From the NCBI GenBank assembly GCA_025055285.1, contig JANWXM010000006.1, forward strand, positions 62,001 to 126,000: a DNA stretch of 64,000 nt. Direction: 5' to 3'. Every line of letters begins with the position of its first letter. The stretch's first letter is position 1. The position numbers were made by a program, and so were the translations under genes. This DNA comes from Saprospiraceae bacterium (GTDB taxonomy: Bacteria; Bacteroidota; Bacteroidia; Chitinophagales; Saprospiraceae). Under the pieces are notes generated by a model, which saw nothing but the letters and a program-made list of their open reading frames with translations, did no database searches and was not told where the DNA came from. Positions 1-64,000 of the stretch are shown piece by piece.

Positions 1-141
1 GGCCGTTCGCCCAATTGGCAGCACACATAACATTTTGATGAAGGTCTTGTTGGCTAATTTCTGCTTGAGGCTATATTTTTACATGCATAAGTCTATTTCT
101 GGCTAACAAATTAGGGAGGCAGTGCGTTTATAGCTGTACCT

Positions 142-630
142 ATGAGTAAAACCCTGTTATCCTTAGTCTTTATCGCCTCTGCTTTGTACTTAAAGGGTCA
201 AGATAGCCTTTTGTTCATTCGGGCTGACCAGATAAAAACTTGGCGCACAGACACTTCTGATACAATATATGTGCTTAATTTCTGGGCAAGTTGGTGTGCA
301 CCCTGCATCGCGGAATTGCCCTACTTTGAGAGGCTACATGCAGAGTACGCAGAGAAACCTGTTCGAGTAATTCTTGTGAGTACGGACTTCCGCCGCGATG
401 TAGACCGCCGTTTGAAGCCTTTCCTCGCTAAGCAATCGCTCCGGAGTCGCGTCGTTTTTATGGATGAAAAAACACCTAATGATTGGATCGACCTCGTTTC
501 ACCAGAATGGTCAGGGGCTATTCCTGCAACCCTTGTCATTCGCCCAAAGACAAAATTTGAGCGATTTTTCGAACGTCAAGTGCGATATGAGGACCTCGAG
601 AAAGCAGTACAAGAGGCCTTGAGTCAATGA
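142..630 (+). CDS. Secreted TlpA/ResA-type thioredoxin-fold protein
   Basis: A 162-residue protein with an N-terminal signal peptide (about residues 1-19, ending LKGQ) followed by a thioredoxin fold. The active site WCAPC is at residues 51-55, and the cis-proline loop is probably the Ile-Pro-Ala-Thr stretch near residue 132. Family members reduce disulfides or cytochrome c apoproteins in the periplasm or use thiols for oxidative-stress defence. It is followed after 37 bases by another exported thioredoxin-fold protein on the same strand, so the two are probably cotranscribed. The partner substrate cannot be read from the sequence. Confidence 0.85.
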   Translation: MSKTLLSLVFIASALYLKGQDSLLFIRADQIKTWRTDTSDTIYVLNFWASWCAPCIAELPYFERLHAEYAEKPVRVILVSTDFRRDVDRRLKPFLAKQSLRSRVVFMDEKTPNDWIDLVSPEWSGAIPATLVIRPKTKFERFFERQVRYEDLEKAVQEALSQ

Positions 631-667
631 AAACGCTAGGATGTAACTACTCAAACCTAATATAGTT

Positions 668-1285
668 ATGAAGCTAGGATTTTCTCAAGTGTGCTTAATG
701 CTTTTTCTTTTCTTGGCAGTTTCGCTACAGTCTCAAAGCGGTGGGGGGTATCGCATAGGAGACGTTGCGCGTGATTTTAAGCTCAAAAACGTAGACGGCA
801 AGATGGTTTCTCTGGCGAGCCTAAAGAAGGCAAAGGGATATGTAGTGATTTTTACGTGTAATCATTGCCCTTTTGCTGTAGCTTATGAGGATCGCATCAT
901 TGCCCTACATAAAAAGTACGAGAAAAAAGGCTTTCCGGTAGTGGCCATCAATCCGAACGACAAGGACATTCAACCAGCCGACAGCTACGAGAATATGCAA
1001 AAGCGCGCCAAGGAAAAGGGTTTCCCATTTGTTTATTTATACGATGAAACTCAAGAGATTGCTCGTGCTTATGGTGCTACCCGCACACCTCATGTGTTTC
1101 TGCTAGACAAAGAACGGCGTGTACGGTATATAGGAGCAATTGACGACAACCATGAAGATCCCAACGGGGTAAAGGAGCGCTATTTGGAGAACGCTATTGA
1201 AGCGCTTCTAGCAGGAAAGGAAGTGCCGCGCCCAGAGACTAAAGCTATTGGTTGTACCATCAAGTGGCGAACCGCCTCGAAGTGA
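668..1285 (+). CDS. Secreted thioredoxin-like (redoxin-domain) protein with CNHC motif
   Basis: A 205-residue protein with a clear signal peptide (residues 1-22) and an AhpC/TSA-redoxin fold. The cysteine pair lies in TCNHCPF (Cys64 and Cys67) rather than the classical WCxxC. That variant marks a family of periplasmic thioredoxin-like proteins common in Bacteroidota. The motif TRTPHVFLLD is the expected cis-proline region. It sits immediately downstream of another thioredoxin-fold gene on the same strand, which suggests shared redox work outside the cytoplasm. The exact substrate is unknown. Confidence 0.82.
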   Translation: MKLGFSQVCLMLFLFLAVSLQSQSGGGYRIGDVARDFKLKNVDGKMVSLASLKKAKGYVVIFTCNHCPFAVAYEDRIIALHKKYEKKGFPVVAINPNDKDIQPADSYENMQKRAKEKGFPFVYLYDETQEIARAYGATRTPHVFLLDKERRVRYIGAIDDNHEDPNGVKERYLENAIEALLAGKEVPRPETKAIGCTIKWRTASK

Positions 1286-1294
1286 GCATATTCT

Positions 1295-1660
1295 CTAGGC
1301 GCCTAGGCGCAGGCCAAGCAAAAGCGCGGCTGTACACAGGAAAAATTGGCCTACGACATAAATTAGCCAAAGGAGCGGGTGACCGCTTTGCCAAAGTCCC
1401 CAGCTCTCAGACGTAAAAGTGGAATACGTGCTAAAACCGCCGCAAAAACCTGTGATGAGCAATAGTCGGCGGTCATCGGATAGCCAGCCGTTTCCCTGCC
1501 AGGCGATAAAAAGGCCAAAGAGCAGGCACGCTGCGACATTAGCCACTAACGTTGCCCAGGGGAAATGTACTTGCCACGGCCGCATGAGGAGCCAGAGAAT
1601 GTAGCGGCAAAGGCTGCCCAAGCCGCCACCCAGGAATACCAGGATAAAAGGCTTAACCAT
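1295..1660 (-). CDS. crcB: Fluoride channel CrcB/FluC
   Basis: A 121-residue, four-helix membrane protein. It has the family glycine-rich start GGGLGSLCRY (residues 11-20), the conserved Asn41 of the TM2 region, and the signature GFCGGFSTYSTF (residues 71-82), which forms the Na+ site and fluoride-contacting phenylalanine box. FluC works as a dual-topology dimer that lets fluoride leave the cytoplasm. A single full-length copy is present, so a homodimer is expected. No fluoride riboswitch (GG-TGC-type crcB motif) was recognised upstream, where a terminator of the preceding ribosomal-protein operon lies instead. Confidence 0.93.
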   Translation of the reverse strand: MVKPFILVFLGGGLGSLCRYILWLLMRPWQVHFPWATLVANVAACLLFGLFIAWQGNGWLSDDRRLLLITGFCGGFSTYSTFTSESWGLWQSGHPLLWLIYVVGQFFLCTAALLLGLRLGA

Positions 1661-1681
1661 ATACTATAGTTTCAAATGCAA

Positions 1682-1720
1682 AAGAGCGGTGGAGTTCTTC
1701 AGCGAATACCCACCGCTCTT
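1682..1720 (-). terminator. Rho-independent terminator of rplU-rpmA operon
   Basis: Perfect 11-bp inverted repeat (arms 1682-1692 and 1710-1720, core GAGCGGTGG). On the minus strand the arm is followed by TTTTGCATTT. It lies between the end of the bL27 gene and the start of crcB. Confidence 0.75.
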
Positions 1721-1769
1721 CTTTGTACGTGCTGCGACAGCCAAGAAGCATCCCGGCGCCACATCCCTT

Positions 1770-2558
1770 CTACTCCGAGGTTTTGCGCCCGCCGATAAGC
1801 ATATCTTGATAGTCCTTTAGCTCTTCCCACTGGCCATTCGCAGCAAAGCGCGCTTGAGCAGGCCACGTAGAAGGGTCGTGAATTTGATAGCGCGGGCCTG
1901 CGGCCTCTAGGATTTCGCGCAAGCGCTCTACCGGAGTGTTTGCTAGCGCCTCCCATGTGTCAATGCCCGCACTCTGAAGTAATTGTTCGATTTTTGGCCC
2001 TATACCTTCGATAACTTTGAGGTCATTAAGCTTTGGAGTTTTCTTAGAAGTCTTTTTGGACGAAGTGATGTTCTCTTCTAGCACCGGTGAGGGAGCCGTT
2101 GTCGTCTCGGTAGCAGAGAAGGTCTCCTCCGCTTCGAGCGCAGCCACTTTCTCCTCCAGACGTTCTATGCCTTCTTCCGCGGGCGTTGCTGGGACTGACA
2201 GGGGCGCCTCAGCAATAGTTTCTGACGTTGAAGCATATGTCTTGCCGAGGCTAGGAGCTTGGAGCACAGCTTCAGGAGCTGCCACTTCCAAAACCTCAAG
2301 CTCGGAAAAGGGAATCACACTAACGATGCGCCGGTTGTTCCGCGTGCGCTTGAAAGAAACAATCCCATCCACGGCAGCATGCAAAGTGTAGTCGCGACCC
2401 ATGTATACATTTTTTCCAGGGTGGAATTTAGTACCGCGCTGGCGAACAATAATGTTGCCCGCAATAGCTCGCTGGCCGCCAAAAATTTTGACGCCCAAGC
2501 GCTTGCTTCTGCTATCGCGACCGTTATCAGTGGAGCCTACGCCCTTCTTGTGTGCCAT
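1770..2558 (-). CDS. rpmA: Ribosomal protein bL27 with long C-terminal helix-hairpin-helix extension
   Basis: Residues 1-85 are a standard bL27: start [10 protein letters not shown], then SKRLGVK, the [16 protein letters not shown] core, HPG, and the GRDYTLHA segment. The protein does not stop at about 85 residues as usual but continues to 262. Residues about 86-176 are a Pro/Thr/Glu/Ser-rich low-complexity linker. Residues 177-262 form a compact domain with a helix-hairpin-helix signature (VIEGIGPKI at 182-190, then a second helical pair), of the kind used for nonspecific nucleic-acid binding. bL27 lines the peptidyl-transferase centre with its N-terminus, so the extension would project from the ribosome surface. 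The gene follows rplU in the usual order. No frameshift or stop separates the domains. Confidence 0.93.
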
Positions 2559-2595
2559 ACGAAAAAATTTTTAACAAAAATGAATAGAAATGCCG

Positions 2596-2907
2596 TTAGG
2601 AAGCGATACTTTCAATTTTAATTCGGGTGAACAACTGGCGATGTCCTTTCTTCTTCCGATAGCCTTTGCGGCGCTTCTTATGGAAGACAATGATTTTGTC
2701 GCCTTTCAAATGACCTAATACAGTGGCAGTTACCTGAGCACCCGGCACGTATGGCGTGCCGATAGAGACCTCGCCATCTCGGTCGATAAGATGTACAGTG
2801 CTAAAGGAGATACTTTCTCCCTCTTGAGCTGCCAGCCGGTGGACGAAGATTTGCTGACCTTCCTCAACTTTAAACTGCTGACCGGCAATGGAAACAATAG
2901 CGAACAT
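2596..2907 (-). CDS. rplU: Ribosomal protein bL21
   Basis: A 103-residue protein of normal family length. It starts MFAIVSIAGQQFKVEEGQ and carries the basic KKRRKGYRKKKGHRQ tract near the C-terminus that defines bL21 and contacts 23S rRNA. It is the first gene of the rplU-rpmA operon, 37 bases upstream of bL27. A TAnnTTTG promoter element precedes it. In some Bacteroidota bL21 itself carries a C-terminal HhH extension (recollection, not checked); here it does not, and bL27 does. Confidence 0.96.
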   Translation of the reverse strand: MFAIVSIAGQQFKVEEGQQIFVHRLAAQEGESISFSTVHLIDRDGEVSIGTPYVPGAQVTATVLGHLKGDKIIVFHKKRRKGYRKKKGHRQLFTRIKIESIAS

Positions 2908-2962
2908 GCGAAAAAGTGTGGTTTTTTACTGCGTAAATACCGTCGTCTTCTGAAGGAGGCGG

Positions 2963-2970
2963 CAAAGGTA
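2963..2970 (-). promoter_or_regulatory. Bacteroidota -7 promoter element (TACCTTTG) for rplU
   Basis: Exact TAnnTTTG match on the minus strand, 56 bases upstream of the bL21 start. A TTTG lies about 21 bases further upstream, in the position of the -33 element. Confidence 0.65.
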
Positions 2971-3233
2971 CGAAAAAGGCATTTGAAAAAACAAACTTTT
3001 TCGTAACGCCGCGTGTAATTCATGGCATGAGGCGAGCTTGTTCCTATAGCAACTAGGTTGGTTGGAGTAAGGCAAATGCTCTATGTCGGCGCAGTGTGCG
3101 TAGGAAGAAGAGCAATGTATGTTACTCTAGGCATTTGCACAATGCCCCGATGCTTCGACGGAGGGTACGTGTTTGGCGCTAGATATGCTTGAGTTAAGGG
3201 CGGAAGATTATAAAGAGTACTAATGGCGAGGCG

Positions 3234-3786
3234 ATGCGCATTTGTATTCGCTTCGAACAAAGATATATTAGTGTTGGACGGCACATATAAGCGCGAATGT
3301 GCGAGCAGTATAGGCCGGTGTTGATGACGTTGAGCGGCTATATGCCGCATTTTGACATGGTGTACGTCAACGCATAGGCGCTCAGCGACGAGGACATTGA
3401 GCGATTGGAGACGTTTTTGCCTATTGCGCAACACGTTGTTGGCGCTCATGCATAGGCGCGAAGACGGGTATCTGCGGATTCATTGTAGGCGATTGCCTAC
3501 ACTTGCGAGCAAGGAGGTATTGATACAATTGTGTGAGGCGACGTTTGTGTGTTTACGACAGAGTTCCACGCCTTCGAAGGGAGAGATTGCGAACGTAATT
3601 AAGATATTGATGCCGTCTTCGGAGAAGCAAGCAAGAACGGCTTATGGGAAAATTTTGAAGAAGAGCGTTGAAACGGACATGAAGTAGGGCTTTAAGCAGG
3701 GTTGGGAGCAAGGCGTTGAGAAGATGCTACTGGCTTATGCGCAAATGCTCGGATTAAAACCGCGAGCAGGTGGCTGGAGTGTTTGA
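3234..3786 (+). pseudogene. Decayed gene resembling the Rpn (PD-(D/E)XK, 'transposase_31') family
   Basis: Protein-like segments can be followed across stops and a frameshift. One frame gives YRPVLMTLSGYMPHFDMVYV, then a TAG at 3375, then ALSDEDIERLETFLPIAQHVV. The reading then moves to another frame, with SSEKQARTAYGKILKKSVE, a TAG at 3685, and finally GFKQGWEQGVEKMLLAYAQ ending at 3786. The C-terminal Gly-x-x-x-Gly-x-Glu-x-Gly repeat and the LSDEDIERL segment are typical of Rpn-type recombination-promoting nucleases. Family assignment rests on recollection of these patterns and is moderate; that the gene is broken is clear. Confidence 0.45.
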
Positions 3787-4310
3787 GGTTTCCATAGAAA
3801 TAGTCTGGAAAGTGCATCAGTCGCTCTAAGAGTTTGTCGGCTACGGTTACTGCAGGGCAAGCGAGCGTTCGCATATGCGCAAGCGGAGGTGGGCAGTTAT
3901 AAGCAAAAGACGGATGAAAGGTTTAGAACAGTGCCTTATTCGACCGAAACCTCTGCGCACCTCCTTCGGTTACCTTTAAGGTCGGTTAAACGAGCGAGTC
4001 AAATTTGATTTGAGTGAGCAACGGCCAACGAATAAACGTAACTGATCTTTCGCGCCATCACTCAACAGGTGGGTGCTCGCTGCCAGAGAGGTGTTCTGAG
4101 TAGAGGCTGCCAACGGATGCAGCAGTAGTGCGCAGCGCAATTGTTGGCTTCTTCGGTCCTTGCGCTTGCCGACGATATCCTGTGAGCCTAGTTGCAGAGG
4201 TGAGTAGCCTTCTTGCCTTTTCTCCTCATGCTGAGGTTTGAAAGAGAGAGTTTTCTTTAAGATAGGAAAAAATCTGAGTAGTTAGAGCTTCTTACCGAAT
4301 CATCTGATGC
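3787..4310. other. Intergenic region without recognised gene
   Basis: About 520 bases between the decayed Rpn-like gene and the SDR gene. Both strands are closed by frequent stops, and no tRNA, strong hairpin or TAnnTTTG element was found. It may be further degenerate sequence related to the neighbouring pseudogene, but nothing in it can be assigned. Confidence 0.5.
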
Positions 4311-5336
4311 TTAAGACATGGGTAAGATACGAGGAGAGAACCCATCGCGCGCCGCTTCTAGAAATTGAGCCGCCGTCTCTCGGATAGTCTGCTCAATGGG
4401 TCGGTAAGTAAAGCCGCTGACAGTGAGCGATTTGTCGTTTCGGTAAGAAAAGCGGCAGGTAGAAGCCCGGGCGCTGTCGCGCGTTAGAAGAGGGTCAGCA
4501 CCCGTGAGTTTCGATCTGAGCCATTCGAGGCGCCAGCCTATCTCGGCTAGCCATGGCGTTACGCGAATAAAAGGACGACGTACACCAAGGGCATCAGCAA
4601 TTTGAAAGAACACATCTCGAAAAAGAAGATCTTGTGCACTCAAGATGTAGCGTTCGCCCTGAATACCGCGCTCGAGTAAAAGAAGAATAAATTGAGCTAC
4701 ATCGCGCACGTCTACAAAACCGTTCTGCCCTATGGGATAGAGCGCTAGTCCTTTATAAATTTGAAGAAAGAAACGACTTGTTCCCACATGCCAGAAACCA
4801 CTGCCTAATACCATAGAAGGGTTGACTACAGCCACCGGTAGCCCTTCGGCATGAGCACGCCACACTTCTTGCTCGGAAAGGTACTTACTAAGGGCATAGC
4901 GGGTATTCGTAGGGCCATCTACCCATGGGCAGGTTTCGTCAAGCACGGGCCTGTGGGCCGCGCGTCCTAGTGCAGCCACACTGCTAACGTGCACAAAGTG
5001 TTGAACGTTTGCATTTAGGGCCAAATTGACCATGTTTGCCGTGCCTTCCACATTGATACGCATCATCCGGCGTTCATCGGAGGAGCGGAATGAGACCAGG
5101 GCTGCGCAGTGACAAACGCGAGTGACTCCTTCGAAGGCCTCTTCTAAGGCTACGATATCAGTAACGTCGCCCTCGACCCATTCCACTTTGTCAGCAACAT
5201 TGCGCACGAGATCAAGAGCACTTTTGCGTCGTTTTAACGCGCGCACCTTGTATCCGCGTTGAAGCAAAAGGCGAAGCACGTAAGAGCCAATGAAACCTGT
5301 GGCACCTGTAATTAGAACCTTATCGTTTGATCTCAT
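4311..5336 (-). CDS. NAD(P)-dependent epimerase/dehydratase (extended SDR, dihydroflavonol reductase-like)
   Basis: A 341-residue extended short-chain dehydrogenase. The Rossmann motif GATGFIG is at residues 11-17, the HVSSVAALG segment carries the catalytic Ser, and YALSKYLSE carries the Tyr-xxx-Lys pair. Overall similarity is to the dihydroflavonol-4-reductase/HpnA-like branch, which acts on hydroxy/keto groups of nucleotide sugars, terpenoids or sterol-like substrates. The substrate is not predictable. Its start overlaps the stop of the upstream cytochrome c gene by four bases (ATGA), so the two are translationally coupled. Confidence 0.85.
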   Translation of the reverse strand: MRSNDKVLITGATGFIGSYVLRLLLQRGYKVRALKRRKSALDLVRNVADKVEWVEGDVTDIVALEEAFEGVTRVCHCAALVSFRSSDERRMMRINVEGTANMVNLALNANVQHFVHVSSVAALGRAAHRPVLDETCPWVDGPTNTRYALSKYLSEQEVWRAHAEGLPVAVVNPSMVLGSGFWHVGTSRFFLQIYKGLALYPIGQNGFVDVRDVAQFILLLLERGIQGERYILSAQDLLFRDVFFQIADALGVRRPFIRVTPWLAEIGWRLEWLRSKLTGADPLLTRDSARASTCRFSYRNDKSLTVSGFTYRPIEQTIRETAAQFLEAARDGFSPRILPMS

Positions 5337-5668
5337 TTCCGAAATGTTTCAATGTATTGAGCTACAGATAAGATTTCTTCTTCTTTTAGTACTCCTCCGA
5401 ATGGCGGCATGGTATTTTTGCCCATGGTGATTTGATGAATGCGCTCTTCCATACTGAGAGTAGAGCGAGAAAGGTCAGCGGCTCCATTGAGTGCCAAAGT
5501 TCCATCGGCGCCATGACATATCACACAATGTTGACGGTATAAGGTTTGTCCGTCTGGATGTTTCGTTGAAGAGGTGGTTGCATCTCCCACGCAAGAGAAG
5601 AACAGGGGCATCAAGACGCAAAGGCTAATCAACGTAGCGCAACACACTAATTTACAAAGGCTTTTCAT
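5333..5668 (-). CDS. Small c-type cytochrome lipoprotein
   Basis: The start chosen is the ATG at 5668, giving 111 residues with a hydrophobic leader ending LFFSC, a plausible lipobox. A longer in-frame extension upstream would run into the divergent dehydrogenase gene and lacks signal-peptide character. One haem site CVICH is present, and MPPFGG supplies the likely axial Met in the class I monohaem pattern. Such proteins carry electrons at the outer face of the inner membrane. It is coupled to the SDR gene downstream and starts only 17 bases from the oppositely oriented D-lactate dehydrogenase gene. Confidence 0.8.
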   Translation of the reverse strand: MKSLCKLVCCATLISLCVLMPLFFSCVGDATTSSTKHPDGQTLYRQHCVICHGADGTLALNGAADLSRSTLSMEERIHQITMGKNTMPPFGGVLKEEEILSVAQYIETFRK

Positions 5669-5685
5669 AAACAAGAGAAAATTGT

Positions 5686-6684
5686 ATGAAGATAGCTTTT
5701 TTCTCTGCACGCGCGTATGAGCGAGCATATTTCGATCGGGCAAATTGGGAAGGGCTACATCATCTATGGTATACAGAGGTGCCATTGCGAGAGGAAACGG
5801 CTGCGTTGGCGAACGGACACGAGGCAGTGTGCATCTTCGTCAACGATCGCGTGACGGCGATGGTAGCAAAACAATTGGCTGCCATGGGAGTTCGACTCAT
5901 AGCTTTGCGTTGTGCTGGCTTCAACCAGGTGGACTTGGCCGCTACCGAGGCTTGGGGTTTAACGGTGGTTCGCGTGCCTGCTTATTCTCCTCATGCAGTT
6001 GCCGAGCACACCGTAGCCCTTATCCTCGCCTTAAATCGAAAAATACATCGCGCTTACAATCGCGTCCGAGAAGGGAATTTCGCTTTAGATAATCTCATGG
6101 GTTTCGACTTGTGCGGAAAGACCATCGGCGTAGTGGGCACTGGCAAAATTGGAAAGGCTTTTGCTCAGATCATGATGGGTTTTGGCTGTCGGGTCTTGGG
6201 TTTTGACCCTTATCCTAACCCTGAATTAGAGGCGAAGGGCATGCAGTATACGACGATGGATACCTTGCTCGAACAGTCGGACATTGTTTCATTGCATTGT
6301 CCTCTGACAGAGGCCACTTACCATCTCATCAATGCCGATAAAATTCGTTTGATGCGTCGCGGTGCCATGCTTATCAATACCGGCCGCGGCGCATTAATTG
6401 ATACACAGGCTGTTATTCAGGCGCTCAAAGATGGGCATCTAGGTTACCTCGGTTTAGATGTTTATGAGCAGGAAGAGGGCTTGTTTTTTCGAGACCTCTC
6501 GTACGAAATCATTCAGGATGACCTCATTACCCGCTTAATGACTTTCCCTAATGTGTTGATTACTTCTCATCAGGCATTTTTTACGCATGAAGCAATGACA
6601 GAAATCGCTCATACGACGCTGCACAACATTACAGCTTTTGAGCGCGGACTGCCCTTGGAGAACGCTGTGCGCAAAACCGGCTGA
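5686..6684 (+). CDS. ldhA: D-lactate dehydrogenase (D-2-hydroxyacid dehydrogenase)
   Basis: A 332-residue enzyme of the D-isomer-specific 2-hydroxyacid dehydrogenase family. The NAD-binding motif GTGKIGKAF is near residue 153. The substrate-binding RCAGFNQVD and catalytic Arg segment NTGRGALID are present, and the catalytic His occurs in SHQAFFT in place of the SAH or GHL seen in other subfamilies; that form is typical of fermentative D-LDHs. It interconverts pyruvate and D-lactate with NADH. It is divergently arranged with the cytochrome c gene across a 17-base gap, so their promoters must overlap coding sequence. Confidence 0.9.
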   Translation: MKIAFFSARAYERAYFDRANWEGLHHLWYTEVPLREETAALANGHEAVCIFVNDRVTAMVAKQLAAMGVRLIALRCAGFNQVDLAATEAWGLTVVRVPAYSPHAVAEHTVALILALNRKIHRAYNRVREGNFALDNLMGFDLCGKTIGVVGTGKIGKAFAQIMMGFGCRVLGFDPYPNPELEAKGMQYTTMDTLLEQSDIVSLHCPLTEATYHLINADKIRLMRRGAMLINTGRGALIDTQAVIQALKDGHLGYLGLDVYEQEEGLFFRDLSYEIIQDDLITRLMTFPNVLITSHQAFFTHEAMTEIAHTTLHNITAFERGLPLENAVRKTG

Positions 6685-6686
6685 AG

Positions 6687-7784
6687 TTATTCTTCGGGCA
6701 CTTCCACAATTTCCTCATCTTCACCTGTTTCACTAACTAAGGTCTTGCGCTTGGCTACTTCTAAGGCATTGGCTCGCATTTCAAGGTATTCGTTGCGGTT
6801 GTGGACGATATCGGCGGCCAAATAAAGCGCTCGAATAAAGGATGTTTCGTCAGCTTCGCCTTTGCCCGCAATGTCGTAGGCCGTGCCGTGGTCTGGGGAA
6901 GTCCGCACAGCCGGTAGGCCGGCAGAATAGTTGACGCCGTCTCCAAAGCTAAGTGTCTTGAAAGGAGCAAGTCCTTGGTCGTGATACATGGCTAAGATGG
7001 CATCGAATTTTCGGAACATTCCCGATCCGAAGAAACCGTCGGCTGGGAAGGGACCATAGGCCAGTATTCCGCTTTCCTTCGCCTGTTCGATAGCAGGTCG
7101 AATAATGGAAACCTCTTCGTCGCCGATCGTCCCTTCATCGCCGGCATGCGGATTTAGGCCTAGCACGGCAATAGTAGGCTTATTGATACCGAAATCTACC
7201 TTAAGTGTCTCAGAGAGAATGAAAATCTTATCGAGGATTTTTTCTTTAGTGATAGCGCCGGCCACTTCGCGCAAAGGAAGGTGATTGGTTACCAATCCGA
7301 CGCGCAAGTCGTCAGAGATGAGGAGCATGAGCGAGTCCTTGGCTCCAAGCGCCTGAGTAATGTATTCCGTATGGCCAACAAAGGGGAATCCAGCCAGTTG
7401 CATAGCCTTCTTGTGGATTGGAGCTGTTACAAGAGCATCTATGTTGCCGGTTTTCAAGTCGTTTACAGCTCTTTCTAGGGCCAAATAGGCGCATTTACCA
7501 CTTATTTCAGTAGGCTTACCTAGGGTAATGTTGACGTTTTCTGTCCAACAGTTAATGATATTGATCCGCCCCGGCTGTGCTTCCTCAGGAGCATTTATGG
7601 AGTGGAATTGAATGTTTTCCGGAGTAATGATGTTTTTGTGATAAGCGACAACTTTAGTACTGCCATAAATGGCTAAACGAAGCTGTTGGCCTGCCTTTTT
7701 AAGCAAGAGGGCTTTCAGAATGATTTCCAGCCCGATACCGTTAATATCGCCGCAAGTAATTCCGATGGTTATGTTGTAATTCAT
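6687..7784 (-). CDS. pdxA: 4-hydroxythreonine-4-phosphate dehydrogenase PdxA
   Basis: A 365-residue enzyme with the family hallmarks GITCGDINGIG at the N-terminus, TAPIHKKA, GHTEYI, LNPHAGD, the metal-binding MYHDQG, and the C-terminal RTSPDHGTAYDIAG. It oxidises 4-phosphohydroxy-L-threonine in DXP-dependent pyridoxal phosphate synthesis. A short acidic tail (ETGEDEEIVEVPEE) extends beyond the usual C-terminus. No other pdx gene is nearby. It converges with ldhA, with a two-base gap. Confidence 0.95.
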   Translation of the reverse strand: MNYNITIGITCGDINGIGLEIILKALLLKKAGQQLRLAIYGSTKVVAYHKNIITPENIQFHSINAPEEAQPGRINIINCWTENVNITLGKPTEISGKCAYLALERAVNDLKTGNIDALVTAPIHKKAMQLAGFPFVGHTEYITQALGAKDSLMLLISDDLRVGLVTNHLPLREVAGAITKEKILDKIFILSETLKVDFGINKPTIAVLGLNPHAGDEGTIGDEEVSIIRPAIEQAKESGILAYGPFPADGFFGSGMFRKFDAILAMYHDQGLAPFKTLSFGDGVNYSAGLPAVRTSPDHGTAYDIAGKGEADETSFIRALYLAADIVHNRNEYLEMRANALEVAKRKTLVSETGEDEEIVEVPEE

Positions 7785-7852
7785 CTTTGTAGAAGCGTCA
7801 GTGAATCGTGAAAACCTCTGCGCGAGCGTGTATGAGTGCGTAGACTCCGCGC

Positions 7853-9298
7853 TTAGTGCGGATAATTTTGGAGAAAATCGAACAACAAACGCACGCCTAC
7901 GCCTGTGCCATCCTTAGGACGATAGCCGTTTGGAGCGCGAAGGTACGCTGGGCCAGCAATATCTAAGTGCAACCATGGATAATCTGTAAAGTGTTGCAAA
8001 AACTTCCCTGCAGTAATCATGCCTGCAGGGCCATGTCCCATGTTTTTAAGGTCAGCGACATTACTCTTGAGGTCTTCGCCATATTCTTCCCAAAGAGGCA
8101 GTTCTACGAGGCGTTCATAAGTGCGCATACCGCTAGTTTCTAGAGCCTGTTTTATGAGAGGTTCAGCCGTACCCATGTAGCATATGGCGTGATGGCCCAA
8201 AGCGCGTACTGCAGCACCAGTAAGGGTAGCTATGTCGAGAACGAGTTCGGGATCATAACGCTTTGCATAGTGAAGTGCGTCAGCCAAGATAAGGCGCCCT
8301 TCAGCATCAGTATTTGTTACTTCGACGGTAGTACCCGAGTACATGCGAATGACATCGCCGGGCACAAGCGAACGGCTACCTACTTTATTATCGGTAATAG
8401 GAAGTAGGCCAATAAGATGTATTGGAAGGCGCGTTTGTGCCACTGCACAAAATATGCCTAGGACAGCAGCAGCACCGGCCATGTCGCACTTCATGATTTC
8501 CATGGCCTCTGGTGTTTTCAAACTTAATCCTCCGGTATCATAAACTATACCTTTGCCTACTAAAACGATTGGACGTTTGTTGCGCGGTAGGGTGGGTTTC
8601 CATTCCAAAATGCAAAACTGAGGCGGCATCTCGCTGGCTCGGCCAACAGCCAATAAGCCTCCCATCCCTAATTGTTGAATAGTTTCTGCTTCCAATGCTT
8701 GTGCGGAAAAGCCGTAGCGCTCAGCAGCAGCGCATACTGCCTCTACGAAACGGAGCGTATCTAAATGTGAATGGGGCTCGTTCACCAAATCGCGCGTTAA
8801 AAATACAGCCTCTATCAATGCATTAAGCGCGTGTACTGTTTCAGTGGGCGCTGCATCGCATATCCAATATATCCTTGAAGGCCAGGCTGCTCTCTTTTCC
8901 GGTTGCGAATAGTGACGGGTAAATTGATAAGTGCTCAGGACTAAACCCTCCAAAAAAGCCAGTGTAATGGCATGCGGGCAGTAACTTACAATGCCCACAG
9001 CGTCGAGTTTGTAGTGTCGGATATCGCGCAGCAATTGGCTTGCTGTCTGACGCGCTTTTTCCAGGCGCACTCCTTCGCTTGCTTCAATCGCTTCGTCGAG
9101 AAAGCAAACGAAGACGATGCGGTCAGTTTGTGGAAAGCAACAGCTGGTAACGCCGCGCTGCAATGCTTTCTTCAAAAAGAGATGTTCGTCGGGCTTTAGG
9201 TGGGCCGAGAGAAGCTCACTGTCAGATGGAAAGGCAAGAAGAACAATGTTTTCACAGTTTGAACAATCAGCGGTAGAAATCAAGCGTATGTAAGACAC
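7853..9298 (-). CDS. pepA: Leucyl aminopeptidase, M17 family
   Basis: A 481-residue cytosolic metallo-aminopeptidase. The M17 motifs are intact: GKGIVYDTGGLSLK with the active-site Lys and Asp, KCDMAGAA, and the signature NTDAEGRL holding metal ligands Asp and Glu. A C-terminal aromatic/Gly-rich substrate pocket is also present. The start is GTG, because no in-frame ATG lies near the expected N-terminus. A TACCTTTG promoter element lies 83 bases upstream, so it has its own promoter after the cyclase gene. Confidence 0.92.
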   Translation of the reverse strand: MSYIRLISTADCSNCENIVLLAFPSDSELLSAHLKPDEHLFLKKALQRGVTSCCFPQTDRIVFVCFLDEAIEASEGVRLEKARQTASQLLRDIRHYKLDAVGIVSYCPHAITLAFLEGLVLSTYQFTRHYSQPEKRAAWPSRIYWICDAAPTETVHALNALIEAVFLTRDLVNEPHSHLDTLRFVEAVCAAAERYGFSAQALEAETIQQLGMGGLLAVGRASEMPPQFCILEWKPTLPRNKRPIVLVGKGIVYDTGGLSLKTPEAMEIMKCDMAGAAAVLGIFCAVAQTRLPIHLIGLLPITDNKVGSRSLVPGDVIRMYSGTTVEVTNTDAEGRLILADALHYAKRYDPELVLDIATLTGAAVRALGHHAICYMGTAEPLIKQALETSGMRTYERLVELPLWEEYGEDLKSNVADLKNMGHGPAGMITAGKFLQHFTDYPWLHLDIAGPAYLRAPNGYRPKDGTGVGVRLLFDFLQNYPH

Positions 9299-9380
9299 GG
9301 AGAAACAATCAGTTAATTACCGAAGGGTAACACAAGATGGAGAACCAAAAGTGCGAGCAGTTCGTCTACTCACGCAGGCG

Positions 9381-9388
9381 CAAAGGTA
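9381..9388 (-). promoter_or_regulatory. -7 promoter element (TACCTTTG) for pepA
   Basis: Exact TAnnTTTG on the minus strand in the gap between the cyclase gene and pepA. Confidence 0.55.
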
Positions 9389-9439
9389 ACCTTTGCTAAA
9401 ACCATTCCAAAAAACAGCAAATAGAAGGCCAAAATGATT

Positions 9440-11830
9440 CTAAGGCGTCAGAGGTGCTTCTACAAAATACATATCTACTAATCCTTTATTGTGGACAGCT
9501 TTTTTACCTCGATAAGTGCAGCGGAAATGATGGCGAATGGCCTCATATGTGGCTCCTGAGATGTTGATATGCCCGGGTTCTCCAAGGGTTTCGAGGCGAG
9601 AAGCAAGGTTGACGGCATCGCCCCAGATGTCGTAGGCGAATTTGTTTTTGCCGATTACCCCTGCAATTACCGGACCTGTGTGAATGCCTACGCGCATTTC
9701 GCGGAAAATAGCCCTAGGGTTGGTCTGATTGCGCTGTTCCAACCAGGCCATCATTTCTAAAGCAGCGCGAACGGCATCTAGAGGATGAGTTTCGTTAGGA
9801 ACAGGCAAACCGCCTACACACATGTAGGCATCGCCAATGGTTTTGATTTTTTCTAGGCCATAGCGCTCGCAAATTTCATCGAAACCTAGAAAACACTCGT
9901 TCAACTCATCAATAAGTTGCTCTGGGCTCAGCTTTGCCGACAGGCTGGTGAAGTTGAGGAAATCAGTAAACACCACTGTAGCGCTCGGGTAAAAGCGAGG
10001 TGTGGCATAGCCATGGGTGCGCAATTCGTTGGCTACTTCTGCAGGGAGAATATTAAGCAACAGCTGGTCGCTCTTGCGGCGCTCTTCCTCGATCTGCATC
10101 TTTTGGCGTTCAATTTCGCGGTTTTGGGCGCTCAATCGCCGGCTAGCTTGTCGCGCTAAGAACCAGCCTACAGTTAGCAGGGCGAGGAGTAAGAGCCCTG
10201 AACTGCCTACAGTGTATACGAATCGGCGAAAGGAGGCTTGCTCGCGCTGCTGGAAAAGTTGGTCTAAACGCAATTGCTCCATGCGGGCGCTGTCAGCCTG
10301 ACGCTGGGCGAGCGCAATTTGTTCTTGCTGTTTGAGCAGAGCAATAATGCGCTCTTTCCTTTCTGCCTCTAAGCGCTGTGCAGCTAATTGGAGTTCGTTG
10401 CGCGCTTTTAGGGCCAATAAAGTTTGTTCGCGCAAGCGGATGCGGTCGGTTTCGCGTTGGGCCAACAGCAATTGAACCTCCTTTTCTTGGCGCTGCCGTT
10501 CTAGTTCAAGGTTCTCGTTTTGTAAACGTAAACGATCCTGTTCGTATCGGGCATTTTGCAGTTCTAGCTCGCGAATATTCTGACGGATAAGGAGGTATTT
10601 GATCTGGTTTTCGGCGGCATGGAGCAAGGCGCGTTGTTGCTCTAGGCGCTGTTGGCGCTCTTGTTCTCGACGGCGCAACTCGTCGTTGAGCCGCAAGTAT
10701 TCCTGATACGCGTGATAGGCCTTGTCGTATTCGTACAGCTGATAGTAAATATCTGCTGCGGAGCGATAGATTTTGGCTAGTAGGTCATATTGCTGGGTGC
10801 TCGAGGCTAGTGGCATCGCTTCGTTGTTGTAGTTTAGAGCGTGCTGAGCATCGCGGTTGCTCAAATAGATAGTTGCTATAAGGTGTTTGAGCGAGGCTAA
10901 GGCGCCTCGGTTGCCTTGCTCTTCCAACAGTCGAGTAGCCTTTTGAAGATACTCTAGGCCTTCGCGGGTTCGGCCAGTATTGTGAAGCGCTACTCCCATG
11001 TTGGTGTAGATCGCGCTGAGGTGATTACACGTCGTCCATTGGCAATGGAGTTCAGCCTTTTGAAAGTAAGTTATTGCGCGCTCGTAGTCGTTGAGGAGGG
11101 CATACTGTTTACCTAAGTTGTTGTACATGACGGAGCGGAGCATCGGCCCGCCGTGGCGTTCGACGACCTCTTCGATGGCCAAATAGTAAAAAAGCCCTTT
11201 ACTCAAATTGCCTTCGCTGTTGTAGGCTGCTGCTAGTTTTTGATAAACTTGAAGGAGTTCTGAATACTTGCCCTGCGCTTTGAAATGATTAATCAAGGTT
11301 TTGTATGTTGCTTCAGCACTATCGTAGTGCATGTTTTGCAAGAAAGCATCGCCAATTTTCTCGATTAATTGTTCGTTAGCAGGAGCCAGTTGCAGCGCTT
11401 GACGGTAATATCGTCGAGCATTGGGATAATCCTTTTCTTGGAAGAAGATATCGCCAATACTCGTATAAACCTCCTGTAATGCTCGTCTGTTGGACACGAG
11501 AGAGGGTGTGCGTTCGGTAGGAGTAAGTTTTTCTTCAGCCTCTAGGAGGAACTGGAGCGCTTCTTCAGGGTGGCCATGGCGGGCACGTACTTGGCCCATG
11601 ATCAGGTAAGCGCGCGCCATTCCGCCGTCGAAGCGCAAATCGCGAGCAATCGTCAGGGCCAGTTCAGCCATTTGGTACCGTTCGGCGTCGGAACGCGCCT
11701 GAGTAGCTTGGTCGAGCAACTCCTCTACCTGAGCGACAGAGTATTCTATATCGTCAAGGACTTGAGCTGCCAAGGGCAGGCGTGTACATAAAACCAAAAT
11801 GAGCAAGGGAGCGAAAGCACGAATACGCAT
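9440..11830 (-). CDS. TPR sensor - coiled coil - class III adenylate cyclase, membrane anchored
   Basis: A 796-residue protein. A signal peptide (residues 1-22, ending LAAQ) is followed by about nine tetratricopeptide repeats to about residue 400, a long Gln/Arg/Glu-rich coiled coil (about 400-560), one membrane helix (TVGSSGLLLLALLTVGWFLA), a second short coiled coil, and a C-terminal class III cyclase domain. The catalytic set is visible: metal Asp in FTDFLNF, Lys and Asp in KIKTIGDAY, and the YDIWGDAVNLASR segment with the transition-state Asn and Arg. These favour ATP as substrate. The layout, with exported TPRs and a cytosolic cyclase, suggests an outside-sensing receptor making cAMP. 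The ligand is unknown. Confidence 0.88.
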   Translation of the reverse strand: MRIRAFAPLLILVLCTRLPLAAQVLDDIEYSVAQVEELLDQATQARSDAERYQMAELALTIARDLRFDGGMARAYLIMGQVRARHGHPEEALQFLLEAEEKLTPTERTPSLVSNRRALQEVYTSIGDIFFQEKDYPNARRYYRQALQLAPANEQLIEKIGDAFLQNMHYDSAEATYKTLINHFKAQGKYSELLQVYQKLAAAYNSEGNLSKGLFYYLAIEEVVERHGGPMLRSVMYNNLGKQYALLNDYERAITYFQKAELHCQWTTCNHLSAIYTNMGVALHNTGRTREGLEYLQKATRLLEEQGNRGALASLKHLIATIYLSNRDAQHALNYNNEAMPLASSTQQYDLLAKIYRSAADIYYQLYEYDKAYHAYQEYLRLNDELRRREQERQQRLEQQRALLHAAENQIKYLLIRQNIRELELQNARYEQDRLRLQNENLELERQRQEKEVQLLLAQRETDRIRLREQTLLALKARNELQLAAQRLEAERKERIIALLKQQEQIALAQRQADSARMEQLRLDQLFQQREQASFRRFVYTVGSSGLLLLALLTVGWFLARQASRRLSAQNREIERQKMQIEEERRKSDQLLLNILPAEVANELRTHGYATPRFYPSATVVFTDFLNFTSLSAKLSPEQLIDELNECFLGFDEICERYGLEKIKTIGDAYMCVGGLPVPNETHPLDAVRAALEMMAWLEQRNQTNPRAIFREMRVGIHTGPVIAGVIGKNKFAYDIWGDAVNLASRLETLGEPGHINISGATYEAIRHHFRCTYRGKKAVHNKGLVDMYFVEAPLTP

Positions 11831-11843
11831 AGTACCTAAACAA

Positions 11844-11851
11844 CAAAGGTA
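11844..11851 (-). promoter_or_regulatory. -7 promoter element (TACCTTTG) for the cyclase gene
   Basis: Exact TAnnTTTG on the minus strand, 14 bases before the ATG at 11830, so the leader would be nearly absent. Confidence 0.55.
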
Positions 11852-11869
11852 TGCTTTCGACCCGTCATT

Positions 11870-14689
11870 CTACGGGAAGCGAATATGTGGAATAGCCTGC
11901 CGACCGATGTAGTCGCCCAACATGCGATAGGCCTCAAACTGGCGCTCGTCAAAATAATGGTCACTTGTGCTCTCATGAGGAAAATCCGGACGAAGCCGTG
12001 CATAATTTAACACGTACACAGGAATAGGCTCGCCCTCTTGGGTTTGTGCTAAAGAAGACTTAAGGTATACCAACTGGCCTTCCATTGCTGGCCCGTTTCG
12101 ACTAGCAGGGTATTTAATTCGACCAATCGCTACACAAGAGGCACTAGTAGGCTCTACATCCAACTTTCTAGGGATGAGCGGTCTTAGGTCTATTTCAATC
12201 TCGATATCATATATAGATTTTGCTAAACGAACCGCTTGGCCTAGGGAAGCAAAGGTAAATGAAGCATCTTCTTCAAAATCTCCTACTACAATGGTGCGGC
12301 AACGCCGCTGAAGTAGAGGTAAAAGACCGAGATTATCGCCTGTATGCCCGCCATCCGATACGTATACTTTGCGCGTTCTGGCGTCAAGTTCTCCGGTCAT
12401 CTCGCGTAGGAGGTAGGACAACCAGAATGGATAACGCCTTAGCCGCTGGCGGATGTGCTCGATGAATGGGTGTCGTGCGATAATGCCTTCTTTGCGGAGT
12501 TGTTCCTCTATTACCTCTTTATGCAGATACCAAGGGTTGTCAATCCAATAGCCCGTTCGCAAGTTCAGAAGGGTGAGGTAGAAATTAGAGGCAGCAAAAC
12601 TCATGTAACCTCTTCCTCCGCTGACCACAGCGGCCGAAATGGTCATCGCTGTACTCAGCTTTGTACCGCCACCTCGATACCTGTCTGTTCGGTAATAACC
12701 CGTTGTACGCGAGCCAATAAAATATTTAGAGAAAATGAAATGGTCGCTTTTTTGGCTCTTTTGTGCCAGGTCTTCTGTGCCTTGAAGGTTTAGGGCAGCC
12801 ACGATGATGTGGTAGGGAGCCTTTCCGTTGCCGTCTCCCAAATTGGCTAGTCTTAGGTTCTCATGATTGCGCAGCGTTACGTCAAAGAGCCCCTTTGGAT
12901 GTACGCTCGAGGTTGCACCTTCTCCGACTCTGATTTGGGTCTCATGGCGCTGGACGCGCCCTTCTGTACGCAGAAATGCCTCCGTCAACCGATCGCGGTA
13001 AAAATAATGAAGCGAGATGTCGTTAGAATTTGCTGCAAAACCCAGCAACACAAGTAATCCGCCAAAAATCAAGAGCATCCAACTGGCCACCCAGAGCCGT
13101 TCGGCATCTTCTTTTACCCACATTTCTTCCAGGCGGAAAAGCATAGCAGATACCCAGGCTAATGCCAACCCGATCAACAAGAAGATAGATAGATTGAGTA
13201 AAGGCTTCTTTATCGTCCGGAGCACTTTCTCCCAGAGACCGCTGATACCAGTCTTGCTAGCGAGAGTTTGGGCCGTAAAATAGTACGCCGTTGCTACGGG
13301 CACGAATGAAATTAATAAACGCGCCAATAAGCCGTGTTCACCAAAAAGCAAAATAATGCCCAATGGAAACAACAAAGAGAGGACTAACCCCATGAATGCT
13401 GTACCCTGAATGCCCGTGTAAAAAGAGCGGTAGAGTCGACCTGCCACTTTTTCTGAGGCATTATTTACAAAAAACAGCGAAGTTGTCGCTAGGGCGACGA
13501 TAAGCAAACCGCTCGCAAACGCCGCAGGCAGGGCCATCATGACGAAGTAAGTGTGTTCTTCGGCTCTCCAGTAGCCCAATTGCGAAAGCGCAATGGCCGT
13601 TAAGTAGGACAATCCTGGTCCTAAGAGGTACGCTAGTCCTAAAAAATTTCGCTCAAAAGCCTTGGCTACAAATTGAAATATGTTTTGGCCACCAGGCCGG
13701 TCGTAGTACCGGTCTGTATCCCGACGCTTATATCGCGCCTCTTCGTTTTCCATCCGTGCTATGCGCTCAGGGAGCCGGCGTGAAAAAAGCACTGCTATCC
13801 AAGCGGATAACCCTCCGAGTGCAAAAAACAAACAAACCAGTGGCCAACTCTTCTGCGCAGCATGGCCGATTAGGTATAGCTGAGGCCACAAATGCCAGGA
13901 AAACCAACGGCTGATTCGCTCACTCATGGATAAGTTTTCCCATAACCTACTGGAAACCAGATAGTTATATGGGATAGGTGCGTGTGGATGATGCGCGTTA
14001 TAGAAAGGTGCTGGATGTTGAAGTGTCTCAATAAAAAGTCCTTTTGACAGAGCAGCGAACAGCACATGGTGGATTAGTACGACGACGGCAAGCAGGAGCA
14101 GAAAGAGCACCATGTGTATGATCAGCCCTGAGATGAGGGCTCCCACTGCTCGGCTGACATCCCAGCTGAAGAAACTGCGCCGAGGTGTTAGATATTCTCC
14201 ATAGCGGCGCAAGTGAAGCAGCTGATGCTTAGATGTCAAGCGCGTGCTCTCTAGCGGCTCGTATTCGTAGTCTATTTTCGGCGAAAGTGGGCAATTTTCC
14301 TCGTCTAGGCCTGCTTCCTCTGGTTTGTAGCGCTCGTTGTCGTTGAGCGGTGGACCATACTTCCTTACGTTATTGGGCTCTTGGCTCAATAGCGACGACA
14401 GACACGCGCCAATATAACCGCCGCCTGAAACGGTGCTCATGTAATCGAACCGTTTCAAGATACCAGCCCGAATGAAGGCTTGAAGCATGCCTAAGCCCAA
14501 AGTAGCTGATCGAATACCTCCTCCTGAGATGGCCAGTCCAACGATGTTATCGTCTGTAAGGGGTGGAAGCTTATTCAGCTCACGGCGCTTCTTTAGATAA
14601 CGTTCGCGTTCTACTGTAATAACCTGGAACGTGCGTTCAACATATTCCGGTGGGTCGTGAGGGTCAAACGATGCAGCCATTGAGTCCAT
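11870..14689 (-). CDS. Membrane-embedded patatin-like phospholipase
   Basis: A 939-residue protein. The patatin oxyanion glycines are in SGGGIRSA (about residues 55-62), the nucleophile Ser88 in STVSGGGYIG (GxSxG), and the catalytic Asp in SDGGHTGDNLG towards the C-terminus, so the Ser-Asp dyad is complete. Between the two halves lie several hydrophobic helices (about residues 185-560), which divide the hydrolase fold. Patatins hydrolyse acyl esters of phospholipids. This long form, with a membrane insert, resembles a group seen in environmental Bacteroidota and Proteobacteria. No adjacent partner explains its role; it lies beside a fatty acid hydroxylase, so lipid remodelling is a reasonable inference. 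Confidence 0.85.
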   Translation of the reverse strand: MDSMAASFDPHDPPEYVERTFQVITVERERYLKKRRELNKLPPLTDDNIVGLAISGGGIRSATLGLGMLQAFIRAGILKRFDYMSTVSGGGYIGACLSSLLSQEPNNVRKYGPPLNDNERYKPEEAGLDEENCPLSPKIDYEYEPLESTRLTSKHQLLHLRRYGEYLTPRRSFFSWDVSRAVGALISGLIIHMVLFLLLLAVVVLIHHVLFAALSKGLFIETLQHPAPFYNAHHPHAPIPYNYLVSSRLWENLSMSERISRWFSWHLWPQLYLIGHAAQKSWPLVCLFFALGGLSAWIAVLFSRRLPERIARMENEEARYKRRDTDRYYDRPGGQNIFQFVAKAFERNFLGLAYLLGPGLSYLTAIALSQLGYWRAEEHTYFVMMALPAAFASGLLIVALATTSLFFVNNASEKVAGRLYRSFYTGIQGTAFMGLVLSLLFPLGIILLFGEHGLLARLLISFVPVATAYYFTAQTLASKTGISGLWEKVLRTIKKPLLNLSIFLLIGLALAWVSAMLFRLEEMWVKEDAERLWVASWMLLIFGGLLVLLGFAANSNDISLHYFYRDRLTEAFLRTEGRVQRHETQIRVGEGATSSVHPKGLFDVTLRNHENLRLANLGDGNGKAPYHIIVAALNLQGTEDLAQKSQKSDHFIFSKYFIGSRTTGYYRTDRYRGGGTKLSTAMTISAAVVSGGRGYMSFAASNFYLTLLNLRTGYWIDNPWYLHKEVIEEQLRKEGIIARHPFIEHIRQRLRRYPFWLSYLLREMTGELDARTRKVYVSDGGHTGDNLGLLPLLQRRCRTIVVGDFEEDASFTFASLGQAVRLAKSIYDIEIEIDLRPLIPRKLDVEPTSASCVAIGRIKYPASRNGPAMEGQLVYLKSSLAQTQEGEPIPVYVLNYARLRPDFPHESTSDHYFDERQFEAYRMLGDYIGRQAIPHIRFP

Positions 14690-14765
14690 CGCTAGGGAAA
14701 ATATAGGGTTTTAGGTGAATGAAAATCGCCAAAGGGTTCCCGCGAGGCTGAGGCCAACTAGAGGT

Positions 14766-15443
14766 TTAAAGATATCGCTCTGCATCCTCTACTACCACAC
14801 GGAGGTTTTCGCGTTTTTTCCGGCTGGGTACGGTGCCGAAAACATAATCCCATAGCGGCGAAGAGACACCAAACATAACGTCATCTTGACTGTAATGGTG
14901 AATGGCGTGATTGATCCACAACACCCTCAATGCATGTTTCGGCATCTTGAAGATATGGACGCAATAGTGCACCACCAAGTATAACGCATAACCCACCATG
15001 AATCCTGCCAAGAAAGAGAACGCGTATTGGCCCATTAAGAGCCGAAAAAGACCCAGCAAAACCGTGCCAATAACCACACTTAAAACGGGTGGCATTGCTA
15101 AACGGCTCTTATCCTTCGGATAAGCGTGATGTACCCCGTGCATCGTCCACTGAAACTTGCGCCGCCTCTCAGTGGTTGGTTCGATATGGTAGACATAACG
15201 GTGAACTAAATACTCCACCAACGTGAAGAACAGCATGCCACCTATGAAAAGACCCGCTATCTGAAGGTTGCTAAGTGCGGTAGCCTTCTTCGTCCACCAA
15301 ATCAGCCCAGCGGCATACAAGAAAAATAGGGTTACCGGAACGGCAATGTGTGTGCGCGTAAGGCGATCTAGGAAATCGTTGTTGAATAGTCTGACTGAGA
15401 CATTTTCATCGGAAATAAATGACTTCTGTTTGCTGTCTTTCAT
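14766..15443 (-). CDS. Fatty acid hydroxylase superfamily protein (FA2H/Scs7-like)
   Basis: A 225-residue membrane di-iron enzyme with four or so hydrophobic helices and all the histidine boxes: HRYVYH, HGVHH, HYCVHIF and NHAIHH. Family members add a 2-hydroxyl group to fatty acyl chains, including those of sphingolipids. Many Bacteroidota make sphingolipids, which makes that substrate attractive though unproven. It is preceded by a TAACTTTG promoter element and followed after a short gap by the patatin gene in the same direction. Confidence 0.87.
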   Translation of the reverse strand: MKDSKQKSFISDENVSVRLFNNDFLDRLTRTHIAVPVTLFFLYAAGLIWWTKKATALSNLQIAGLFIGGMLFFTLVEYLVHRYVYHIEPTTERRRKFQWTMHGVHHAYPKDKSRLAMPPVLSVVIGTVLLGLFRLLMGQYAFSFLAGFMVGYALYLVVHYCVHIFKMPKHALRVLWINHAIHHYSQDDVMFGVSSPLWDYVFGTVPSRKKRENLRVVVEDAERYL

Positions 15444-15489
15444 AGCAGTAGCTTTGGTAATGCGTTTGGTTCTATTTAAATGGCAGTCA

Positions 15490-15497
15490 CAAAGTTA
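15490..15497 (-). promoter_or_regulatory. -7 promoter element (TAACTTTG) for the fatty acid hydroxylase gene
   Basis: Exact TAnnTTTG on the minus strand, 47 bases before the start codon. Confidence 0.5.
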
Positions 15498-16120
15498 AAA
15501 CTCCTTTCGAATTTCATCTTAATACAGAACGTATTACAATGCCCAAGAAAAATTTCAGCAGATAGAACGCGAACAAGGCGCGGCGAGGCACAAAAGTGTT
15601 GTGCAAATGAAATGAGAAGCGCCTTCAAATCTCTTAAGTAGTAAGCAGCTGTCGATTTTCTTCAGTTGTTTCGGTGCAAGGCTTTCAGTATTGCGCGGTG
15701 TCGCTCGCTCTTAGCTTCAAATATTCCATCTTTTGCTTTGAGAGGCGAAAGGTAGATGCAAGCGGGCTTCAGCAAGGGTGATTAATGAGCCTTTTGCGGA
15801 GGAGGCATTGCATGAATTGAGATATCGCCGTGCCTAGAAATGCCGATGCTAGAACCGCATACATGTCCTCACAGCTTCCATTTGCTATACATCTGGAAAA
15901 GATCAGCTCGGTATTTCATTGTAAATTTAAGTTTGATGATTTCTCAAATTATCAAAATATATTATTGAATTATAGCGCTAAAACGCGCTTGAAATTATCG
16001 GCTTTTAAAGGCACGTGCATGAGGGCCTAAATGGTCACCTTGAACCAGACAAAGTGTCCACCTGTTTACTACTGGCCTTAGTAAGGCTTATCTAGCGTAC
16101 TTTAGCGCAAAAATGGAAAT
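15498..16120. other. Intergenic region without recognised gene
   Basis: About 620 bases between the divergent hydroxylase and lipoyl synthase genes. A 66-codon open frame (15830-16030) has no signal, domain or good codon context. The part around 15900-15980 is distinctly AT-rich and may hold the lipA promoter, but no exact TAnnTTTG was found. Nothing else could be supported. Confidence 0.5.
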
Positions 16121-16999
16121 ATGCACGAGCTTCCCGTAGTCAACGAGCCCTCCTTTACGCATGCTAGGCGCCCAGAATGGCTTAAAGTGCGCCTGCCTAT
16201 GGGGGAGAATTACCGAATGGTTCGCCGCATTGTGGACGAATTCCGACTTCACACCATTTGCCAGAGCGGTAATTGCCCTAACATGGGCGAGTGCTGGGGA
16301 GCAGGGACGGCGACATTCATGATTCTAGGCAACGTATGTACGCGTTCGTGTTCGTTTTGCGCTGTTAAAACTGGCCGTCCTACTGAATACGATGAGGATG
16401 AACCGCGCCGGGTAGCCGAGGCTATTTGGCTTATGGGCGTCAAGCACGCCGTTATCACCTCTGTTAATCGAGACGAATTGAAAGACCGAGGAGCCGAAAT
16501 CTGGTACCGCACCGTGCGCGCTGTAAAAGAGCGCTGTCCAGCGACGACCGTTGAAACACTTATCCCGGACACAAAGGGCAACTGGGAAGCACTTGAACGA
16601 ATGATTAGCGCTGGACAAGAGGTGGTTAGCCACAACATGGAAACTGTTCGCAGCCTCTATCGGAAAGTACGCCCACAGGCCAAATACGAGCGCAGTTTGG
16701 AGCAAATACGCCGTATAAAAGCTTACGGAAAGCGCACCAAAAGCGGGATCATGGTTGGCTTAGGCGAGACCAAAGAAGAGGTTTTCCGCCTGATGGATGA
16801 CTTGTTAGAAAACGGTTGCGACATTTTGACCATAGGCCAATACTTGCAGCCCACGAAGATGCACCTTGAAGTAGTGGAGTTTGTCCATCCTGATGTTTTT
16901 GCGGAGTATAAGGAAGTTGGGCTAGCTAAAGGTTTCAAGTACGTGGAGAGTGGGCCGCTTGTGCGCTCGAGCTACCATGCTGAGCGGCACGTGTTCTGA
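16121..16999 (+). CDS. lipA: Lipoyl synthase
   Basis: A 292-residue radical SAM enzyme. It has both clusters: the auxiliary Cys set in [13 protein letters not shown] and the radical [11 protein letters not shown]. It also has the C-terminal RSSYHAE that supplies the serine ligand typical of LipA. It inserts two sulfurs into octanoyl groups on E2 and GcvH proteins. No lipB is adjacent. The next gene, a TIGR01777-type epimerase, follows 26 bases later on the same strand and may share its transcript. Confidence 0.97.
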
Positions 17000-17025
17000 T
17001 AGACCATACGCTCAGGGAGTTATTC

Positions 17026-17928
17026 ATGGAAAAGACTGTCTTGATTGCTGGCGGCAGCGGTTTTATTGGCTCTCGTCTGGTTGAGATGCTAGAGGAGAAA
17101 GGTTATTCCACGCGCATCCTTACCCGCATGCCGCGGGCTGTAAACCACTATGAGTGGGATCCTCTTGCTGGCCGAATTGACGATAAGGCCGTAGTGGGTG
17201 CCAATGTGGTTATCAATTTAGCGGGCGCTGGCATTGCCGATAAGCGTTGGACTCCCGAGCGCAAACGACTCATTGTTGCTAGCCGAGTAGAAAGTGCACG
17301 CGTGCTACGCGAAGCTTTCCAGAGGCTTTCGTATCAGCCAGAGGCCTACCTTGCTGCCTCCGCCATTGGCTACTACGGCAATTCAGGAGAGCGCTGGATG
17401 ACGGAAAACGATCCGCCTGCTGATCAGAGTTTTTTGAGTGCCTCTACTGTCGAATGGGAGCGCGCTACAGAAACCATCGGCGCTTTAGGTATTCGCACAG
17501 CTGTTTTTCGCATCGGCATTGTCCTTGAGCGCTCGGGTGGCGCCCTACGCGAAATCGCCCGCCCTTTGAAGTTTGGCCTGGGCGCTTACTTTGCTGATGG
17601 GCAAGCGTGGTATTCCTGGATTCATCGCGACGACGTATGCCGCATGTTTCTATGGGCTATGAGATACTCCTCCGTGGAGGGCATTTACAATGCTGTTGCT
17701 CCTCATCCTGTCCGCAATCGCGAACTTGTACACGCCACTGCTCGTGCCATGAAGCGGTGGACCGTTCACGTCCCTGTGCCTGCTTTTGCTTTACGCCTTA
17801 TGTTGGGTGAAATGGCTACGGTTGTGCTTCACAGTACCCGTGTATCAGCGGCGAAAATTCAGCAGACAGGCTTTACTTTTCAATATCCGCACTTAGAGGA
17901 GGCCCTTGCCCATATTTTTAGGTCGTAG
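17026..17928 (+). CDS. TIGR01777/YfcH-family SDR epimerase
   Basis: A 300-residue atypical SDR. The nucleotide-binding GGSGFIGSRL is near the start, followed by the family signatures NLAGAGIADKRWT and SAIGYYG, and a C-terminal domain of the DUF1731 type ending the protein. Members are NADP-binding proteins of unknown reaction, widespread beside housekeeping genes. Length and motifs are complete. It follows lipA closely. Confidence 0.87.
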   Translation: MEKTVLIAGGSGFIGSRLVEMLEEKGYSTRILTRMPRAVNHYEWDPLAGRIDDKAVVGANVVINLAGAGIADKRWTPERKRLIVASRVESARVLREAFQRLSYQPEAYLAASAIGYYGNSGERWMTENDPPADQSFLSASTVEWERATETIGALGIRTAVFRIGIVLERSGGALREIARPLKFGLGAYFADGQAWYSWIHRDDVCRMFLWAMRYSSVEGIYNAVAPHPVRNRELVHATARAMKRWTVHVPVPAFALRLMLGEMATVVLHSTRVSAAKIQQTGFTFQYPHLEEALAHIFRS

Positions 17929-18130
17929 GCACATAAGGTGTCGAGAGGCTGTAATGCTGCAGTGTAGGGTTGCCTAGGAGGATAGAAGCCGTTTTTCGCC
18001 TTCCCCGTGTCTGTCCTCAGAGCATCGCCACTTTTTTACTTTAAGCTCAAAACCTCCTCTTCTGGAAAGAGATAGTGTATCTCCCTAACAGCTGAACGTA
18101 AAACGCCCCAGCTTTTCGAATACAGCCTAG

Positions 18131-19627
18131 CTACTGCCCTTGCCCTAGCGAGAATCCGGGCTCGCCATCGAAGGTATATAAGTTTTCTGTCTTGATGATT
18201 TCGAAGCCGGCAGTGTAGAGTTGGTTGAGCAGCAGAAGTACTTCTTGATAGGAAATAGGCGTGTAGCTCGGCGTTTGGAAGCGACAGCGCCAGTGGTCAG
18301 TACAAAATGTCGCTGGATGTCCTTGAGGCCAGACCTTCACGCCTCGATTGGTAATCATCTGCAGGGAGAGTTGACCCTGGGTATGTTTTTTTAGTCGCTC
18401 GCCAAGTGCTTCTGCATTGCGATCTGTCCAATGTAGAAAAACATCTACGCCAACGAGTTGCTTATTTGTTGGTGCTGTAGGCGTAAGGTGTACATGAATT
18501 CGGCGATTGGTTTTGGCGTAAGTAACGGGCCGCAAGTAACGAGGGCGCTCGCCTAAGCGGTCTACTACTGCCTGTGCAAATCCTTGAGTGCCCACGCTGA
18601 TCTTGCTGTACGATTCATTGTAAATGTCGGGCGTGTGAAAACCGTCTTCAATGGTTCGAAGCCAAGCATTGTGAATGACCTCTGCCACATCGCCCTGGCC
18701 AATATGCGCCAACATCTGCATAGCGCCCATGAGCAATCCCGAAGGGTTGGCAATACCTTTGCCTGCAATATCAGGTGCCGAACCGTGAATAGCTTCAAAC
18801 ATTGCGAATTCACTACCTACATTAGCCGAGCCTGCCAAACCTACCGAGCCGCTCACTTGTGCTGCAATATCGGAAATGATATCACCATATAAATTGAGCG
18901 TTACAATCACGTCAAATCGCTCGGGCGTATCGGCAAGTCGCGCAGAGCCAATGTCAATGATGTAGTGCTCTCGTTCAATGTCTGGGTATGCTTGACCTAT
19001 TTCGCGAAAGAGGCGGTGGAACAGGCCGTCCGTCATTTTCATGATGTTGTCCTTCGTCATGCAAGTGACCTTTCGGCGCCCATGTGCGCGAGCATACTCG
19101 AACGCGTAGCGAATTATCTTTTCCGTACCAGGGCGCGAAACTAACTTGAGGCACTGGACGACCTCATCGGTCTGGCGGTGTTCGATGCCCGCGTAGAGAT
19201 CTTCTTCATTTTCGCGAATGATTACTATGTCCATTTGGGGGTGTTTGCTAGGCACGAAGGGTGCGTAGTTAACACATGGGCGCACGTTAGCAAACAATCC
19301 AAGCGTCTTGCGCATAGTTACATTCAAGCTTTTGTAACCCGCGCCTTGTGGTGTAGTGATAGGCGCCTTCAATAAGACGCGTGTGCGGTAAATAGATTCC
19401 CAGGCCTCTTGAGGAATGCCCGACGTATTGCCCAACAAATAAACCTTTTCGCCCACCTCGACAACTTCTACATCTATACGAGCTCCTCCTTTCTCTAAAA
19501 TGAATAAAACAGCCCTCATGATCTCTGGGCCAATACCGTCACCATACGTCACCGTAATTGGAACGCGACTCTTGGTCTCAGATGTAGCAGAAATACTCGT
19601 GGTTGTAGCCTCTGTAGTCATATGCAT
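18131..19627 (-). CDS. icd: NADP-dependent isocitrate dehydrogenase with extra C-terminal domain
   Basis: The chosen start is the ATG at 19627, which removes a 33-residue upstream extension of no family character. The dimeric IDH/IMDH fold is complete: YGDGIGPEI, the substrate loop with KSLNVTMRKTLGLFANVRP, RENEEDLYAGIEH, the metal-binding LNLYGDIISD, and GSAPDIAGKG. About 120 residues follow the core, and the total of about 498 matches the larger IDH type of Thermus, Rickettsia and some Bacteroidota, in which a C-terminal ACT-like domain mediates assembly. It makes 2-oxoglutarate in the TCA cycle. NADP preference is inferred from family, not from a residue test. Confidence 0.88.
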   Translation of the reverse strand: MHMTTEATTTSISATSETKSRVPITVTYGDGIGPEIMRAVLFILEKGGARIDVEVVEVGEKVYLLGNTSGIPQEAWESIYRTRVLLKAPITTPQGAGYKSLNVTMRKTLGLFANVRPCVNYAPFVPSKHPQMDIVIIRENEEDLYAGIEHRQTDEVVQCLKLVSRPGTEKIIRYAFEYARAHGRRKVTCMTKDNIMKMTDGLFHRLFREIGQAYPDIEREHYIIDIGSARLADTPERFDVIVTLNLYGDIISDIAAQVSGSVGLAGSANVGSEFAMFEAIHGSAPDIAGKGIANPSGLLMGAMQMLAHIGQGDVAEVIHNAWLRTIEDGFHTPDIYNESYSKISVGTQGFAQAVVDRLGERPRYLRPVTYAKTNRRIHVHLTPTAPTNKQLVGVDVFLHWTDRNAEALGERLKKHTQGQLSLQMITNRGVKVWPQGHPATFCTDHWRCRFQTPSYTPISYQEVLLLLNQLYTAGFEIIKTENLYTFDGEPGFSLGQGQ

Positions 19628-20058
19628 TGGAAGGTCTTTTTTATGGTAAAAATCATCGCAAAACAAAAGCCCTTTTGTCGAGTAGCCAAATATTAACCTC
19701 TCTTCAGATTGAGGCAAATTAGGCAAAACGTCAGAGATGGCAAACAGCCATCGTTTTAAAAGTTTATTTCTCGAGAGACTGCATATCGCAGTTGGAGTCT
19801 TTTTCCTTTGATTTAGAATAGGCTAAAGCTTTGCTTCTAGCCTTTAGTTGAGTTAGAAGTGAGAATTATTTTGACCACACGAACGCCCGTTGAGTGTTGT
19901 TGCGTCGCGCCCTGTGCCCAACGCGAATATTGCCGTTTGAGGAGTTTTTACCTACTAATTAATCTTAGAAGACACTTAAAATGAGGGCTCGGCATAATCT
20001 ATCAAGTAGCCCATGGCTTTTGGCCATATCTCTTTTCGTTACCGCTTTGCAGAAAACA
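19628..20058. other. Intergenic region without recognised gene
   Basis: About 430 bases upstream of icd and downstream of the HEAT-cyclophilin gene. Two weak hairpins are visible (around 19765-19800, ending in a T run, and around 19822-19850), either of which could end the minus-strand transcript arriving from 20059. No open frame with coding character was seen. Confidence 0.45.
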
Positions 20059-22080
20059 TCATTGGATAGTCACTTGCTGAATTCGATGGCCTGGCTGAAG
20101 GCGATGGACGACGTCCATTCCTTGTACCACTTTTCCAAAAATTGTGTACCGCCCATCTAGATGAGGTGCGGGCGAGTGCGTGATGAAGAACTGAACACCC
20201 TCCGTATCAGGGCCGGCAGAGGCAAGACCTACATAGCCTTCGTCGTCATAGGAGAGGAGGCCGATTTCAGTGCGCAAAGAAAAGTCTAGGGCACCATAGC
20301 CGTCGCCGCGCGGACAACCGCCTTGTACGACAAAGTTCGGCACTACGCGATGAAATGTCTTACCGTCGTAGTAGCCCTCCTGAGCCAATTTGACAAAGCT
20401 TGCTACAGACCCAGGCGCCCAGGCCGGATAAAGCTGAACAGCTAGTGCCCCTAATTCCGTCTGAATGACAGCGCGTGAACGAGCATTTAATCTATTCAAT
20501 ACAGCCCAGTCAATCGGGTGATTGTAGGGTGGCTTTTTGTAGAGAGGGTCAGGGCGACCCTCCAAATAGGCTAGGGTTTTCTCCAAGGCTAAATGCGTCT
20601 CGTAGTCGCGAGGAATTTTTAGCCTTTTATGAGCCGTTTGGATCTCAGCCAGTTGAGCCGAATCAACGAGGTCGCGATATTGCAGTACCGGAGAGCGGAG
20701 GCCTTCCGCTGCAGCAGCCATCATGCCTACGTCGCCAGAGCGGATAGCTTCCAAAAAATACTCAAGCAGGTTGCGTCTGACCAAGCGGGCGTTATCGCCA
20801 AAATGCCGAAAAAAATCGGGACGTCGTGCAATTGTAGAAAGCGCCTCTACTGCACTACTTCGCACTACAGGTATTGTATCGGCGAAGCCCTTGTCGTGTA
20901 TCCATTTGAACTGCCATCCTACCTCGCTTAAGGCTTTCAAACAGGCTGCTCGTTCGTAAGGATTGGGCGATTTTAAAAAGAGGTCGCGTAGGCGATAGTT
21001 GAGGTACTCCTTGCGTTCATGACCGCTGCTGAGCCACTTGTAAGAGGCCCGGTAAAGGGCAATCCGCGTAGGCCAGGGTAAGTCCAGGTTTTCTCGCGCA
21101 ATCCGCCAGTAATCGTCGGCATGCTTGGCATTTCCGTGCGTGACAAAAAATTCTGCCGCAGTTCGGGATACATGTGGATTTGGGTCTTGTACTAGCGGAA
21201 ATACAAGCGCGAATACGGTATCGGGCTCAAATAGAGCCAAAGCGTTGATGAGGTTACAGCGTACCCGCCAATCTTGTTCGTTTCTGATGGCTTTGGACAG
21301 GATACCAAAAGCTGGACGCGTACGCGATTTGCCCAGCGCTTTGGCTAAGGCCATGCGAATATGAGGAGCTGTGGAACGCACAAAAGCTGCCGCTAATTCA
21401 ATGGCCTGTAGGCTATCAGGTACCACTTCTGGCGAGCGAGCGAGGTAATGAGCTGCTATTAAGCGCACGGACGCAGGCAGACGCTCGTTGGCCACGTATT
21501 GAATCATGGCAGTGGTACCCTCTGGATGGGTCATGCCGCGCAAAGCATACTGATACAACGCTCGGCATTGACCTTCGAGCAGCACCGTATCGGTGGGCTC
21601 ATAGGTGCTCACCGTGGCAATATGCCGCAAGCTCTGTATTCCCCCGCACTTTCCCACTGCTTCCAGCACGGCTGCGTTGAAGCGCTGGTGTTGCGACAGC
21701 GAGTCATCCCTTCGGAAAGCCTCTATCAAGGGCTGTTCGGCGCGCGGGGAGCCAATCTGACCTAGGGCAAAAGCAGCCGCGATGCGAATCTCCTCTATTG
21801 GGTCGCGCAAAAGAGGCACAAGTGGTTCAACAGCCGTAGAATCGCGCACAGAAGCAAAGGCTATTGCCGCTAAGTACCGCAGCGTAGCCTCTGGATGACT
21901 TAAGTAAGCAATTAGGCTGTCTGTGCGGCCTTCATCTCGAAGGCTATACAGATGCTGTATCTCCGGCCGCGTCCAGTCCAGTTGTATTGATTGCTTATCT
22001 TTAGCTTGCTCGGGAGCAAGACAACTCCAACACACGCTTGCGCCCCAAGCTACCAGCCCTAATTTTCTGAGTACACACAT
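20059..22080 (-). CDS. Lipoprotein with HEAT repeats and C-terminal cyclophilin (peptidyl-prolyl isomerase)
   Basis: The start is placed at the ATG at 22080. It gives a lipoprotein-type leader (hydrophobic, ending WSC), and a TACATTTG promoter element lies 17 bases upstream, inside the longer in-frame alternative. HEAT/PBS-type helical repeats fill about residues 50-500. The last about 140 residues are a cyclophilin domain with the catalytic stretch FHRVVPNFVVQGG, the GVQFFIT segment, and LDGRYTIFGKV. The protein should sit at the periplasmic side of a membrane, combining a binding scaffold with prolyl isomerase activity, probably for outer-membrane or secreted protein folding. Confidence 0.88.
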   Translation of the reverse strand: MCVLRKLGLVAWGASVCWSCLAPEQAKDKQSIQLDWTRPEIQHLYSLRDEGRTDSLIAYLSHPEATLRYLAAIAFASVRDSTAVEPLVPLLRDPIEEIRIAAAFALGQIGSPRAEQPLIEAFRRDDSLSQHQRFNAAVLEAVGKCGGIQSLRHIATVSTYEPTDTVLLEGQCRALYQYALRGMTHPEGTTAMIQYVANERLPASVRLIAAHYLARSPEVVPDSLQAIELAAAFVRSTAPHIRMALAKALGKSRTRPAFGILSKAIRNEQDWRVRCNLINALALFEPDTVFALVFPLVQDPNPHVSRTAAEFFVTHGNAKHADDYWRIARENLDLPWPTRIALYRASYKWLSSGHERKEYLNYRLRDLFLKSPNPYERAACLKALSEVGWQFKWIHDKGFADTIPVVRSSAVEALSTIARRPDFFRHFGDNARLVRRNLLEYFLEAIRSGDVGMMAAAAEGLRSPVLQYRDLVDSAQLAEIQTAHKRLKIPRDYETHLALEKTLAYLEGRPDPLYKKPPYNHPIDWAVLNRLNARSRAVIQTELGALAVQLYPAWAPGSVASFVKLAQEGYYDGKTFHRVVPNFVVQGGCPRGDGYGALDFSLRTEIGLLSYDDEGYVGLASAGPDTEGVQFFITHSPAPHLDGRYTIFGKVVQGMDVVHRLQPGHRIQQVTIQ

Positions 22081-22096
22081 GAATCTCGTTTTGGGA

Positions 22097-22104
22097 CAAA
22101 TGTA
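22097..22104 (-). promoter_or_regulatory. -7 promoter element (TACATTTG) for the HEAT-cyclophilin gene
   Basis: Exact TAnnTTTG on the minus strand, 17 bases before the ATG at 22080. It decides against the longer upstream start. Confidence 0.55.
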
Positions 22105-22220
22105 GGGCACTCCCTGCTTTGTGCGCAAAGCATTCCATTCGTAGATGGGTCTACTGCCTGTCGAAAGAGCATGTATTCAGATCCCTCGAGGGATGCAAGC
22201 GAGGTGAGAAAATACGCCAT

Positions 22221-23009
22221 TTATTCTCGACGACGACAGTTGACGTCTATGCCCAACACGTAGTGCTGTATAATTTTTAGTGAGGTCGCCGTTTGCGCTC
22301 CGGCAAATCCCGTTAACAAGCTATCGGTTACATGAGCAACATACTGCTCAAGCATAGGTGAGGCTAAGGGCAAGTACGACCAGTGCCACTTTTCCTCGCG
22401 GTAACCAAAGGCTCGGTTTTGACCCAGAGGGGTGTAGGTTTGACAGAAGCCGAATTGGTGAGCATGCTGGCAAAGCCATTTGTAGACTTTTTCATGAGGG
22501 CCACCAGCTTCGAAATCCTCGTGCCGCAGAGAATTCAGATCGACATCGGTGCCCCAGTGGTGTCTTGAAGTGCCGGGCATAGCAGAGTACTCCAAAATAG
22601 ACCGAGCGCGTAGCACTAGATCGGGCATCGAGTTAGCACGTTCGTACCATTTTCGCTCCCAGATGTCCTTTTGATGGGAAAAAGAACGAGTAGCAGAAAG
22701 CACGCGGAGGTTGATACCCTCGGCCTGTGCGGCTTTAGCCATGCGCACAAGAGCTTCTACAGCCTTTCGGCGCAAATACAGGTCGGGGCGCGTCGCATAA
22801 GGCGCCGGAATACGGGCGAAATCTGGGTGTACAGCAGGGTCGAATTTACCGAGCAACTCGTTCAAAGAAAAATAAAATGCCGTATCCACAGAGGGCGAGG
22901 AGCGCGTGTTCCGTTGCTCAACTGAAGCCGAAGAGGAACTATCGGGTCCACAGCCGAGCCATGCACTACTAAGCAGGCACAACCAAAGCAGCAAAAAATA
23001 GGAGAGCAT
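22221..23009 (-). CDS. VanY-type D-alanyl-D-alanine carboxypeptidase lipoprotein (M15B)
   Basis: The ATG at 23009 is preferred over an upstream TTG. It gives a signal with lipobox SAWLGC. The zinc-peptidase motif SRHHWGTDVDL supplies the first His and Asp ligands (SxHxxGxAxD pattern) and KWHWSYLP supplies the last His. LSATRSFSHQ is the conserved substrate segment. Such enzymes trim the terminal D-Ala of peptidoglycan stem peptides in the periplasm. It is about 262 residues, normal for the family. Confidence 0.87.
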   Translation of the reverse strand: MLSYFLLLWLCLLSSAWLGCGPDSSSSASVEQRNTRSSPSVDTAFYFSLNELLGKFDPAVHPDFARIPAPYATRPDLYLRRKAVEALVRMAKAAQAEGINLRVLSATRSFSHQKDIWERKWYERANSMPDLVLRARSILEYSAMPGTSRHHWGTDVDLNSLRHEDFEAGGPHEKVYKWLCQHAHQFGFCQTYTPLGQNRAFGYREEKWHWSYLPLASPMLEQYVAHVTDSLLTGFAGAQTATSLKIIQHYVLGIDVNCRRRE

Positions 23010-23098
23010 AAGCGCTAAACTGGAGTAAGCATCCAACCGTTTTTCCTATGGCTAAGCAGTTTTTGCACGCACAGAGCGAGAAGAGGGCTTAGCCATGT

Positions 23099-23845
23099 CT
23101 ATGCTGGTGGAAATGCTATGGAATACAGGATATAGAGCGTTGCTGCGACGGTTAATCCCAATGGCCCTAGCCCCCAACACAGCAACCCACCTGTTACGAC
23201 AAAGGCTAAGAGACGTTGCCAACCTACTCGGAGAGAGCCCTCAACCTTAAGGCCGTGCATGGGTATTCGGCTGACCATGAGGTACGAAAGAAGAACCGTC
23301 AGCCCGTATATTGTCCATGGATTTCGGCGGACAAAATCACCCAGGCCAAAGGTGTTGTTGGATGCTGCCAACGCCAAACCAAGCACCCACACGGTGCAGG
23401 CGGGCGTACTTAAACCGAGGAAATAGGAGCGCGGATTTACATCTAGATTGAATCGCCCAAGGCGGTAGGCGGCACACAAAGAAAGTGTGAAAGCCGGCGT
23501 TGCCTCCCAACACCAGAGCCTTGCTGCTGTGGATATCGCCGTTGGAGCCGGCTCTTGCATACACAAGGCATTCGCCAACAGGCAATAGAGCATAAGGCCA
23601 GGCACAACGCCAAAACTGACGCCATCGGCCAACGAGTCTAGCTCACGTCCAATAGACGAGGACACTTTCAACGCACGAGCCAGAAGGCCGTCGGCATAGT
23701 CGAGAATAAAAGAGGCTATTGTACATGCAGCAGCTGGGTAGGGCTGGTTGTCTAACCACAGTACTACTGCACAACATCCGCAAAATAAATTGCCTAATGT
23801 CAGAGCGTTAGGTAAACGTTGACACAAAAACTCTAACCACTTCAC
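23099..23845 (-). CDS. pssA: CDP-diacylglycerol-serine O-phosphatidyltransferase
   Basis: A 248-residue membrane protein with the CDP-alcohol phosphatidyltransferase signature Asp-Gly-x2-Ala-Arg-x8-Gly-x3-Asp-x3-Asp, read in ADGLLARAL followed by GRELDSLAD. About six to seven hydrophobic helices follow. It makes phosphatidylserine, the precursor of phosphatidylethanolamine. The start is GTG and overlaps the stop of the pterin dehydratase gene by four bases (GTGA), so translation is coupled. Confidence 0.9.
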   Translation of the reverse strand: MKWLEFLCQRLPNALTLGNLFCGCCAVVLWLDNQPYPAAACTIASFILDYADGLLARALKVSSSIGRELDSLADGVSFGVVPGLMLYCLLANALCMQEPAPTAISTAARLWCWEATPAFTLSLCAAYRLGRFNLDVNPRSYFLGLSTPACTVWVLGLALAASNNTFGLGDFVRRNPWTIYGLTVLLSYLMVSRIPMHGLKVEGSLRVGWQRLLAFVVTGGLLCWGLGPLGLTVAATLYILYSIAFPPA

Positions 23846-24090
23846 TTGGATTGATATTTTTGATAAATGCGATCAATCGCTTGGGCCAGCAGTCGGTCTT
23901 TTTCTGTGACTACGTTTCCTGCGTCGTGGGTAGTCAGTCGAATTTCCACTGTGTTCCATACATTAGTCCAATTCGGATGGTGATTTTGCCTTTCAGCCTC
24001 AAAGGCTACTTCCGTCATGAAAGCAAAGGCTTCTGCAAAATCGCGGAAGCGAAAAGTTGCTTGCAGCGAATTCTCTCTTTCTTGCCACAT
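23842..24090 (-). CDS. phhB: Pterin-4a-carbinolamine dehydratase
   Basis: An 82-residue protein of family length with the active-site signature AERQNHHPNWTNVWNTVEI (paired His and Trp) and the LTTHDAGNVVTEKD stretch. It dehydrates 4a-hydroxytetrahydrobiopterin, recycling the pterin cofactor of aromatic amino acid hydroxylases. It is the first gene of a two-gene unit with pssA and is divergent from the tryptophan dioxygenase gene. Each direction has its own TAnnTTTG element in the shared 167-base gap. Confidence 0.9.
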   Translation of the reverse strand: MWQERENSLQATFRFRDFAEAFAFMTEVAFEAERQNHHPNWTNVWNTVEIRLTTHDAGNVVTEKDRLLAQAIDRIYQKYQSK

Positions 24091-24115
24091 AAGATGGAGA
24101 ACAAACTATTCTGAG

Positions 24116-24123
24116 CAAAGGTA
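24116..24123 (-). promoter_or_regulatory. -7 promoter element (TACCTTTG) for phhB-pssA
   Basis: Exact TAnnTTTG on the minus strand, 26 bases before the phhB start. Confidence 0.6.
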
Positions 24124-24206
24124 TGCAGAAATGTCCAGCGTTTTCCTGCCGAGATAGGACCATTCTCATGACGAAAATCACTCGTTAGAGTGCGCAGAAA
24201 TGAGGT

Positions 24207-24214
24207 TATCTTTG
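24207..24214 (+). promoter_or_regulatory. -7 promoter element (TATCTTTG) for tryptophan dioxygenase
   Basis: Exact TAnnTTTG on the plus strand, 44 bases before the start of the dioxygenase gene at 24258. Confidence 0.55.
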
Positions 24215-24257
24215 ACCTCGTACCCAACTGTTTAAAAAAGATGTTCTATCAAAGCAC

Positions 24258-25181
24258 ATGGAAGCGCTGCTTAAACAAATTGAACATAAATACCGCAGTC
24301 TCAGAGAAGATCCAGAGACTTATCTGAAGGGTTTGCTTCACATGCGTCCACTGACGTATTGGGACTACATCCAGGTGGATGCACTGTTGTCTCTTCAGCA
24401 TCCGCGCACGAATTTTCCCGATGAGATGGTTTTCATTGTTTATCATCAGGTTACTGAGCTAATTCTCAAGCTAGTACGCCACGAATTGGATCAACTTACG
24501 CGCGGTCCTCTCCCTGAAGCAAGTGTGTTTGAAGAGAAGCTGCATCGGTTGGTGCGCTACACGCGCCTGCTAACAACGTCGTTTAGTGTAATGAACCAAG
24601 GCATGCGCTGCGAAGAATATAGCCAGTTTCGCTTGGCCTTGGCCCCAGCAAGTGGTTTTCAGTCAGCTCAGTTTCGATACGTTGAGTTGCAGTGTACACC
24701 TTTGGAACATCTTATTCCACCGCAGCGGCGCGCAGAAGTGCGCCCTGATATGACGATAGAGGAAAAGTTTCAACTCATCTACTGGCAAGATGCCGGCTAC
24801 GACCGCCAAACCAGAATGAAGACGCTCACTCTCCAACAGTTTGAGGAACGATACCTCGACTCTTTTTATGCATTAGCTCGGCGCATGGAGAAAGACAATC
24901 TGTATCTGCGCTACTTAGCGCTAGCGCAGCAGGGCAAGGATACCGAAGCTCTTCGCTCTGCTTTGCGCCTGTTCGATTACACCTTCAACGTCTCCTGGCC
25001 GTTAGTTCATCTTCAGGCGGCCCATACTTACTTGGGCAGCGGTCACGAACAGACGGCTGCAACTGGCGGCTCTCCCTGGGAAAAGTACCTTCATCCTAAA
25101 CATCAAAAGCGCATTTTCTTCCCTAGCTTGTGGAATGAAGAAGAACGCCAGAAATGGGGAGAAGTGGAACTCCAGGCCTAA
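24258..25181 (+). CDS. kynA: Tryptophan 2,3-dioxygenase
   Basis: A 307-residue haem dioxygenase with the family start region TYWDYIQVDALLSLQ, the YHQVTELILKL stretch bearing the substrate-contacting His, and a C-terminal GSGHEQTAATGGSPW like the TGGSxGxxYL motif around the haem. It opens the tryptophan ring to N-formylkynurenine. A kynureninase gene is found at the right edge of the window, so tryptophan is degraded, or converted towards NAD, by genes scattered on this segment rather than by one operon. Confidence 0.92.
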   Translation: MEALLKQIEHKYRSLREDPETYLKGLLHMRPLTYWDYIQVDALLSLQHPRTNFPDEMVFIVYHQVTELILKLVRHELDQLTRGPLPEASVFEEKLHRLVRYTRLLTTSFSVMNQGMRCEEYSQFRLALAPASGFQSAQFRYVELQCTPLEHLIPPQRRAEVRPDMTIEEKFQLIYWQDAGYDRQTRMKTLTLQQFEERYLDSFYALARRMEKDNLYLRYLALAQQGKDTEALRSALRLFDYTFNVSWPLVHLQAAHTYLGSGHEQTAATGGSPWEKYLHPKHQKRIFFPSLWNEEERQKWGEVELQA

Positions 25182-25186
25182 ACGAT

Positions 25187-26062
25187 CTAATCACCTGCGA
25201 AGGGTACCTTACTTAGCGGTGGGTAGAGAGCAATAACAGTTCGGCGGTTTCGCTGACGACCTTCTGGAGTCTCATTGGATGCTACAGGATAGTATTCGCC
25301 TTTGCCAATGGAAGTCAGTTGATTCGCGTTTACATTGAATTGCTGAATGAGCGTGCGCACGATATTGTTGGCTCGGGCTAGGCTCCAGTCCCAGGTGTCT
25401 TCAACGTTTTTAAGGTTCTTAGGCACGGCGTTGTCGGTATAAGCTATGATTTCTACGCCAATACTAGGCGTTTGACTGAGTAACTCGGCCAGAGGTCTGA
25501 GCAGAGTACGCCCTTCTGCACTAACGAGGACTCCACTCTTGTCAAAGAGATGAGCATCCGCTAATGTGAGTAACACTGCTGGTTCAGCTATTTCCACAGT
25601 TGCTCCTTTTGTGTCGGCATAGCGCTGCGTTAGGTTCTGATGCAGTTGCTCTAGCGCATTTCGACGCGACTTTTGGGCTTCGCTAACGGAGGCTAGTCGA
25701 GCAGTTTGACGCGCTAATTGTTCCTTCACGTCTGAAAGCGCTCTTTCTAAGGCATTTTTATCTGCTAGCAGTTGAGCAGCTGACTGCCCTAATGCTGCCG
25801 TGCGTTCGCTTAATTCTTTTTCCAATTCCTGAATCTCCATTTCTTTTCGACCTAACTCGCGGCTAAGGTCGGCCAAACGCTTGGCCCATTCCGCCGACTC
25901 CCGCCTGCGCTCCAATAGCTCGTCCATTATTGTCTTTTCACGCGTCTCGCACTCAAGGCGTTTAGTTGCCTCAACTAAATAAACTTTTTTAGAAACACAA
26001 CCCGCTAGAGTCAGATGGAAAGCAAGCGCAGATAGGAAGAAAATTCCAGAAGAAGTAGACAT
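25187..26062 (-). CDS. OmpA-family lipoprotein with coiled coil
   Basis: A 291-residue protein. The leader ends in lipobox LTLAGC. Residues about 30-160 are a charged coiled coil, and residues about 165-285 are an OmpA C-terminal domain that binds peptidoglycan, with the patterns IIAYTDN, LARANNIV and GKGEYYPVASNETPEGRQRNRR. It should tether the outer membrane to the cell wall. It converges with kynA, six bases away. Confidence 0.88.
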   Translation of the reverse strand: MSTSSGIFFLSALAFHLTLAGCVSKKVYLVEATKRLECETREKTIMDELLERRRESAEWAKRLADLSRELGRKEMEIQELEKELSERTAALGQSAAQLLADKNALERALSDVKEQLARQTARLASVSEAQKSRRNALEQLHQNLTQRYADTKGATVEIAEPAVLLTLADAHLFDKSGVLVSAEGRTLLRPLAELLSQTPSIGVEIIAYTDNAVPKNLKNVEDTWDWSLARANNIVRTLIQQFNVNANQLTSIGKGEYYPVASNETPEGRQRNRRTVIALYPPLSKVPFAGD

Positions 26063-26226
26063 GTCGCCCGTACTTTTTTCATTTGAGAGATTAGTTCCTC
26101 CTGATAAATCTCTGATTTTTAAATAGCTAGCGAAGTGCGTTTTCTGCCGTTTACATACTATTTGGCAACGTGGTCAAAAAAGCAAGACACATGAGAGGAA
26201 GAGGCCTTATACCTATCTTCCTAACG

Positions 26227-26736
26227 TCAGCGACCTTCATTCTTTCTTTCATCAAGAGGCAAATACGTTTGTTCAAACTCTGCTCGGGCGATGCGGTAAA
26301 CTTCGTCTCCATCCTCTGGGCAAGCTAAGAAATCGCCTTGACGAGCAGTCATAAGGCTTCCCCAGGGAGCGACAAAATCGAAGGGAGCGCAAAGATCCAG
26401 GGCATTCAGCCGCTGAGGAGTAAGTTCGAGGGCACGGATGCGCCCCACAGCGCGATATTCTGCCCAACCGTCGTCGGCAGGCTGGATGCATTCGTAGCGT
26501 CGAGTAAATTTTGCAGCGGAGATCAAGTATTGTTCCTCTGCCTCCGTCTGATTGCGCACTAGCCAGTCGCCTGGGCGGGCGACATTGACGGTTTCTAGGC
26601 CATCCGCAGTGACGGTGTTTACTACTTCTCCTTCGCGTGCCGGACGGGCAAAGATACGCGTAACTTTTTGATAGAGGCGCCCTTCTTTCTCCAAAAGAGG
26701 GCGAAGTCTGGTCAATAATTCTTGCTGTGTTAACAT
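26227..26736 (-). CDS. Conserved protein of unknown function, cotranscribed with ATP-grasp gene
   Basis: The start is the ATG at 26736. An upstream TTG would overlap the preceding stop but adds only an uncharacteristic leader. The 169-residue product has no signal peptide or membrane helix. It contains two similar halves, each with a short segment of the type RPGDWLVRN (near residue 56) and ARQGDFLACPEDGDEVYRI (near residue 140), as if duplicated. I do not recognise a catalytic motif. It follows the ATP-grasp gene after 29 bases on the same strand, so it may bind the same ligand or product. Confidence 0.6.
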   Translation of the reverse strand: MLTQQELLTRLRPLLEKEGRLYQKVTRIFARPAREGEVVNTVTADGLETVNVARPGDWLVRNQTEAEEQYLISAAKFTRRYECIQPADDGWAEYRAVGRIRALELTPQRLNALDLCAPFDFVAPWGSLMTARQGDFLACPEDGDEVYRIARAEFEQTYLPLDERKNEGR

Positions 26737-26765
26737 ACACCCTGCAATTGCGGCAAAGGAACAGG

Positions 26766-27989
26766 TCAACCTACATGCACACGAACAACCGATACGATGC
26801 GCGATAGGGCTTGGCGAACAATCCCTGTATCCGGATGGCGCACGATAATATATCCTTCTCCTTCGTAGTGGCCTTTTGCCTCTTGACCGATGGAAGGGAT
26901 TTTAAAGTCGGTAATTAGATGCCCTATTTCGCGTTCGACGATGTCTAGCCCAGACACAGCTTTCACGCGCCCTTTCCCTTGTCCGCGTAAGTAGGCAGCT
27001 CCTACGGCGTATTGACGCCGCGGCACGGTGAATTCGCCAAAAATCACTAGCCGTGCCCACGCTTGTATAGCATCAAAGTCGGCGGCTCGACCTGCTAGGG
27101 TCATGAACTGGGCTCCGGGCGGGCGGGCAGCCACTTCCGAGATGGCAATGCTGCCATCGGGTCGGCGAAACCATTCTAAATGGCTAACGCCCGTCTGCAT
27201 TCCTAAGACTTCAAGAGCGCGAAAGGCGAGCGCGCGAATGTCGTCGTACTGAGGACTGTCTACCTCGAAAGGCGTAACAACTTGCCACTGAATCCACGCC
27301 TCCCGCATTACCTCCAACGGGTTGGGATAGTAGCAGGAAATGGAGTGATAGAGTGGTTTTCCTTCTAAAGAAAAAGTGTCAAAAGCGTGTTCTTGACCTA
27401 AGATGAACTCCTCGAGCATTACCTCCCGGGAGGGCATCTGCTGGAGGGCTTCATCGAGTTCTGCAGGGTTACTGACCCGAAATGTCGTGAGCGAACCAGC
27501 CCCGTCGGGTGGTTTGACCACTACTGCATAGTTGCATGAGGCTGCGAACTCATGGGCTTGTTGACGAGTAGTTACCTTGCACGAACGCGCACAGGGAATG
27601 CCCGCGCGACGAAACAGGTCTTTCATTCGTTGCTTGTCGCGAAAATTGAGAATCGTCTCAGGTCGCATCCCAGGGATGCCCATCCGCTCGCGAACTACGG
27701 CAATAGCCCACTGAAGCGCCTCTACAGCGCCCATAATGCGATGAAGAGGGTCTCCCAACTCTTTTTGTAAGGACAATGCCGCTTGAGTTAGCACATCCGG
27801 TTGAAAAACATCCGAAACTTGGCGAAACCCCGCTAACCTCTGTTGAATGTGCAGAGGTAGCAACGCCATGAACTCTTGCGAAACAACTGCCAATCGAACA
27901 TCGGGTTGGCTGCTGATAACGTCAATAAATTTCGTAGCATTGGCCGTAAAGTTTGGGCAAGCATAAAGAACGGCTACTTTCTCCTTCAT
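26766..27989 (-). CDS. ATP-grasp domain enzyme, carboxylate-amine ligase type
   Basis: A 407-residue protein of three parts: an N-terminal Rossmann-like preATP-grasp domain, a central ATP-grasp fold (NFRDKQRMKDLFRRAGIP, then VVVKPPDGAGS for the phosphate loop, EEFILGQEHAFDT for the hinge), and the metal-binding LEWFRRPDGSIAISEVAARPPG. Enzymes of this shape activate a carboxylate as an acyl phosphate and join it to an amine or thiol. The substrate cannot be predicted. It is followed by a small unknown gene in the same transcript. Confidence 0.82.
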   Translation of the reverse strand: MKEKVAVLYACPNFTANATKFIDVISSQPDVRLAVVSQEFMALLPLHIQQRLAGFRQVSDVFQPDVLTQAALSLQKELGDPLHRIMGAVEALQWAIAVVRERMGIPGMRPETILNFRDKQRMKDLFRRAGIPCARSCKVTTRQQAHEFAASCNYAVVVKPPDGAGSLTTFRVSNPAELDEALQQMPSREVMLEEFILGQEHAFDTFSLEGKPLYHSISCYYPNPLEVMREAWIQWQVVTPFEVDSPQYDDIRALAFRALEVLGMQTGVSHLEWFRRPDGSIAISEVAARPPGAQFMTLAGRAADFDAIQAWARLVIFGEFTVPRRQYAVGAAYLRGQGKGRVKAVSGLDIVEREIGHLITDFKIPSIGQEAKGHYEGEGYIIVRHPDTGIVRQALSRIVSVVRVHVG

Positions 27990-28015
27990 GAAGCACTGCC
28001 TTAAAAAGATAAAAA

Positions 28016-28051
28016 CTGCCGGCAGCCCGTCCCTCGCCAGGCTGCCGTCAG
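28016..28051 (-). terminator. Rho-independent terminator after the bL25 gene
   Basis: Inverted repeat of 12 bp with one mismatch (core arms CGGCAGCC at 28020-28027 and GGCTGCCG at 28040-28047). On the minus strand it is followed by TTTTTATCTTTTT, immediately downstream of the bL25 stop. Confidence 0.8.
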
Positions 28052-28077
28052 CACAGAGAATAAAAGAATGCTACGTC

Positions 28078-28647
28078 CTATTTGCCACTGCGCAGCGCAC
28101 GAGGAACCTCAATGAGTGCTATAGGGATTGCGCCATTATTGAGGATAGAAACGCCCTCCGGCAAGGGAATATCTCGCACTCGGATGGTCGTACCCAATTC
28201 CATTTTGGAAATATCAGCTACCACCTCATCTACGACATGTTCCGGCGTAGTCAAAATGTTTACTTTGCGCATGGTAGCAATAAATTTACCTCCCGCTTTG
28301 ATTCCCGGTGCTTGACCTTCAAAGCGCAAAGGCACAGTTGCCTTAAATGGTATTCCCGGCATTAAGCGCAAAAAATCAATGTGAATAATCTGGTCTGTGA
28401 CGGGATGAAATTGAATATCTTTGACAATACAGCGATACTTCGCACCCTCTAGATCAATTTCTCCCAACTTAAATTTGGAAGTATATACTAAAGGGCGTAA
28501 AGCAGAAGGGTGAACAGCAAAGTGAATAGGGTTTCCTCCCCCACTCTGATACATCACCGCTGGCACCAAGCCCTCTCTTCGCAAACGCTTGGCGGCCTCT
28601 TTGCCGCCTACCGCTCGAGGCCGGGCTGTTATTGAAACGATTTCCAT
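28078..28647 (-). CDS. rplY: Ribosomal protein bL25 (Ctc form)
   Basis: The start is the ATG at 28647, two codons inside a TTG-initiated frame. It gives 189 residues. The 5S rRNA-binding N-terminal domain (about 1-95, with GGKEAAKRLRREGLVPAV) is followed by the longer Ctc-type C-terminal beta domain (about 96-185, with GEPPG-like GQAPGIKAGG and DEVVADISKMELG). A promoter element and a strong terminator bracket it as a single-gene transcript. Confidence 0.93.
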   Translation of the reverse strand: MEIVSITARPRAVGGKEAAKRLRREGLVPAVMYQSGGGNPIHFAVHPSALRPLVYTSKFKLGEIDLEGAKYRCIVKDIQFHPVTDQIIHIDFLRLMPGIPFKATVPLRFEGQAPGIKAGGKFIATMRKVNILTTPEHVVDEVVADISKMELGTTIRVRDIPLPEGVSILNNGAIPIALIEVPRALRSGK

Positions 28648-28682
28648 GACCAAAACAACCGTGTTTTTCTGAAAAAGGCCCG

Positions 28683-28690
28683 CAAAGGTA
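28683..28690 (-). promoter_or_regulatory. -7 promoter element (TACCTTTG) for rplY
   Basis: Exact TAnnTTTG on the minus strand, 36 bases before the bL25 start. Confidence 0.6.
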
Positions 28691-29027
28691 AGGCAAGGTT
28701 GCTTAGTATAAAAGAAAATACAGGAGTTTTTCTTTCTTTAAGAAGAATGCTGAAAAAATAGCACTTTACACCCGAAGTCGCCCAAGGCGTCTCCTCCAAA
28801 CAGCACCGTATGCTCAGCGAATCGTCATAGCCGTCAGACGATCTTTGAGAACGCCGAAAGAAAACTTTGTCAATGCCACTGCTTCCCAAAGTTGAAGACC
28901 TCCCAAGAGAGAATTTTCATGGTTCAATGCACTGTGCTCGCTAAAAATTCACTACCTACGGGGTGCACACAAACGGAAATCAGGTGTTCGTTAATCAACC
29001 TAGAACTTCGGCAATGGTATAACTACT
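28691..29027. other. Intergenic region between divergent rplY and htrA-like genes
   Basis: About 340 bases carrying the upstream regions of both genes. The first 60 bases are AT-rich, as expected for the -33 area of the rplY promoter. No TAnnTTTG facing the protease gene, no hairpin and no small gene were found. Confidence 0.5.
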
Positions 29028-30473
29028 ATGCGTACTGCAGTTCAAATGATTGTCGTTGCCTTGCTTAGCGCCTGGACAGCGGTGTTTCTATACCGCCACC
29101 AAGAGCGAAACACTGCGCAGCTTACCTTGGCAGGTAGCCAAGAAGGCGAAGCTCGTTACATCCGATTAGTAGATAAGCTTTTTGATAGACGGTCTAATGC
29201 GTCATGGATCGCTGCAGCACCTACCCATTTTACTACTGCCGCTGAGATTGCAACGCCAGCTGTGGTAAACGTTCGCGCGCTCATAGAAGCTGAACGCGGA
29301 TACTGGGGGCGCACCCTGACCAACTCGTCGGGCTCTGGCGTCATTCTCTCTCCAGATGGTTACATTGCCACCAACCATCACGTCATAGAGAACAGCCGCA
29401 GCATTAAGGTGACGTTGGCTGACAAGCGCGTCTTTGAAGCTCGAGTGGTTGGCTCTGACCCATCTACCGACATTGCTCTGCTAAAAATTGACGCAATTGA
29501 CCTGCCTTTTCTGCTTTTCGGCAACAGCGACTCCGTGCGTGTAGGTGAGTGGGTATTGGCCGTAGGAAATCCTTTCAATTTAGAAAGCACGGTAACGGCG
29601 GGGATTGTTAGTGCTAAGGGCCGAAATATCAACATCTTAGGTGGGCCAGCTAGCATCGAGTCGTTTATCCAAACGGATGCTGCGGTCAATCCGGGCAATA
29701 GTGGAGGTGCTTTGGTGAATACCTTAGGCGAACTGATTGGCATTAATACAGCCATTGTCACTGAGTCGGGTAGTTATGAAGGTTATTCTTTTGCCATACC
29801 TTCCAACTTAGTACAAAAAGTAGTGCGAGACCTGCGCGAATTTGGTGAGGTACATCGCGCTTTTTTGGGCATCCATATCGAAGACTTAGACAGCGAAGTG
29901 GCGCGCGACCTAGGGCTCCCTAACGCCGAAGGCGTGCGCATCACGCGCGTCAACCCTCATAGTGCTGCCGCTGATGCCGGCTTGCGAGTAGACGACGTCA
30001 TCCTGAGCATAAATAATGTCGCTATTCGGCGAACACCTGAATTGCAAGAGTACATCGGACGCATGCGCCCGGGTGAACGCATCGCCATTGAATACTGGCG
30101 CAACGGCATGCGGCGCCGTACTTACGCCATGCTCAAAGACCGAAATAACTCCACTGCCTCTATTCCGCGCGCCACAGGGCTCGAGTTTGTCCAAGATTTG
30201 GGCTTCGAACTGCGGGAATTAACTGCAGAGGAGAGACAACGCCTGCGCATAAAAGGAGCGATGGTTGTCAGTGTACGCAAGGGCAGCATTGTTTACGAAA
30301 CCAACATGGTTCCAGGCTACGTCATCACTAGCGTCAACGGCAATCGCGTATCAAACTTGGCCGAAACAGTAGACTGCATTCGCAACGCCTATAGCCTAGT
30401 CGTCTTGGATGGCTATTATGAAGGAGAACCAGACCTTTACTCTTATCGCTTCCGAAAGGAACCAAAGCGCTAG
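29028..30473 (+). CDS. Periplasmic serine protease, HtrA/DegP family with two PDZ domains
   Basis: A 481-residue protein. An N-terminal hydrophobic anchor (residues 5-20) is followed by a trypsin-like domain with the triad His in TNHHVIE, Asp in STDIALL and Ser in NPGNSGGAL. Two PDZ domains come after: the first has [17 protein letters not shown] and the second, after a linker, is degenerate. It degrades or refolds damaged envelope proteins. The N-terminal segment between anchor and protease is longer than in DegP and may be a sensor stretch. Confidence 0.93.
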
Positions 30474-30622
30474 TTTTTCAAGCGACTTAAAGCCAGCAGG
30501 AGGGCCGTGGCCTTTGCTTTTCTAGTCAGGTAAAGTTTTTTCGCTCTCCTTGCATTGAGTTACAGCCGGCACAGATGTATTCTTGCATCCGAATTTTTGA
30601 GCTATTCATTTCCTTTCGCCTT

Positions 30623-30856
30623 ATGTCTATCCAAGAACAGCATCGCGAGCATCGCCGCCGCACGCTGCGCGGTCCTCTTCTCATTTTTGGCACCGTAATG
30701 ACTATCATTTACTTAAGCTTGGGTGTCCTTCTATTGGCAAAAAGAGACTTCTTTGCCGATATCCCTATCGAATTTCGCAATATTTTTGCAGTTCTACTTC
30801 TTGTCTATGGCCTGTATCGCGGTTGGCGCGTTTACTGGGACTATTATCGAAATTGA
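30623..30856 (+). CDS. Small two-helix membrane protein of the PstS/TPR cluster
   Basis: The ATG at 30623 (MSIQEQ) is preferred over an upstream in-frame ATG because the upstream part lacks coding character. The product has 77 residues: a basic cytosolic start (HREHRRR) and two hydrophobic segments (FGTVMTIIYLSLGVLLLA and FAVLLLVYGLYRG). I recall similar small proteins just upstream of a PstS-like lipoprotein and a TPR protein in Bacteroidota, exactly as here. No function is known. Confidence 0.6.
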   Translation: MSIQEQHREHRRRTLRGPLLIFGTVMTIIYLSLGVLLLAKRDFFADIPIEFRNIFAVLLLVYGLYRGWRVYWDYYRN

Positions 30857-30990
30857 AGTAGGAGGCCTATTGAACTTGCCCAAAATCGGAAGCAAGCCCG
30901 TTAGGGTGAAAAAAGGCTATCTCAATTTAATTCCACTCATGGCCTTTCAACGCGTTTGAGGTTTTGGTAAACAAAAGAAAAGTATCCTGT

Positions 30991-31932
30991 ATGGAAAGCG
31001 GGAAAATAGGAGTTACCTTGTTGCTTACAATTGTTCTTGTGTCTGTTTCCTGCGAACAACGCACCAAGGACGGTCGGGTATTAGACACACCCACGAGTGG
31101 GAGCATTCGTATTCTCGTAGATGAAGCGTACCAACCCGTTATCGCGAGTGCTATAGATGTTTTCGACACTCTTTATCCTCGTGCGGAAGTGCAAGCCGAC
31201 TACGTAGCCGAAGGCGAAGCCGTAGCAGCGCTTTTGCGCGATTCCGTTCAGGTCATTATAATTGGGCGTGCCTTAACCCAGCAAGAAATTGATCAATACT
31301 TTAAGCCGCGCGGTTTCGTGCCGAAGATGACGCTTGTTGCTTATGATGCAGTGGCCTTTATCGTCCATCCAGAAAATAAGGACACGTTGCTTACGCAGGA
31401 GCAATTGCGTCAAATTGTAACCGGCCAGAAGACTCGTTGGCGCGAGCTGAATCCTAAATCACCGCTAGGAGACATCGTCATCGTTTTTGACCACCCGTTG
31501 TCGGGTACTGTGCGCTATGTGCGCGACTCGATTGGGGGAGGAGCGGCTCTGCCTGCTAATGCATTCGCCTTGAAGGGCAATGCTGAAGTGATTGATTATG
31601 TGGCCAAGCATAAGAATGCCTTGGGCATTATTGGCGCCAATTGGATCTCCGACGCTGATGATAAAGGAGTGCAGTCATTCTTGCGCGAGGTCAAACTCGT
31701 AGATGTAGCTGCCGCCCCAGGAAAGGAGGGTTTTGGCCCGTATCAAGCCTACTTGGCTACTGGCCAATATCCCTACAGGCGCGCCGTGTATATCATCAAC
31801 GCCCAAGCTCGCACGGGACTTGGCTTGGGCTTTGCCGCCTTTTTGGCCTCTGACCCAGGCCAACGCATTATTCATAAAGATGGACTCCTAGCCGCTCAGG
31901 CTCCTATTCGCTTGATACAACTTCAGAAATAA
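30991..31932 (+). CDS. PstS-like substrate-binding lipoprotein
   Basis: The ATG at 30991 is chosen over a TTG 27 bases earlier. It gives a 313-residue protein with signal and lipobox VSVSC. The rest is a periplasmic solute-binding fold of the phosphate-binding type, with SGSIRILVDEAYQPV at the start, the IIIGRALT segment, and the hinge VIDYVAKHKNALGIIGANW. No ABC transporter membrane or ATPase gene accompanies it. The neighbours are a small membrane protein and a TPR protein, so it may act as a binding protein or sensor rather than in transport. Confidence 0.82.
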   Translation: MESGKIGVTLLLTIVLVSVSCEQRTKDGRVLDTPTSGSIRILVDEAYQPVIASAIDVFDTLYPRAEVQADYVAEGEAVAALLRDSVQVIIIGRALTQQEIDQYFKPRGFVPKMTLVAYDAVAFIVHPENKDTLLTQEQLRQIVTGQKTRWRELNPKSPLGDIVIVFDHPLSGTVRYVRDSIGGGAALPANAFALKGNAEVIDYVAKHKNALGIIGANWISDADDKGVQSFLREVKLVDVAAAPGKEGFGPYQAYLATGQYPYRRAVYIINAQARTGLGLGFAAFLASDPGQRIIHKDGLLAAQAPIRLIQLQK

Positions 31933-32118
31933 CCTCCCGCTCGCTCGAGTACTTGGCCTTGCGTCTGCTTTTTTTGAAAGATAAAAAAATCGTCGAATCC
32001 GCATTCTCAAATGACATTTGTTGGTAGCAAACGTCTAAAAAGTCAAACCTTTGCAGCTGATTTTAGCGTCTTCATATACCCACTCTGTCGTTGTTCACCT
32101 TTCTCAATCGTTCGTCCA

Positions 32119-33816
32119 ATGATTTCCTTCCTGTTGAAAAAAGAAAAGGCGGTTCTCTTAGCCGTTGTTTTCTCAGCGTTTACCGCAGCAGCTCAAACTT
32201 ACGTAGACGGCATTGTCTCCATGCAGATGGGTCGTTGGGACAAGGCGATCCAGACCTACACCAAACTGACTGAGAGAGACCCTTCTGACCCAGTAGCTTG
32301 GCTCACTCTAGGGAGCGCATACGCGGCGAAAGGCGAGTTAGACAAGGCCAAAGCTGCTTATGAGTCGGCTTACAACGCTCGACCCGACGGAGCATATGCC
32401 CTGGTGGCAAATGCGCGCATTCTCTTGCTTCAGGGCCGCAAAGAGGAGGCGGAAATCGTCCTCAAAAAAGTAGACAAATTCGCGCGCAAAGATGCTACCG
32501 CCCGTCGAATGGTAGGTGAAACTTTCCTTTATCCAATAGGTAATGCAAAACCCGACCTTCTGCGGGCAGAAGAGGAGCTGAAAAAGGCCCTGGAAATCTC
32601 TTCCAAAGATTTCGCTACCCACATGGCTTTAGGTTACTCCTTCCTTGAAAGAGGAAATGGTGGACAGGCTGCAGTACACTACGAGATCGCCTCCACCATT
32701 GAGCCGAAAAGCCCACTGCCCTTGTTCATGTTAGCCAAAGTTTATTATTATGCAAAACTGAACGACAGATACTTGGCTAACCTAGATAAGGCCATTAGCC
32801 TTCAGCCCAATTATACAGAAGCTTTGCGCGCCAAGGCCGAGTTTCTTTATTTTGAAAAACAGTGGCAAAAGGCTCTCGAAGCAGCGAAAGCCCTCGTCAA
32901 CAATACGACTGAGGTAACTACAGAAGACGAAATGCTGCTTGCTAACCTTCTCTACATCAATAAAGATTGTACTGCATGCAGTGCTCTAGTAGAGAAGATT
33001 CTCAAGAAAGATCCCTCTCGAAATTACTTGCGCCGCCTACAAGCATACTGCGACTACGATAACGGTCGCTACGCCGAAGGCCTCCAGATTTTGGAGGAAT
33101 TCTTCAAAATGGTACAGCCTGAAAAAGTGCTGGCCTCAGATTACGAGTATTTGGCCAAGCTCCAAATCAAAATGAAACGCGACACGCTGCAGGCCATTCG
33201 CAACTACGAAAAAGCCATCGAAATGGATCCTGCCTTATGGCCACTGCGCGGCGAAATCGCTAAAATGTACTACATCAAGAAAGATTACTGTAACGCCGCA
33301 AAGGCCTATGCTGCCTATTTGGACTCGCTCCAGAGCGTTCAGGAACGCGCAAATGCAGCCCTTCAGGCTGGAGTAAGTTATTTCTATTGCACCGAAGATA
33401 CTAGTCATTTTCAAAAAGCTGAAAAATACTTTGCCATTATCACTGAAATAGCTCCCGACGCGGCCATAGGCTGGTTGTGGCGCGCCAAAGCTGCCTCTAA
33501 ATTAGAACCCGACCTAGCCTCCAACCCTTCAGATACAACTCTGATCGAGCAGTATGGTGTAGCGCGACCCTACTTTGAGCGATACGTGGAATTGACTGCT
33601 AGCGACCCGGTCAAGAATAAACGAGACCTGATTACGTCTTACGAGTATCTCTCCTTCTATTACTTCTTGAAAAAGCAGGACGCTACTGCCCAATCCTTTG
33701 TCACTAAGCTGCTGGAGCTAGCTCCTGACAATCCGACAGCCCTCGAAATTCAAGGAATCTTGCGAGGTGAAACACCTTCCAGTAGTGGAACACCTAAAAA
33801 GAGAGGGAGCCAATAG
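32119..33816 (+). CDS. Exported tetratricopeptide-repeat protein
   Basis: The ATG at 32119 starts a signal peptide (MISFLLKKEKAVLLAVVF, cleaved after AAAQ). The upstream in-frame region has no such feature. The 565-residue mature protein is almost entirely TPR units, at least ten, for instance PVAWLTLGSAYAAKGELDKA and AIEMDPALWPLRGEIAKMYY. Isolated Cys residues appear in some repeats. It follows the PstS-like lipoprotein. TPR proteins of this sort scaffold envelope complexes; the partner is unknown. Confidence 0.85.
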   Translation: MISFLLKKEKAVLLAVVFSAFTAAAQTYVDGIVSMQMGRWDKAIQTYTKLTERDPSDPVAWLTLGSAYAAKGELDKAKAAYESAYNARPDGAYALVANARILLLQGRKEEAEIVLKKVDKFARKDATARRMVGETFLYPIGNAKPDLLRAEEELKKALEISSKDFATHMALGYSFLERGNGGQAAVHYEIASTIEPKSPLPLFMLAKVYYYAKLNDRYLANLDKAISLQPNYTEALRAKAEFLYFEKQWQKALEAAKALVNNTTEVTTEDEMLLANLLYINKDCTACSALVEKILKKDPSRNYLRRLQAYCDYDNGRYAEGLQILEEFFKMVQPEKVLASDYEYLAKLQIKMKRDTLQAIRNYEKAIEMDPALWPLRGEIAKMYYIKKDYCNAAKAYAAYLDSLQSVQERANAALQAGVSYFYCTEDTSHFQKAEKYFAIITEIAPDAAIGWLWRAKAASKLEPDLASNPSDTTLIEQYGVARPYFERYVELTASDPVKNKRDLITSYEYLSFYYFLKKQDATAQSFVTKLLELAPDNPTALEIQGILRGETPSSSGTPKKRGSQ

Positions 33817-33827
33817 CGCTCCCTCTC
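33801..33827. terminator. Bidirectional terminator hairpin between convergent genes
   Basis: Perfect 10-bp arms GAGAGGGAGC (33801-33810) and GCTCCCTCTC (33818-33827). The minus strand continues CTTTTTAGG. It overlaps the last codons of the TPR gene and serves the minus-strand gene ending at 33868, and possibly the TPR gene too. Confidence 0.7.
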
Positions 33828-33867
33828 CCGTCGGCTGGGCAACAGGCGACGAGCGAATGAACCTTGC

Positions 33868-34407
33868 TCAATCGCGGTCTTTCGAGCTCTCCCCAACGAA
33901 GTAATCGCTCCGATTCTTGAACAACAAATTGAATGTCGTCATGCTGCCGTAACAGCGGGTGATGTACTGTTGAAGATTGATCTTGTCTTCCTCGTCCAAC
34001 TTTTTGTGAGCATTGATGTGTTGCTCTAAGACGCGAAGGCGGTCGCGCATCATGACAATTTTGTGAAAGAAGGTCTCGATCGGTACTTCCTTGGGCTGGA
34101 TGCCTTCAGCCTGAAGGATGAGTTTTCCGCCCTTCCAACGGTCGCCTAGAGGTACCGTCTCTAGGCTCACGCCCGACCAGGCGCGCAAAATCCGTATCAG
34201 TGATTGCTCTGCCTCTGTAAATGTCACCGGTTCCTCAGCCGGAATGGCTTCTACAACCTGCCAACCATTGTAGTCTTTGCTAACCATCTTCAGGCCAAAC
34301 TGAATAAAGCAAACCTCGTAGGCGGCCACATGTAACCGCACAATCACTCCATCGCCATAGGCAGGGTGTTTTACACGCGAACCAACACCAAGTAAAATCT
34401 GACTCAT
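33868..34407 (-). CDS. Conserved protein of unknown function with N-terminal SH3-like barrel
   Basis: The start is placed at ATG 34407 (MSQILLGVG), two codons inside a GTG-initiated frame. The 179-residue product begins with GSRVKHPAYGDGVIVRL, a pattern like the small SH3/Tudor-type barrels at the ends of UvrD-like helicases or in CarD-type proteins. The rest is mainly helical, with a conserved-looking IETFFHKIVMMRDRLRVLEQHINAH. Homologues are common in Bacteroidota as I recall, always uncharacterised. A nucleic-acid or RNA polymerase contact is possible but not shown. Confidence 0.65.
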   Translation of the reverse strand: MSQILLGVGSRVKHPAYGDGVIVRLHVAAYEVCFIQFGLKMVSKDYNGWQVVEAIPAEEPVTFTEAEQSLIRILRAWSGVSLETVPLGDRWKGGKLILQAEGIQPKEVPIETFFHKIVMMRDRLRVLEQHINAHKKLDEEDKINLQQYITRCYGSMTTFNLLFKNRSDYFVGESSKDRD

Positions 34408-34579
34408 GGGCACTTGTTGTTTTAGAAAAAAGAAAAATAGCGCTCAAGCGGGCGCAAATAACGGGTATTTTGGGCGCAACAGCCCAATTATTTTATTCTT
34501 TGAGCGCGAATTAGCACAAGGTGGAGCTAAACTTTTGATGCCCTTGTTTGTCCTTTTTTGAGATTGTACTGACTTACGT

Positions 34580-35482
34580 ATGCTCAAGATTGCTTTTTCG
34601 CCAGTATACGTATATCCATTGCCAGAGGGGCACCGATTCCCTATGGCTAAATACGAAATCCTCGCTGAACAATTACTCTATGAAGGCACGGTAAAGGAAG
34701 ATAATTTTTTCCACCCTGACATTTTGGACAAAGAAACTGCTCTTCTTGTCCATACTGAAGCGTATTGGAACAAGCTGAATACTGTTTCCCTCACCTCAAG
34801 CGAAGAACGCGCCATCGGCTTTCCCATCACTCAGCGCTTCGTTCTACGCGGACGCCATATCGCTCAGGGCACTATCCAGTGTGCTCTGTTTGCCCGACAG
34901 TACGGTGTAGCCATGAACATTGCTGGAGGCACTCACCACGCCTTCGCCGACCGCGGTGAGGGGTATTGTTGCTTCAATGACCAGGCCCTGGGTGCTGCTT
35001 ACTTGCTGCATCATCAACTGGCCCGTCGAATCCTTATCATCGACCTTGACGTGCACCAAGGCAATGGTACTGCACACATCTTTCGAGACGAACCTCGAGT
35101 ATTCACCTTCTCTATGCACGGTGCGCGCAACTATCCGCTGCGCAAAGAGCGCTCTGACTTCGACTTGCCCCTCCCCGATGGCATGGACGATGGCCCTTAC
35201 CTAGCTTTGCTTCGCCAAACTCTCCCTCGCCTGTTTGACAGCGTGGAACCTGACTTTGTTTTCTATCAGAGCGGAGTAGACATTCTGGATACTGACCGCC
35301 TAGGGCGTTTGCGCGTCAGCAGGCAGGGTTGTCGCGAACGCGACCGCATAGTGTTTGAACTCTGTCGGCGCCATCGCGTACCCGTAGCCGTTAGCATGGG
35401 AGGCGGTTACTCACCCCGCTTGAGCGACATCGTGGAGGCACACGCCAACACCTTCCGAATCGCTCAGGAGGTGTTCTTCTAA
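34580..35482 (+). CDS. Histone deacetylase-family amidohydrolase
   Basis: A 300-residue enzyme with the full deacetylase site: GGTHHAF (catalytic His pair), the zinc ligands in DLDVHQGNGT and QSGVDIL, and the GGGY loop Tyr. Compact size and motifs resemble the HDAC11/class IV and bacterial AcuC-like branch. Bacterial members remove acetyl or longer acyl groups from polyamines, acetyl-CoA synthetase or small molecules. No acetyltransferase lies nearby. A short A-rich/T-rich hairpin follows the stop. Confidence 0.9.
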   Translation: MLKIAFSPVYVYPLPEGHRFPMAKYEILAEQLLYEGTVKEDNFFHPDILDKETALLVHTEAYWNKLNTVSLTSSEERAIGFPITQRFVLRGRHIAQGTIQCALFARQYGVAMNIAGGTHHAFADRGEGYCCFNDQALGAAYLLHHQLARRILIIDLDVHQGNGTAHIFRDEPRVFTFSMHGARNYPLRKERSDFDLPLPDGMDDGPYLALLRQTLPRLFDSVEPDFVFYQSGVDILDTDRLGRLRVSRQGCRERDRIVFELCRRHRVPVAVSMGGGYSPRLSDIVEAHANTFRIAQEVFF

Positions 35483-35485
35483 TGA

Positions 35486-35508
35486 AAAAGGGAGAAACCA
35501 ACCCTTTT
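35486..35508 (+). terminator. Possible terminator after the deacetylase gene
   Basis: Arms AAAAGGG (35486-35492) and CCCTTTT (35502-35508) with a 9-base loop, directly after the stop codon. The stem is short, so the call is tentative. Confidence 0.4.
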
Positions 35509-35573
35509 ACTACTCCTTTGACATATTTTGCCTTACACCCACTAAACAACTTTCTCGCCCATTGAATCGCTCT

Positions 35574-35581
35574 TACCTTTG
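35574..35581 (+). promoter_or_regulatory. -7 promoter element (TACCTTTG) for the pterin synthase-folE pair
   Basis: Exact TAnnTTTG on the plus strand, 53 bases before the pterin synthase start. Confidence 0.55.
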
Positions 35582-35634
35582 CGAGCTTTGGGAGAAATCT
35601 GCATTCCATTGCATTCCATAAACATGGATATATT

Positions 35635-36051
35635 ATGGTCTATCTTACACGCGTAGAACGCTTTAATGCAGCTCATAAACTTTGGGTAGAAGATTGGACG
35701 GAAGAGCAAAATTTGGCTACCTTCGGCAAATGTGCCAACAAAAACTGGCATGGACACAACTACACCTTGCATGTAACGGTGAAGGGAAAGCCCGATCCGA
35801 TCACTGGATTTATCATGGATGTCAAGAAATTGAGTGTCCTTATTAAGGAACACGTGGTGGACTACCTCGATCACAGCAATCTAAACCTAGACGTACCTTT
35901 CATTCCCAAAGGTATGCAGCCTACCACCGAAAACCTCGCTGTGGTGATCTGGAATAGACTTTCAGAGGCGCTTAAACCTTATCCCTGCCAGTTACACGCC
36001 ATTAAGCTCTGGGAAACTGAGACGATTTACACCGAATATTATGGCGAGTGA
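35635..36051 (+). CDS. 6-pyruvoyl-tetrahydropterin/6-carboxy-tetrahydropterin synthase family
   Basis: A 138-residue protein. The zinc His ligands are in FNAAHKL and WHGHNY, the catalytic Cys is in GKCANKN, and the catalytic Asp/His stretch is DYLDHSNLN. The pterin-anchoring Glu is in LWETETIY. Both PTPS (tetrahydrobiopterin) and QueD (queuosine) share these residues. A pterin dehydratase in the window and no queC/queE neighbours lean towards a biopterin-like role, but QueD is not excluded. It is 46 bases upstream of folE on the same strand. Confidence 0.87.
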   Translation: MVYLTRVERFNAAHKLWVEDWTEEQNLATFGKCANKNWHGHNYTLHVTVKGKPDPITGFIMDVKKLSVLIKEHVVDYLDHSNLNLDVPFIPKGMQPTTENLAVVIWNRLSEALKPYPCQLHAIKLWETETIYTEYYGE

Positions 36052-36096
36052 ACTCCCTGAGCGCTTTTGCCGTTTGTGCTTCAAACAGGCTCTTTC

Positions 36097-36666
36097 ATGA
36101 GTACTTCCGCCGACGTAATTCAACGCTATTTTGAGGCCATAATAGAGGAAATTGGTGAAAACCCGCGTCGAGAAGGCCTGCTCAAGACGCCTGAACGCGC
36201 AGCCCGGGCTATCCGATTTCTTACTCAAGGCTATCGTCAGGATCCTGTGGCTATTCTACGGGCAGCTATGTTTCAAGAGGACTATAGCGAAATGGTCATC
36301 GTGAAAGACATTGAGCTGTACTCTCTATGCGAGCACCATTTGTTGCCGTTTTTCGGCAAAGCGCATGTGGCCTATATTCCAAATGGTTATATTGTAGGTT
36401 TGAGTAAAATTCCGCGCATTGTGGATGTCTTTGCTCGTCGTCTTCAAGTTCAGGAGCGCCTCACGATTGAGATAAGAGATGTTCTTCAGAACACCCTGCG
36501 TCCTCTGGGTGTAGCGGTTGTTATCGAGGCTCAACACATGTGTATGATGATGCGCGGAGTGCAAAAACAAAATAGCGTGACGACCACCTCTGCCTTTACA
36601 GGTGAGTTTCAAAAGGCTGAAACTCGCGGAGAATTTCTACGGCTTATTGGAGTGCGTCTGCGATAG
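36097..36666 (+). CDS. folE: GTP cyclohydrolase I
   Basis: The ATG at 36097 is chosen over an in-frame TTG upstream. It gives 189 residues. The zinc and substrate motifs are complete: [41 protein letters not shown], and [10 protein letters not shown] with the second Cys ligand. It converts GTP to 7,8-dihydroneopterin triphosphate, the first step of folate and pterin synthesis. It is paired with the pterin synthase gene, and the aldolase FolB is encoded 4.7 kb downstream. Confidence 0.95.
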
Positions 36667-36679
36667 CAACTTCGCGATG

Positions 36680-37249
36680 CTATCGCGGTTCGGGCTCTCC
36701 CCAACGGTAGGTTCTCAAGGTAAAACCTGCCAAATCCAAAACGCGGTCTACAACTGTAGCAGCCACCTCCTCTAGTGTTTGAGGACGCGAATAAAACGAA
36801 GGACAGGCCGGACAAATAATCGCGCCTGCCTCGGTGAGCAACTTCATGTTGTTCAAGTGAATAAGACTCAAGGGCGTATCGCGAGGCACTAAAATTAATT
36901 TCCGGCGTTCCTTGAGGGTTACATCTGCTGCACGGGTAATGAGGTCATTGCTGACTCCTGCCGCTATGCGCCCTAGTGTACCCATTGAGCAGGGACAGAT
37001 AATCATTGTCTCATAGCGCGCCGACCCAGAGGCAAACGGCGCATTAAAGTCATTCTTTGCGTAAAAATTAAATGGATACATCTCTAATTGGAGCGGACCG
37101 ATTTCCACCTCCCAGTTTACCTGGGCATTCTCCGAAAACACTACGCCTACCGCAGACCACTGCTCGCGCAAGGCAGCCAGTTTGTCCAGCATCACCTTAG
37201 CATAAATGGCACCCGAAGAACCTGTAATAGCAATAACCACCTTTTTCAT
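36680..37249 (-). CDS. ubiX: Flavin prenyltransferase UbiX
   Basis: A 189-residue protein with the flavodoxin-like start AITGSSGAIYAKVML, the IICPCSMGTLGRIAAG segment, and the phosphate-binding LVPRDTPLSLIHLNNM. It prenylates FMN to make the cofactor of UbiD decarboxylases. No ubiD is adjacent. It converges with folE, 13 bases apart. Confidence 0.93.
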   Translation of the reverse strand: MKKVVIAITGSSGAIYAKVMLDKLAALREQWSAVGVVFSENAQVNWEVEIGPLQLEMYPFNFYAKNDFNAPFASGSARYETMIICPCSMGTLGRIAAGVSNDLITRAADVTLKERRKLILVPRDTPLSLIHLNNMKLLTEAGAIICPACPSFYSRPQTLEEVAATVVDRVLDLAGFTLRTYRWGEPEPR

Positions 37250-37385
37250 ATCTCTTTAGACACATGGAGTGCAGGAAAGGTTCTTCGTGCCGAGCCCAAT
37301 ATTGCTGAGGAAACTATTGGTCCTTGCATGAAAATTTGCGCGACTGCCCTATGCAGACGTTCGCACTGCGCGCCTAAATAACCAA

Positions 37386-37607
37386 TTACTCCCACAAAAC
37401 ACTGTGCCCACGCCGAATATAGCGCCGAATGTTTACCCAAAAGGCAACAACTAGGTAAAAAATCAAAGGAGAGCCTAACGTAATAAAGCAAGTGTAAATG
37501 AAATACTTGCGTACTTCTGCGGGAGCAACTCCTATTTTCTCGCCTAAATATTGGCAAACACCAAAAGCGCGCCGTTCCGCCAAATCTCTGAGCCAAGAGT
37601 ATGGCAT
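37386..37607 (-). CDS. PspC-domain small membrane protein
   Basis: The start at ATG 37607 gives 73 residues. A TATATTTG promoter element 29 bases upstream rules out the longer frame. The PspC fold is present: RAFGVCQYLGEKIGV for the first helix, EVRKYFIYTCFITLGSPLIFYLVVAF for the membrane segment, and a basic tail. PspC proteins act in envelope-stress sensing. This lone short form is common in Bacteroidota, and no pspA/pspF gene is present here. Confidence 0.78.
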   Translation of the reverse strand: MPYSWLRDLAERRAFGVCQYLGEKIGVAPAEVRKYFIYTCFITLGSPLIFYLVVAFWVNIRRYIRRGHSVLWE

Positions 37608-37635
37608 AGGACTACAGGTGTAGAATTCTACGCGA

Positions 37636-37643
37636 CAAATATA
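37636..37643 (-). promoter_or_regulatory. -7 promoter element (TATATTTG) for the PspC-domain gene
   Basis: Exact TAnnTTTG on the minus strand, 29 bases before the chosen ATG. Confidence 0.5.
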
Positions 37644-37802
37644 GTGCTCTGCGTGCACTCGGCCTAAATATAAAACGGGCAAACGATTGACAGAGAGGCT
37701 CCTTGTTTAAAATCACGCTCACGGACAGCTTTTATCAATGGTTTAATTCTTCAAAAATCCACAATCTTGTCTCATCTGTACAAAAGAGTCTGTCATTTCG
37801 CC

Positions 37803-39308
37803 ATGTTTCCTTGCTCTTCAAATATAGAGCGCTCTACTTTTGAGGCCTTGCAAGCAAACTTAGTTGAACAGTTTGAAAGTCACTTCCCAGATCCATTAGC
37901 AGGTAAAACGGTAGTGGTCGTGCCCAGTCAAACGTTGGATCAGGAACTTCTAGCTAAAGTCTCAGGCATTAACCACTACGAAGAGCGGCTGTTATGTCTT
38001 CTGATGTTATTGCGTATGCCGCGTACGCATCTCATTTATGTAACGAGCCTTCCGATTGACGAGAGCATCATCGATTACTACTTGCACCTGTTACCGGGCG
38101 TTCCAACACGCCATGCGCGGCAGCGCTTGACTTTGCTCTGCTGCTACGATGCTTCGTCGCGCTCGCTAACGGAAAAAATTTTGGAGCGCCCCCGGCTTAT
38201 CGAAAAAATTCGCTGTAGCATACCATCTGGTCATGTGGCACACATGGTGGGTTTCAACATCACGCCTCACGAACATGCCCTAGCTTTAAAATTAGGTATT
38301 CCCATTTACGGTACGCCGTACTGGCTCAACCACTTAGGTACGAAAACGGGCAGCCGGGAAATCTTTCGGCAAACAGGGCTCCTTTTGCCTCCAGGTTACG
38401 AACATTTGCGCGACATGAACGACGTGCTGGAAGCGCTCCATCGGCTAAAGCGCGAATGTCCACATCTCCGCAAAGCTGTAGTCAAACTCAACGATGGCTT
38501 TTCAGGCGATGGTAACGCCATTTATTCTTTTGAGAAACACGGTGTACCTGCTTCAGAGGACGACTTGAGGTCTAGGTTAGAGTTGGTGGCTCAAGATATG
38601 CAATACGAGTCCTTCGCCCAAAAAATGCAGCAAATGGGTGGTATTGTCGAGGCTTTTATCGATGGAGCGGAAAAAACCTCGCCCTCTGTACAGTGCCGAA
38701 TCACGCCGCTCAAACAAATCGAAGTAGTTTCTACGCATGATCAATTGCTCGGTGGCTACGACAGGCAGGTATACCTAGGCGCCACTTTCCCGGCCCATCG
38801 CGCCTATGCTAGTGAAATCGGCCATCTCGGCTATCGCATCGCTCAGCGACTAGCTGGAGAAGGTGTGATAGGCCGTTTCGGCATTGACTTTATCTCCGTT
38901 AAGGAGCCCGGCGGCTGGTGGCAACATTATGCCATTGAGATTAACCTGCGCAAAGGTGGCACAACTCATCCCTACCTCATGCTCCAATTTTTGACTGATG
39001 GCTATTACGACCACCACACTGGGGAATATCAGATGCCCAACGGACAAACGCGCTACTACTTTGCTACCGATAACCTGCAGGCAAATACCTATCGCGGCCT
39101 TTCGCCTGATGATTTGTTAGATATCGCTGTCTGTCATAATATCCATTACGATGCAACCGTGCAAGAAGGCGTCGTCTTTCACCTCTTGAGCGCTGTATCG
39201 CAATTTGGCAAACTCGGTGTTGTCTGCATCGGTGCAACACCAGAGCGGGCTAAACATTTTTTTGAGAAAACAAAAGCAGTGCTTGACAAAGCGTCCTCAT
39301 CACTCTAA
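37803..39308 (+). CDS. ATP-grasp peptide ligase related to PGM1
   Basis: The ATG at 37803 is preferred over an in-frame TTG 36 bases upstream. The protein has about 501 residues. A preATP-grasp part carries VVVVPSQTLD, HYEERLLCLL and RQRLTLLCCYDAS. The ATP-grasp part has AVVKLNDGFSGDGNA for the glycine loop and a long C-terminal section with FGIDFISV, YAIEINLRKGGTTHPYL for metal ligands, and FHLLSA. This is the pattern of proteins annotated as peptide ligase PGM1-related, named for the pheganomycin ligase that joins a nonproteinogenic amino acid to a peptide. No obvious precursor peptide is next to it. Its end overlaps the convergent HD-PycTM gene by nine bases. Confidence 0.78.
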   Translation: MFPCSSNIERSTFEALQANLVEQFESHFPDPLAGKTVVVVPSQTLDQELLAKVSGINHYEERLLCLLMLLRMPRTHLIYVTSLPIDESIIDYYLHLLPGVPTRHARQRLTLLCCYDASSRSLTEKILERPRLIEKIRCSIPSGHVAHMVGFNITPHEHALALKLGIPIYGTPYWLNHLGTKTGSREIFRQTGLLLPPGYEHLRDMNDVLEALHRLKRECPHLRKAVVKLNDGFSGDGNAIYSFEKHGVPASEDDLRSRLELVAQDMQYESFAQKMQQMGGIVEAFIDGAEKTSPSVQCRITPLKQIEVVSTHDQLLGGYDRQVYLGATFPAHRAYASEIGHLGYRIAQRLAGEGVIGRFGIDFISVKEPGGWWQHYAIEINLRKGGTTHPYLMLQFLTDGYYDHHTGEYQMPNGQTRYYFATDNLQANTYRGLSPDDLLDIAVCHNIHYDATVQEGVVFHLLSAVSQFGKLGVVCIGATPERAKHFFEKTKAVLDKASSSL

Positions 39309-40511
39309 GAAGTACGCTCCCAAAAAAGCGCCTACCGTGGCCACGAACCCCATGAGGAAGACTGTATAAGAGTAAGTAAGCAAGCGATATTTCTTGTCTA
39401 AAACCTGAGCAAGATAGTACAAATCACGCGTCATGTGGCCAAACAGAAGGCGACCATCGCGTAGCATAGCATCAGTGGCTTCTTCGTATTGGTCTAAAGT
39501 GAGGTTTACGGCGCTACCGAAAAAAATCGGATTAGGTACCTGACCAGGGGTGTGTGGTGTGCTTGTTACCCGTGGACGCGACGATAGCACTGCAAACGTC
39601 AACGAGGCGAGACTGGTTACTAAAAACAAGATGATCGGCAACACGTAAAGCGGATGGCGATTGGTTAGCGTCTGATACGTCAACAACGAAATAGCCACAG
39701 ACAACAAGATTGAGTTAACGCTAATCATGATATGCGCTTTATTATCGGCTATGGCGCTTAGTCGAATGTGGTTGGCGTAATTGGTTCGAAAGTATGTCTG
39801 AATGCTAGAACGCATAGGGCGGCGCGTCAAGCGTTCGAAGCGTTGTTCAGTCTTTTGCTCGCGTTTGCGCACCTTTTCAGTAGTTTCTCGCTGGGCTAGG
39901 CGCGCCTGAGAAAGTGCCAAGCTGGGCTCGAAGTACCGCTTGGCATAGGAAGTATAAAAGCGTACGTGTTTGCGCTCAGCCTGAATCCATCCCAGCCATT
40001 CTTCGTCAGAGTACGTCTTTTGTTCCAGCCATTCTTTTTCTAAGCGAAGAAGCGCCAACCGTTCAGCACTGTTTGGCCCCCAGTCGGTTAAGGTAATAGC
40101 ATCGCGCAGCAGCATGGCCTCCAGCGTTTTAGGAGGAGAAGATTCGTAGGCCGCGAGAATACATTGGCTTACGCGATGAATAAGTTCTGGCGAGCAGCGT
40201 TTGTTCACCAGGAAAAACTCTGCTCGAATAACGCTGGCTTCTGCCGGTGCTGAGGGATGCTCCAAGTAGCCTATGTTAAAAAACCAGGCTCCTAGAAGGG
40301 CGATTTCCGTCGCGTCAGCGGGCGCCTGTTCTTCTTGAGCCAGGATTTTGACGCGTTCTGCAACTTCAGCTGCTTGTGCGTAATTGTGAAAGGTTAAGCG
40401 CGCATCATGGCGCTCATTCCACACGTGCAAGATGTATTCCTGGGCTGCCTTGATCAGAGCGTCCGTATGCTCATTACCTCGGATTGATGTCATTCTCGTC
40501 TCTATTTCCAT
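39300..40511 (-). CDS. HD-like domain fused to Pycsar-effector (PycTM) membrane domain
   Basis: A 403-residue protein. Residues about 25-200 follow the HD phosphohydrolase layout, but key residues are lost. The first His remains in FHNY (His42), while the paired His-Asp is Phe78-Asn79 in GAWFFNIGY, where active relatives read AAWFHDIGY. Residues about 205-403 match the PycTM effector domain (DUF5706): IRLSAIADNKAHIMISVNS, then two membrane hairpins. In Pycsar defence such effectors disrupt the inner membrane on sensing cyclic pyrimidine nucleotides. No pyrimidine cyclase gene is adjacent; the only cyclase in the window is the TPR adenylate cyclase 28 kb away. A housekeeping role is equally possible, since this fusion is common in Bacteroidota. 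Confidence 0.75.
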   Translation of the reverse strand: MEIETRMTSIRGNEHTDALIKAAQEYILHVWNERHDARLTFHNYAQAAEVAERVKILAQEEQAPADATEIALLGAWFFNIGYLEHPSAPAEASVIRAEFFLVNKRCSPELIHRVSQCILAAYESSPPKTLEAMLLRDAITLTDWGPNSAERLALLRLEKEWLEQKTYSDEEWLGWIQAERKHVRFYTSYAKRYFEPSLALSQARLAQRETTEKVRKREQKTEQRFERLTRRPMRSSIQTYFRTNYANHIRLSAIADNKAHIMISVNSILLSVAISLLTYQTLTNRHPLYVLPIILFLVTSLASLTFAVLSSRPRVTSTPHTPGQVPNPIFFGSAVNLTLDQYEEATDAMLRDGRLLFGHMTRDLYYLAQVLDKKYRLLTYSYTVFLMGFVATVGAFLGAYFLE

Positions 40512-40593
40512 GCCCTTGCTTCTAAAGAACGATAAAAGTACGCCTCGCCTTGATGGTTATCCAGCTCGACAGGTCAATACTTATACAAAAAAG

Positions 40594-40618
40594 CCTGCCA
40601 ACTTTTTTCGCTGGCAGG
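40594..40618 (-). terminator. Rho-independent terminator of tRNA-Leu
   Basis: Arms CCTGCCA (40594-40600) and TGGCAGG (40612-40618). The minus strand continues CTTTTTTG. It lies 25 bases beyond the tRNA 3' end. Confidence 0.75.
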
Positions 40619-40642
40619 ATCCCTTCCGCAACTTTTGCTCTG

Positions 40643-40726
40643 TGACCGCGACTGGAGTCGAACCAGCACGTCCTTCCGGACACTACCCCCTCAAAGTAGC
40701 GCGTCTACCAATTCCGCCACGCGGCC
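40643..40726 (-). tRNA. tRNA-Leu (anticodon GAG)
   Basis: An 84-nt class II tRNA. The acceptor arms GGCCGCG and CGCGGTC pair with one G-U. The D arm carries TTGGTAGA, and the anticodon loop TTGAGGG sits between CTACT and GGTAG, giving anticodon GAG at 40690-40692. The long variable arm (TGTCCGGAAGGACGTG) is typical of leucine, and the T arm carries GGTTCGACTCC. The 3' CCA is not encoded. A terminator follows. Confidence 0.95.
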
Positions 40727-40955
40727 ATACCTAAAAGCGGCGGCAAAAATAGTAAAAAAATAAACAATGTTTCGTGAAAAATTAAGCCCGAGACGGTGTC
40801 TTTATTCTTCATCCATTTTTTTAACAGAAATCGCAAGTCGATGCAACGATCCGTTGGGAACGTCGAGATGCGCAAATTTGCTTTAGGGTTTCAATAGATT
40901 TTGAAGTATCAAAATCGCTTATGTTTTGGGCAACGCTAGTTATTTTTCATTAGAC

Positions 40956-40963
40956 TACCTTTG
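40956..40963 (+). promoter_or_regulatory. -7 promoter element (TACCTTTG) for the small lipoprotein-folB pair
   Basis: Exact TAnnTTTG on the plus strand, 20 bases before the lipoprotein start. Confidence 0.6.
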
Positions 40964-40983
40964 CCGCTAAGCAGCAGTTTCTC

Positions 40984-41322
40984 ATGCGTTTCGGTTGGTT
41001 TTTTATCGGTATTCTGGTGTGGAGTTGCGGCAATTCATCGCCGGGCCGCTATGCGCAAATAGCGAATGTCTACTGCGAATGCACGCAACCTTTGGTGCGG
41101 CTCAATCGAGCAGCCGATTCAGCAAAGCACACCCACCAACTGCACTATCTACAACAAATTGAAGTTGCCTATAAACACGCGCGTGAATGTCTAACACCTG
41201 TGGTTCATGAGTACGGACTGCTGCAAAGTAGTGAACTTGACACACTTATGCTCCACCTTCAAGAATACTGCCCTGAGGTAGCTCAACAACGCGATCTGCT
41301 TCAGGACCTGCTGGGGGAATGA
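40984..41322 (+). CDS. Small Cys-containing lipoprotein of unknown function
   Basis: A 112-residue protein with a short signal (MRFGWFFIGILVWSC) whose Cys15 is a plausible lipidation site. The mature part is helical and contains four further cysteines, in the pairs CEC and REC-EYC, in an arrangement like helical-hairpin proteins with Cx(n)C pairs. I do not recognise a family. It lies 33 bases upstream of folB on the same strand and has its own promoter element. Confidence 0.6.
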   Translation: MRFGWFFIGILVWSCGNSSPGRYAQIANVYCECTQPLVRLNRAADSAKHTHQLHYLQQIEVAYKHARECLTPVVHEYGLLQSSELDTLMLHLQEYCPEVAQQRDLLQDLLGE

Positions 41323-41355
41323 CGATTTCCAAAACCTATATTATCCTCACTTTCT

Positions 41356-41871
41356 ATGGCCTTTATTGCTATTGAGGGCATGCGTTTTTTTGCTTTTCAT
41401 GGCGTACACGAAGAGGAAAGGCGCATAGGCGCTGAATACCTCGTAGACGTGTATGTACATATAGACATTAGTAAAGCAGCAAAAGAAGACGACGTCGAAA
41501 AAACGGTGAACTATGAGACCATCTATCGAATATGCCAGCGGGAAATGAAGGAGCCGCGCAAGCTCCTGGAAACGGTAGTTTTGGCCATAGTTGAACGCAT
41601 GAAAAGGCAGTTCGACAAGATGATTAGTCTCCGCGTGTGCGTGCGCAAGTTGAATCCTCCTCTTGGAGGCCAGGTGGCATCGGTTTTCGTTCAAGAAGAA
41701 ATTAGTTTTCTAGCAGAATGCCCGCGTTGTAAAAGGCCTTTTATCAATTACTCTCCTGACGACTGTTGGCAGCGCGTACCTAACCTTCACCCTGCTACTA
41801 AGGAAACCCTATTGCGCCAGTTTGGCAACAGATGTTTATGCGAAAATTGCCTTAAGTTTTACGCCGGCTAA
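41356..41871 (+). CDS. folB: Dihydroneopterin aldolase fused to a C-terminal cysteine-rich (CWC-like) domain
   Basis: Residues 1-117 are a complete FolB: FFAFHGVHEEER, KTVNYETIY, KLLETVVLAI with the catalytic Glu region, and RKLNPPLGGQ with the catalytic Lys. It cleaves dihydroneopterin in folate synthesis. Normal FolB stops at about 120 residues. Here about 50 more follow, with CPRCKRPF, DDCWQRVP and CLCENCL, a pattern resembling the small cysteine-rich CWC family that presumably binds zinc. The CWC triplet itself reads CWQ, so one ligand may be lost. There is no stop or frameshift between the parts. The gene overlaps the convergent mtaB stop by four bases. Confidence 0.9.
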   Translation: MAFIAIEGMRFFAFHGVHEEERRIGAEYLVDVYVHIDISKAAKEDDVEKTVNYETIYRICQREMKEPRKLLETVVLAIVERMKRQFDKMISLRVCVRKLNPPLGGQVASVFVQEEISFLAECPRCKRPFINYSPDDCWQRVPNLHPATKETLLRQFGNRCLCENCLKFYAG

Positions 41872-43202
41872 GGCACCACACCTCGAACGGCCTCGCCGTT
41901 GGGAGACAGGGCATCCAGACGCACCAATTGGAGAGTGTTAACCTTTCCCATTTCTCGCGGAATTTCAACGCGTATGTAGTTGTCTGTAAAACCACCTAGC
42001 CAGGCAGGGTCTTTGTGTTGCTCCACTAATACAACGCGAGCAGTGCCCAGATGCTGCTGGTAAAAATGCCGTCTTTTCATTTCCGACAGCCCTCGCAGCG
42101 CTTGATTGCGCCGCCGCCGCTCTTCCATGGGCACTGGATTGGGCATGGTCGCCGCAGGAGTATTCGCGCGCTCCGAGTAGGTAAACACGTGTAGGTAGGA
42201 CACATCCAGGGCTTGGATAAAGCGGTAACTCTCCAAGAAGTCGGCTTCTGTCTCACCTGGAAATCCGACGATAACATCACAACCGATGCAGGCGTGAGGC
42301 ATGTAGTGTTTAATGCTCTCTACGCGCGCAGCATACAAGTCGCGGCGATAACGGCGGCGCATATCGCGCAATTGCTTGTCGTTGCCTGACTGCAAAGGCA
42401 CGTGAAAATGCGGCATGAAGCGCCGACTTTGTGCCACGAAAGCGATGATTTCGTCCGTGAGCAAGTTAGGCTCGATGCTACTGATGCGAATGCGCGGGAC
42501 ATCTACAGCCTCATCCAAGGCGCGAATAAGGTCAATAAATAGGGCTTCTCTTTTGAGGCGCTCTCCTTCAATAACTCCTGTAGCACGCCCAAAGTCGCCT
42601 AAGTTAACTCCCGTCAGTACAATTTCACGCACGCCTTGTTCAGCTAAGCGCTGAGCATGGGCTACGGCGTTTTCTATCGTATCTGAACGGCTGGCACCGC
42701 GCGCCAGTGGAATGGTACAAAAGGAACACTTATAATCGCATCCGTCTTGCACTTTTAAAAAAGAGCGCGTCCGGTCGCCTAAAGAGAAGGCTGCGTGAAA
42801 GTCATTTACCTCGCGAATCTCGCCAGCGTGAATCATGCCTTTCCCTGGCGCTTTTGTTAATTCATTTAAATATTGGAGCATGCGGAATTTTTCCGCTGCT
42901 CCTAGCACCAGGTCTACCCCAGGAATGCCGGCAATTTCTTCTGGTTTCAACTGAGCATAACACCCCGTAACTACGATGAAAGCATCGGGCCGCCGACGCA
43001 ACGCTTGGCGCACAATTTTGCGGCATTCCCGGTCTGCTTGCTCCGTCACCGAACAAGTGTTAATGACGTAGATATCTGCTGCGTCTTCGAAGCGAACTGG
43101 CAAATAGCCCTCTTGCTCGAATAAACGAGATAGCGCTGAGGTTTCCGAGAAATTCAGTTTACAGCCTAATGTGTGAAAAGCAACCGTGCGTGGCGTAGCC
43201 AT
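41868..43202 (-). CDS. mtaB: tRNA t6A37 methylthiotransferase MtaB
   Basis: A 444-residue member of the MiaB/RimO/MtaB family. The N-terminal UPF0004 domain has three Cys ligands (TLGCKLN, INTCSVT, VTGCYAQ), the radical SAM core has CDYKCSFC, and a C-terminal TRAM domain is present. The MtaB subgroup is indicated by the TLGCKLN start and the INTCSVTEQAD stretch. It converts t6A to ms2t6A at position 37 of ANN-decoding tRNAs. It is the last gene of the minus-strand series that begins with the cysteine region, 142 bases after the E1 fusion. Confidence 0.93.
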   Translation of the reverse strand: MATPRTVAFHTLGCKLNFSETSALSRLFEQEGYLPVRFEDAADIYVINTCSVTEQADRECRKIVRQALRRRPDAFIVVTGCYAQLKPEEIAGIPGVDLVLGAAEKFRMLQYLNELTKAPGKGMIHAGEIREVNDFHAAFSLGDRTRSFLKVQDGCDYKCSFCTIPLARGASRSDTIENAVAHAQRLAEQGVREIVLTGVNLGDFGRATGVIEGERLKREALFIDLIRALDEAVDVPRIRISSIEPNLLTDEIIAFVAQSRRFMPHFHVPLQSGNDKQLRDMRRRYRRDLYAARVESIKHYMPHACIGCDVIVGFPGETEADFLESYRFIQALDVSYLHVFTYSERANTPAATMPNPVPMEERRRRNQALRGLSEMKRRHFYQQHLGTARVVLVEQHKDPAWLGGFTDNYIRVEIPREMGKVNTLQLVRLDALSPNGEAVRGVVP

Positions 43203-43344
43203 GGCGTCATCGAAGAAGACTGCAAAATTACTGCACTCTCTGCTAGGCTATCAGGCAATTTCGGCCTGTCTGCTTTTCATCGGTGCTCAACACTCTCTCA
43301 TTTTCTCGCCATTTGCGGGCGAGGTGGAAACCCTTAGCGTATTT

Positions 43345-44778
43345 TCACGCGTGCTCCACTGCTTGCTTCTCCGCCTCCAAATAGGCCAGAATACCACCTT
43401 TTAAATTGTACAAATTGTCAAATCCAAACCGCTCTTCCAATTCTCGAATCGCTTTTGCGCTGCGCGCCCCAGAACGGCAGTGAACTACTACAGGCACTTG
43501 GCGCGAGAGGCGATGGGCATTCTCCACCACTGTACCCAGTGGGATTAACTCGGCATTTATGTTGACTGCAGCATATTCATCAGGTTCGCGTACATCTATT
43601 AGTTGAAATGCTCGGCCTTCGGCTCGCCATTGTAAGAGTTCCTGTGGTGTAATTTCACGAATAGGCTTTTCAACAACTTTTACGCCGCAAAAATTTTCGT
43701 AATCAATAAGTTGTGTGATAGTTGGGTTTTTACCAGTTAGTGGGTTGTCATCGCGGCGTTTGATGCGAAAGATGCGTGTTTCAAAAGATAAAGCATCAAA
43801 GAGAAATAAGCGTCCGCTAAGGGGCTCACCTATACCTGTGATGACCTTGATGACTTCACAGGCTTGCATACTTCCAATGATGCCTGGCAAAACACCTAAC
43901 ACACCTCCCTCAGCACAGCTGGGCACCAAACCAGGCGGTGGTGGTGCTGGATATAGGTCGCGGTAGTTCGGGCCTAACTCGCCATTAGGATGTCGGTAAT
44001 TGAATACAGAAACCTGGCCTTCAAATTGAAAAATAGATGCATACACGTTGGGCTTACCCAGCAGTACGCAAGCATCGTTGACGAGGTATCGCGTGGGAAA
44101 ATTATCTGTTCCGTCAGCCACTACGTCGTACTCGCGGATAATATCTAAGGCATTGCGCGAATTGAGGAGAACGTCGTAGGTGAGGATGCGAATGTGCGGA
44201 TTAAGCGCTGTCAGGCGCTGACGAGCAGCCTCTACCTTGGATTGGCCCACAGTATCTACGCCAAAAAGTACTTGCCGCTGCAAGTTGCTTGCCTCCACGC
44301 GGTCAAAATCCACAATGCCAATCGTTCCGACGCCTGCTGCTGCCAAATAGAGCAGCAAAGGGCTACCTAAACCGCCAGAACCGACGACTAGCACACGGGC
44401 TGTTTTGAGCTTCTGCTGCCCTTCGAGCCCAAATTCTGGAATAATGATGTGGCGATGATAACGAGCCAACTCCTCCTCTGAAAATGTTGCTTCGGCCCTT
44501 TGAGTCGTCCCGCCAGCAATGGCGGGCACAATGCTTAAGGTAGCATCCGCAGATAAAGGCGTATCAGCCCATTGCAAATCGCGCACATCCTCCTCACCAA
44601 CAAATAGATTGAGGAAAGGACGAATCTGGCCTTGGTCATCCAGCAAATGCTTTCGCAGATCTGGGTATTCTTGAACTAGGCGTTGAAGCGCCTCACCTAC
44701 TGTGCTCGCCTCTACGTTTAGCTTGGAAGCTTGGTTGGTGAACTTGCGCAAAGGCGTAGGAATAATAACAGTTGCCAT
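43345..44778 (-). CDS. Sulfur carrier (CysO/MoaD-like) - E1-like adenylyltransferase - rhodanese triple fusion
   Basis: A 477-residue protein in three parts. Residues 1-90 are a beta-grasp sulfur carrier ending VPAIAGG (Gly89-Gly90), the same ending as the free carrier CysO. Residues about 97-360 are a MoeB/ThiF E1-like enzyme: SGGLGSPLLLYLAAAG nucleotide loop, DFDRVEASNLQRQ, DGTDNFPTRY, and VPSCAEGGVLGVLPGIIG. Residues about 375-470 are a rhodanese with active Cys in VVHCRSGAR. The structural zinc cysteines of MoeB are gone: GPNYRDLYP replaces the CYRC type, and DDNPLTGKNP replaces the CPVCG type. The usual role is adenylation and sulfuration of the carrier C-terminus. Here that C-terminus is internal and would need cleavage after Gly90. 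It is third in line after cysM and the JAMM gene. Confidence 0.92.
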   Translation of the reverse strand: MATVIIPTPLRKFTNQASKLNVEASTVGEALQRLVQEYPDLRKHLLDDQGQIRPFLNLFVGEEDVRDLQWADTPLSADATLSIVPAIAGGTTQRAEATFSEEELARYHRHIIIPEFGLEGQQKLKTARVLVVGSGGLGSPLLLYLAAAGVGTIGIVDFDRVEASNLQRQVLFGVDTVGQSKVEAARQRLTALNPHIRILTYDVLLNSRNALDIIREYDVVADGTDNFPTRYLVNDACVLLGKPNVYASIFQFEGQVSVFNYRHPNGELGPNYRDLYPAPPPPGLVPSCAEGGVLGVLPGIIGSMQACEVIKVITGIGEPLSGRLFLFDALSFETRIFRIKRRDDNPLTGKNPTITQLIDYENFCGVKVVEKPIREITPQELLQWRAEGRAFQLIDVREPDEYAAVNINAELIPLGTVVENAHRLSRQVPVVVHCRSGARSAKAIRELEERFGFDNLYNLKGGILAYLEAEKQAVEHA

Positions 44779-44811
44779 AGTAAAGTGGTATTTTTTCGTG
44801 AGGATAATTAA

Positions 44812-45303
44812 TTAACACGTAGAAGGGTGTGCGGGATTATCTACAGCAACGAAGGGGGCGTGCGTTGCTTTGTCCTCGATAGGGAGGGGTTCAGCGATTG
44901 ATTCCTCTTCGAATTGGCGCGCATCGTTGAGGCGCCAAGACCGGACACGCCCGATGCGACCGTCGAGTACGGAAATGATGACATAGGAAAAAAAAGGCTG
45001 CGCCGCCAGTCGGTCGTGTTCTGAAGGCACAGCTGGGTGATTAGGATGAGAATGATAGACTCCTAGCAGCATTAGGCCGCGTTCTTCAGCGTACTGTTCG
45101 GCAGCAAGGTAGTCTTTGGGCGCTATCTCAAAGCGTCGGCGCTTGTCGCCTTCCTTGGCGTTAGTCACCACCACAATGTCGCTTAGATAGCGGGATCCGT
45201 CCTCCTTTTCCGTGCCGAAAAGAAAGCCACAGCACTCATCGGGAAAGGTCTGTCGTGCATCCGCCAACATGCGTTCGCGTACAAGAGGGCTAAACACAAG
45301 CAT
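44812..45303 (-). CDS. JAMM/MPN+ metalloprotease (Mec-like)
   Basis: A 163-residue protein with an intact JAMM zinc site: Glu23 in DECCGFLFG, and His84, His86, Ser94 and Asp97 in YHSHPNHPAVPSEHD. Mec of Mycobacterium removes cysteine from the C-terminus of the carrier CysO. Related bacterial JABs cleave after a carrier Gly-Gly. The gene stands between cysM and the carrier-E1 fusion, so both activities are plausible: release of cysteine from the carrier, and cleavage of the fusion after Gly90. A Pro/Cys-containing tail of about 25 residues has no recognised role. Confidence 0.9.
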   Translation of the reverse strand: MLVFSPLVRERMLADARQTFPDECCGFLFGTEKEDGSRYLSDIVVVTNAKEGDKRRRFEIAPKDYLAAEQYAEERGLMLLGVYHSHPNHPAVPSEHDRLAAQPFFSYVIISVLDGRIGRVRSWRLNDARQFEEESIAEPLPIEDKATHAPFVAVDNPAHPSTC

Positions 45304-45324
45304 AAGTCATTGTTTTCAGATTTT

Positions 45325-46263
45325 TTAAAATATTTTCTCTAAAACTTCCCTGTACTTATCGGCATTGTCAGGCAAAACTGTAACGATTGCTCCCTTTTCT
45401 AGCCGCTCTGCTATGCGTAGCGCGCCTGCAAGGTTAGCTGCTGCAGAAGGGCTCAAGAGTAGACCCTCGTACTCGCGAGCAGCTCGAAGAACCTCATAGG
45501 CCTCGCAAGTATCTATTTCCTCGAAAGCGTCTGCCAAAGAGGCATCGTAGATGCCCGGCACTACAGCAGTCTCTAGATGTTTCCAACCTTCTAGCCCATG
45601 CAAGGCTGAATTAGGCTGAAGAGCAATGAGTTGGATGTTGGGCTTGAGCTCGCGTAGGCGACGACCTGTGCCTACAAAAGTGCCTGTAGTACCCAAGCCT
45701 GCTACGAAGTGGGTAATGTCGGGCACTACACGAAAAATCTCTATCGCTGTAGTCTGATAATGAGCGCGCCAGTTGTTCTCGTTGCGATACTGATCGGCGT
45801 AAAAGTACCGCTCTGGGTTTTGCTCAGCCAGCTCGCGGGCAACTTCCTGAGCACCGTCGGTTCCTTCAAAGCGCGAAGTAAAAACCAGCTGAGCACCTAG
45901 AGAGCGAAGGATGTCTTTGCGCTGTTGGGAAGCGTTTTCAGGCAAACAAAGAACAACTTCTACTCCTAGGGCCTTACCAATGGTAGCATAAGCGATGCCT
46001 GTATTGCCACTCGTAGCATCAAGTAGCATTCTGTTCGAAGACAATTCGCCTCTTTCTACTGCTGCTTTCATGATGAAGTACGCAGCCCGGGCTTTCACAC
46101 TACCCGACAGCTGCTCCCATTCTTTTTTCACGTAAATTTGAACGCCCTTCTTGGAAAATAATCGCTTGATAGGCACCAGTGGTGTTTGACCAATTTGCGT
46201 CCCTATCTGTTGAAGACGATTCAATAGCTCAGCGCTCTTTTCAAGCCATCGTTCTGAATGCAT
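45325..46263 (-). CDS. cysM: Cysteine synthase, CysM/CysK fold
   Basis: The start is placed at ATG 46263 (MHSERW), giving 312 residues. A longer in-frame version would encode a GC-rich hairpin as protein. It is a fold-type II PLP enzyme with the Schiff-base Lys in LSGSVKARAA, the phosphate-binding TSGNTGIAYA, and GLGTTGTFVGTGR. The Mycobacterium CysM of the carrier pathway uses O-phosphoserine. The neighbouring JAMM and carrier genes suggest the same here, but the substrate is not decided by motifs I can check by eye. It is first of three closely spaced genes (gaps of 21 and 33 bases). Confidence 0.92.
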   Translation of the reverse strand: MHSERWLEKSAELLNRLQQIGTQIGQTPLVPIKRLFSKKGVQIYVKKEWEQLSGSVKARAAYFIMKAAVERGELSSNRMLLDATSGNTGIAYATIGKALGVEVVLCLPENASQQRKDILRSLGAQLVFTSRFEGTDGAQEVARELAEQNPERYFYADQYRNENNWRAHYQTTAIEIFRVVPDITHFVAGLGTTGTFVGTGRRLRELKPNIQLIALQPNSALHGLEGWKHLETAVVPGIYDASLADAFEEIDTCEAYEVLRAAREYEGLLLSPSAAANLAGALRIAERLEKGAIVTVLPDNADKYREVLEKIF

Positions 46264-46308
46264 GCATTGTGACTTTTGAGTGTGGAAAAGAACTTTTGCT
46301 TCAGTTAA

Positions 46309-46340
46309 AGGGCCCTCCGATGCTTGCGAAGGGCCCTGCA
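46309..46340 (-). promoter_or_regulatory. GC-rich hairpin in the cysM leader, possible attenuator or weak terminator
   Basis: The self-complementary octamer AGGGCCCT occurs twice with 13 bases between, forming an 8-bp hairpin. On the minus strand only TTTAAC follows, so termination would be weak. It lies about 50 bases before the cysM ATG. It could end the peroxiredoxin transcript or modulate cysM. Confidence 0.45.
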
Positions 46341-46481
46341 TTGCCGAGTACAATCGCGTGAGCATAACGCTTGTGTGCAGCATGCTTTTGACTCACTGCT
46401 TCATCATAGCAGAATGATATTCTGAAATCAAAAGTGTCATCAAAATGAAGTGCCATACAAATGAATCATGCTCATAGCAGG

Positions 46482-47117
46482 TTACAGGTTGGGCTGCGGT
46501 GTGTATCGAAGGTAGGGTTTAACTTCTCGCACACCCTTCGGAAATTTTTGCACAGCTTCCTCGGTCGGAATAGCCGGCGCTACGATAACCTCTTCGCCGT
46601 ATTTCCAGTCGGCTGGTGTCGCTACGCTATAATAAGCCGTCAATTGCAGCGAATCCAGTACGCGCAGCACTTCGTCGAAATTTCGCCCTGTGGAGGCGGG
46701 GTAGGTGATAATCAGTTTAATGCGTTTGTCTGGACCAATAATGAATAGCGAACGCACCGTGAAGTTTTCCGAGGCATTTGGATGGATCATGTCGTAGAGA
46801 GTTGCGATGCGGCGATCTGGGTCAGCAATGATAGGAAAGTCTACCGTTGCGTTTTGGGTCTCGTTGATGTCCTGCACCTAACCCAAGTGTTTGTCCAGCG
46901 GGTCTACGCTTATGGCAATCACTTTGGTGTTCCGACGGCGGAACTCCTCGGAGAGGTGCGCCGTACGACCCAGTTCAGTAGTACACACAGGCGTGTAGTC
47001 GGCAGGATGCGAAAAGAGAATCCCCCAGCTATCGCCGAGATACTCGTAAAAGTCGATTTCGCCCTGAGTGGTTTGGGCCTTGAAGTTAGGAGCGATGTCT
47101 CCAAGTCGTAAGCTCAT
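46482..47117 (-). pseudogene. Prx6-type 1-Cys peroxiredoxin interrupted by one in-frame TAG
   Basis: The frame reads through a complete Prx6-family protein of about 211 codons. The start is ATG 47117 (MSLRLGDIAPNF). The peroxidatic Cys45 is in SHPADYTPVCTTE, and the family C-terminal part has IADPDRRIATLYDMIHP, VRSLFIIGPDK, YPASTGRNFDE and YLRYTPQPN. The only defect is codon 80, TAG at 46878-46880, between DKHLG and VQDINETQ, where the family has Trp. Everything else is well preserved, with no frameshift, so the mutation is very recent, a sequencing error, or a read-through site. Intact, it would reduce peroxides using thiols. It lies between a poly-Cys leader and cysM. Confidence 0.85.
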
Positions 47118-47155
47118 AACGCAAAGTGTTTTAGTTGTGAACGGATAAAAAATTT

Positions 47156-47190
47156 GACAGCCCTTCGGCGTGCACTGCCGAAGGGCTGTC
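47156..47190 (-). terminator. Intrinsic terminator in the leader of the peroxiredoxin gene (attenuator)
   Basis: Perfect 14-bp arms (47156-47169 and 47177-47190) with a 7-base loop. On the minus strand it is followed by AAATTTTTTATC. It stands after the poly-Cys leader stop codon and 39 bases before the peroxiredoxin start, where it can only act to stop transcription before the gene. Confidence 0.85.
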
Positions 47191-47262
47191 AGGCGGAAAT
47201 ATGCTCTACTTTTTAAAGTGCCACATTTTTTGGCGCACACCGCATTCGCTCCACTTCGGCAG
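47175..47262 (-). promoter_or_regulatory. Antiterminator pairing alternative to the leader terminator
   Basis: CTGCCGAAG in the leader-peptide coding region (47254-47262, minus strand) is the exact complement of CTTCGGCAG, which covers most of the 5' arm of the terminator (47175-47183). The 9-bp pairing and the terminator are mutually exclusive. The first element starts 10 bases after the last Cys codon, so a ribosome stalled at the start of the Cys run would leave it free, while one reaching the stop codon would cover it. Confidence 0.65.
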
Positions 47263-47329
47263 GCCGAACCGGACAACAACAGCAACAACAACACGCTACT
47301 GCTCCAAGAGCTATGCGGAAAAGCATCAT
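47213..47329 (-). CDS. Poly-cysteine leader peptide (38 codons) of a cysteine-responsive attenuator
   Basis: A short frame starting with two ATGs (47329 and 47326) and ending in TAA at 47213. Its codons 13-19 (47273-47293) are seven consecutive Cys codons, six TGT and one TGC, and an eighth Cys occurs later. Regulatory leader peptides with runs of the sensed amino acid are the classical arrangement in trp, his and leu operons; Cys runs are known in actinobacterial leaders. A near-consensus promoter (TACCTTTA) lies 23 bases upstream, a 14-bp terminator 23 bases beyond the stop, and an antiterminator option lies between. The peptide itself probably has no other function. Confidence 0.75.
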   Translation of the reverse strand: MMLFRIALGAVACCCCCCCPVRPAEVERMRCAPKNVAL

Positions 47330-47351
47330 AAGTGCGCTCTTATTTTCGCGA

Positions 47352-47359
47352 TAAAGGTA
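47352..47359 (-). promoter_or_regulatory. Near-consensus -7 promoter element (TACCTTTA) for the poly-Cys leader
   Basis: Seven of eight positions match TAnnTTTG on the minus strand, with only the final G replaced by A. It is 23 bases before the leader ATG. Confidence 0.45.
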
Positions 47360-47930
47360 GAGAAAATCTCTCTACGTGGAAAAGTTAAATTTTTCTTAAA
47401 AATTACTTTTCTCCCGAAGACCACTTTTAAAAGGAACACCTTATTTGCGATTTTGTTGATGCCCCTGAATCGACGCGGATAAAGTTTTGAATCCTTACTC
47501 GAGTTGGCGGTTTTCCCAGCCGCTCTAAGTTGACTACCCGAGAGTGGCATCCCTTTCTGCTGTCGGATCGATACAGTAACAGTAGATGCGATGCTCGTCA
47601 GAGTAGTGCATATGGGAGGGAGAAAACCCTGCGCATCATCCATCCGATGAATCAGGCGATTATGAAATGCTCTACATACCTGTTGCGGCGGGACGATGCG
47701 ACCCGAAGGCCTTACCTACGCGAAGGCTATCACTAATTTGACAAGGATCGATAGGTAGCCTTGCGGGAAAAACCGAAGCAGTATTTTTTTGTTAAAGTGA
47801 TATCAAAAATGCTCAATTGGTGCACTTTTGCAGAGCAAAGCGTTGTTCATTTACAACGAGTGTAGTTGTGTAACCGTCGTATAGGAGCGTAGTTTGCTCC
47901 TTCTCTTTAACTTTCATTTTTCATCCATTC
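47360..47930. other. Intergenic region between the attenuator and clpC
   Basis: About 570 bases. The left part is AT-rich, consistent with promoters facing both ways. A 68-codon open frame (47530-47736) has no recognisable family and looks like chance. No exact TAnnTTTG faces clpC; a related TGCACTTTTG lies near 47820. Confidence 0.45.
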
Positions 47931-50522
47931 ATGAGCCAGAAGTTCTCTCCGATCGTCAAGCAAATTATTCACACGAGCGCTCAAGAAGCTCGCCGACTTG
48001 GGCACGATTACATTGGTGCGGAGCACCTATTGTTAGGTATTCTCCAGGAGCGCGATAGCTTGCCGGTGCGGGTATTGGAAAATTTCAAGGTAGACATTTT
48101 AGAACTTAAAAGGCAAATAGAACATGCCATTCCGCGCCGGAGCAATTTCCCTCCCGCTGAAAACTTGACGGTGGGTGAGTTTCAGGTAACCACCCAAGTT
48201 CAGCGAATTTTGAAAGTAACTTTTTTGGAAGCTCGCTTACACAAGAGTGAGGAAGTTCAGCCCGAACACTTGATGATGTCGCTGCTGAAACATACGGATA
48301 CGTTTGTAGCAAAATTGCTCAACGATTACGGCGTAGATTATGAATCTTTCAAGAAAGAACTAGAATACGTGCGTTCTGAGCAAGACTTAGTTTCGCCCAA
48401 TTTATTTGCCTCTGCCAACGATGATTACTACGAAGAAGAAGAAAGAGGTGGTTTTCGAGCGAGTGGAGCGCGGGGTCAAAGCAAAAGTCGCACTCCTGTG
48501 CTCGACAACTTTGGTCGCGATATTACGAAGTTGGCCGAAGAAGGCAAGTTAGACCCCATTATCGGTCGCGAAGTGGAAATTGAGCGGGTTAGCCAGATTT
48601 TAAGCCGGCGTAAGAAAAACAACCCTATTTTAATAGGTGAGCCGGGCGTAGGCAAGACGGCTATTGTAGAAGGCCTAGCCTTAAGAATTGTGCAGAAAAA
48701 AGTTAGCCGCACGCTGTTCAACAAGCGCATCGTTATGCTTGACTTGGCAGCTCTTGTAGCTGGCACGAAATATCGCGGTCAATTCGAGGAGCGCATCAAG
48801 GCTATTATGAATGAATTGGAAAAGAGCCGCGATGTCATCCTTTTCATTGATGAGATTCATACCATTGTAGGTGCGGGCGGCGCATCGGGTTCGTTGGATG
48901 CGTCTAATATTTTCAAGCCAGCCCTGGCGCGAGGTGAACTACAGTGCATCGGAGCGAGCACATTGGACGAATACCGGCAATATATCGAGAAAGATGGCGC
49001 GCTTGACCGGCGTTTTCAGCGCGTGATGGTAGATCCGCCTAGCCAAGAGGAGACGATTAATATTCTCAAGAATATTCAATCGCGCTACGAGGAATTTCAC
49101 AACGTTAAGTATAGTGACGCTGCTATCGTCGCGTGTGTGCGTTTGAGCGACCGCTACATTACTGATCGCTTTTTGCCAGATAAAGCTATTGACGTGCTAG
49201 ACGAGGTAGGCGCTCGCGTTCACTTAAAAAACATCTCCGTCCCTAAGCACATTGAAGAGATTGAGAAGAGGATCGAGTCTATTAAAGAGCAGAAAAGCGC
49301 TGCTGTAAAAGACCAACAGTATGAGCTGGCTGCCAGCCTGCGCGACCAAGAGACTAAACTGCTGCGTCAGTTGGAGTTGGCTAGGAAAGAATGGGAAGAA
49401 GAGAGCAAGACGCGCCGATATCCAGTAGAGGAGGAAGACGTCGCCGAAGTAGTGGCTATGATGACGGGTATCCCTGTGCGAAAAGTAGCCACTAGTGAAA
49501 GTAAAAAGTTAGTCAATATGGCCGAGGACATGCGCAAGATGGTCATCGGTCAAGATGAAGCTATTTTAAAGGTAACTAAAGCTATTCAACGCAATCGCGT
49601 AGGGTTGAAAGACCCTAAAAAACCCATCGGCTCATTTATTTTCTTGGGTCCAACAGGGGTAGGTAAAACAGAACTCGCTCGCGCGCTGGCCCGCTATTTA
49701 TTCGACAGTGAAGATGCACTTATTCGCATCGACATGTCAGAATATATGGAAAAATTCTCGGTCAGCCGGCTTATTGGTGCGCCTCCAGGCTACGTCGGCT
49801 ATGAAGAAGGAGGTCAGCTAACTGAGCGTGTGCGCCGAAAGCCTTACTCGGTGGTACTTCTCGATGAAATCGAAAAAGCACATCCTGATGTTTACAATAT
49901 TCTCTTGCAGGTGCTTGACGATGGCCAACTTACGGATGGTCTAGGCCGGCGCGTGGACTTTAAAAACACGCTCATCATCATGACCTCCAATATTGGTGTG
50001 CGCCAGCTGAAGGACTTTGGGCACGGCGTCGGTTTCGCTACCAAAGCGCGCATGGAATCTGCTGAGGAAAATGCGCGTGCTATCATTCAAAATGCTCTAA
50101 AGCGCACCTTCTCGCCTGAGTTTCTTAACCGCGTAGATGACGTTATCATCTTCAATTCGCTAGGTCGCGAAGAAATCTTCCGTATTATTGACAACGCACT
50201 GACAAATCTGAGAAAGCGCTTGAGCAACCTGAAACTGACGCTGGTTCTGAGCGAAGAGGCGAAAACATTTGTCGCCGAGAAAGGCTACGACCCTCAATTT
50301 GGCGCTCGACCCCTGCATCGCGCCATCCAAAAGTATCTCGAAGATCCGATGGCGGAGTTTATCCTGTCCGAAAATCCGCCAGAAGGGTCGGTCTTAGAGG
50401 CCGTCCTTAACGAAACAAAAGACGGCATCATTATTCGCTACGCCAATAGAGAGGGCGATGGGCTCAATCAAGTGTCGGAAACCTCCAAAGCAAGAGAAGA
50501 GGATGCTTCTTTAGGAGAGTGA
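47931..50522 (+). CDS. clpC: ATP-dependent Clp protease ATPase subunit ClpC
   Basis: An 863-residue Hsp100 protein. The N-terminal double ClpN repeat (about 1-150) is followed by AAA domain 1 with Walker A GEPGVGKT and Walker [12 protein letters not shown] middle domain carries a UVR-like segment ([19 protein letters not shown]). AAA domain 2 has [11 protein letters not shown] and [12 protein letters not shown], and a C-terminal D2-small domain closes the protein. It unfolds proteins for the ClpP peptidase and takes part in stress quality control. The acidic tail after residue 840 is not conserved. A strong terminator follows. Confidence 0.95.
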
Positions 50523-50571
50523 TTCTGTGTGACCTTCCTTCAGCTACGTGGAGGCCCGTAGGGCTCTAAAT

Positions 50572-50610
50572 ACCGACGCCTTTCTGCCAATTAGGTAGAA
50601 AGGCGTCGGT
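50572..50610. terminator. Bidirectional terminator between clpC and tonB
   Basis: Perfect 14-bp inverted repeat (ACCGACGCCTTTCT at 50572-50585 and its complement at 50597-50610) with an 11-base loop, between the convergent clpC and tonB-like genes. Confidence 0.8.
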
Positions 50611-50644
50611 GTTTACGGAGCACAACTGTCCGTAACACGAGAAT

Positions 50645-51613
50645 TCATTTCACTCGGAAGTCGAAAGTGATGGTACCGCATTGTTCGGCCACGTCAGGAT
50701 CAGGAGCAAAGCGATATTGGCGTGCCCATGCGAGCGCTTTGTTGCGCAGCACTCCTTCAGTAGTGGTAGAGCCGACTTGAGTATAGACAGCAGAAGTCAC
50801 CTCACCTTCGGCGTTTACACACACGCGGATGGCTACTTTGCCCGTGTATTGTGTGTCATCTACCATTTTGGGACGGCTAATTACCTGACGGCCTGATAAC
50901 CCTCCGCCAATAGACTCACCTACACCTTGGCCGTCTCCACCACTATTTCTACTGCTGCCCCCTCCTTGGCCGAAGGGATTGTTACCTGTGCCTCCTGGCT
51001 GACCCTGGTTACCCGGTTGCCCTGTATTCCCTTGACCAGTACCCGAACCAGGTCTCCCGAAGGCACTGCCGAATTGACCGCGCTTGCGCTCTTGCTCTTC
51101 CTTTTCTTTGCGCTGGCGCTCCTGTTCTTCCGCCAGGCGGCGTTGTTCAGCGGCTGATCGCTCGGCCTCTGCTTGTTTCCGAGTACGCTCCTCTTCTTGC
51201 TCCTTGCGGCGCGCTTCCTCTTGAGCGCGGCGCAGAGCTGCCGCGTCGGGGTCGGTAGAAGTGGGTGTATTAGGGGCCGACGGTTTTGTTGGTTTTGGCG
51301 CAGACGAAGATTTCTGTGGCACCGGCGTAGGCTCGGGAACCGGCTGCTTAGCAGGTGTTTTACTGGAAAGATCTTCCATCTGCTGCCCTGCTGGAGCCGG
51401 TGAATTGCCCCGGCCTCGGTCGGGCAAACCCGCAGCCGCTTTCGAACCACCGCCGCCCCAGTCAATGATGATCGGAGGCTGCGTCTTGGGCGGCTCCTTG
51501 ATTCCTACTTGTAGGAAAATGAGCAGCGCTAAGATTAACACGTGTAACAATACACTGATGACCGCCGCCTTGAGGCGGTCTTCCTCGTTTTGTCGAGATA
51601 TGGTAGCAGGCAT
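50645..51613 (-). CDS. tonB: TonB/TolA-like energy transducer
   Basis: A 322-residue protein with a short cytosolic start, one membrane helix (AVISVLLHVLILALLIFLQVG), a long Pro/Lys/Glu/Gln- and Gly/Asn-rich periplasmic spacer with a charged RRKEQEEERTRKQ coiled-coil section, and a C-terminal TonB-like domain (about 225-322, with GKVAIRVCVNAEGEV and NKALAWARQYRFAPDPD). It passes proton-motive energy from ExbB/ExbD to outer-membrane receptors. The coiled coil is also reminiscent of TolA. It is the last gene of the exbB-exbD-tonB operon. Confidence 0.88.
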   Translation of the reverse strand: MPATISRQNEEDRLKAAVISVLLHVLILALLIFLQVGIKEPPKTQPPIIIDWGGGGSKAAAGLPDRGRGNSPAPAGQQMEDLSSKTPAKQPVPEPTPVPQKSSSAPKPTKPSAPNTPTSTDPDAAALRRAQEEARRKEQEEERTRKQAEAERSAAEQRRLAEEQERQRKEKEEQERKRGQFGSAFGRPGSGTGQGNTGQPGNQGQPGGTGNNPFGQGGGSSRNSGGDGQGVGESIGGGLSGRQVISRPKMVDDTQYTGKVAIRVCVNAEGEVTSAVYTQVGSTTTEGVLRNKALAWARQYRFAPDPDVAEQCGTITFDFRVK

Positions 51614-51664
51614 ACTATTTACTCTGTTCGGGTGAAGATTAATGGTGGAATGTGCGCAAAAGCC

Positions 51665-52081
51665 TCATTGTTCGGTTCTTCGCTCTTGCGTTGCTAGTAT
51701 CGTCTTAATCTTTAACCGATTAGCAATATCCAGAATGTAAACGACATCGTCTAGGGGCACAGTTTTTTCTGCCACAACCGTAAGCGTAATTTGCTTCGGG
51801 TCTTCCCTCTTTAATCGAATCTTAGCTGCTACGGCATTTTCTAAATTTTCTTTCCGTACGCGTGTGCCATCTACAAAATACTCGCCATTGCGGTTGACGG
51901 ATACCGCCAAATCGGGTGAGGCCATTGTTTTGGACGTACTGGAGGGCAGCTGAAGATTTAGCGCATTTGGCGTAACAAACTTCGACGTCAGCATGAAAAA
52001 CATCAATAGGAGGAAGATGATGTCGATCATTGCTGCCAGGCTGAACGTCGGAGTAACGCGAACTCTTCGTTTTAGGCCCAT
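51665..52081 (-). CDS. exbD: ExbD/TolR-family biopolymer transport protein
   Basis: A 138-residue protein with one membrane helix near the N-terminus. That helix contains the proton-conducting Asp in AAMIDIIFLLLMFFM, and a periplasmic domain follows (ISVNRNGEYFVDG, VVAEKTVPLDDVVYILDIA). It forms the stator with ExbB. Gene order exbB-exbD-tonB is canonical, with 54 and 51 bases between genes. Confidence 0.93.
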   Translation of the reverse strand: MGLKRRVRVTPTFSLAAMIDIIFLLLMFFMLTSKFVTPNALNLQLPSSTSKTMASPDLAVSVNRNGEYFVDGTRVRKENLENAVAAKIRLKREDPKQITLTVVAEKTVPLDDVVYILDIANRLKIKTILATQERRTEQ

Positions 52082-52135
52082 AAAGCGTTTCTGTATGTTG
52101 GCATAAACAGAGGATGAATAGGCTCGCCCACAGAA

Positions 52136-52843
52136 TTAGCGCGAAGGCTCCTGCAAGAGATCCATAAATTGAAGCGCAGTGTACTCCATCTTGTAGACTA
52201 CCTTGTCTAGGTTGGATACCAGTACGTTGTAACCAGCCATAGCAACGATGGAGACTACCAGGCCCATAGCAGTACTAGTAAGCGCCTGATAGATACCGCT
52301 AGAAAGCACTTGGGGAGTAACGTTTTCGGCAGTTGACATGTCTTGGAACGACAGGATAAGGCCCAGCACTGTACCTAGCAGCCCAAACATAGGGCCGAGG
52401 CCGGAAATGGAGGCCAACGTTGAAAGATTGCGCTCGAGTTTGAGTAGCTCTAGGTTGCCCACGTTTTCAATGGCCTTGTTGATGTCCTCTAGGGGTTTGC
52501 CAATGCGGTCTAGGCCTTTTTCTACCATGCGAGCCATGGGGGCGTCCACACTTTGACATAAGGCTTTGGCAGCCTGGAGATTTCCGCTTTCCACGCTAGC
52601 GCGAATACTGTTCATGAAGTTTTGGTCTACGCGACCAGCGCGTTGGATAGTCAAATAACGCTCGATGATGATGTAGACGGCAGCGATGGATAGAAACACT
52701 AGGATGAAAAACATGGCCATACTGGAGGTTGTATTACCCATGAAGGTATCCAGCAGGCTCTTGTGCACGACGGGTTCCGGGCTAGGAGTTGCCGGTAAAA
52801 ATTGTAGGAACCAAAAGGTTGCTAACAAACACGAAAGACTCAT
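52136..52843 (-). CDS. exbB: ExbB/TolQ/MotA-family proton channel protein
   Basis: A 235-residue protein with three main membrane segments and the MotA/TolQ/ExbB domain: IERYLTIQRAGRVDQ, LERNLSTLASISGLGPMFGLLGTVLGLI, and TAMGLVVSIVAMAGYN with the conserved Thr. An additional hydrophobic stretch at the N-terminus resembles a signal sequence, as in many Bacteroidota ExbB proteins. It is first in the operon, and a TACCTTTG element precedes it. Confidence 0.93.
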   Translation of the reverse strand: MSLSCLLATFWFLQFLPATPSPEPVVHKSLLDTFMGNTTSSMAMFFILVFLSIAAVYIIIERYLTIQRAGRVDQNFMNSIRASVESGNLQAAKALCQSVDAPMARMVEKGLDRIGKPLEDINKAIENVGNLELLKLERNLSTLASISGLGPMFGLLGTVLGLILSFQDMSTAENVTPQVLSSGIYQALTSTAMGLVVSIVAMAGYNVLVSNLDKVVYKMEYTALQFMDLLQEPSR

Positions 52844-52904
52844 AAGGCAAACAGGATAGGGATTGGTTAGTAGACGTATTGTTTATCTGCACGCTTGCAA
52901 ACGT

Positions 52905-52912
52905 CAAAGGTA
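52905..52912 (-). promoter_or_regulatory. -7 promoter element (TACCTTTG) for exbB-exbD-tonB
   Basis: Exact TAnnTTTG on the minus strand, 62 bases before the exbB start. Confidence 0.6.
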
Positions 52913-53008
52913 GGCTGTTTTGTATTTGTTTGCGAAGGTAGCTACTGCTTCGGCGCTGCAAAAGTGCAGAAATGTCTGACGGCATGCTCGAGCACGCAGA
53001 TAAAAAAT

Positions 53009-53049
53009 CCTTTAAAAACAAGCAAAGCCGCCCTGACTCGGACAGCTTT
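53009..53049 (-). terminator. Rho-independent terminator of the small transcription unit
   Basis: Arms GCAAAGC and GCTTTGC around a 16-base loop (plus-strand positions about 53021-53050). On the minus strand they are followed by TTGTTTTTAAAGGATTTTTT. It separates the small unit from the exbB promoter. Confidence 0.6.
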
Positions 53050-53101
53050 GCATTGCGGGGAAACACGTCCCGCTCTACTAACTCCCACGGAAACCACCCG
53101 T

Positions 53102-53191
53102 TTAGCGAGCGAAATTGCCCCAAAAGTGAGATACTTTAGGAGCTATGCGCACCACGAGAAGCGCGAGGAGGGCAATGTACAAAATAAGCAT
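53102..53191 (-). CDS. Possible 29-residue membrane peptide
   Basis: ATG at 53191 to TAA at 53102. The peptide starts MLILYIALLALLVVRIAPK and ends WGNFAR: one membrane helix followed by a positively charged tail, as in many small bacterial membrane proteins. It is flanked by an exact TACCTTTG promoter element (77 bases upstream) and a hairpin-T-run terminator (52 bases downstream), which together mark a short dedicated transcript of about 250 bases. A structured noncoding RNA is the alternative; the upstream 70 bases are not explained by the peptide. Confidence 0.4.
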   Translation of the reverse strand: MLILYIALLALLVVRIAPKVSHFWGNFAR

Positions 53192-53267
53192 AGTGCAGAA
53201 ACGGTTTAGATTAAGCGATAGAGAAGTAAGAGCGCCTAACTCCGAACGGATGTTCCGGACTTGGGCC

Positions 53268-53275
53268 CAAAGGTA
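53268..53275 (-). promoter_or_regulatory. -7 promoter element (TACCTTTG) for the small transcription unit
   Basis: Exact TAnnTTTG on the minus strand with no larger gene between it and the terminator near 53020. Confidence 0.5.
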
Positions 53276-53319
53276 AAAATTAACCTTTTCAGGTGAGCTC
53301 GGGATAGGTTAATTTTTTT
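53276..53319 (+). terminator. AT-rich inverted repeat ending in T run
   Basis: Arms AAAATTAACC (53276-53285) and GGTTAATTTT (53307-53316), followed by TTT. No plus-strand gene ends here, so it may be chance, or part of the upstream region of the minus-strand promoter at 53268. Confidence 0.35.
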
Positions 53320-53562
53320 AGAATTCGGCGGATTTTTTTCTACGAACGGTCTCCTTCTAAGAGGTGAAAAGCAATTTACTGGACAAAAACGCATAATTGC
53401 TGTTTTCAAGCATCCCTAAAATATTGAAGCCAAGACCACAAGAGAGGCTTCCCTGACTGTATCCAAGGATAGGCTTCTTCAATGATTTAGCAAATATTTA
53501 TGAACAAAGCGAGGGACATGCTAAATGCCCCTCGCTTGATTTATCAGAAAACCTCTGAGCGC

Positions 53563-56500
53563 TTACTGCTTTACTACGGGTTTCACCCACTGATTATTTG
53601 CTCCTTCTATGTACAGCAAATAGAAGCCTGCTGGCAGCGTGCTTAAGTCAATAAAGGGATCCGCGAGAATCCCCATCTGTGCGGTGCGCCCTAGCGGGTC
53701 GCACACGCGCCAGGAGAGCGGAGCGCCGATAGTATAGTCGGGCACAACAACCTGCAGCAAGCCCGAGGTAGGCACCGGGTACACGCGGAGGTCGCCGCTG
53801 CGCAGCCCGTCGGAAGTGGATACGATCTTCCGCGATGGGAAACAGAAGAAATCCACCAAAACACTCGCTGATGCTGCCAAGTCTACAGGCGCCGGATGGC
53901 AGATACCAACGGCCGGTTTGACGACTTTAGCGCCGAGCGGCCCGCTACATACGGATAGTGGCCAGGCGTTCAGGTCGTACGGAATCTCTACATCACACCA
54001 GTCGGCCAATTGGGGTAGGCGTATTTTCAGCACGCCTGCGTCGGAGTTCAGGTCTTTTTCATGGAATGCCAGGACGATTTCTGTGCCCGGCAGCAGGCTG
54101 CCGCTCAAGGCCTCTTCTCGCCAGCGCAGGCGAATAATACCGGTATCGTTTCTTACGCATTCCTGAGTCATAGCTGTGAAGGCATCTGCGACGGTCGCAT
54201 TGCCCTGCAGGCGTATGGCCCACCCATCGGTACTGCCTGGAACGTTTTGAACCAGCGTTGGAGCGTCCTGGGCGCTTGTCCAGCCCGCTGTGGCGCCAGT
54301 GGTACCTAAGGCGCCTGCTACTGAGTTGACGCGAAAGCCCGGATTGCCAAAAACGGTCTCAGGGCATGCCTCTACTGCAACCAACGGTGGACAAACCACC
54401 TTCACTGTCTGCTGCTTGATGAACACTTCGCAGAGCGTTCCATCCGGCTTGAGCCGCGTCACTTTCATGCTGATGATATAAGTTCCCGAGCCTGGGAACG
54501 TGTAGCAGAATGGCTGGTTGCCCCAGGTGGTTCCCAAAAAAGTGCCGCCTGGCAATGGGCCGAGGAACCACTCTACGCTCTCGCAGGACGAGAGCGCCAC
54601 TGGCGAAAAACAGGCCTTGCAGCCAGGGTAGTACATCACAGCGAAGCCGGCATTCACCGCCTGCGCTAGCTGCTGAATCACCTGCAGATTGCACGGGCAG
54701 GCCGGGCAGTCTACACGGAAACGAAGCGTGCATCGGCAAGTATCTTTGCCGCACACAGCAGATAATTGCAGTTCGTACGTGCCCGGCGTCGCATACCATG
54801 GAGCAGTAATACTCACGCCAAAGAAAGGATTGGCCACTACACTGCCCGTGGCTACCGTAATGTTAGGCAGCCGCACCCACTTCCACTGGACGGAGACAGG
54901 CCCAGCACAATTGGCGCCTACGCATTGGAAAGAGCCGCCGATGAAATAACTGCCGCCAGCCGGCGGGCAGGGAAGCAAAGTGGGCTGTGGGTTATTGCAC
55001 TGCAGCGGAAGGTTCGATTTCTTTTTCCAGTTGACGTACATTCCCTGGTATTGCCCGCATTTACACGTTGAGCAGTTCAGCCGAAGGGTGTCTGAGAGGA
55101 TCTTCTCTAAACAAATCGTCCCGTCGTCGTTGAGTTGAATGGCTAAGTAAGAGATGATGTAAACGCCTCCCGTCTGATAAGTGTGCATGGGCATGCTACC
55201 CGGCGGGAATGGCCCATACGTCTGGTTGCCGTCGCCCCAATTCACCCACTCGATGTACCCTGGGCATTTCAGAGTGTCTAATTTGAGCGTCACTTTGCAG
55301 TTGGCGCTGTCTATCAGCAAGCTGGTCGCCTGGTCAAAATCGGCGCACAGGTCTTCTATATCCACACAGCAGCATGGCGGTATTTTCACGCAGAAGGAGT
55401 CATAATTGAAGCAGCACCAGTTGCTGCCGCTGAGCAAATCGGCCAGTCGCGTTTGGAAGCACACGAGACTTCCTACCGGTGGCGGCGAAGTCCAGTACAG
55501 GCCCGTCGTCACGGTAGTAACTCCATTGGGAGGCAGGGCGCCCACAGAGATGGGATTAGGAGAGATGAGCGGCGCCGGGGTTGTTGTCGGCGTCAGGATG
55601 ACATGCGTGGCTGTGTTTGGCGGCGTGGACGTATTCTGCACCGTCACCTGCAACAGATAATAGACCTGAGCTGTCGCGCTGTCTTTGACGCACTTGATGC
55701 TGGTTTTCAAAATTTTTAAACAAGATTGCTTCACCACGGGCTTACAATCTAAGCGCAGCGTGTCCGAACAGGCCACAGAGTCTTTGCCCGTACTGGAGGT
55801 AGTTATCCATCTAAGCACCACGATTTGAGGCACTTGAGCGGGCGATTTTATGCTGTCTAAGCAGAACTGAATCAATCCCGGGAAAAAGCCAAAGGGGACA
55901 AAGCCCGAAAGGTGCTGCCATTGCACCAGCGTAGGCGTAGAAATCGGATTGACCCACTGCGAAGCGGAAGGGCCGCCTGTGGCGTGGGAGCCGAATACCA
56001 CCCCTGGTGTCAAGGAGACAAGTTCTAATTTGGTGAAATACGGGAAGTTACATCCGTTGAAAATGTCGAGCTTGTGGCAACAACTATCCTTCGGTTGCGA
56101 AGGCTGCAGTACCACTCTGCGGCGCTCGCAAGGAGAACAACAAGGCTTGAGTGTGATGCAGTGTTTTCGATGACAGCAGGAATCTTTGGCAAAAATGCCT
56201 GCGTCGAAGCATAGGGAAGTCGGCGAGGTAATCGCGGTAGTACCTACCAGCTGCACACACATTAAGGGGAAGGTACCACCAGGCGGCACTGCCAGCGGCG
56301 ATGAGGGCAATACGATGGACGAGGAGGTGGAAGTGATTGGGGGTGGCGGGCAGGGCTTGAAGCCAAAGCCCGGCGGCAGATTGCTTAACACCACTTGTTG
56401 CGCGGTGAAACTGCTTAAGTTCTGCACCTGAAAATAGTACGTGTATTCCAGAGGGTTATTAGGGTTGCAAACCAAAGAGTCCCATTTTACCGCCAAGCAC

Positions 56501-58341
56501 CCAGGAGGATCGGGCACAGGCGGCTTGCAATCAAAGTAGCAGGTGTCTTTACAAGCCAGAAAGGGAATATCCGTTGGCCCTGCCACATACCAATTGAAGA
56601 CCACCATTTGAGGCACCTGAGCGGGAGAAGTAATGTTCTTCAAGCAGAACCGAATAGCATTCGGGTAGACGCCTGGAGGAATCCCTTTCGGTAACCCAAA
56701 GATAATCAGCGAAGTAGCGGTGGGGGTAGATAACGAGAAGGGCGGACTTACAGAGACATTGCCGAAGGTTACCCCCGGTGTCAGCAGTTGTGCCTCTACG
56801 TACACTACCGGCCCTGCGCTCAAGTTCAGTGTAATGTCCCAGCAGCAACTGTCTGGGGGCGTGCCCGGTAGAAAGACAGCAGGTCTTTTGGATACTTTCA
56901 AACTATCGCATGGAAAAACGGGCTCCTCTGGGCAAGGTGGGCATTTGCGGATTTCCACATCGCCGATTTGCACTTTGTCATGGCTGGTTACGTCGTGGTC
57001 AAAATCTATGAGCGCGCTTGTCGGGTAACTGCCGCCCGTGGCGGGCATTCCTTGCATGCCATACACCCACTGCCCGGTGCTTATGTGAGGGAGTAACTGG
57101 TCGCCAGTAGCCCAGACGAATTTGTCGCATTGCGCGGGTGGGTTGGGCGGAAAGAAGTTGTCATAGCCGTAGTCCACCCCGCCGGCGCTATTGGCTTCGA
57201 CGGTATAACCGCCGACCCGAAATTTCATCGAGGCTGGATTTGTCGTTGGGCACAGCGAGGGCCCATGCCCGGGAGTAAGTACCCAGGTGGAACCTGTCTT
57301 GATGTATTCCAACACTCTTGAGCTGTGCGCATACAAATGGGGCTGGCCCACCAAGACGCCGCCACAATCGCCTATCATCGTGCGCTCGGCCAGAAGCATG
57401 CGGCCATCCTGCGCAAAGGCAATGTCGGACACGGGGTTCGACCACCCCTGCGGGGTTTGAGCGTTTTGGGCAAAACAGGGCAGCACAATTTCCAACACTT
57501 CGCCGTTTTCCCACGTACCGCCGCTAAAATTCACCCCGGCAAAGTCGCCACTGGGGCTTAAGCCGATGCTCCAGATTTCATTGGAAACACTGTTGCTAGG
57601 GCGCCCGTTGTCTTCTTGCCAACGGGAAAAGTACACGCGGTTGTTGTAGTAGCCCACTCCCCAGGTGCGTTCGCCTAAGGTTACAAATGCCGGACTCCCT
57701 ATTTGAGGGCTGTTAGTAGAGCTAAACGGGTCAAAACGGCTCAGCACCTGGCCGTTTTTGATGCGATAGATCATGCCGTCGGCAAAGTTGGTTACAAACA
57801 GCTGGTCGTGGTCAGGGTCGTAGCAAATGTTGCCCAGACCCGAGCCTTTGTTTGGGATGCTATTGCCGCCCGGACTGAAATTGCCAGTAGTAACGTACGT
57901 ACTGAGGAGACCTGTCGTTCCTGAAGCGCGGTACACACCTCCTGGCCCGGCCGGCCCAAACGGCGAAGGATGGCTGGAGGTGGGGCAGTAGTACACGGTC
58001 GTTGGCGTAGCGTAAATGTTGCCCGCACTGTCAATGGCTAAGCCGAAAATCTGGCCCATGTTGGCCGCTGTCCAAGAAGGGTGCATGTACTTGAGCGTAG
58101 AACTGGCCTGCTGCCACCACTGACCCGGCGGCGCTAGTGCATGCGCACGCACGTCTATGATCCCCATTACAGGGCCATTAACGTTGATCGTAGGGTTAGG
58201 CGGCAAGCTTTGAAGACCAGAGAAACAGCTGACGACGGCCATTCCACAGTCAAAGGGTCTAAAAGGGGGCTGAGCAGTCAACGCTTGCCAGAAAGGTTTT
58301 CCGAAGAAAACGAATGCGAGTAGGACGGGTACGCATTTCAT
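53563..58341 (-). CDS. Giant secreted Cys-rich protein with type IX sorting domain
   Basis: 1592 residues with a signal peptide (1-23, ending LTAQ). Residues about 30-480 look like a beta-propeller (GLAIDSAGNIYATP, GLGNICYDPDHDQLFVTNF). Then come Cys-rich beta modules. Two are clear repeats of each other: each starts DSCC and ends PAQVPQ(M/I)VV-x-x-W (about 56590-56857 and 55806-56095). PKD-like modules follow (EWVNWGDGNQTYG). The last about 75 residues are a Por/T9SS type A sorting domain (VYPVPTSGLLQVVVPD, GRTAQMG, LSTLPAGFYLLYI). It should be exported across the outer membrane and anchored or released. Its function is unknown; adhesion or a surface structure is a guess. Confidence 0.85.
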   Translation of the reverse strand: MKCVPVLLAFVFFGKPFWQALTAQPPFRPFDCGMAVVSCFSGLQSLPPNPTINVNGPVMGIIDVRAHALAPPGQWWQQASSTLKYMHPSWTAANMGQIFGLAIDSAGNIYATPTTVYYCPTSSHPSPFGPAGPGGVYRASGTTGLLSTYVTTGNFSPGGNSIPNKGSGLGNICYDPDHDQLFVTNFADGMIYRIKNGQVLSRFDPFSSTNSPQIGSPAFVTLGERTWGVGYYNNRVYFSRWQEDNGRPSNSVSNEIWSIGLSPSGDFAGVNFSGGTWENGEVLEIVLPCFAQNAQTPQGWSNPVSDIAFAQDGRMLLAERTMIGDCGGVLVGQPHLYAHSSRVLEYIKTGSTWVLTPGHGPSLCPTTNPASMKFRVGGYTVEANSAGGVDYGYDNFFPPNPPAQCDKFVWATGDQLLPHISTGQWVYGMQGMPATGGSYPTSALIDFDHDVTSHDKVQIGDVEIRKCPPCPEEPVFPCDSLKVSKRPAVFLPGTPPDSCCWDITLNLSAGPVVYVEAQLLTPGVTFGNVSVSPPFSLSTPTATSLIIFGLPKGIPPGVYPNAIRFCLKNITSPAQVPQMVVFNWYVAGPTDIPFLACKDTCYFDCKPPVPDPPGCLAVKWDSLVCNPNNPLEYTYYFQVQNLSSFTAQQVVLSNLPPGFGFKPCPPPPITSTSSSIVLPSSPLAVPPGGTFPLMCVQLVGTTAITSPTSLCFDAGIFAKDSCCHRKHCITLKPCCSPCERRRVVLQPSQPKDSCCHKLDIFNGCNFPYFTKLELVSLTPGVVFGSHATGGPSASQWVNPISTPTLVQWQHLSGFVPFGFFPGLIQFCLDSIKSPAQVPQIVVLRWITTSSTGKDSVACSDTLRLDCKPVVKQSCLKILKTSIKCVKDSATAQVYYLLQVTVQNTSTPPNTATHVILTPTTTPAPLISPNPISVGALPPNGVTTVTTGLYWTSPPPVGSLVCFQTRLADLLSGSNWCCFNYDSFCVKIPPCCCVDIEDLCADFDQATSLLIDSANCKVTLKLDTLKCPGYIEWVNWGDGNQTYGPFPPGSMPMHTYQTGGVYIISYLAIQLNDDGTICLEKILSDTLRLNCSTCKCGQYQGMYVNWKKKSNLPLQCNNPQPTLLPCPPAGGSYFIGGSFQCVGANCAGPVSVQWKWVRLPNITVATGSVVANPFFGVSITAPWYATPGTYELQLSAVCGKDTCRCTLRFRVDCPACPCNLQVIQQLAQAVNAGFAVMYYPGCKACFSPVALSSCESVEWFLGPLPGGTFLGTTWGNQPFCYTFPGSGTYIISMKVTRLKPDGTLCEVFIKQQTVKVVCPPLVAVEACPETVFGNPGFRVNSVAGALGTTGATAGWTSAQDAPTLVQNVPGSTDGWAIRLQGNATVADAFTAMTQECVRNDTGIIRLRWREEALSGSLLPGTEIVLAFHEKDLNSDAGVLKIRLPQLADWCDVEIPYDLNAWPLSVCSGPLGAKVVKPAVGICHPAPVDLAASASVLVDFFCFPSRKIVSTSDGLRSGDLRVYPVPTSGLLQVVVPDYTIGAPLSWRVCDPLGRTAQMGILADPFIDLSTLPAGFYLLYIEGANNQWVKPVVKQ

Positions 58342-58393
58342 AACTGTAGATTTTAAGATTATAAAATTTTTTTATACACTTTAATAGATCAAA

Positions 58394-58401
58394 CAAAGGT
58401 A
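58394..58401 (-). promoter_or_regulatory. -7 promoter element (TACCTTTG) for the giant secreted protein
   Basis: Exact TAnnTTTG on the minus strand, 53 bases before the start codon, within an unusually AT-rich stretch (58345-58450). Confidence 0.6.
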
Positions 58402-58638
58402 TTTTCTTTTTACATTAAAAAACTATCAAAATTGTTTACATGATTAGGATTATACAAGTATTTTTTCATGTGATTCCAATTCTTGCTGGAATCTACATCT
58501 ATTACCAATAGCGCAGTTACAGCAAAGGATACTTCTCGAGCCAACAGGCATCAATCTGTTGGTGCTTAGAGCTCTGGAACTGCCTTCTGTCGTCCCTTGG
58601 CCTGGTCAACCGGAATTAGGAGCTGTTCACGAGCAGAA

Positions 58639-59290
<652 letters not shown>

Positions 59291-59604
59291 CCCGGCCTCC
59301 TATGCGCAAGTACATCGAAAAAACTTTCAGGCATTTGTTTTTTGTTAGATGGTGTAAAAGCATTAAGCCAGGCTGAAGGATATGAAGAGGAAAAACATTT
59401 CTTAGCGCAATTCCTATTTATCCTTCATGGTCTCTAATAAAAGACAGAAGAGTTATAGACCTTCCATGGCCTCTTTTTAGGGTAAAAAACTAGACAATTC
59501 TGCGGCAGAGCTAACTTTTTAGCGAAAAAACAAAAGTCAACGGCGGAGGCGTCGGACGACTTTTACTCGGAAACGCTCGTTGCTATCATGCCTCTTTCTA
59601 AACC

Positions 59605-62600
59605 TCAAAGGCCTATTCCTACCCGTTTTACGTGAGCCTGATCTGGCCCTAACACATGCAGGAAGTAAATGCCTGAGGGCAAGCCTTCTACATGCAGCGG
59701 AAAATCGCTCCACCGCGCCTGGTGCACTACTTGTCCCGCAGCGTTTGTCAGCAGCACAGGGGTTGTCGCTGGAAGTTCAGGGCCTTCCCATGCTACAAAC
59801 AGCTGGCTACGCGCTGGGATGGGCCATACGCGCAGTAACTCAGAGGTTGCCTCATGCCGGACGCTTGAGGTTCCTATTTGTTGAATGCGCCAGGCCTTAT
59901 CGCGCTGCATCGGCTGCACTAAAACAAGAAGCGCGCTGTCGGCGCCTACCAGAGTGGTCCAGGTTTGCTGAGGCAGCGTGTCGAAAGCCCAGGGTTCCCA
60001 GAGGGAAACGCGATATTTGCCGGGTTGTAGGCCCTCTATGCGAACGGTGCCCTCCGTAGGCGTAGGCAAACCTTGTGTGACCACCCGATGCCAAAAATGT
60101 TCGCGATGGCGCACCCACAGGAGCACGTCGTCGCGTTTGGCATTTCGCAAGGCGCGCACGCGGAGGGCAGGCTGGTCAGCTGTTGCTTTTGCCAATTCGT
60201 AACGACCTGTATTGAAAGGCACGTTTGCCACAAAGGCCGCAAACGGGCGGTAGTGTCGGTGCAATTGAAGCGCCTCGAGATTATCGCTGTTCCAGATCAG
60301 CCCGCATACGCCGCCGGCGAAAAGATGTCCCCACACCCAGTCGTGCAGCCAGACGCCTGCGGTGTCTAATGCCAATAGTGGGTCGGGAGCCTGGTCGCCG
60401 GGTTGATCCAGATCTGTTTCGCCAATAATGACCGGTTTGTTGCGCAGCGGGTCGGTGCTCAAGCGGCGCCCATAGGCTTCGATGAGTGCAGCAGCATCGC
60501 GTTGAAGTGCCTGGCGGTCATACCATTGGCCTTCTAACTCAAACCCATCTAAGAAGCCTGTCGTTATGACATACGCATGGACGTCGGCATATCCCGCAGA
60601 GGAAGCCTGCCAGTACTCAGGTACCCATTCGCTCCAAAACGAGGTGCTGACCATCCGCGGAAAAGGTCCATGCTTTCGGAAGAAGGCAGCCATGCGTTCC
60701 AACAAGTCGAAATAGCTGCCTGGTGCGCCTTCATTGACCAGTTCCCAAGCCGCCACTGAAGGTGCCCACCCCCAGCGCGCGACTAAATGGCGCCAATAAG
60801 CCTCGTAGAGGCGGTCTAAGTAAGTTCCAGGCAACGGCTCGAACTCGCCCTTGGCGGGGTTGATTGCACCGTATCGGTCAAAAAAGTTGAGCAAGGCATC
60901 GTTTTTTTCCAAAATCACTGCCTGGTAGTAGATGCCGCGGCGCGCTGCTTCGCGAATGAGGTAATCCACCTTTCGACACTCAATGGGGTCGGCGTACCTA
61001 TGAGCGTTAGCGTTCCAGGTATCTAAAACATTCGGCCCTAAACGGCCGTCCGGATAAATAGGCTGCAGCGTGAACTGGTCTATCCAGGCAGCGCCAGCAC
61101 TGACATTTTCTAAGGTTAAGTAGAGAAAGGGCAGCCGCTCCTCCTGGGCTGTCCAGTCCGCCGTTAGATAAACCCAATCGCTGTAACCGCGCAGCACGTA
61201 AGGCGACAAGCGGGTGCCGACATTGGGCTGGATGTCGTCTGTACCCAACCAGCCGCCCGTTTTAAGGACCAAGCCACCGCTGCCCGACACGCCTTCCACG
61301 CGAACACGCGCGGTGATGCGATAGGTACGCCCAGGCTCTAAAGTGACGGACGACCAAAAACCGCGAAAGATGGAGGGCGTCTGTACGTTTTCTATAGGTG
61401 GCCAGGCAATTTTCCAGCTAACATCGCCGCGGCCGTAGCGGCGTTCAGGGGTAAGTACCGATGCAGGCAAATAGCCATTGTGTTGCATAGGGTGGTGGGT
61501 AGCCCATGACGACCAGGCGTCTGAGAAGGGCGCCGTGGGCGATATCCAGATGCGCCCGTAGGTGATGCCGTTTGCGCTCCATCGCGCCAGATGCTCGTCC
61601 AGCTCCGGCAGCGGATGATCTGTACCAACATTATAGCCCATAGGCAAAAATGGCGAACCATCGGCATGCTCAAAATAGCGATTGTCAGTGGCGGAAGGAC
61701 GGATGTATCCTTTACCAGCGTGGCCCGCCACAGTTACAGTGGGCAGCGACGCAATGGTCTTTCCACTGCGGTCCTCGATGCGCAGCCAGCCCGACCATAG
61801 ACCTTCTCGCGGGAAGCTCATGCGCAAGGCCCAGTGCCACTCACCCACCGTGCGCAGGTCGTCGCCCGCAGGCTCGTGGTCTAACGTATAGAAGCAGGGC
61901 ATGACTAACGTGTCGCCTTTCGAGACAAACAGAGCCTCTGCCGTGATGCCGCTGCTGTCGCCGGGTAGATGGCCAAAAGGCAAAAAAGCGTCCGTTCCGC
62001 GCGTTTCCAGGCGAAACCGGCAAGACCACAGACTCCACGCTTGTGTCTGCGGCGGGTCACAGGCCAATTGCAAGAGACGAGGAGCAGTATAAGTAGGGTC
62101 GTGGCGATGGACTTTTAAGCGCGCTATAACGGCCAGCCCTTGTGAAGTAATGCCCTGCACTGCTATAATGTTCTCTCCGTGTTCCAAGGTAATGGGAGGC
62201 AGCGTCCAAGTGGCATTGGTGCCGGCATTGACCCATCCGCTTTGCGCTGTGCGCTCGTTGATCCAAAAGAGCATACCCGACCAACCGCTGCGCGTACCGC
62301 TCAGCACAATAGTTGACGTTGCAGTCGTCCATTCGGGAGCGCTCGTGGGTGCTGTGATGCGAATGTCGGGCGCATGATTAGGCGCTATTATCTGCACGGT
62401 ATCACTCCAGACAGCTGAAACGCCCTCGTCATCGCGCACCCATACCCTTAAGCGGTACCTGCCAGGCACACCGTACGTATGCCGAAAAGTATCGGTCAGG
62501 CCAACAGCAGTGGCCCCGTCGCCAAAGTCCACCCATTTTGCTTCGAGAGCGCCGTCAGTATCCTCAGCATGGACGACAACCGTCAACGGCCAGGGAGCGT

Positions 62601-63174
62601 TGCCACTATTTGCAGGCAGCACATGTATAGCGGCTATTTCTGGCGGCTGATTTAGGCCTGCCAACGTAAGGCGCACGTCGTCAAGCCAAAACGGCAACTG
62701 CCAGCCCGAGCCGCCAAAAAAACCCAAATGGATGCGCAAGCGCCCATCTGCTGGCGCAGAAAACAGCACCGACTCCTTAAACCACACGCCCAAGGGCCGA
62801 TTATAGGGTGTAAATGCTGTTTCGCGCACGACACCCCAGTCATAGGTGAGCAGAGACATGTAAATACCGCCCCAATCGTAACCACTGCTGGCCGGGTCTA
62901 TTCGGAACCACGCCGTGAGCCGATACGTGGCTCCAGCAGTTAGCCCTGTAACTACGCTATAACGGGCCATAGCGTTCTGTAGGCGCAATGATTGCTGGCC
63001 GTGGCGCGCTACCTGTATATCTAAAGCATAAGCGCCACCCTCCACCGTCCAGGGGGATAGCCCCTGTTCAAAACTGCCGTTTTCCAATAAATTCGTGCCC
63101 GCTTGAGCCGTTGCATAGTAAACTATGACAACTTTTATTACTATCCCAAGAAGGATTTTGCTGCCGTATCGCAT
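59605..63174 (-). CDS. Secreted multidomain glycoside hydrolase-like protein with type IX sorting domain
   Basis: 1189 residues: a signal peptide (1-24, ending TAQA); a galactose-binding-like carbohydrate module (about 28-172); a PKD module (about 185-262, with WVDFGDGATAVG); a stretch resembling DUF5060; and a TIM-barrel catalytic region starting YFEHADGSPFLPMGYN. The likely acid Glu is in WELVNEGAP and the likely nucleophile in IIGETDLDQPGDQ, the clan GH-A pattern. A second carbohydrate module is inserted into the barrel (about 605-700). The C-terminal Por/T9SS sorting domain reads VWPIPARSQLFV and LPSGIYFLHVLG. It should act on polysaccharide outside the cell. No SusC/SusD pair is near, so the glycan is unknown. 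Confidence 0.82.
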   Translation of the reverse strand: MRYGSKILLGIVIKVVIVYYATAQAGTNLLENGSFEQGLSPWTVEGGAYALDIQVARHGQQSLRLQNAMARYSVVTGLTAGATYRLTAWFRIDPASSGYDWGGIYMSLLTYDWGVVRETAFTPYNRPLGVWFKESVLFSAPADGRLRIHLGFFGGSGWQLPFWLDDVRLTLAGLNQPPEIAAIHVLPANSGNAPWPLTVVVHAEDTDGALEAKWVDFGDGATAVGLTDTFRHTYGVPGRYRLRVWVRDDEGVSAVWSDTVQIIAPNHAPDIRITAPTSAPEWTTATSTIVLSGTRSGWSGMLFWINERTAQSGWVNAGTNATWTLPPITLEHGENIIAVQGITSQGLAVIARLKVHRHDPTYTAPRLLQLACDPPQTQAWSLWSCRFRLETRGTDAFLPFGHLPGDSSGITAEALFVSKGDTLVMPCFYTLDHEPAGDDLRTVGEWHWALRMSFPREGLWSGWLRIEDRSGKTIASLPTVTVAGHAGKGYIRPSATDNRYFEHADGSPFLPMGYNVGTDHPLPELDEHLARWSANGITYGRIWISPTAPFSDAWSSWATHHPMQHNGYLPASVLTPERRYGRGDVSWKIAWPPIENVQTPSIFRGFWSSVTLEPGRTYRITARVRVEGVSGSGGLVLKTGGWLGTDDIQPNVGTRLSPYVLRGYSDWVYLTADWTAQEERLPFLYLTLENVSAGAAWIDQFTLQPIYPDGRLGPNVLDTWNANAHRYADPIECRKVDYLIREAARRGIYYQAVILEKNDALLNFFDRYGAINPAKGEFEPLPGTYLDRLYEAYWRHLVARWGWAPSVAAWELVNEGAPGSYFDLLERMAAFFRKHGPFPRMVSTSFWSEWVPEYWQASSAGYADVHAYVITTGFLDGFELEGQWYDRQALQRDAAALIEAYGRRLSTDPLRNKPVIIGETDLDQPGDQAPDPLLALDTAGVWLHDWVWGHLFAGGVCGLIWNSDNLEALQLHRHYRPFAAFVANVPFNTGRYELAKATADQPALRVRALRNAKRDDVLLWVRHREHFWHRVVTQGLPTPTEGTVRIEGLQPGKYRVSLWEPWAFDTLPQQTWTTLVGADSALLVLVQPMQRDKAWRIQQIGTSSVRHEATSELLRVWPIPARSQLFVAWEGPELPATTPVLLTNAAGQVVHQARWSDFPLHVEGLPSGIYFLHVLGPDQAHVKRVGIGL

Positions 63175-63305
63175 GCCTCCGCCCTTTTAGTTACGAATTT
63201 CGGTAAGATGAACGCAGGGCTTTGGCTGGAGCATGCGACTTTAACAGGATTGTTGATGTTGCGCAAGGGCCCTTTTGCTCGCTCAATTGGGCGGCTGTAG
63301 CATAG

Positions 63306-63313
63306 CAAATGTA
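63306..63313 (-). promoter_or_regulatory. -7 promoter element (TACATTTG) for the glycoside hydrolase-like gene
   Basis: Exact TAnnTTTG on the minus strand, directly after the kynureninase stop and 132 bases before the start at 63174. Confidence 0.45.
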
Positions 63314-63314
63314 A

Positions 63315-64000
63315 TCACGCGCCCGGCCACTCGCGCAGCAGTGCGCCCAGGCGCCAGACATCCTCGAACGAATTGTACAAGGGTACGGGCGCTAACCGGA
63401 TGACGTCGGGTTCACGCCAGTCGGCCATGACGCCGCGGGCGCTCAGGTACTCGAACAGAGCCTTGCCCTGGTCGCCCATGCGCACCGACAACTGGCAACC
63501 GCGCATGGCCGGGTCACGTGGGGTAATGATGTGCAGGTTGGGCAGTCGTTGCCGCGCCTCGTCAAGCACGTACTCTAAGTAGCCCGTTAGCCGCAGGCTT
63601 TTGGCGCGCAGGGCCTCCATGCCGGCGGCGTCGAAGAGCTCTAAGCTGGCCAGGTGCGCGGCGAAAGAGAGGATTTGCGCATTGCTCAATTGCCAGCCCT
63701 CGGCACCGCGCATAGGTTTGAAGCCTTTGCGCATCAGGAAGCGCTCCTCTTCGCTGTGGCCCCACCAGCCGGCGAAGCGCGGCAGGTTTGGGTCGTTGCC
63801 GTGCCGTTCGTGCACAAACACGCCCGACGGACCGCCTGGGCCGGAGTTGAGGTACTTGTAGCTGCACCACACAGCAAAGTCGGCGCCCCATTCGTGCAGG
63901 CGCAGCGGCACATTACCTGCTGCGTGAGCCAGGTCGAAGCCGGCATATGCGCCTACGCGGTGCGCTGCTGCTGTAATGGCGGGCAGATCGTACCACTGGC
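63315..64000 (-). CDS. kynU: Kynureninase, partial (5' part beyond the window edge)
   Basis: The frame is open to the right edge, so the N-terminal half is missing. The visible about 228 residues contain GFDLAHAAGNVPL (PLP-contacting Asp and His), the Schiff-base Lys in WCSYKYLNSGPGG, the substrate-contacting RFAGWWGH segment, and a normal C-terminus (DVIRLAPVPLYNSFEDVW). It is a fold-type I PLP enzyme that splits kynurenine or 3-hydroxykynurenine into an anthranilate and alanine. With the tryptophan dioxygenase at 24.3 kb it completes two steps of the kynurenine route. Confidence 0.95.
   Translation of the reverse strand, partial: QWYDLPAITAAAHRVGAYAGFDLAHAAGNVPLRLHEWGADFAVWCSYKYLNSGPGGPSGVFVHERHGNDPNLPRFAGWWGHSEEERFLMRKGFKPMRGAEGWQLSNAQILSFAAHLASLELFDAAGMEALRAKSLRLTGYLEYVLDEARQRLPNLHIITPRDPAMRGCQLSVRMGDQGKALFEYLSARGVMADWREPDVIRLAPVPLYNSFEDVWRLGALLREWPGA

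Follow-up and report, generated by a model that had tools for sequence, protein, structure and literature searches.

A putative poly-cysteine leader-peptide attenuator ahead of a peroxiredoxin and cysteine synthase operon in a Saprospiraceae bacterium

What is a run of seven cysteine codons doing in a short reading frame ahead of a peroxiredoxin gene? The question was raised by a 64,000-nt stretch of a Saprospiraceae genome (the whole stretch analysed, hereafter the window), for which the original prediction had proposed a cysteine-sensing transcription attenuator. The classical leader-peptide attenuators are those of trp, his and leu in enterobacteria. The present leader is like them in its codon run for the amino acid of the pathway within a short open reading frame (ORF), its intrinsic terminator and its competing antiterminator, and unlike them in that the signal would be cysteine, that no protector hairpin is evident in the window and that in some relatives a single gene is preceded by two copies in tandem. 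Judged from sequence, we consider it very probable that the locus encodes a ribosome-mediated leader-peptide transcription attenuator reading the level of charged tRNA-Cys. The features concerned are the following.

47352-47359, minus strand: near match to the -7 box TAnnTTTG, TACCTTTA, with exact boxes at the equivalent position in L061 and L062, regions of the two nearest relatives
47213-47329, minus strand: leader ORF of 38 amino acids with seven consecutive Cys codons, from translation; start region, Cys run and following sequence conserved in L061 and L062
47273-47293, minus strand: putative control codons TGT TGT TGT TGC TGT TGT TGT (Cys x7)
47254-47262, minus strand: candidate antiterminator element (R2), CTGCCGAAG, resembling the terminator 3' arm and co-varying with the terminator in relatives
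47175-47183, minus strand: CTTCGGCAG, bases of the terminator 5' arm and loop with which R2 can pair
47155-47191, minus strand: predicted intrinsic terminator, 15-bp stem and 7-nt loop followed by AATTTTTT, -30.4 kcal/mol
46482-47117, minus strand: 1-Cys peroxiredoxin (AhpC/TSA), first gene, ATG at 47117, in-frame TAG at 46880-46878
46310-46336, minus strand: relic hairpin without Cys run or U tract, aligned with the site of a second poly-Cys attenuator in L061 and L062
45325-46308, minus strand: CysM-type cysteine synthase, ORF extending to 46383, best NCBIfam match TIGR01138 cysM
44812-45303, minus strand: JAB/Mec-type metalloprotease, Prok-JAB match
43345-44778, minus strand: ThiS-ThiF/MoeB-rhodanese fusion (sulfur carrier and its activation)

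The 38-codon frame was present as predicted, and at 47329-47213 (minus) it encodes MMLFRIALGAVACCCCCCCPVRPAEVERMRCAPKNVAL, a short ORF with putative control codons for the amino acid of the operon behind it. Seven TGY codons in a row occurred once in the window, at 47293-47273, with 0.00 expected from shuffles, and in the whole genome this was the sole run of six or more found (two overlapping TGY x6 matches). Among 44 listed places in the same genome with four or five TGY codons, 30 were inspected (L081-L110), and most of these overlapped a long ORF. The leader RNA folded with z -3.58 relative to shuffles, of which 1/200 was equally good. Between the leader ORF and the first gene lies the predicted terminator, whose stem was originally given as 14 bp and perfect; the terminator and its T run stand, and the stem has 15 bp (47191-47155). 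The 9-base complementarity was also borne out, CTGCCGAAG (47262-47254) being the exact complement of CTTCGGCAG (47183-47175). Taken alone, the window's element-arm duplex was borderline (p = 0.060 vs dinucleotide shuffles), and the case for a mutually exclusive antiterminator 3' of the control codons therefore rests on the comparative evidence.

The promoter consensus of Bacteroidota has the -7 box TAnnTTTG. Upstream of the window leader an exact box gave no match, the near match standing alone, and exact boxes were found in L061 (TACCTTTG, 54 nt before the Cys run) and L062 (TAACTTTG, 51 nt before). Among 90 poly-Cys leaders of the set described below, 38 had TAnnTTTG in the 200 nt ahead of the Cys run vs 12.9 expected in shuffles, and 22 had it together with TTG 17-23 nt upstream of the box vs 1.8 in shuffles; an equal length downstream of the run held TAnnTTTG in 6.

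To place the leader among its relatives, 100 genomes were searched, 41 of them in the window's genus. Poly-Cys ORFs (3-7 Cys) preceded a peroxiredoxin or peroxiredoxin-like gene, cysM or both in 18 of the 20 relatives' regions fetched; of the two exceptions, the contig ends at cysM in L063 and L080 has none. Six regions (L061, L062, L064-L067) had two leaders, one per gene. The proposed search for Cys-run frames with co-varying arms found both kept by relatives before the same genes; relatives with neither would have spoken against an attenuator. In all, 106 gene loci were scanned: 80 came from named genomes (the best 80 of at least 594 matches), 25 from the fetched regions of relatives (19 of the 20) and one from the window. 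At least one poly-Cys leader lay within 450 nt upstream at 77 of the 106, giving 91 leaders in total; duplicate genomes are included (e.g. G018 and L121), and the leader before cysM in L064, slightly more than 450 nt from the match, falls outside. A short ORF started by ATG ran across the tract in the Cys frame in 85/91 leaders, in the YTG frame in 19 and in the GYT frame in 5. On these sequences the putative device is one of many and not a one-off before a peroxiredoxin.

Terminators were scored as a hairpin of -9 kcal/mol or lower followed by a U tract, and were present in 85/91 leaders vs 17/91 dinucleotide shuffles (one shuffle each), or in 70/91 vs 2/91 at a stricter cut of -15 kcal/mol. 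This method superseded an earlier finder (60/91) that overlooked stems and at times picked weak hairpins. Reverse complements also scored as terminators in 61/91 leaders (40 at -15 kcal/mol), as expected because symmetrical stems are flanked by A and T, and the hairpins alone therefore do not set the strand. The terminator started 3' of the leader stop codon in 81/82 leaders, and four of the six leaders without one by these criteria were from Balneolales. When seven genus-level peroxiredoxin leaders were aligned, both-side changes were seen at 5/15 terminator pairs; 98.1% of cells were paired, a share that fell to 32-57% once the partners were shifted by 1-3 columns.

The same comparison was made for the antiterminator. 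In the 85 leaders with a terminator, the stretch after the Cys run paired with the 5' arm at a median of -15.5 kcal/mol, where shuffles gave -9.8 and pairing to the 3' arm gave -8.3; the 5'-arm pairing reached p < 0.05 in 54/85 and p < 0.01 in 33/85, while 31/85 fell short of 0.05. The element started a median of 12 nt past the Cys run (8-22 nt for the middle 80% of leaders) and 5' of the leader's stop codon in 77/82 leaders, and for several of the 54 leaders reaching p < 0.05 the match also took in loop bases, on which the 3' arm sets no constraint. The sequences vary between lineages; examples are, for the window's genus, CCCTTCGG with CCGAAG; for other Saprospiraceae, GCCTTTCC with GGAAAGG; and for Chitinophagaceae, GCTCCACC with GGTGGA. 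Terminators were then swapped between leaders in a permutation test with row and column effects removed, using the 82 of 85 leaders left once identical leader/arm pairs were dropped, and 0/10,000 permutations were as strong as the pairing of each element with its own arm. Since the leaders are related to each other, the co-variation counts do not stand for independent events; when each arm type was represented by a single leader, z was -7.7 for 23 representatives and -5.4 for 15, with 0/20,000 permutations each. Within the seven-leader alignment, the antiterminator had both-side changes at 3/9 pairs and 91.7% pairing, which dropped to 22-51% on sliding by 1-3 columns, and the shuffle controls for these seven related sequences were mixed (8/500 for covariation score, 100/500 for both-side changes, 478/500 for further pair types). 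As far as sequences can tell, the element resembles the terminator 3' arm and changes with the terminator between lineages.

Terminator and antiterminator energies were compared by folding, as the original prediction had suggested, with the window RNA taken to the end of the hairpin loop and the ribosome covering 12 nt past the A-site codon. With stalls at Cys1-6 the element-to-arm helix was predicted at P 0.99-1.00, and with a stall at Cys7 two element bases were covered and the minimum-energy fold retained the seven remaining pairs. No antiterminator helix was predicted for a ribosome at the stop codon, because the element is then covered and upstream. Once the 3' arm was synthesised the terminator won in every case (P 0.97); it is far stronger than the antiterminator, and control must therefore be kinetic, as in classical systems. 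The antiterminator was also predicted to form when no ribosome was present (P = 0.99), and no strong protector (1:2) hairpin was seen in the window leader folds, just a local hairpin around R2. An untranslated leader is therefore also predicted to read through, unlike attenuators with a protector hairpin.

Under the proposed mechanism, a ribosome short of Cys-tRNA would stall in the Cys run and leave the element free, the free element would pair with the emerging 5' arm and block the terminator from forming, and RNA polymerase would proceed into peroxiredoxin, cysM, mec and thiS-thiF. With Cys-tRNA plentiful, the ribosome would pass the Cys run and cover the element, the terminator would fold and transcription would end. 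Relatives carry the device ahead of cysteine genes, and it therefore most likely boosts cysteine making when cysteine is scarce. Of the attenuation mechanism originally put forward, the Cys run, the terminator and the matched element that co-varies in relatives all stand, whereas no strong protector hairpin of the classical kind was seen. The peroxiredoxin frame contains an in-frame stop that had gone unmentioned.

Could the Cys run act in some other way? A poly-Cys upstream ORF (uORF) might work on translation or through Rho with the hairpin incidental, as proposed for mycobacteria, so that ribosome progress through the run gates the next start codon or the access of Rho. Cysteine-cluster uORFs are described for mycobacteria (Shell 2015, PMC4633059; PMC9094748, both from passages); the tested poly-Cys leaders of M. 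smegmatis are cited, in a passage referring to Canestrari 2020, as translation attenuation, and a passage of Seliverstov 2005 (PMC1262725) reports that no conserved terminators were found for the actinobacterial cys leader peptides. The window leader is like the mycobacterial polycysteine leaderless short ORFs in placing a Cys-run ORF before cysteine genes, and four Balneolales loci with the Cys run at the ORF end and no terminator passing would suit this explanation too. Yet a terminator with U tract is found in the window and in 85/91 leaders, unlike the mycobacterial cases, together with an element after the run that is matched to it as an antiterminator, and we regard an effect on translation or through Rho as improbable here. 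Less probable still is a sensor made of the Cys-rich nascent peptide itself, in which binding of metal by the thiols, or their oxidation, rather than tRNA-Cys supply would stall or release the ribosome. Runs of thiols do bind metals, and such a sensor would fit a peroxiredoxin operon, peroxiredoxin being the first gene in the window's genus. Against it, the number of Cys in the run ranges from 3, the threshold applied, up to 9, no flanking peptide motif common to the lineages was seen by eye, and the other genes found to follow such leaders resemble those of cysteine synthesis or sulfur assimilation.

TGY/YTG repeats are also found inside coding genes elsewhere in these genomes, and the run might in principle be a chance trinucleotide repeat beside an ordinary terminator of the upstream unit. 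The leaders nevertheless lie ahead of the same genes, hold to a single frame and carry a matched element, and runs of at least four Cys were found in 44 sense vs 0 antisense cases at 61 Bacteroidota and Balneolales loci (among the best 80 of at least 594). On the frame, position and antisense controls this reading was rejected, its probability being negligible. A poly-Leu or poly-Val reading was likewise rejected. Runs of at least four occurred at 21 (Leu) and 5 (Val) of the 61 loci and antisense Gln runs at 21, and these are taken to be other frames of the TGY tract, because ATG-started ORFs numbered 19 and 5 in those frames vs 85/91 in the Cys frame. We thus retain the attenuator reading charged tRNA-Cys as the preferred interpretation.

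How far the putative attenuator extends was examined with a cysM-alignment search of named genomes, which matched at least 594 stretches; the best 80 loci were kept, 79 with at least 300 nt upstream, and grouped by taxon label of the genome. Within these best 80, a short ORF with at least three Cys lay within 450 nt upstream of cysM at 44/48 Bacteroidota loci not labelled Flavobacteriales (1/48 in the antisense control), at 1/9 Flavobacteriales-labelled loci (0/9), at 4/4 Balneolales loci (2/4), at 4/10 loci of Acidobacteriota plus HR08 (0/10) and at 1/8 others (0/8). With at least four Cys the count for Bacteroidota and Balneolales was 44/61 vs 0/61 antisense. Some misses had a leader farther upstream (L145, L155, L153 and L158), two of them before a peroxiredoxin-like gene. 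Among Acidobacteriota/HR08, L169 and L181 matched strongly, CCCACTGCCGG with CCGGCGGTGG (-32.9 and -29.3 kcal/mol), L167 did not (element p = 0.445) and L186 lacked a terminator. L169 and L181, labelled Acidobacteriota and HR08, show CCC leaders before cysM on the same plan outside Bacteroidota. In the Balneolales loci L159, L161, L164 and L175 a run of 6-9 Cys ends the short ORF and is followed by ACCGG/CCGGT sequences; the Balneolales leaders may work differently. A separate survey of TGY patterns covered 298 genomes, in which a control pattern also matched and many places were repeats inside coding genes; among 20 entries in 30 loci, five resembled leaders of sulfur or peroxiredoxin-like genes, and the remaining entries were set aside.

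Some known systems come close. In Rhodobacterales, a passage of PMC8632094 describes uORFC-8-2 with two Cys codons and a terminator, found exclusively upstream of cysS, and proposes ribosome-mediated attenuation by tRNA-Cys. The present leaders share the Cys codons in a uORF and the terminator, and differ in having 3-9 Cys and in lying before Bacteroidota cysteine-biosynthesis genes, the window copy before peroxiredoxin/cysM and not cysS. Salmonella mgtCBR has tandem uORF attenuators for two different signals (abstract of PMC3641672); the tandem loci here likewise have two uORF attenuators per leader, unlike mgtCBR in that both copies carry Cys runs. A flavobacterial transcript map reports leader-peptide attenuation before amino-acid operons, in a passage that does not name cysteine (PMC9723704). 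Among the matches listed from titles and abstracts of the open-licence literature, none described a poly-Cys attenuator in Bacteroidota, in keeping with the earlier remark that none was known to be described before a peroxiredoxin in this phylum, and none described attenuation control of cysteine synthesis in Bacteroidota. An Rfam scan of the 64-kb window at gathering score returned no T-box, riboswitch or cis-regulator and a single tRNA. Leader-peptide attenuation is a known kind; its occurrence in this phylum, its spread across cysteine genes and the copies placed in series look new. With a clear reading frame, arms that match and leaders in tandem, the set can be tested directly in culturable Chitinophagaceae.

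The operon behind the window leader has its own history. Apart from the TAG at 46880-46878 (minus) the peroxiredoxin frame looks conserved. The frame is open in L061, and the L062 alignment spans an equal length and lacks the window's TAG; the stop may reflect either recent loss or a fault in the assembly. Before cysM, the alignment reads as a second leader that has decayed in the window. The TIGR01138 match of the CysM-type synthase scored 280 bits, under the curated cut-off of 394. Together with the Mec-type and ThiS-ThiF genes it forms a set that we take to resemble the mycobacterial CysM-CysO-Mec sulfur-carrier route, and if the proposed control is real, peroxiredoxin and a CysO/Mec-like pathway of this presumed kind would be tied to cysteine supply. 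A search for CysE or CysH gave no match in the window's genome, G018 or G035 and a weak partial CysE match in G002, with strong matches in the positive controls G034 and G020. The cysM operon may be the main cysteine route in the window's genome and its CysE/CysH-poor sisters. The four sister genomes G000, G002, G018 and G035, in which no strong CysE or CysH homologue was found, have 3.4-3.9 Mb, and the larger G020 and G034 of the genus carry both genes behind poly-Cys leaders.

Further genes were sought in a hand-picked sample of 40 same-genus regions among the matches listed (11 genomes), dropping Cys runs that overlapped an ORF of more than 120 amino acids or had no gene after them. Ten leader entries at 9 genes were kept, in 9 of the 40 regions and with a terminator in 9/10 entries. 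Behind them lay four cysE-type acetyltransferases, four cysH-type reductases and one OAH/OAS sulfhydrylase; NCBIfam, run on one of each type, placed the cysE-type gene below the curated cut-offs and the cysH-type gene and the sulfhydrylase above, the rest being assigned by eye, and all 9 look like cysteine or sulfur-assimilation genes. By eye, L064 and L065 also have leaders before cysH-type genes, as do L076 and L077 before OAH-sulfhydrylase-type genes. We lean towards a phylum-scale cysteine regulon of Bacteroidota, with Acidobacteriota outposts, in which poly-Cys attenuators, some of them serial, control cysM-mec-thiSF, cysE, cysH, sulfhydrylase and peroxiredoxin genes; if so, RNA leaders would do work handled elsewhere by protein regulators.

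Two poly-Cys leaders within 450 nt were found at 14 of the 77 leader-bearing gene loci, 13 of the 14 with two terminators. These tandem loci, all before cysM, were L074, L075, L118, L124, L129, L131, L134, L136, L138, L139, L148, L156, L157 and L162. The distance from Cys run to stop codon tended to be shorter in the first copy (9-36 nt) than in the second (18-45 nt). As read from sequence, such putative tandem gates are not limited to cysM. If they act as proposed, they are natural serial attenuators with control codons for one amino acid, and gates in series reading one tRNA would multiply termination into a steep switch. At L225 (G020:C23:94500-98600), a cysH-type gene has two poly-Cys leaders and two terminators.
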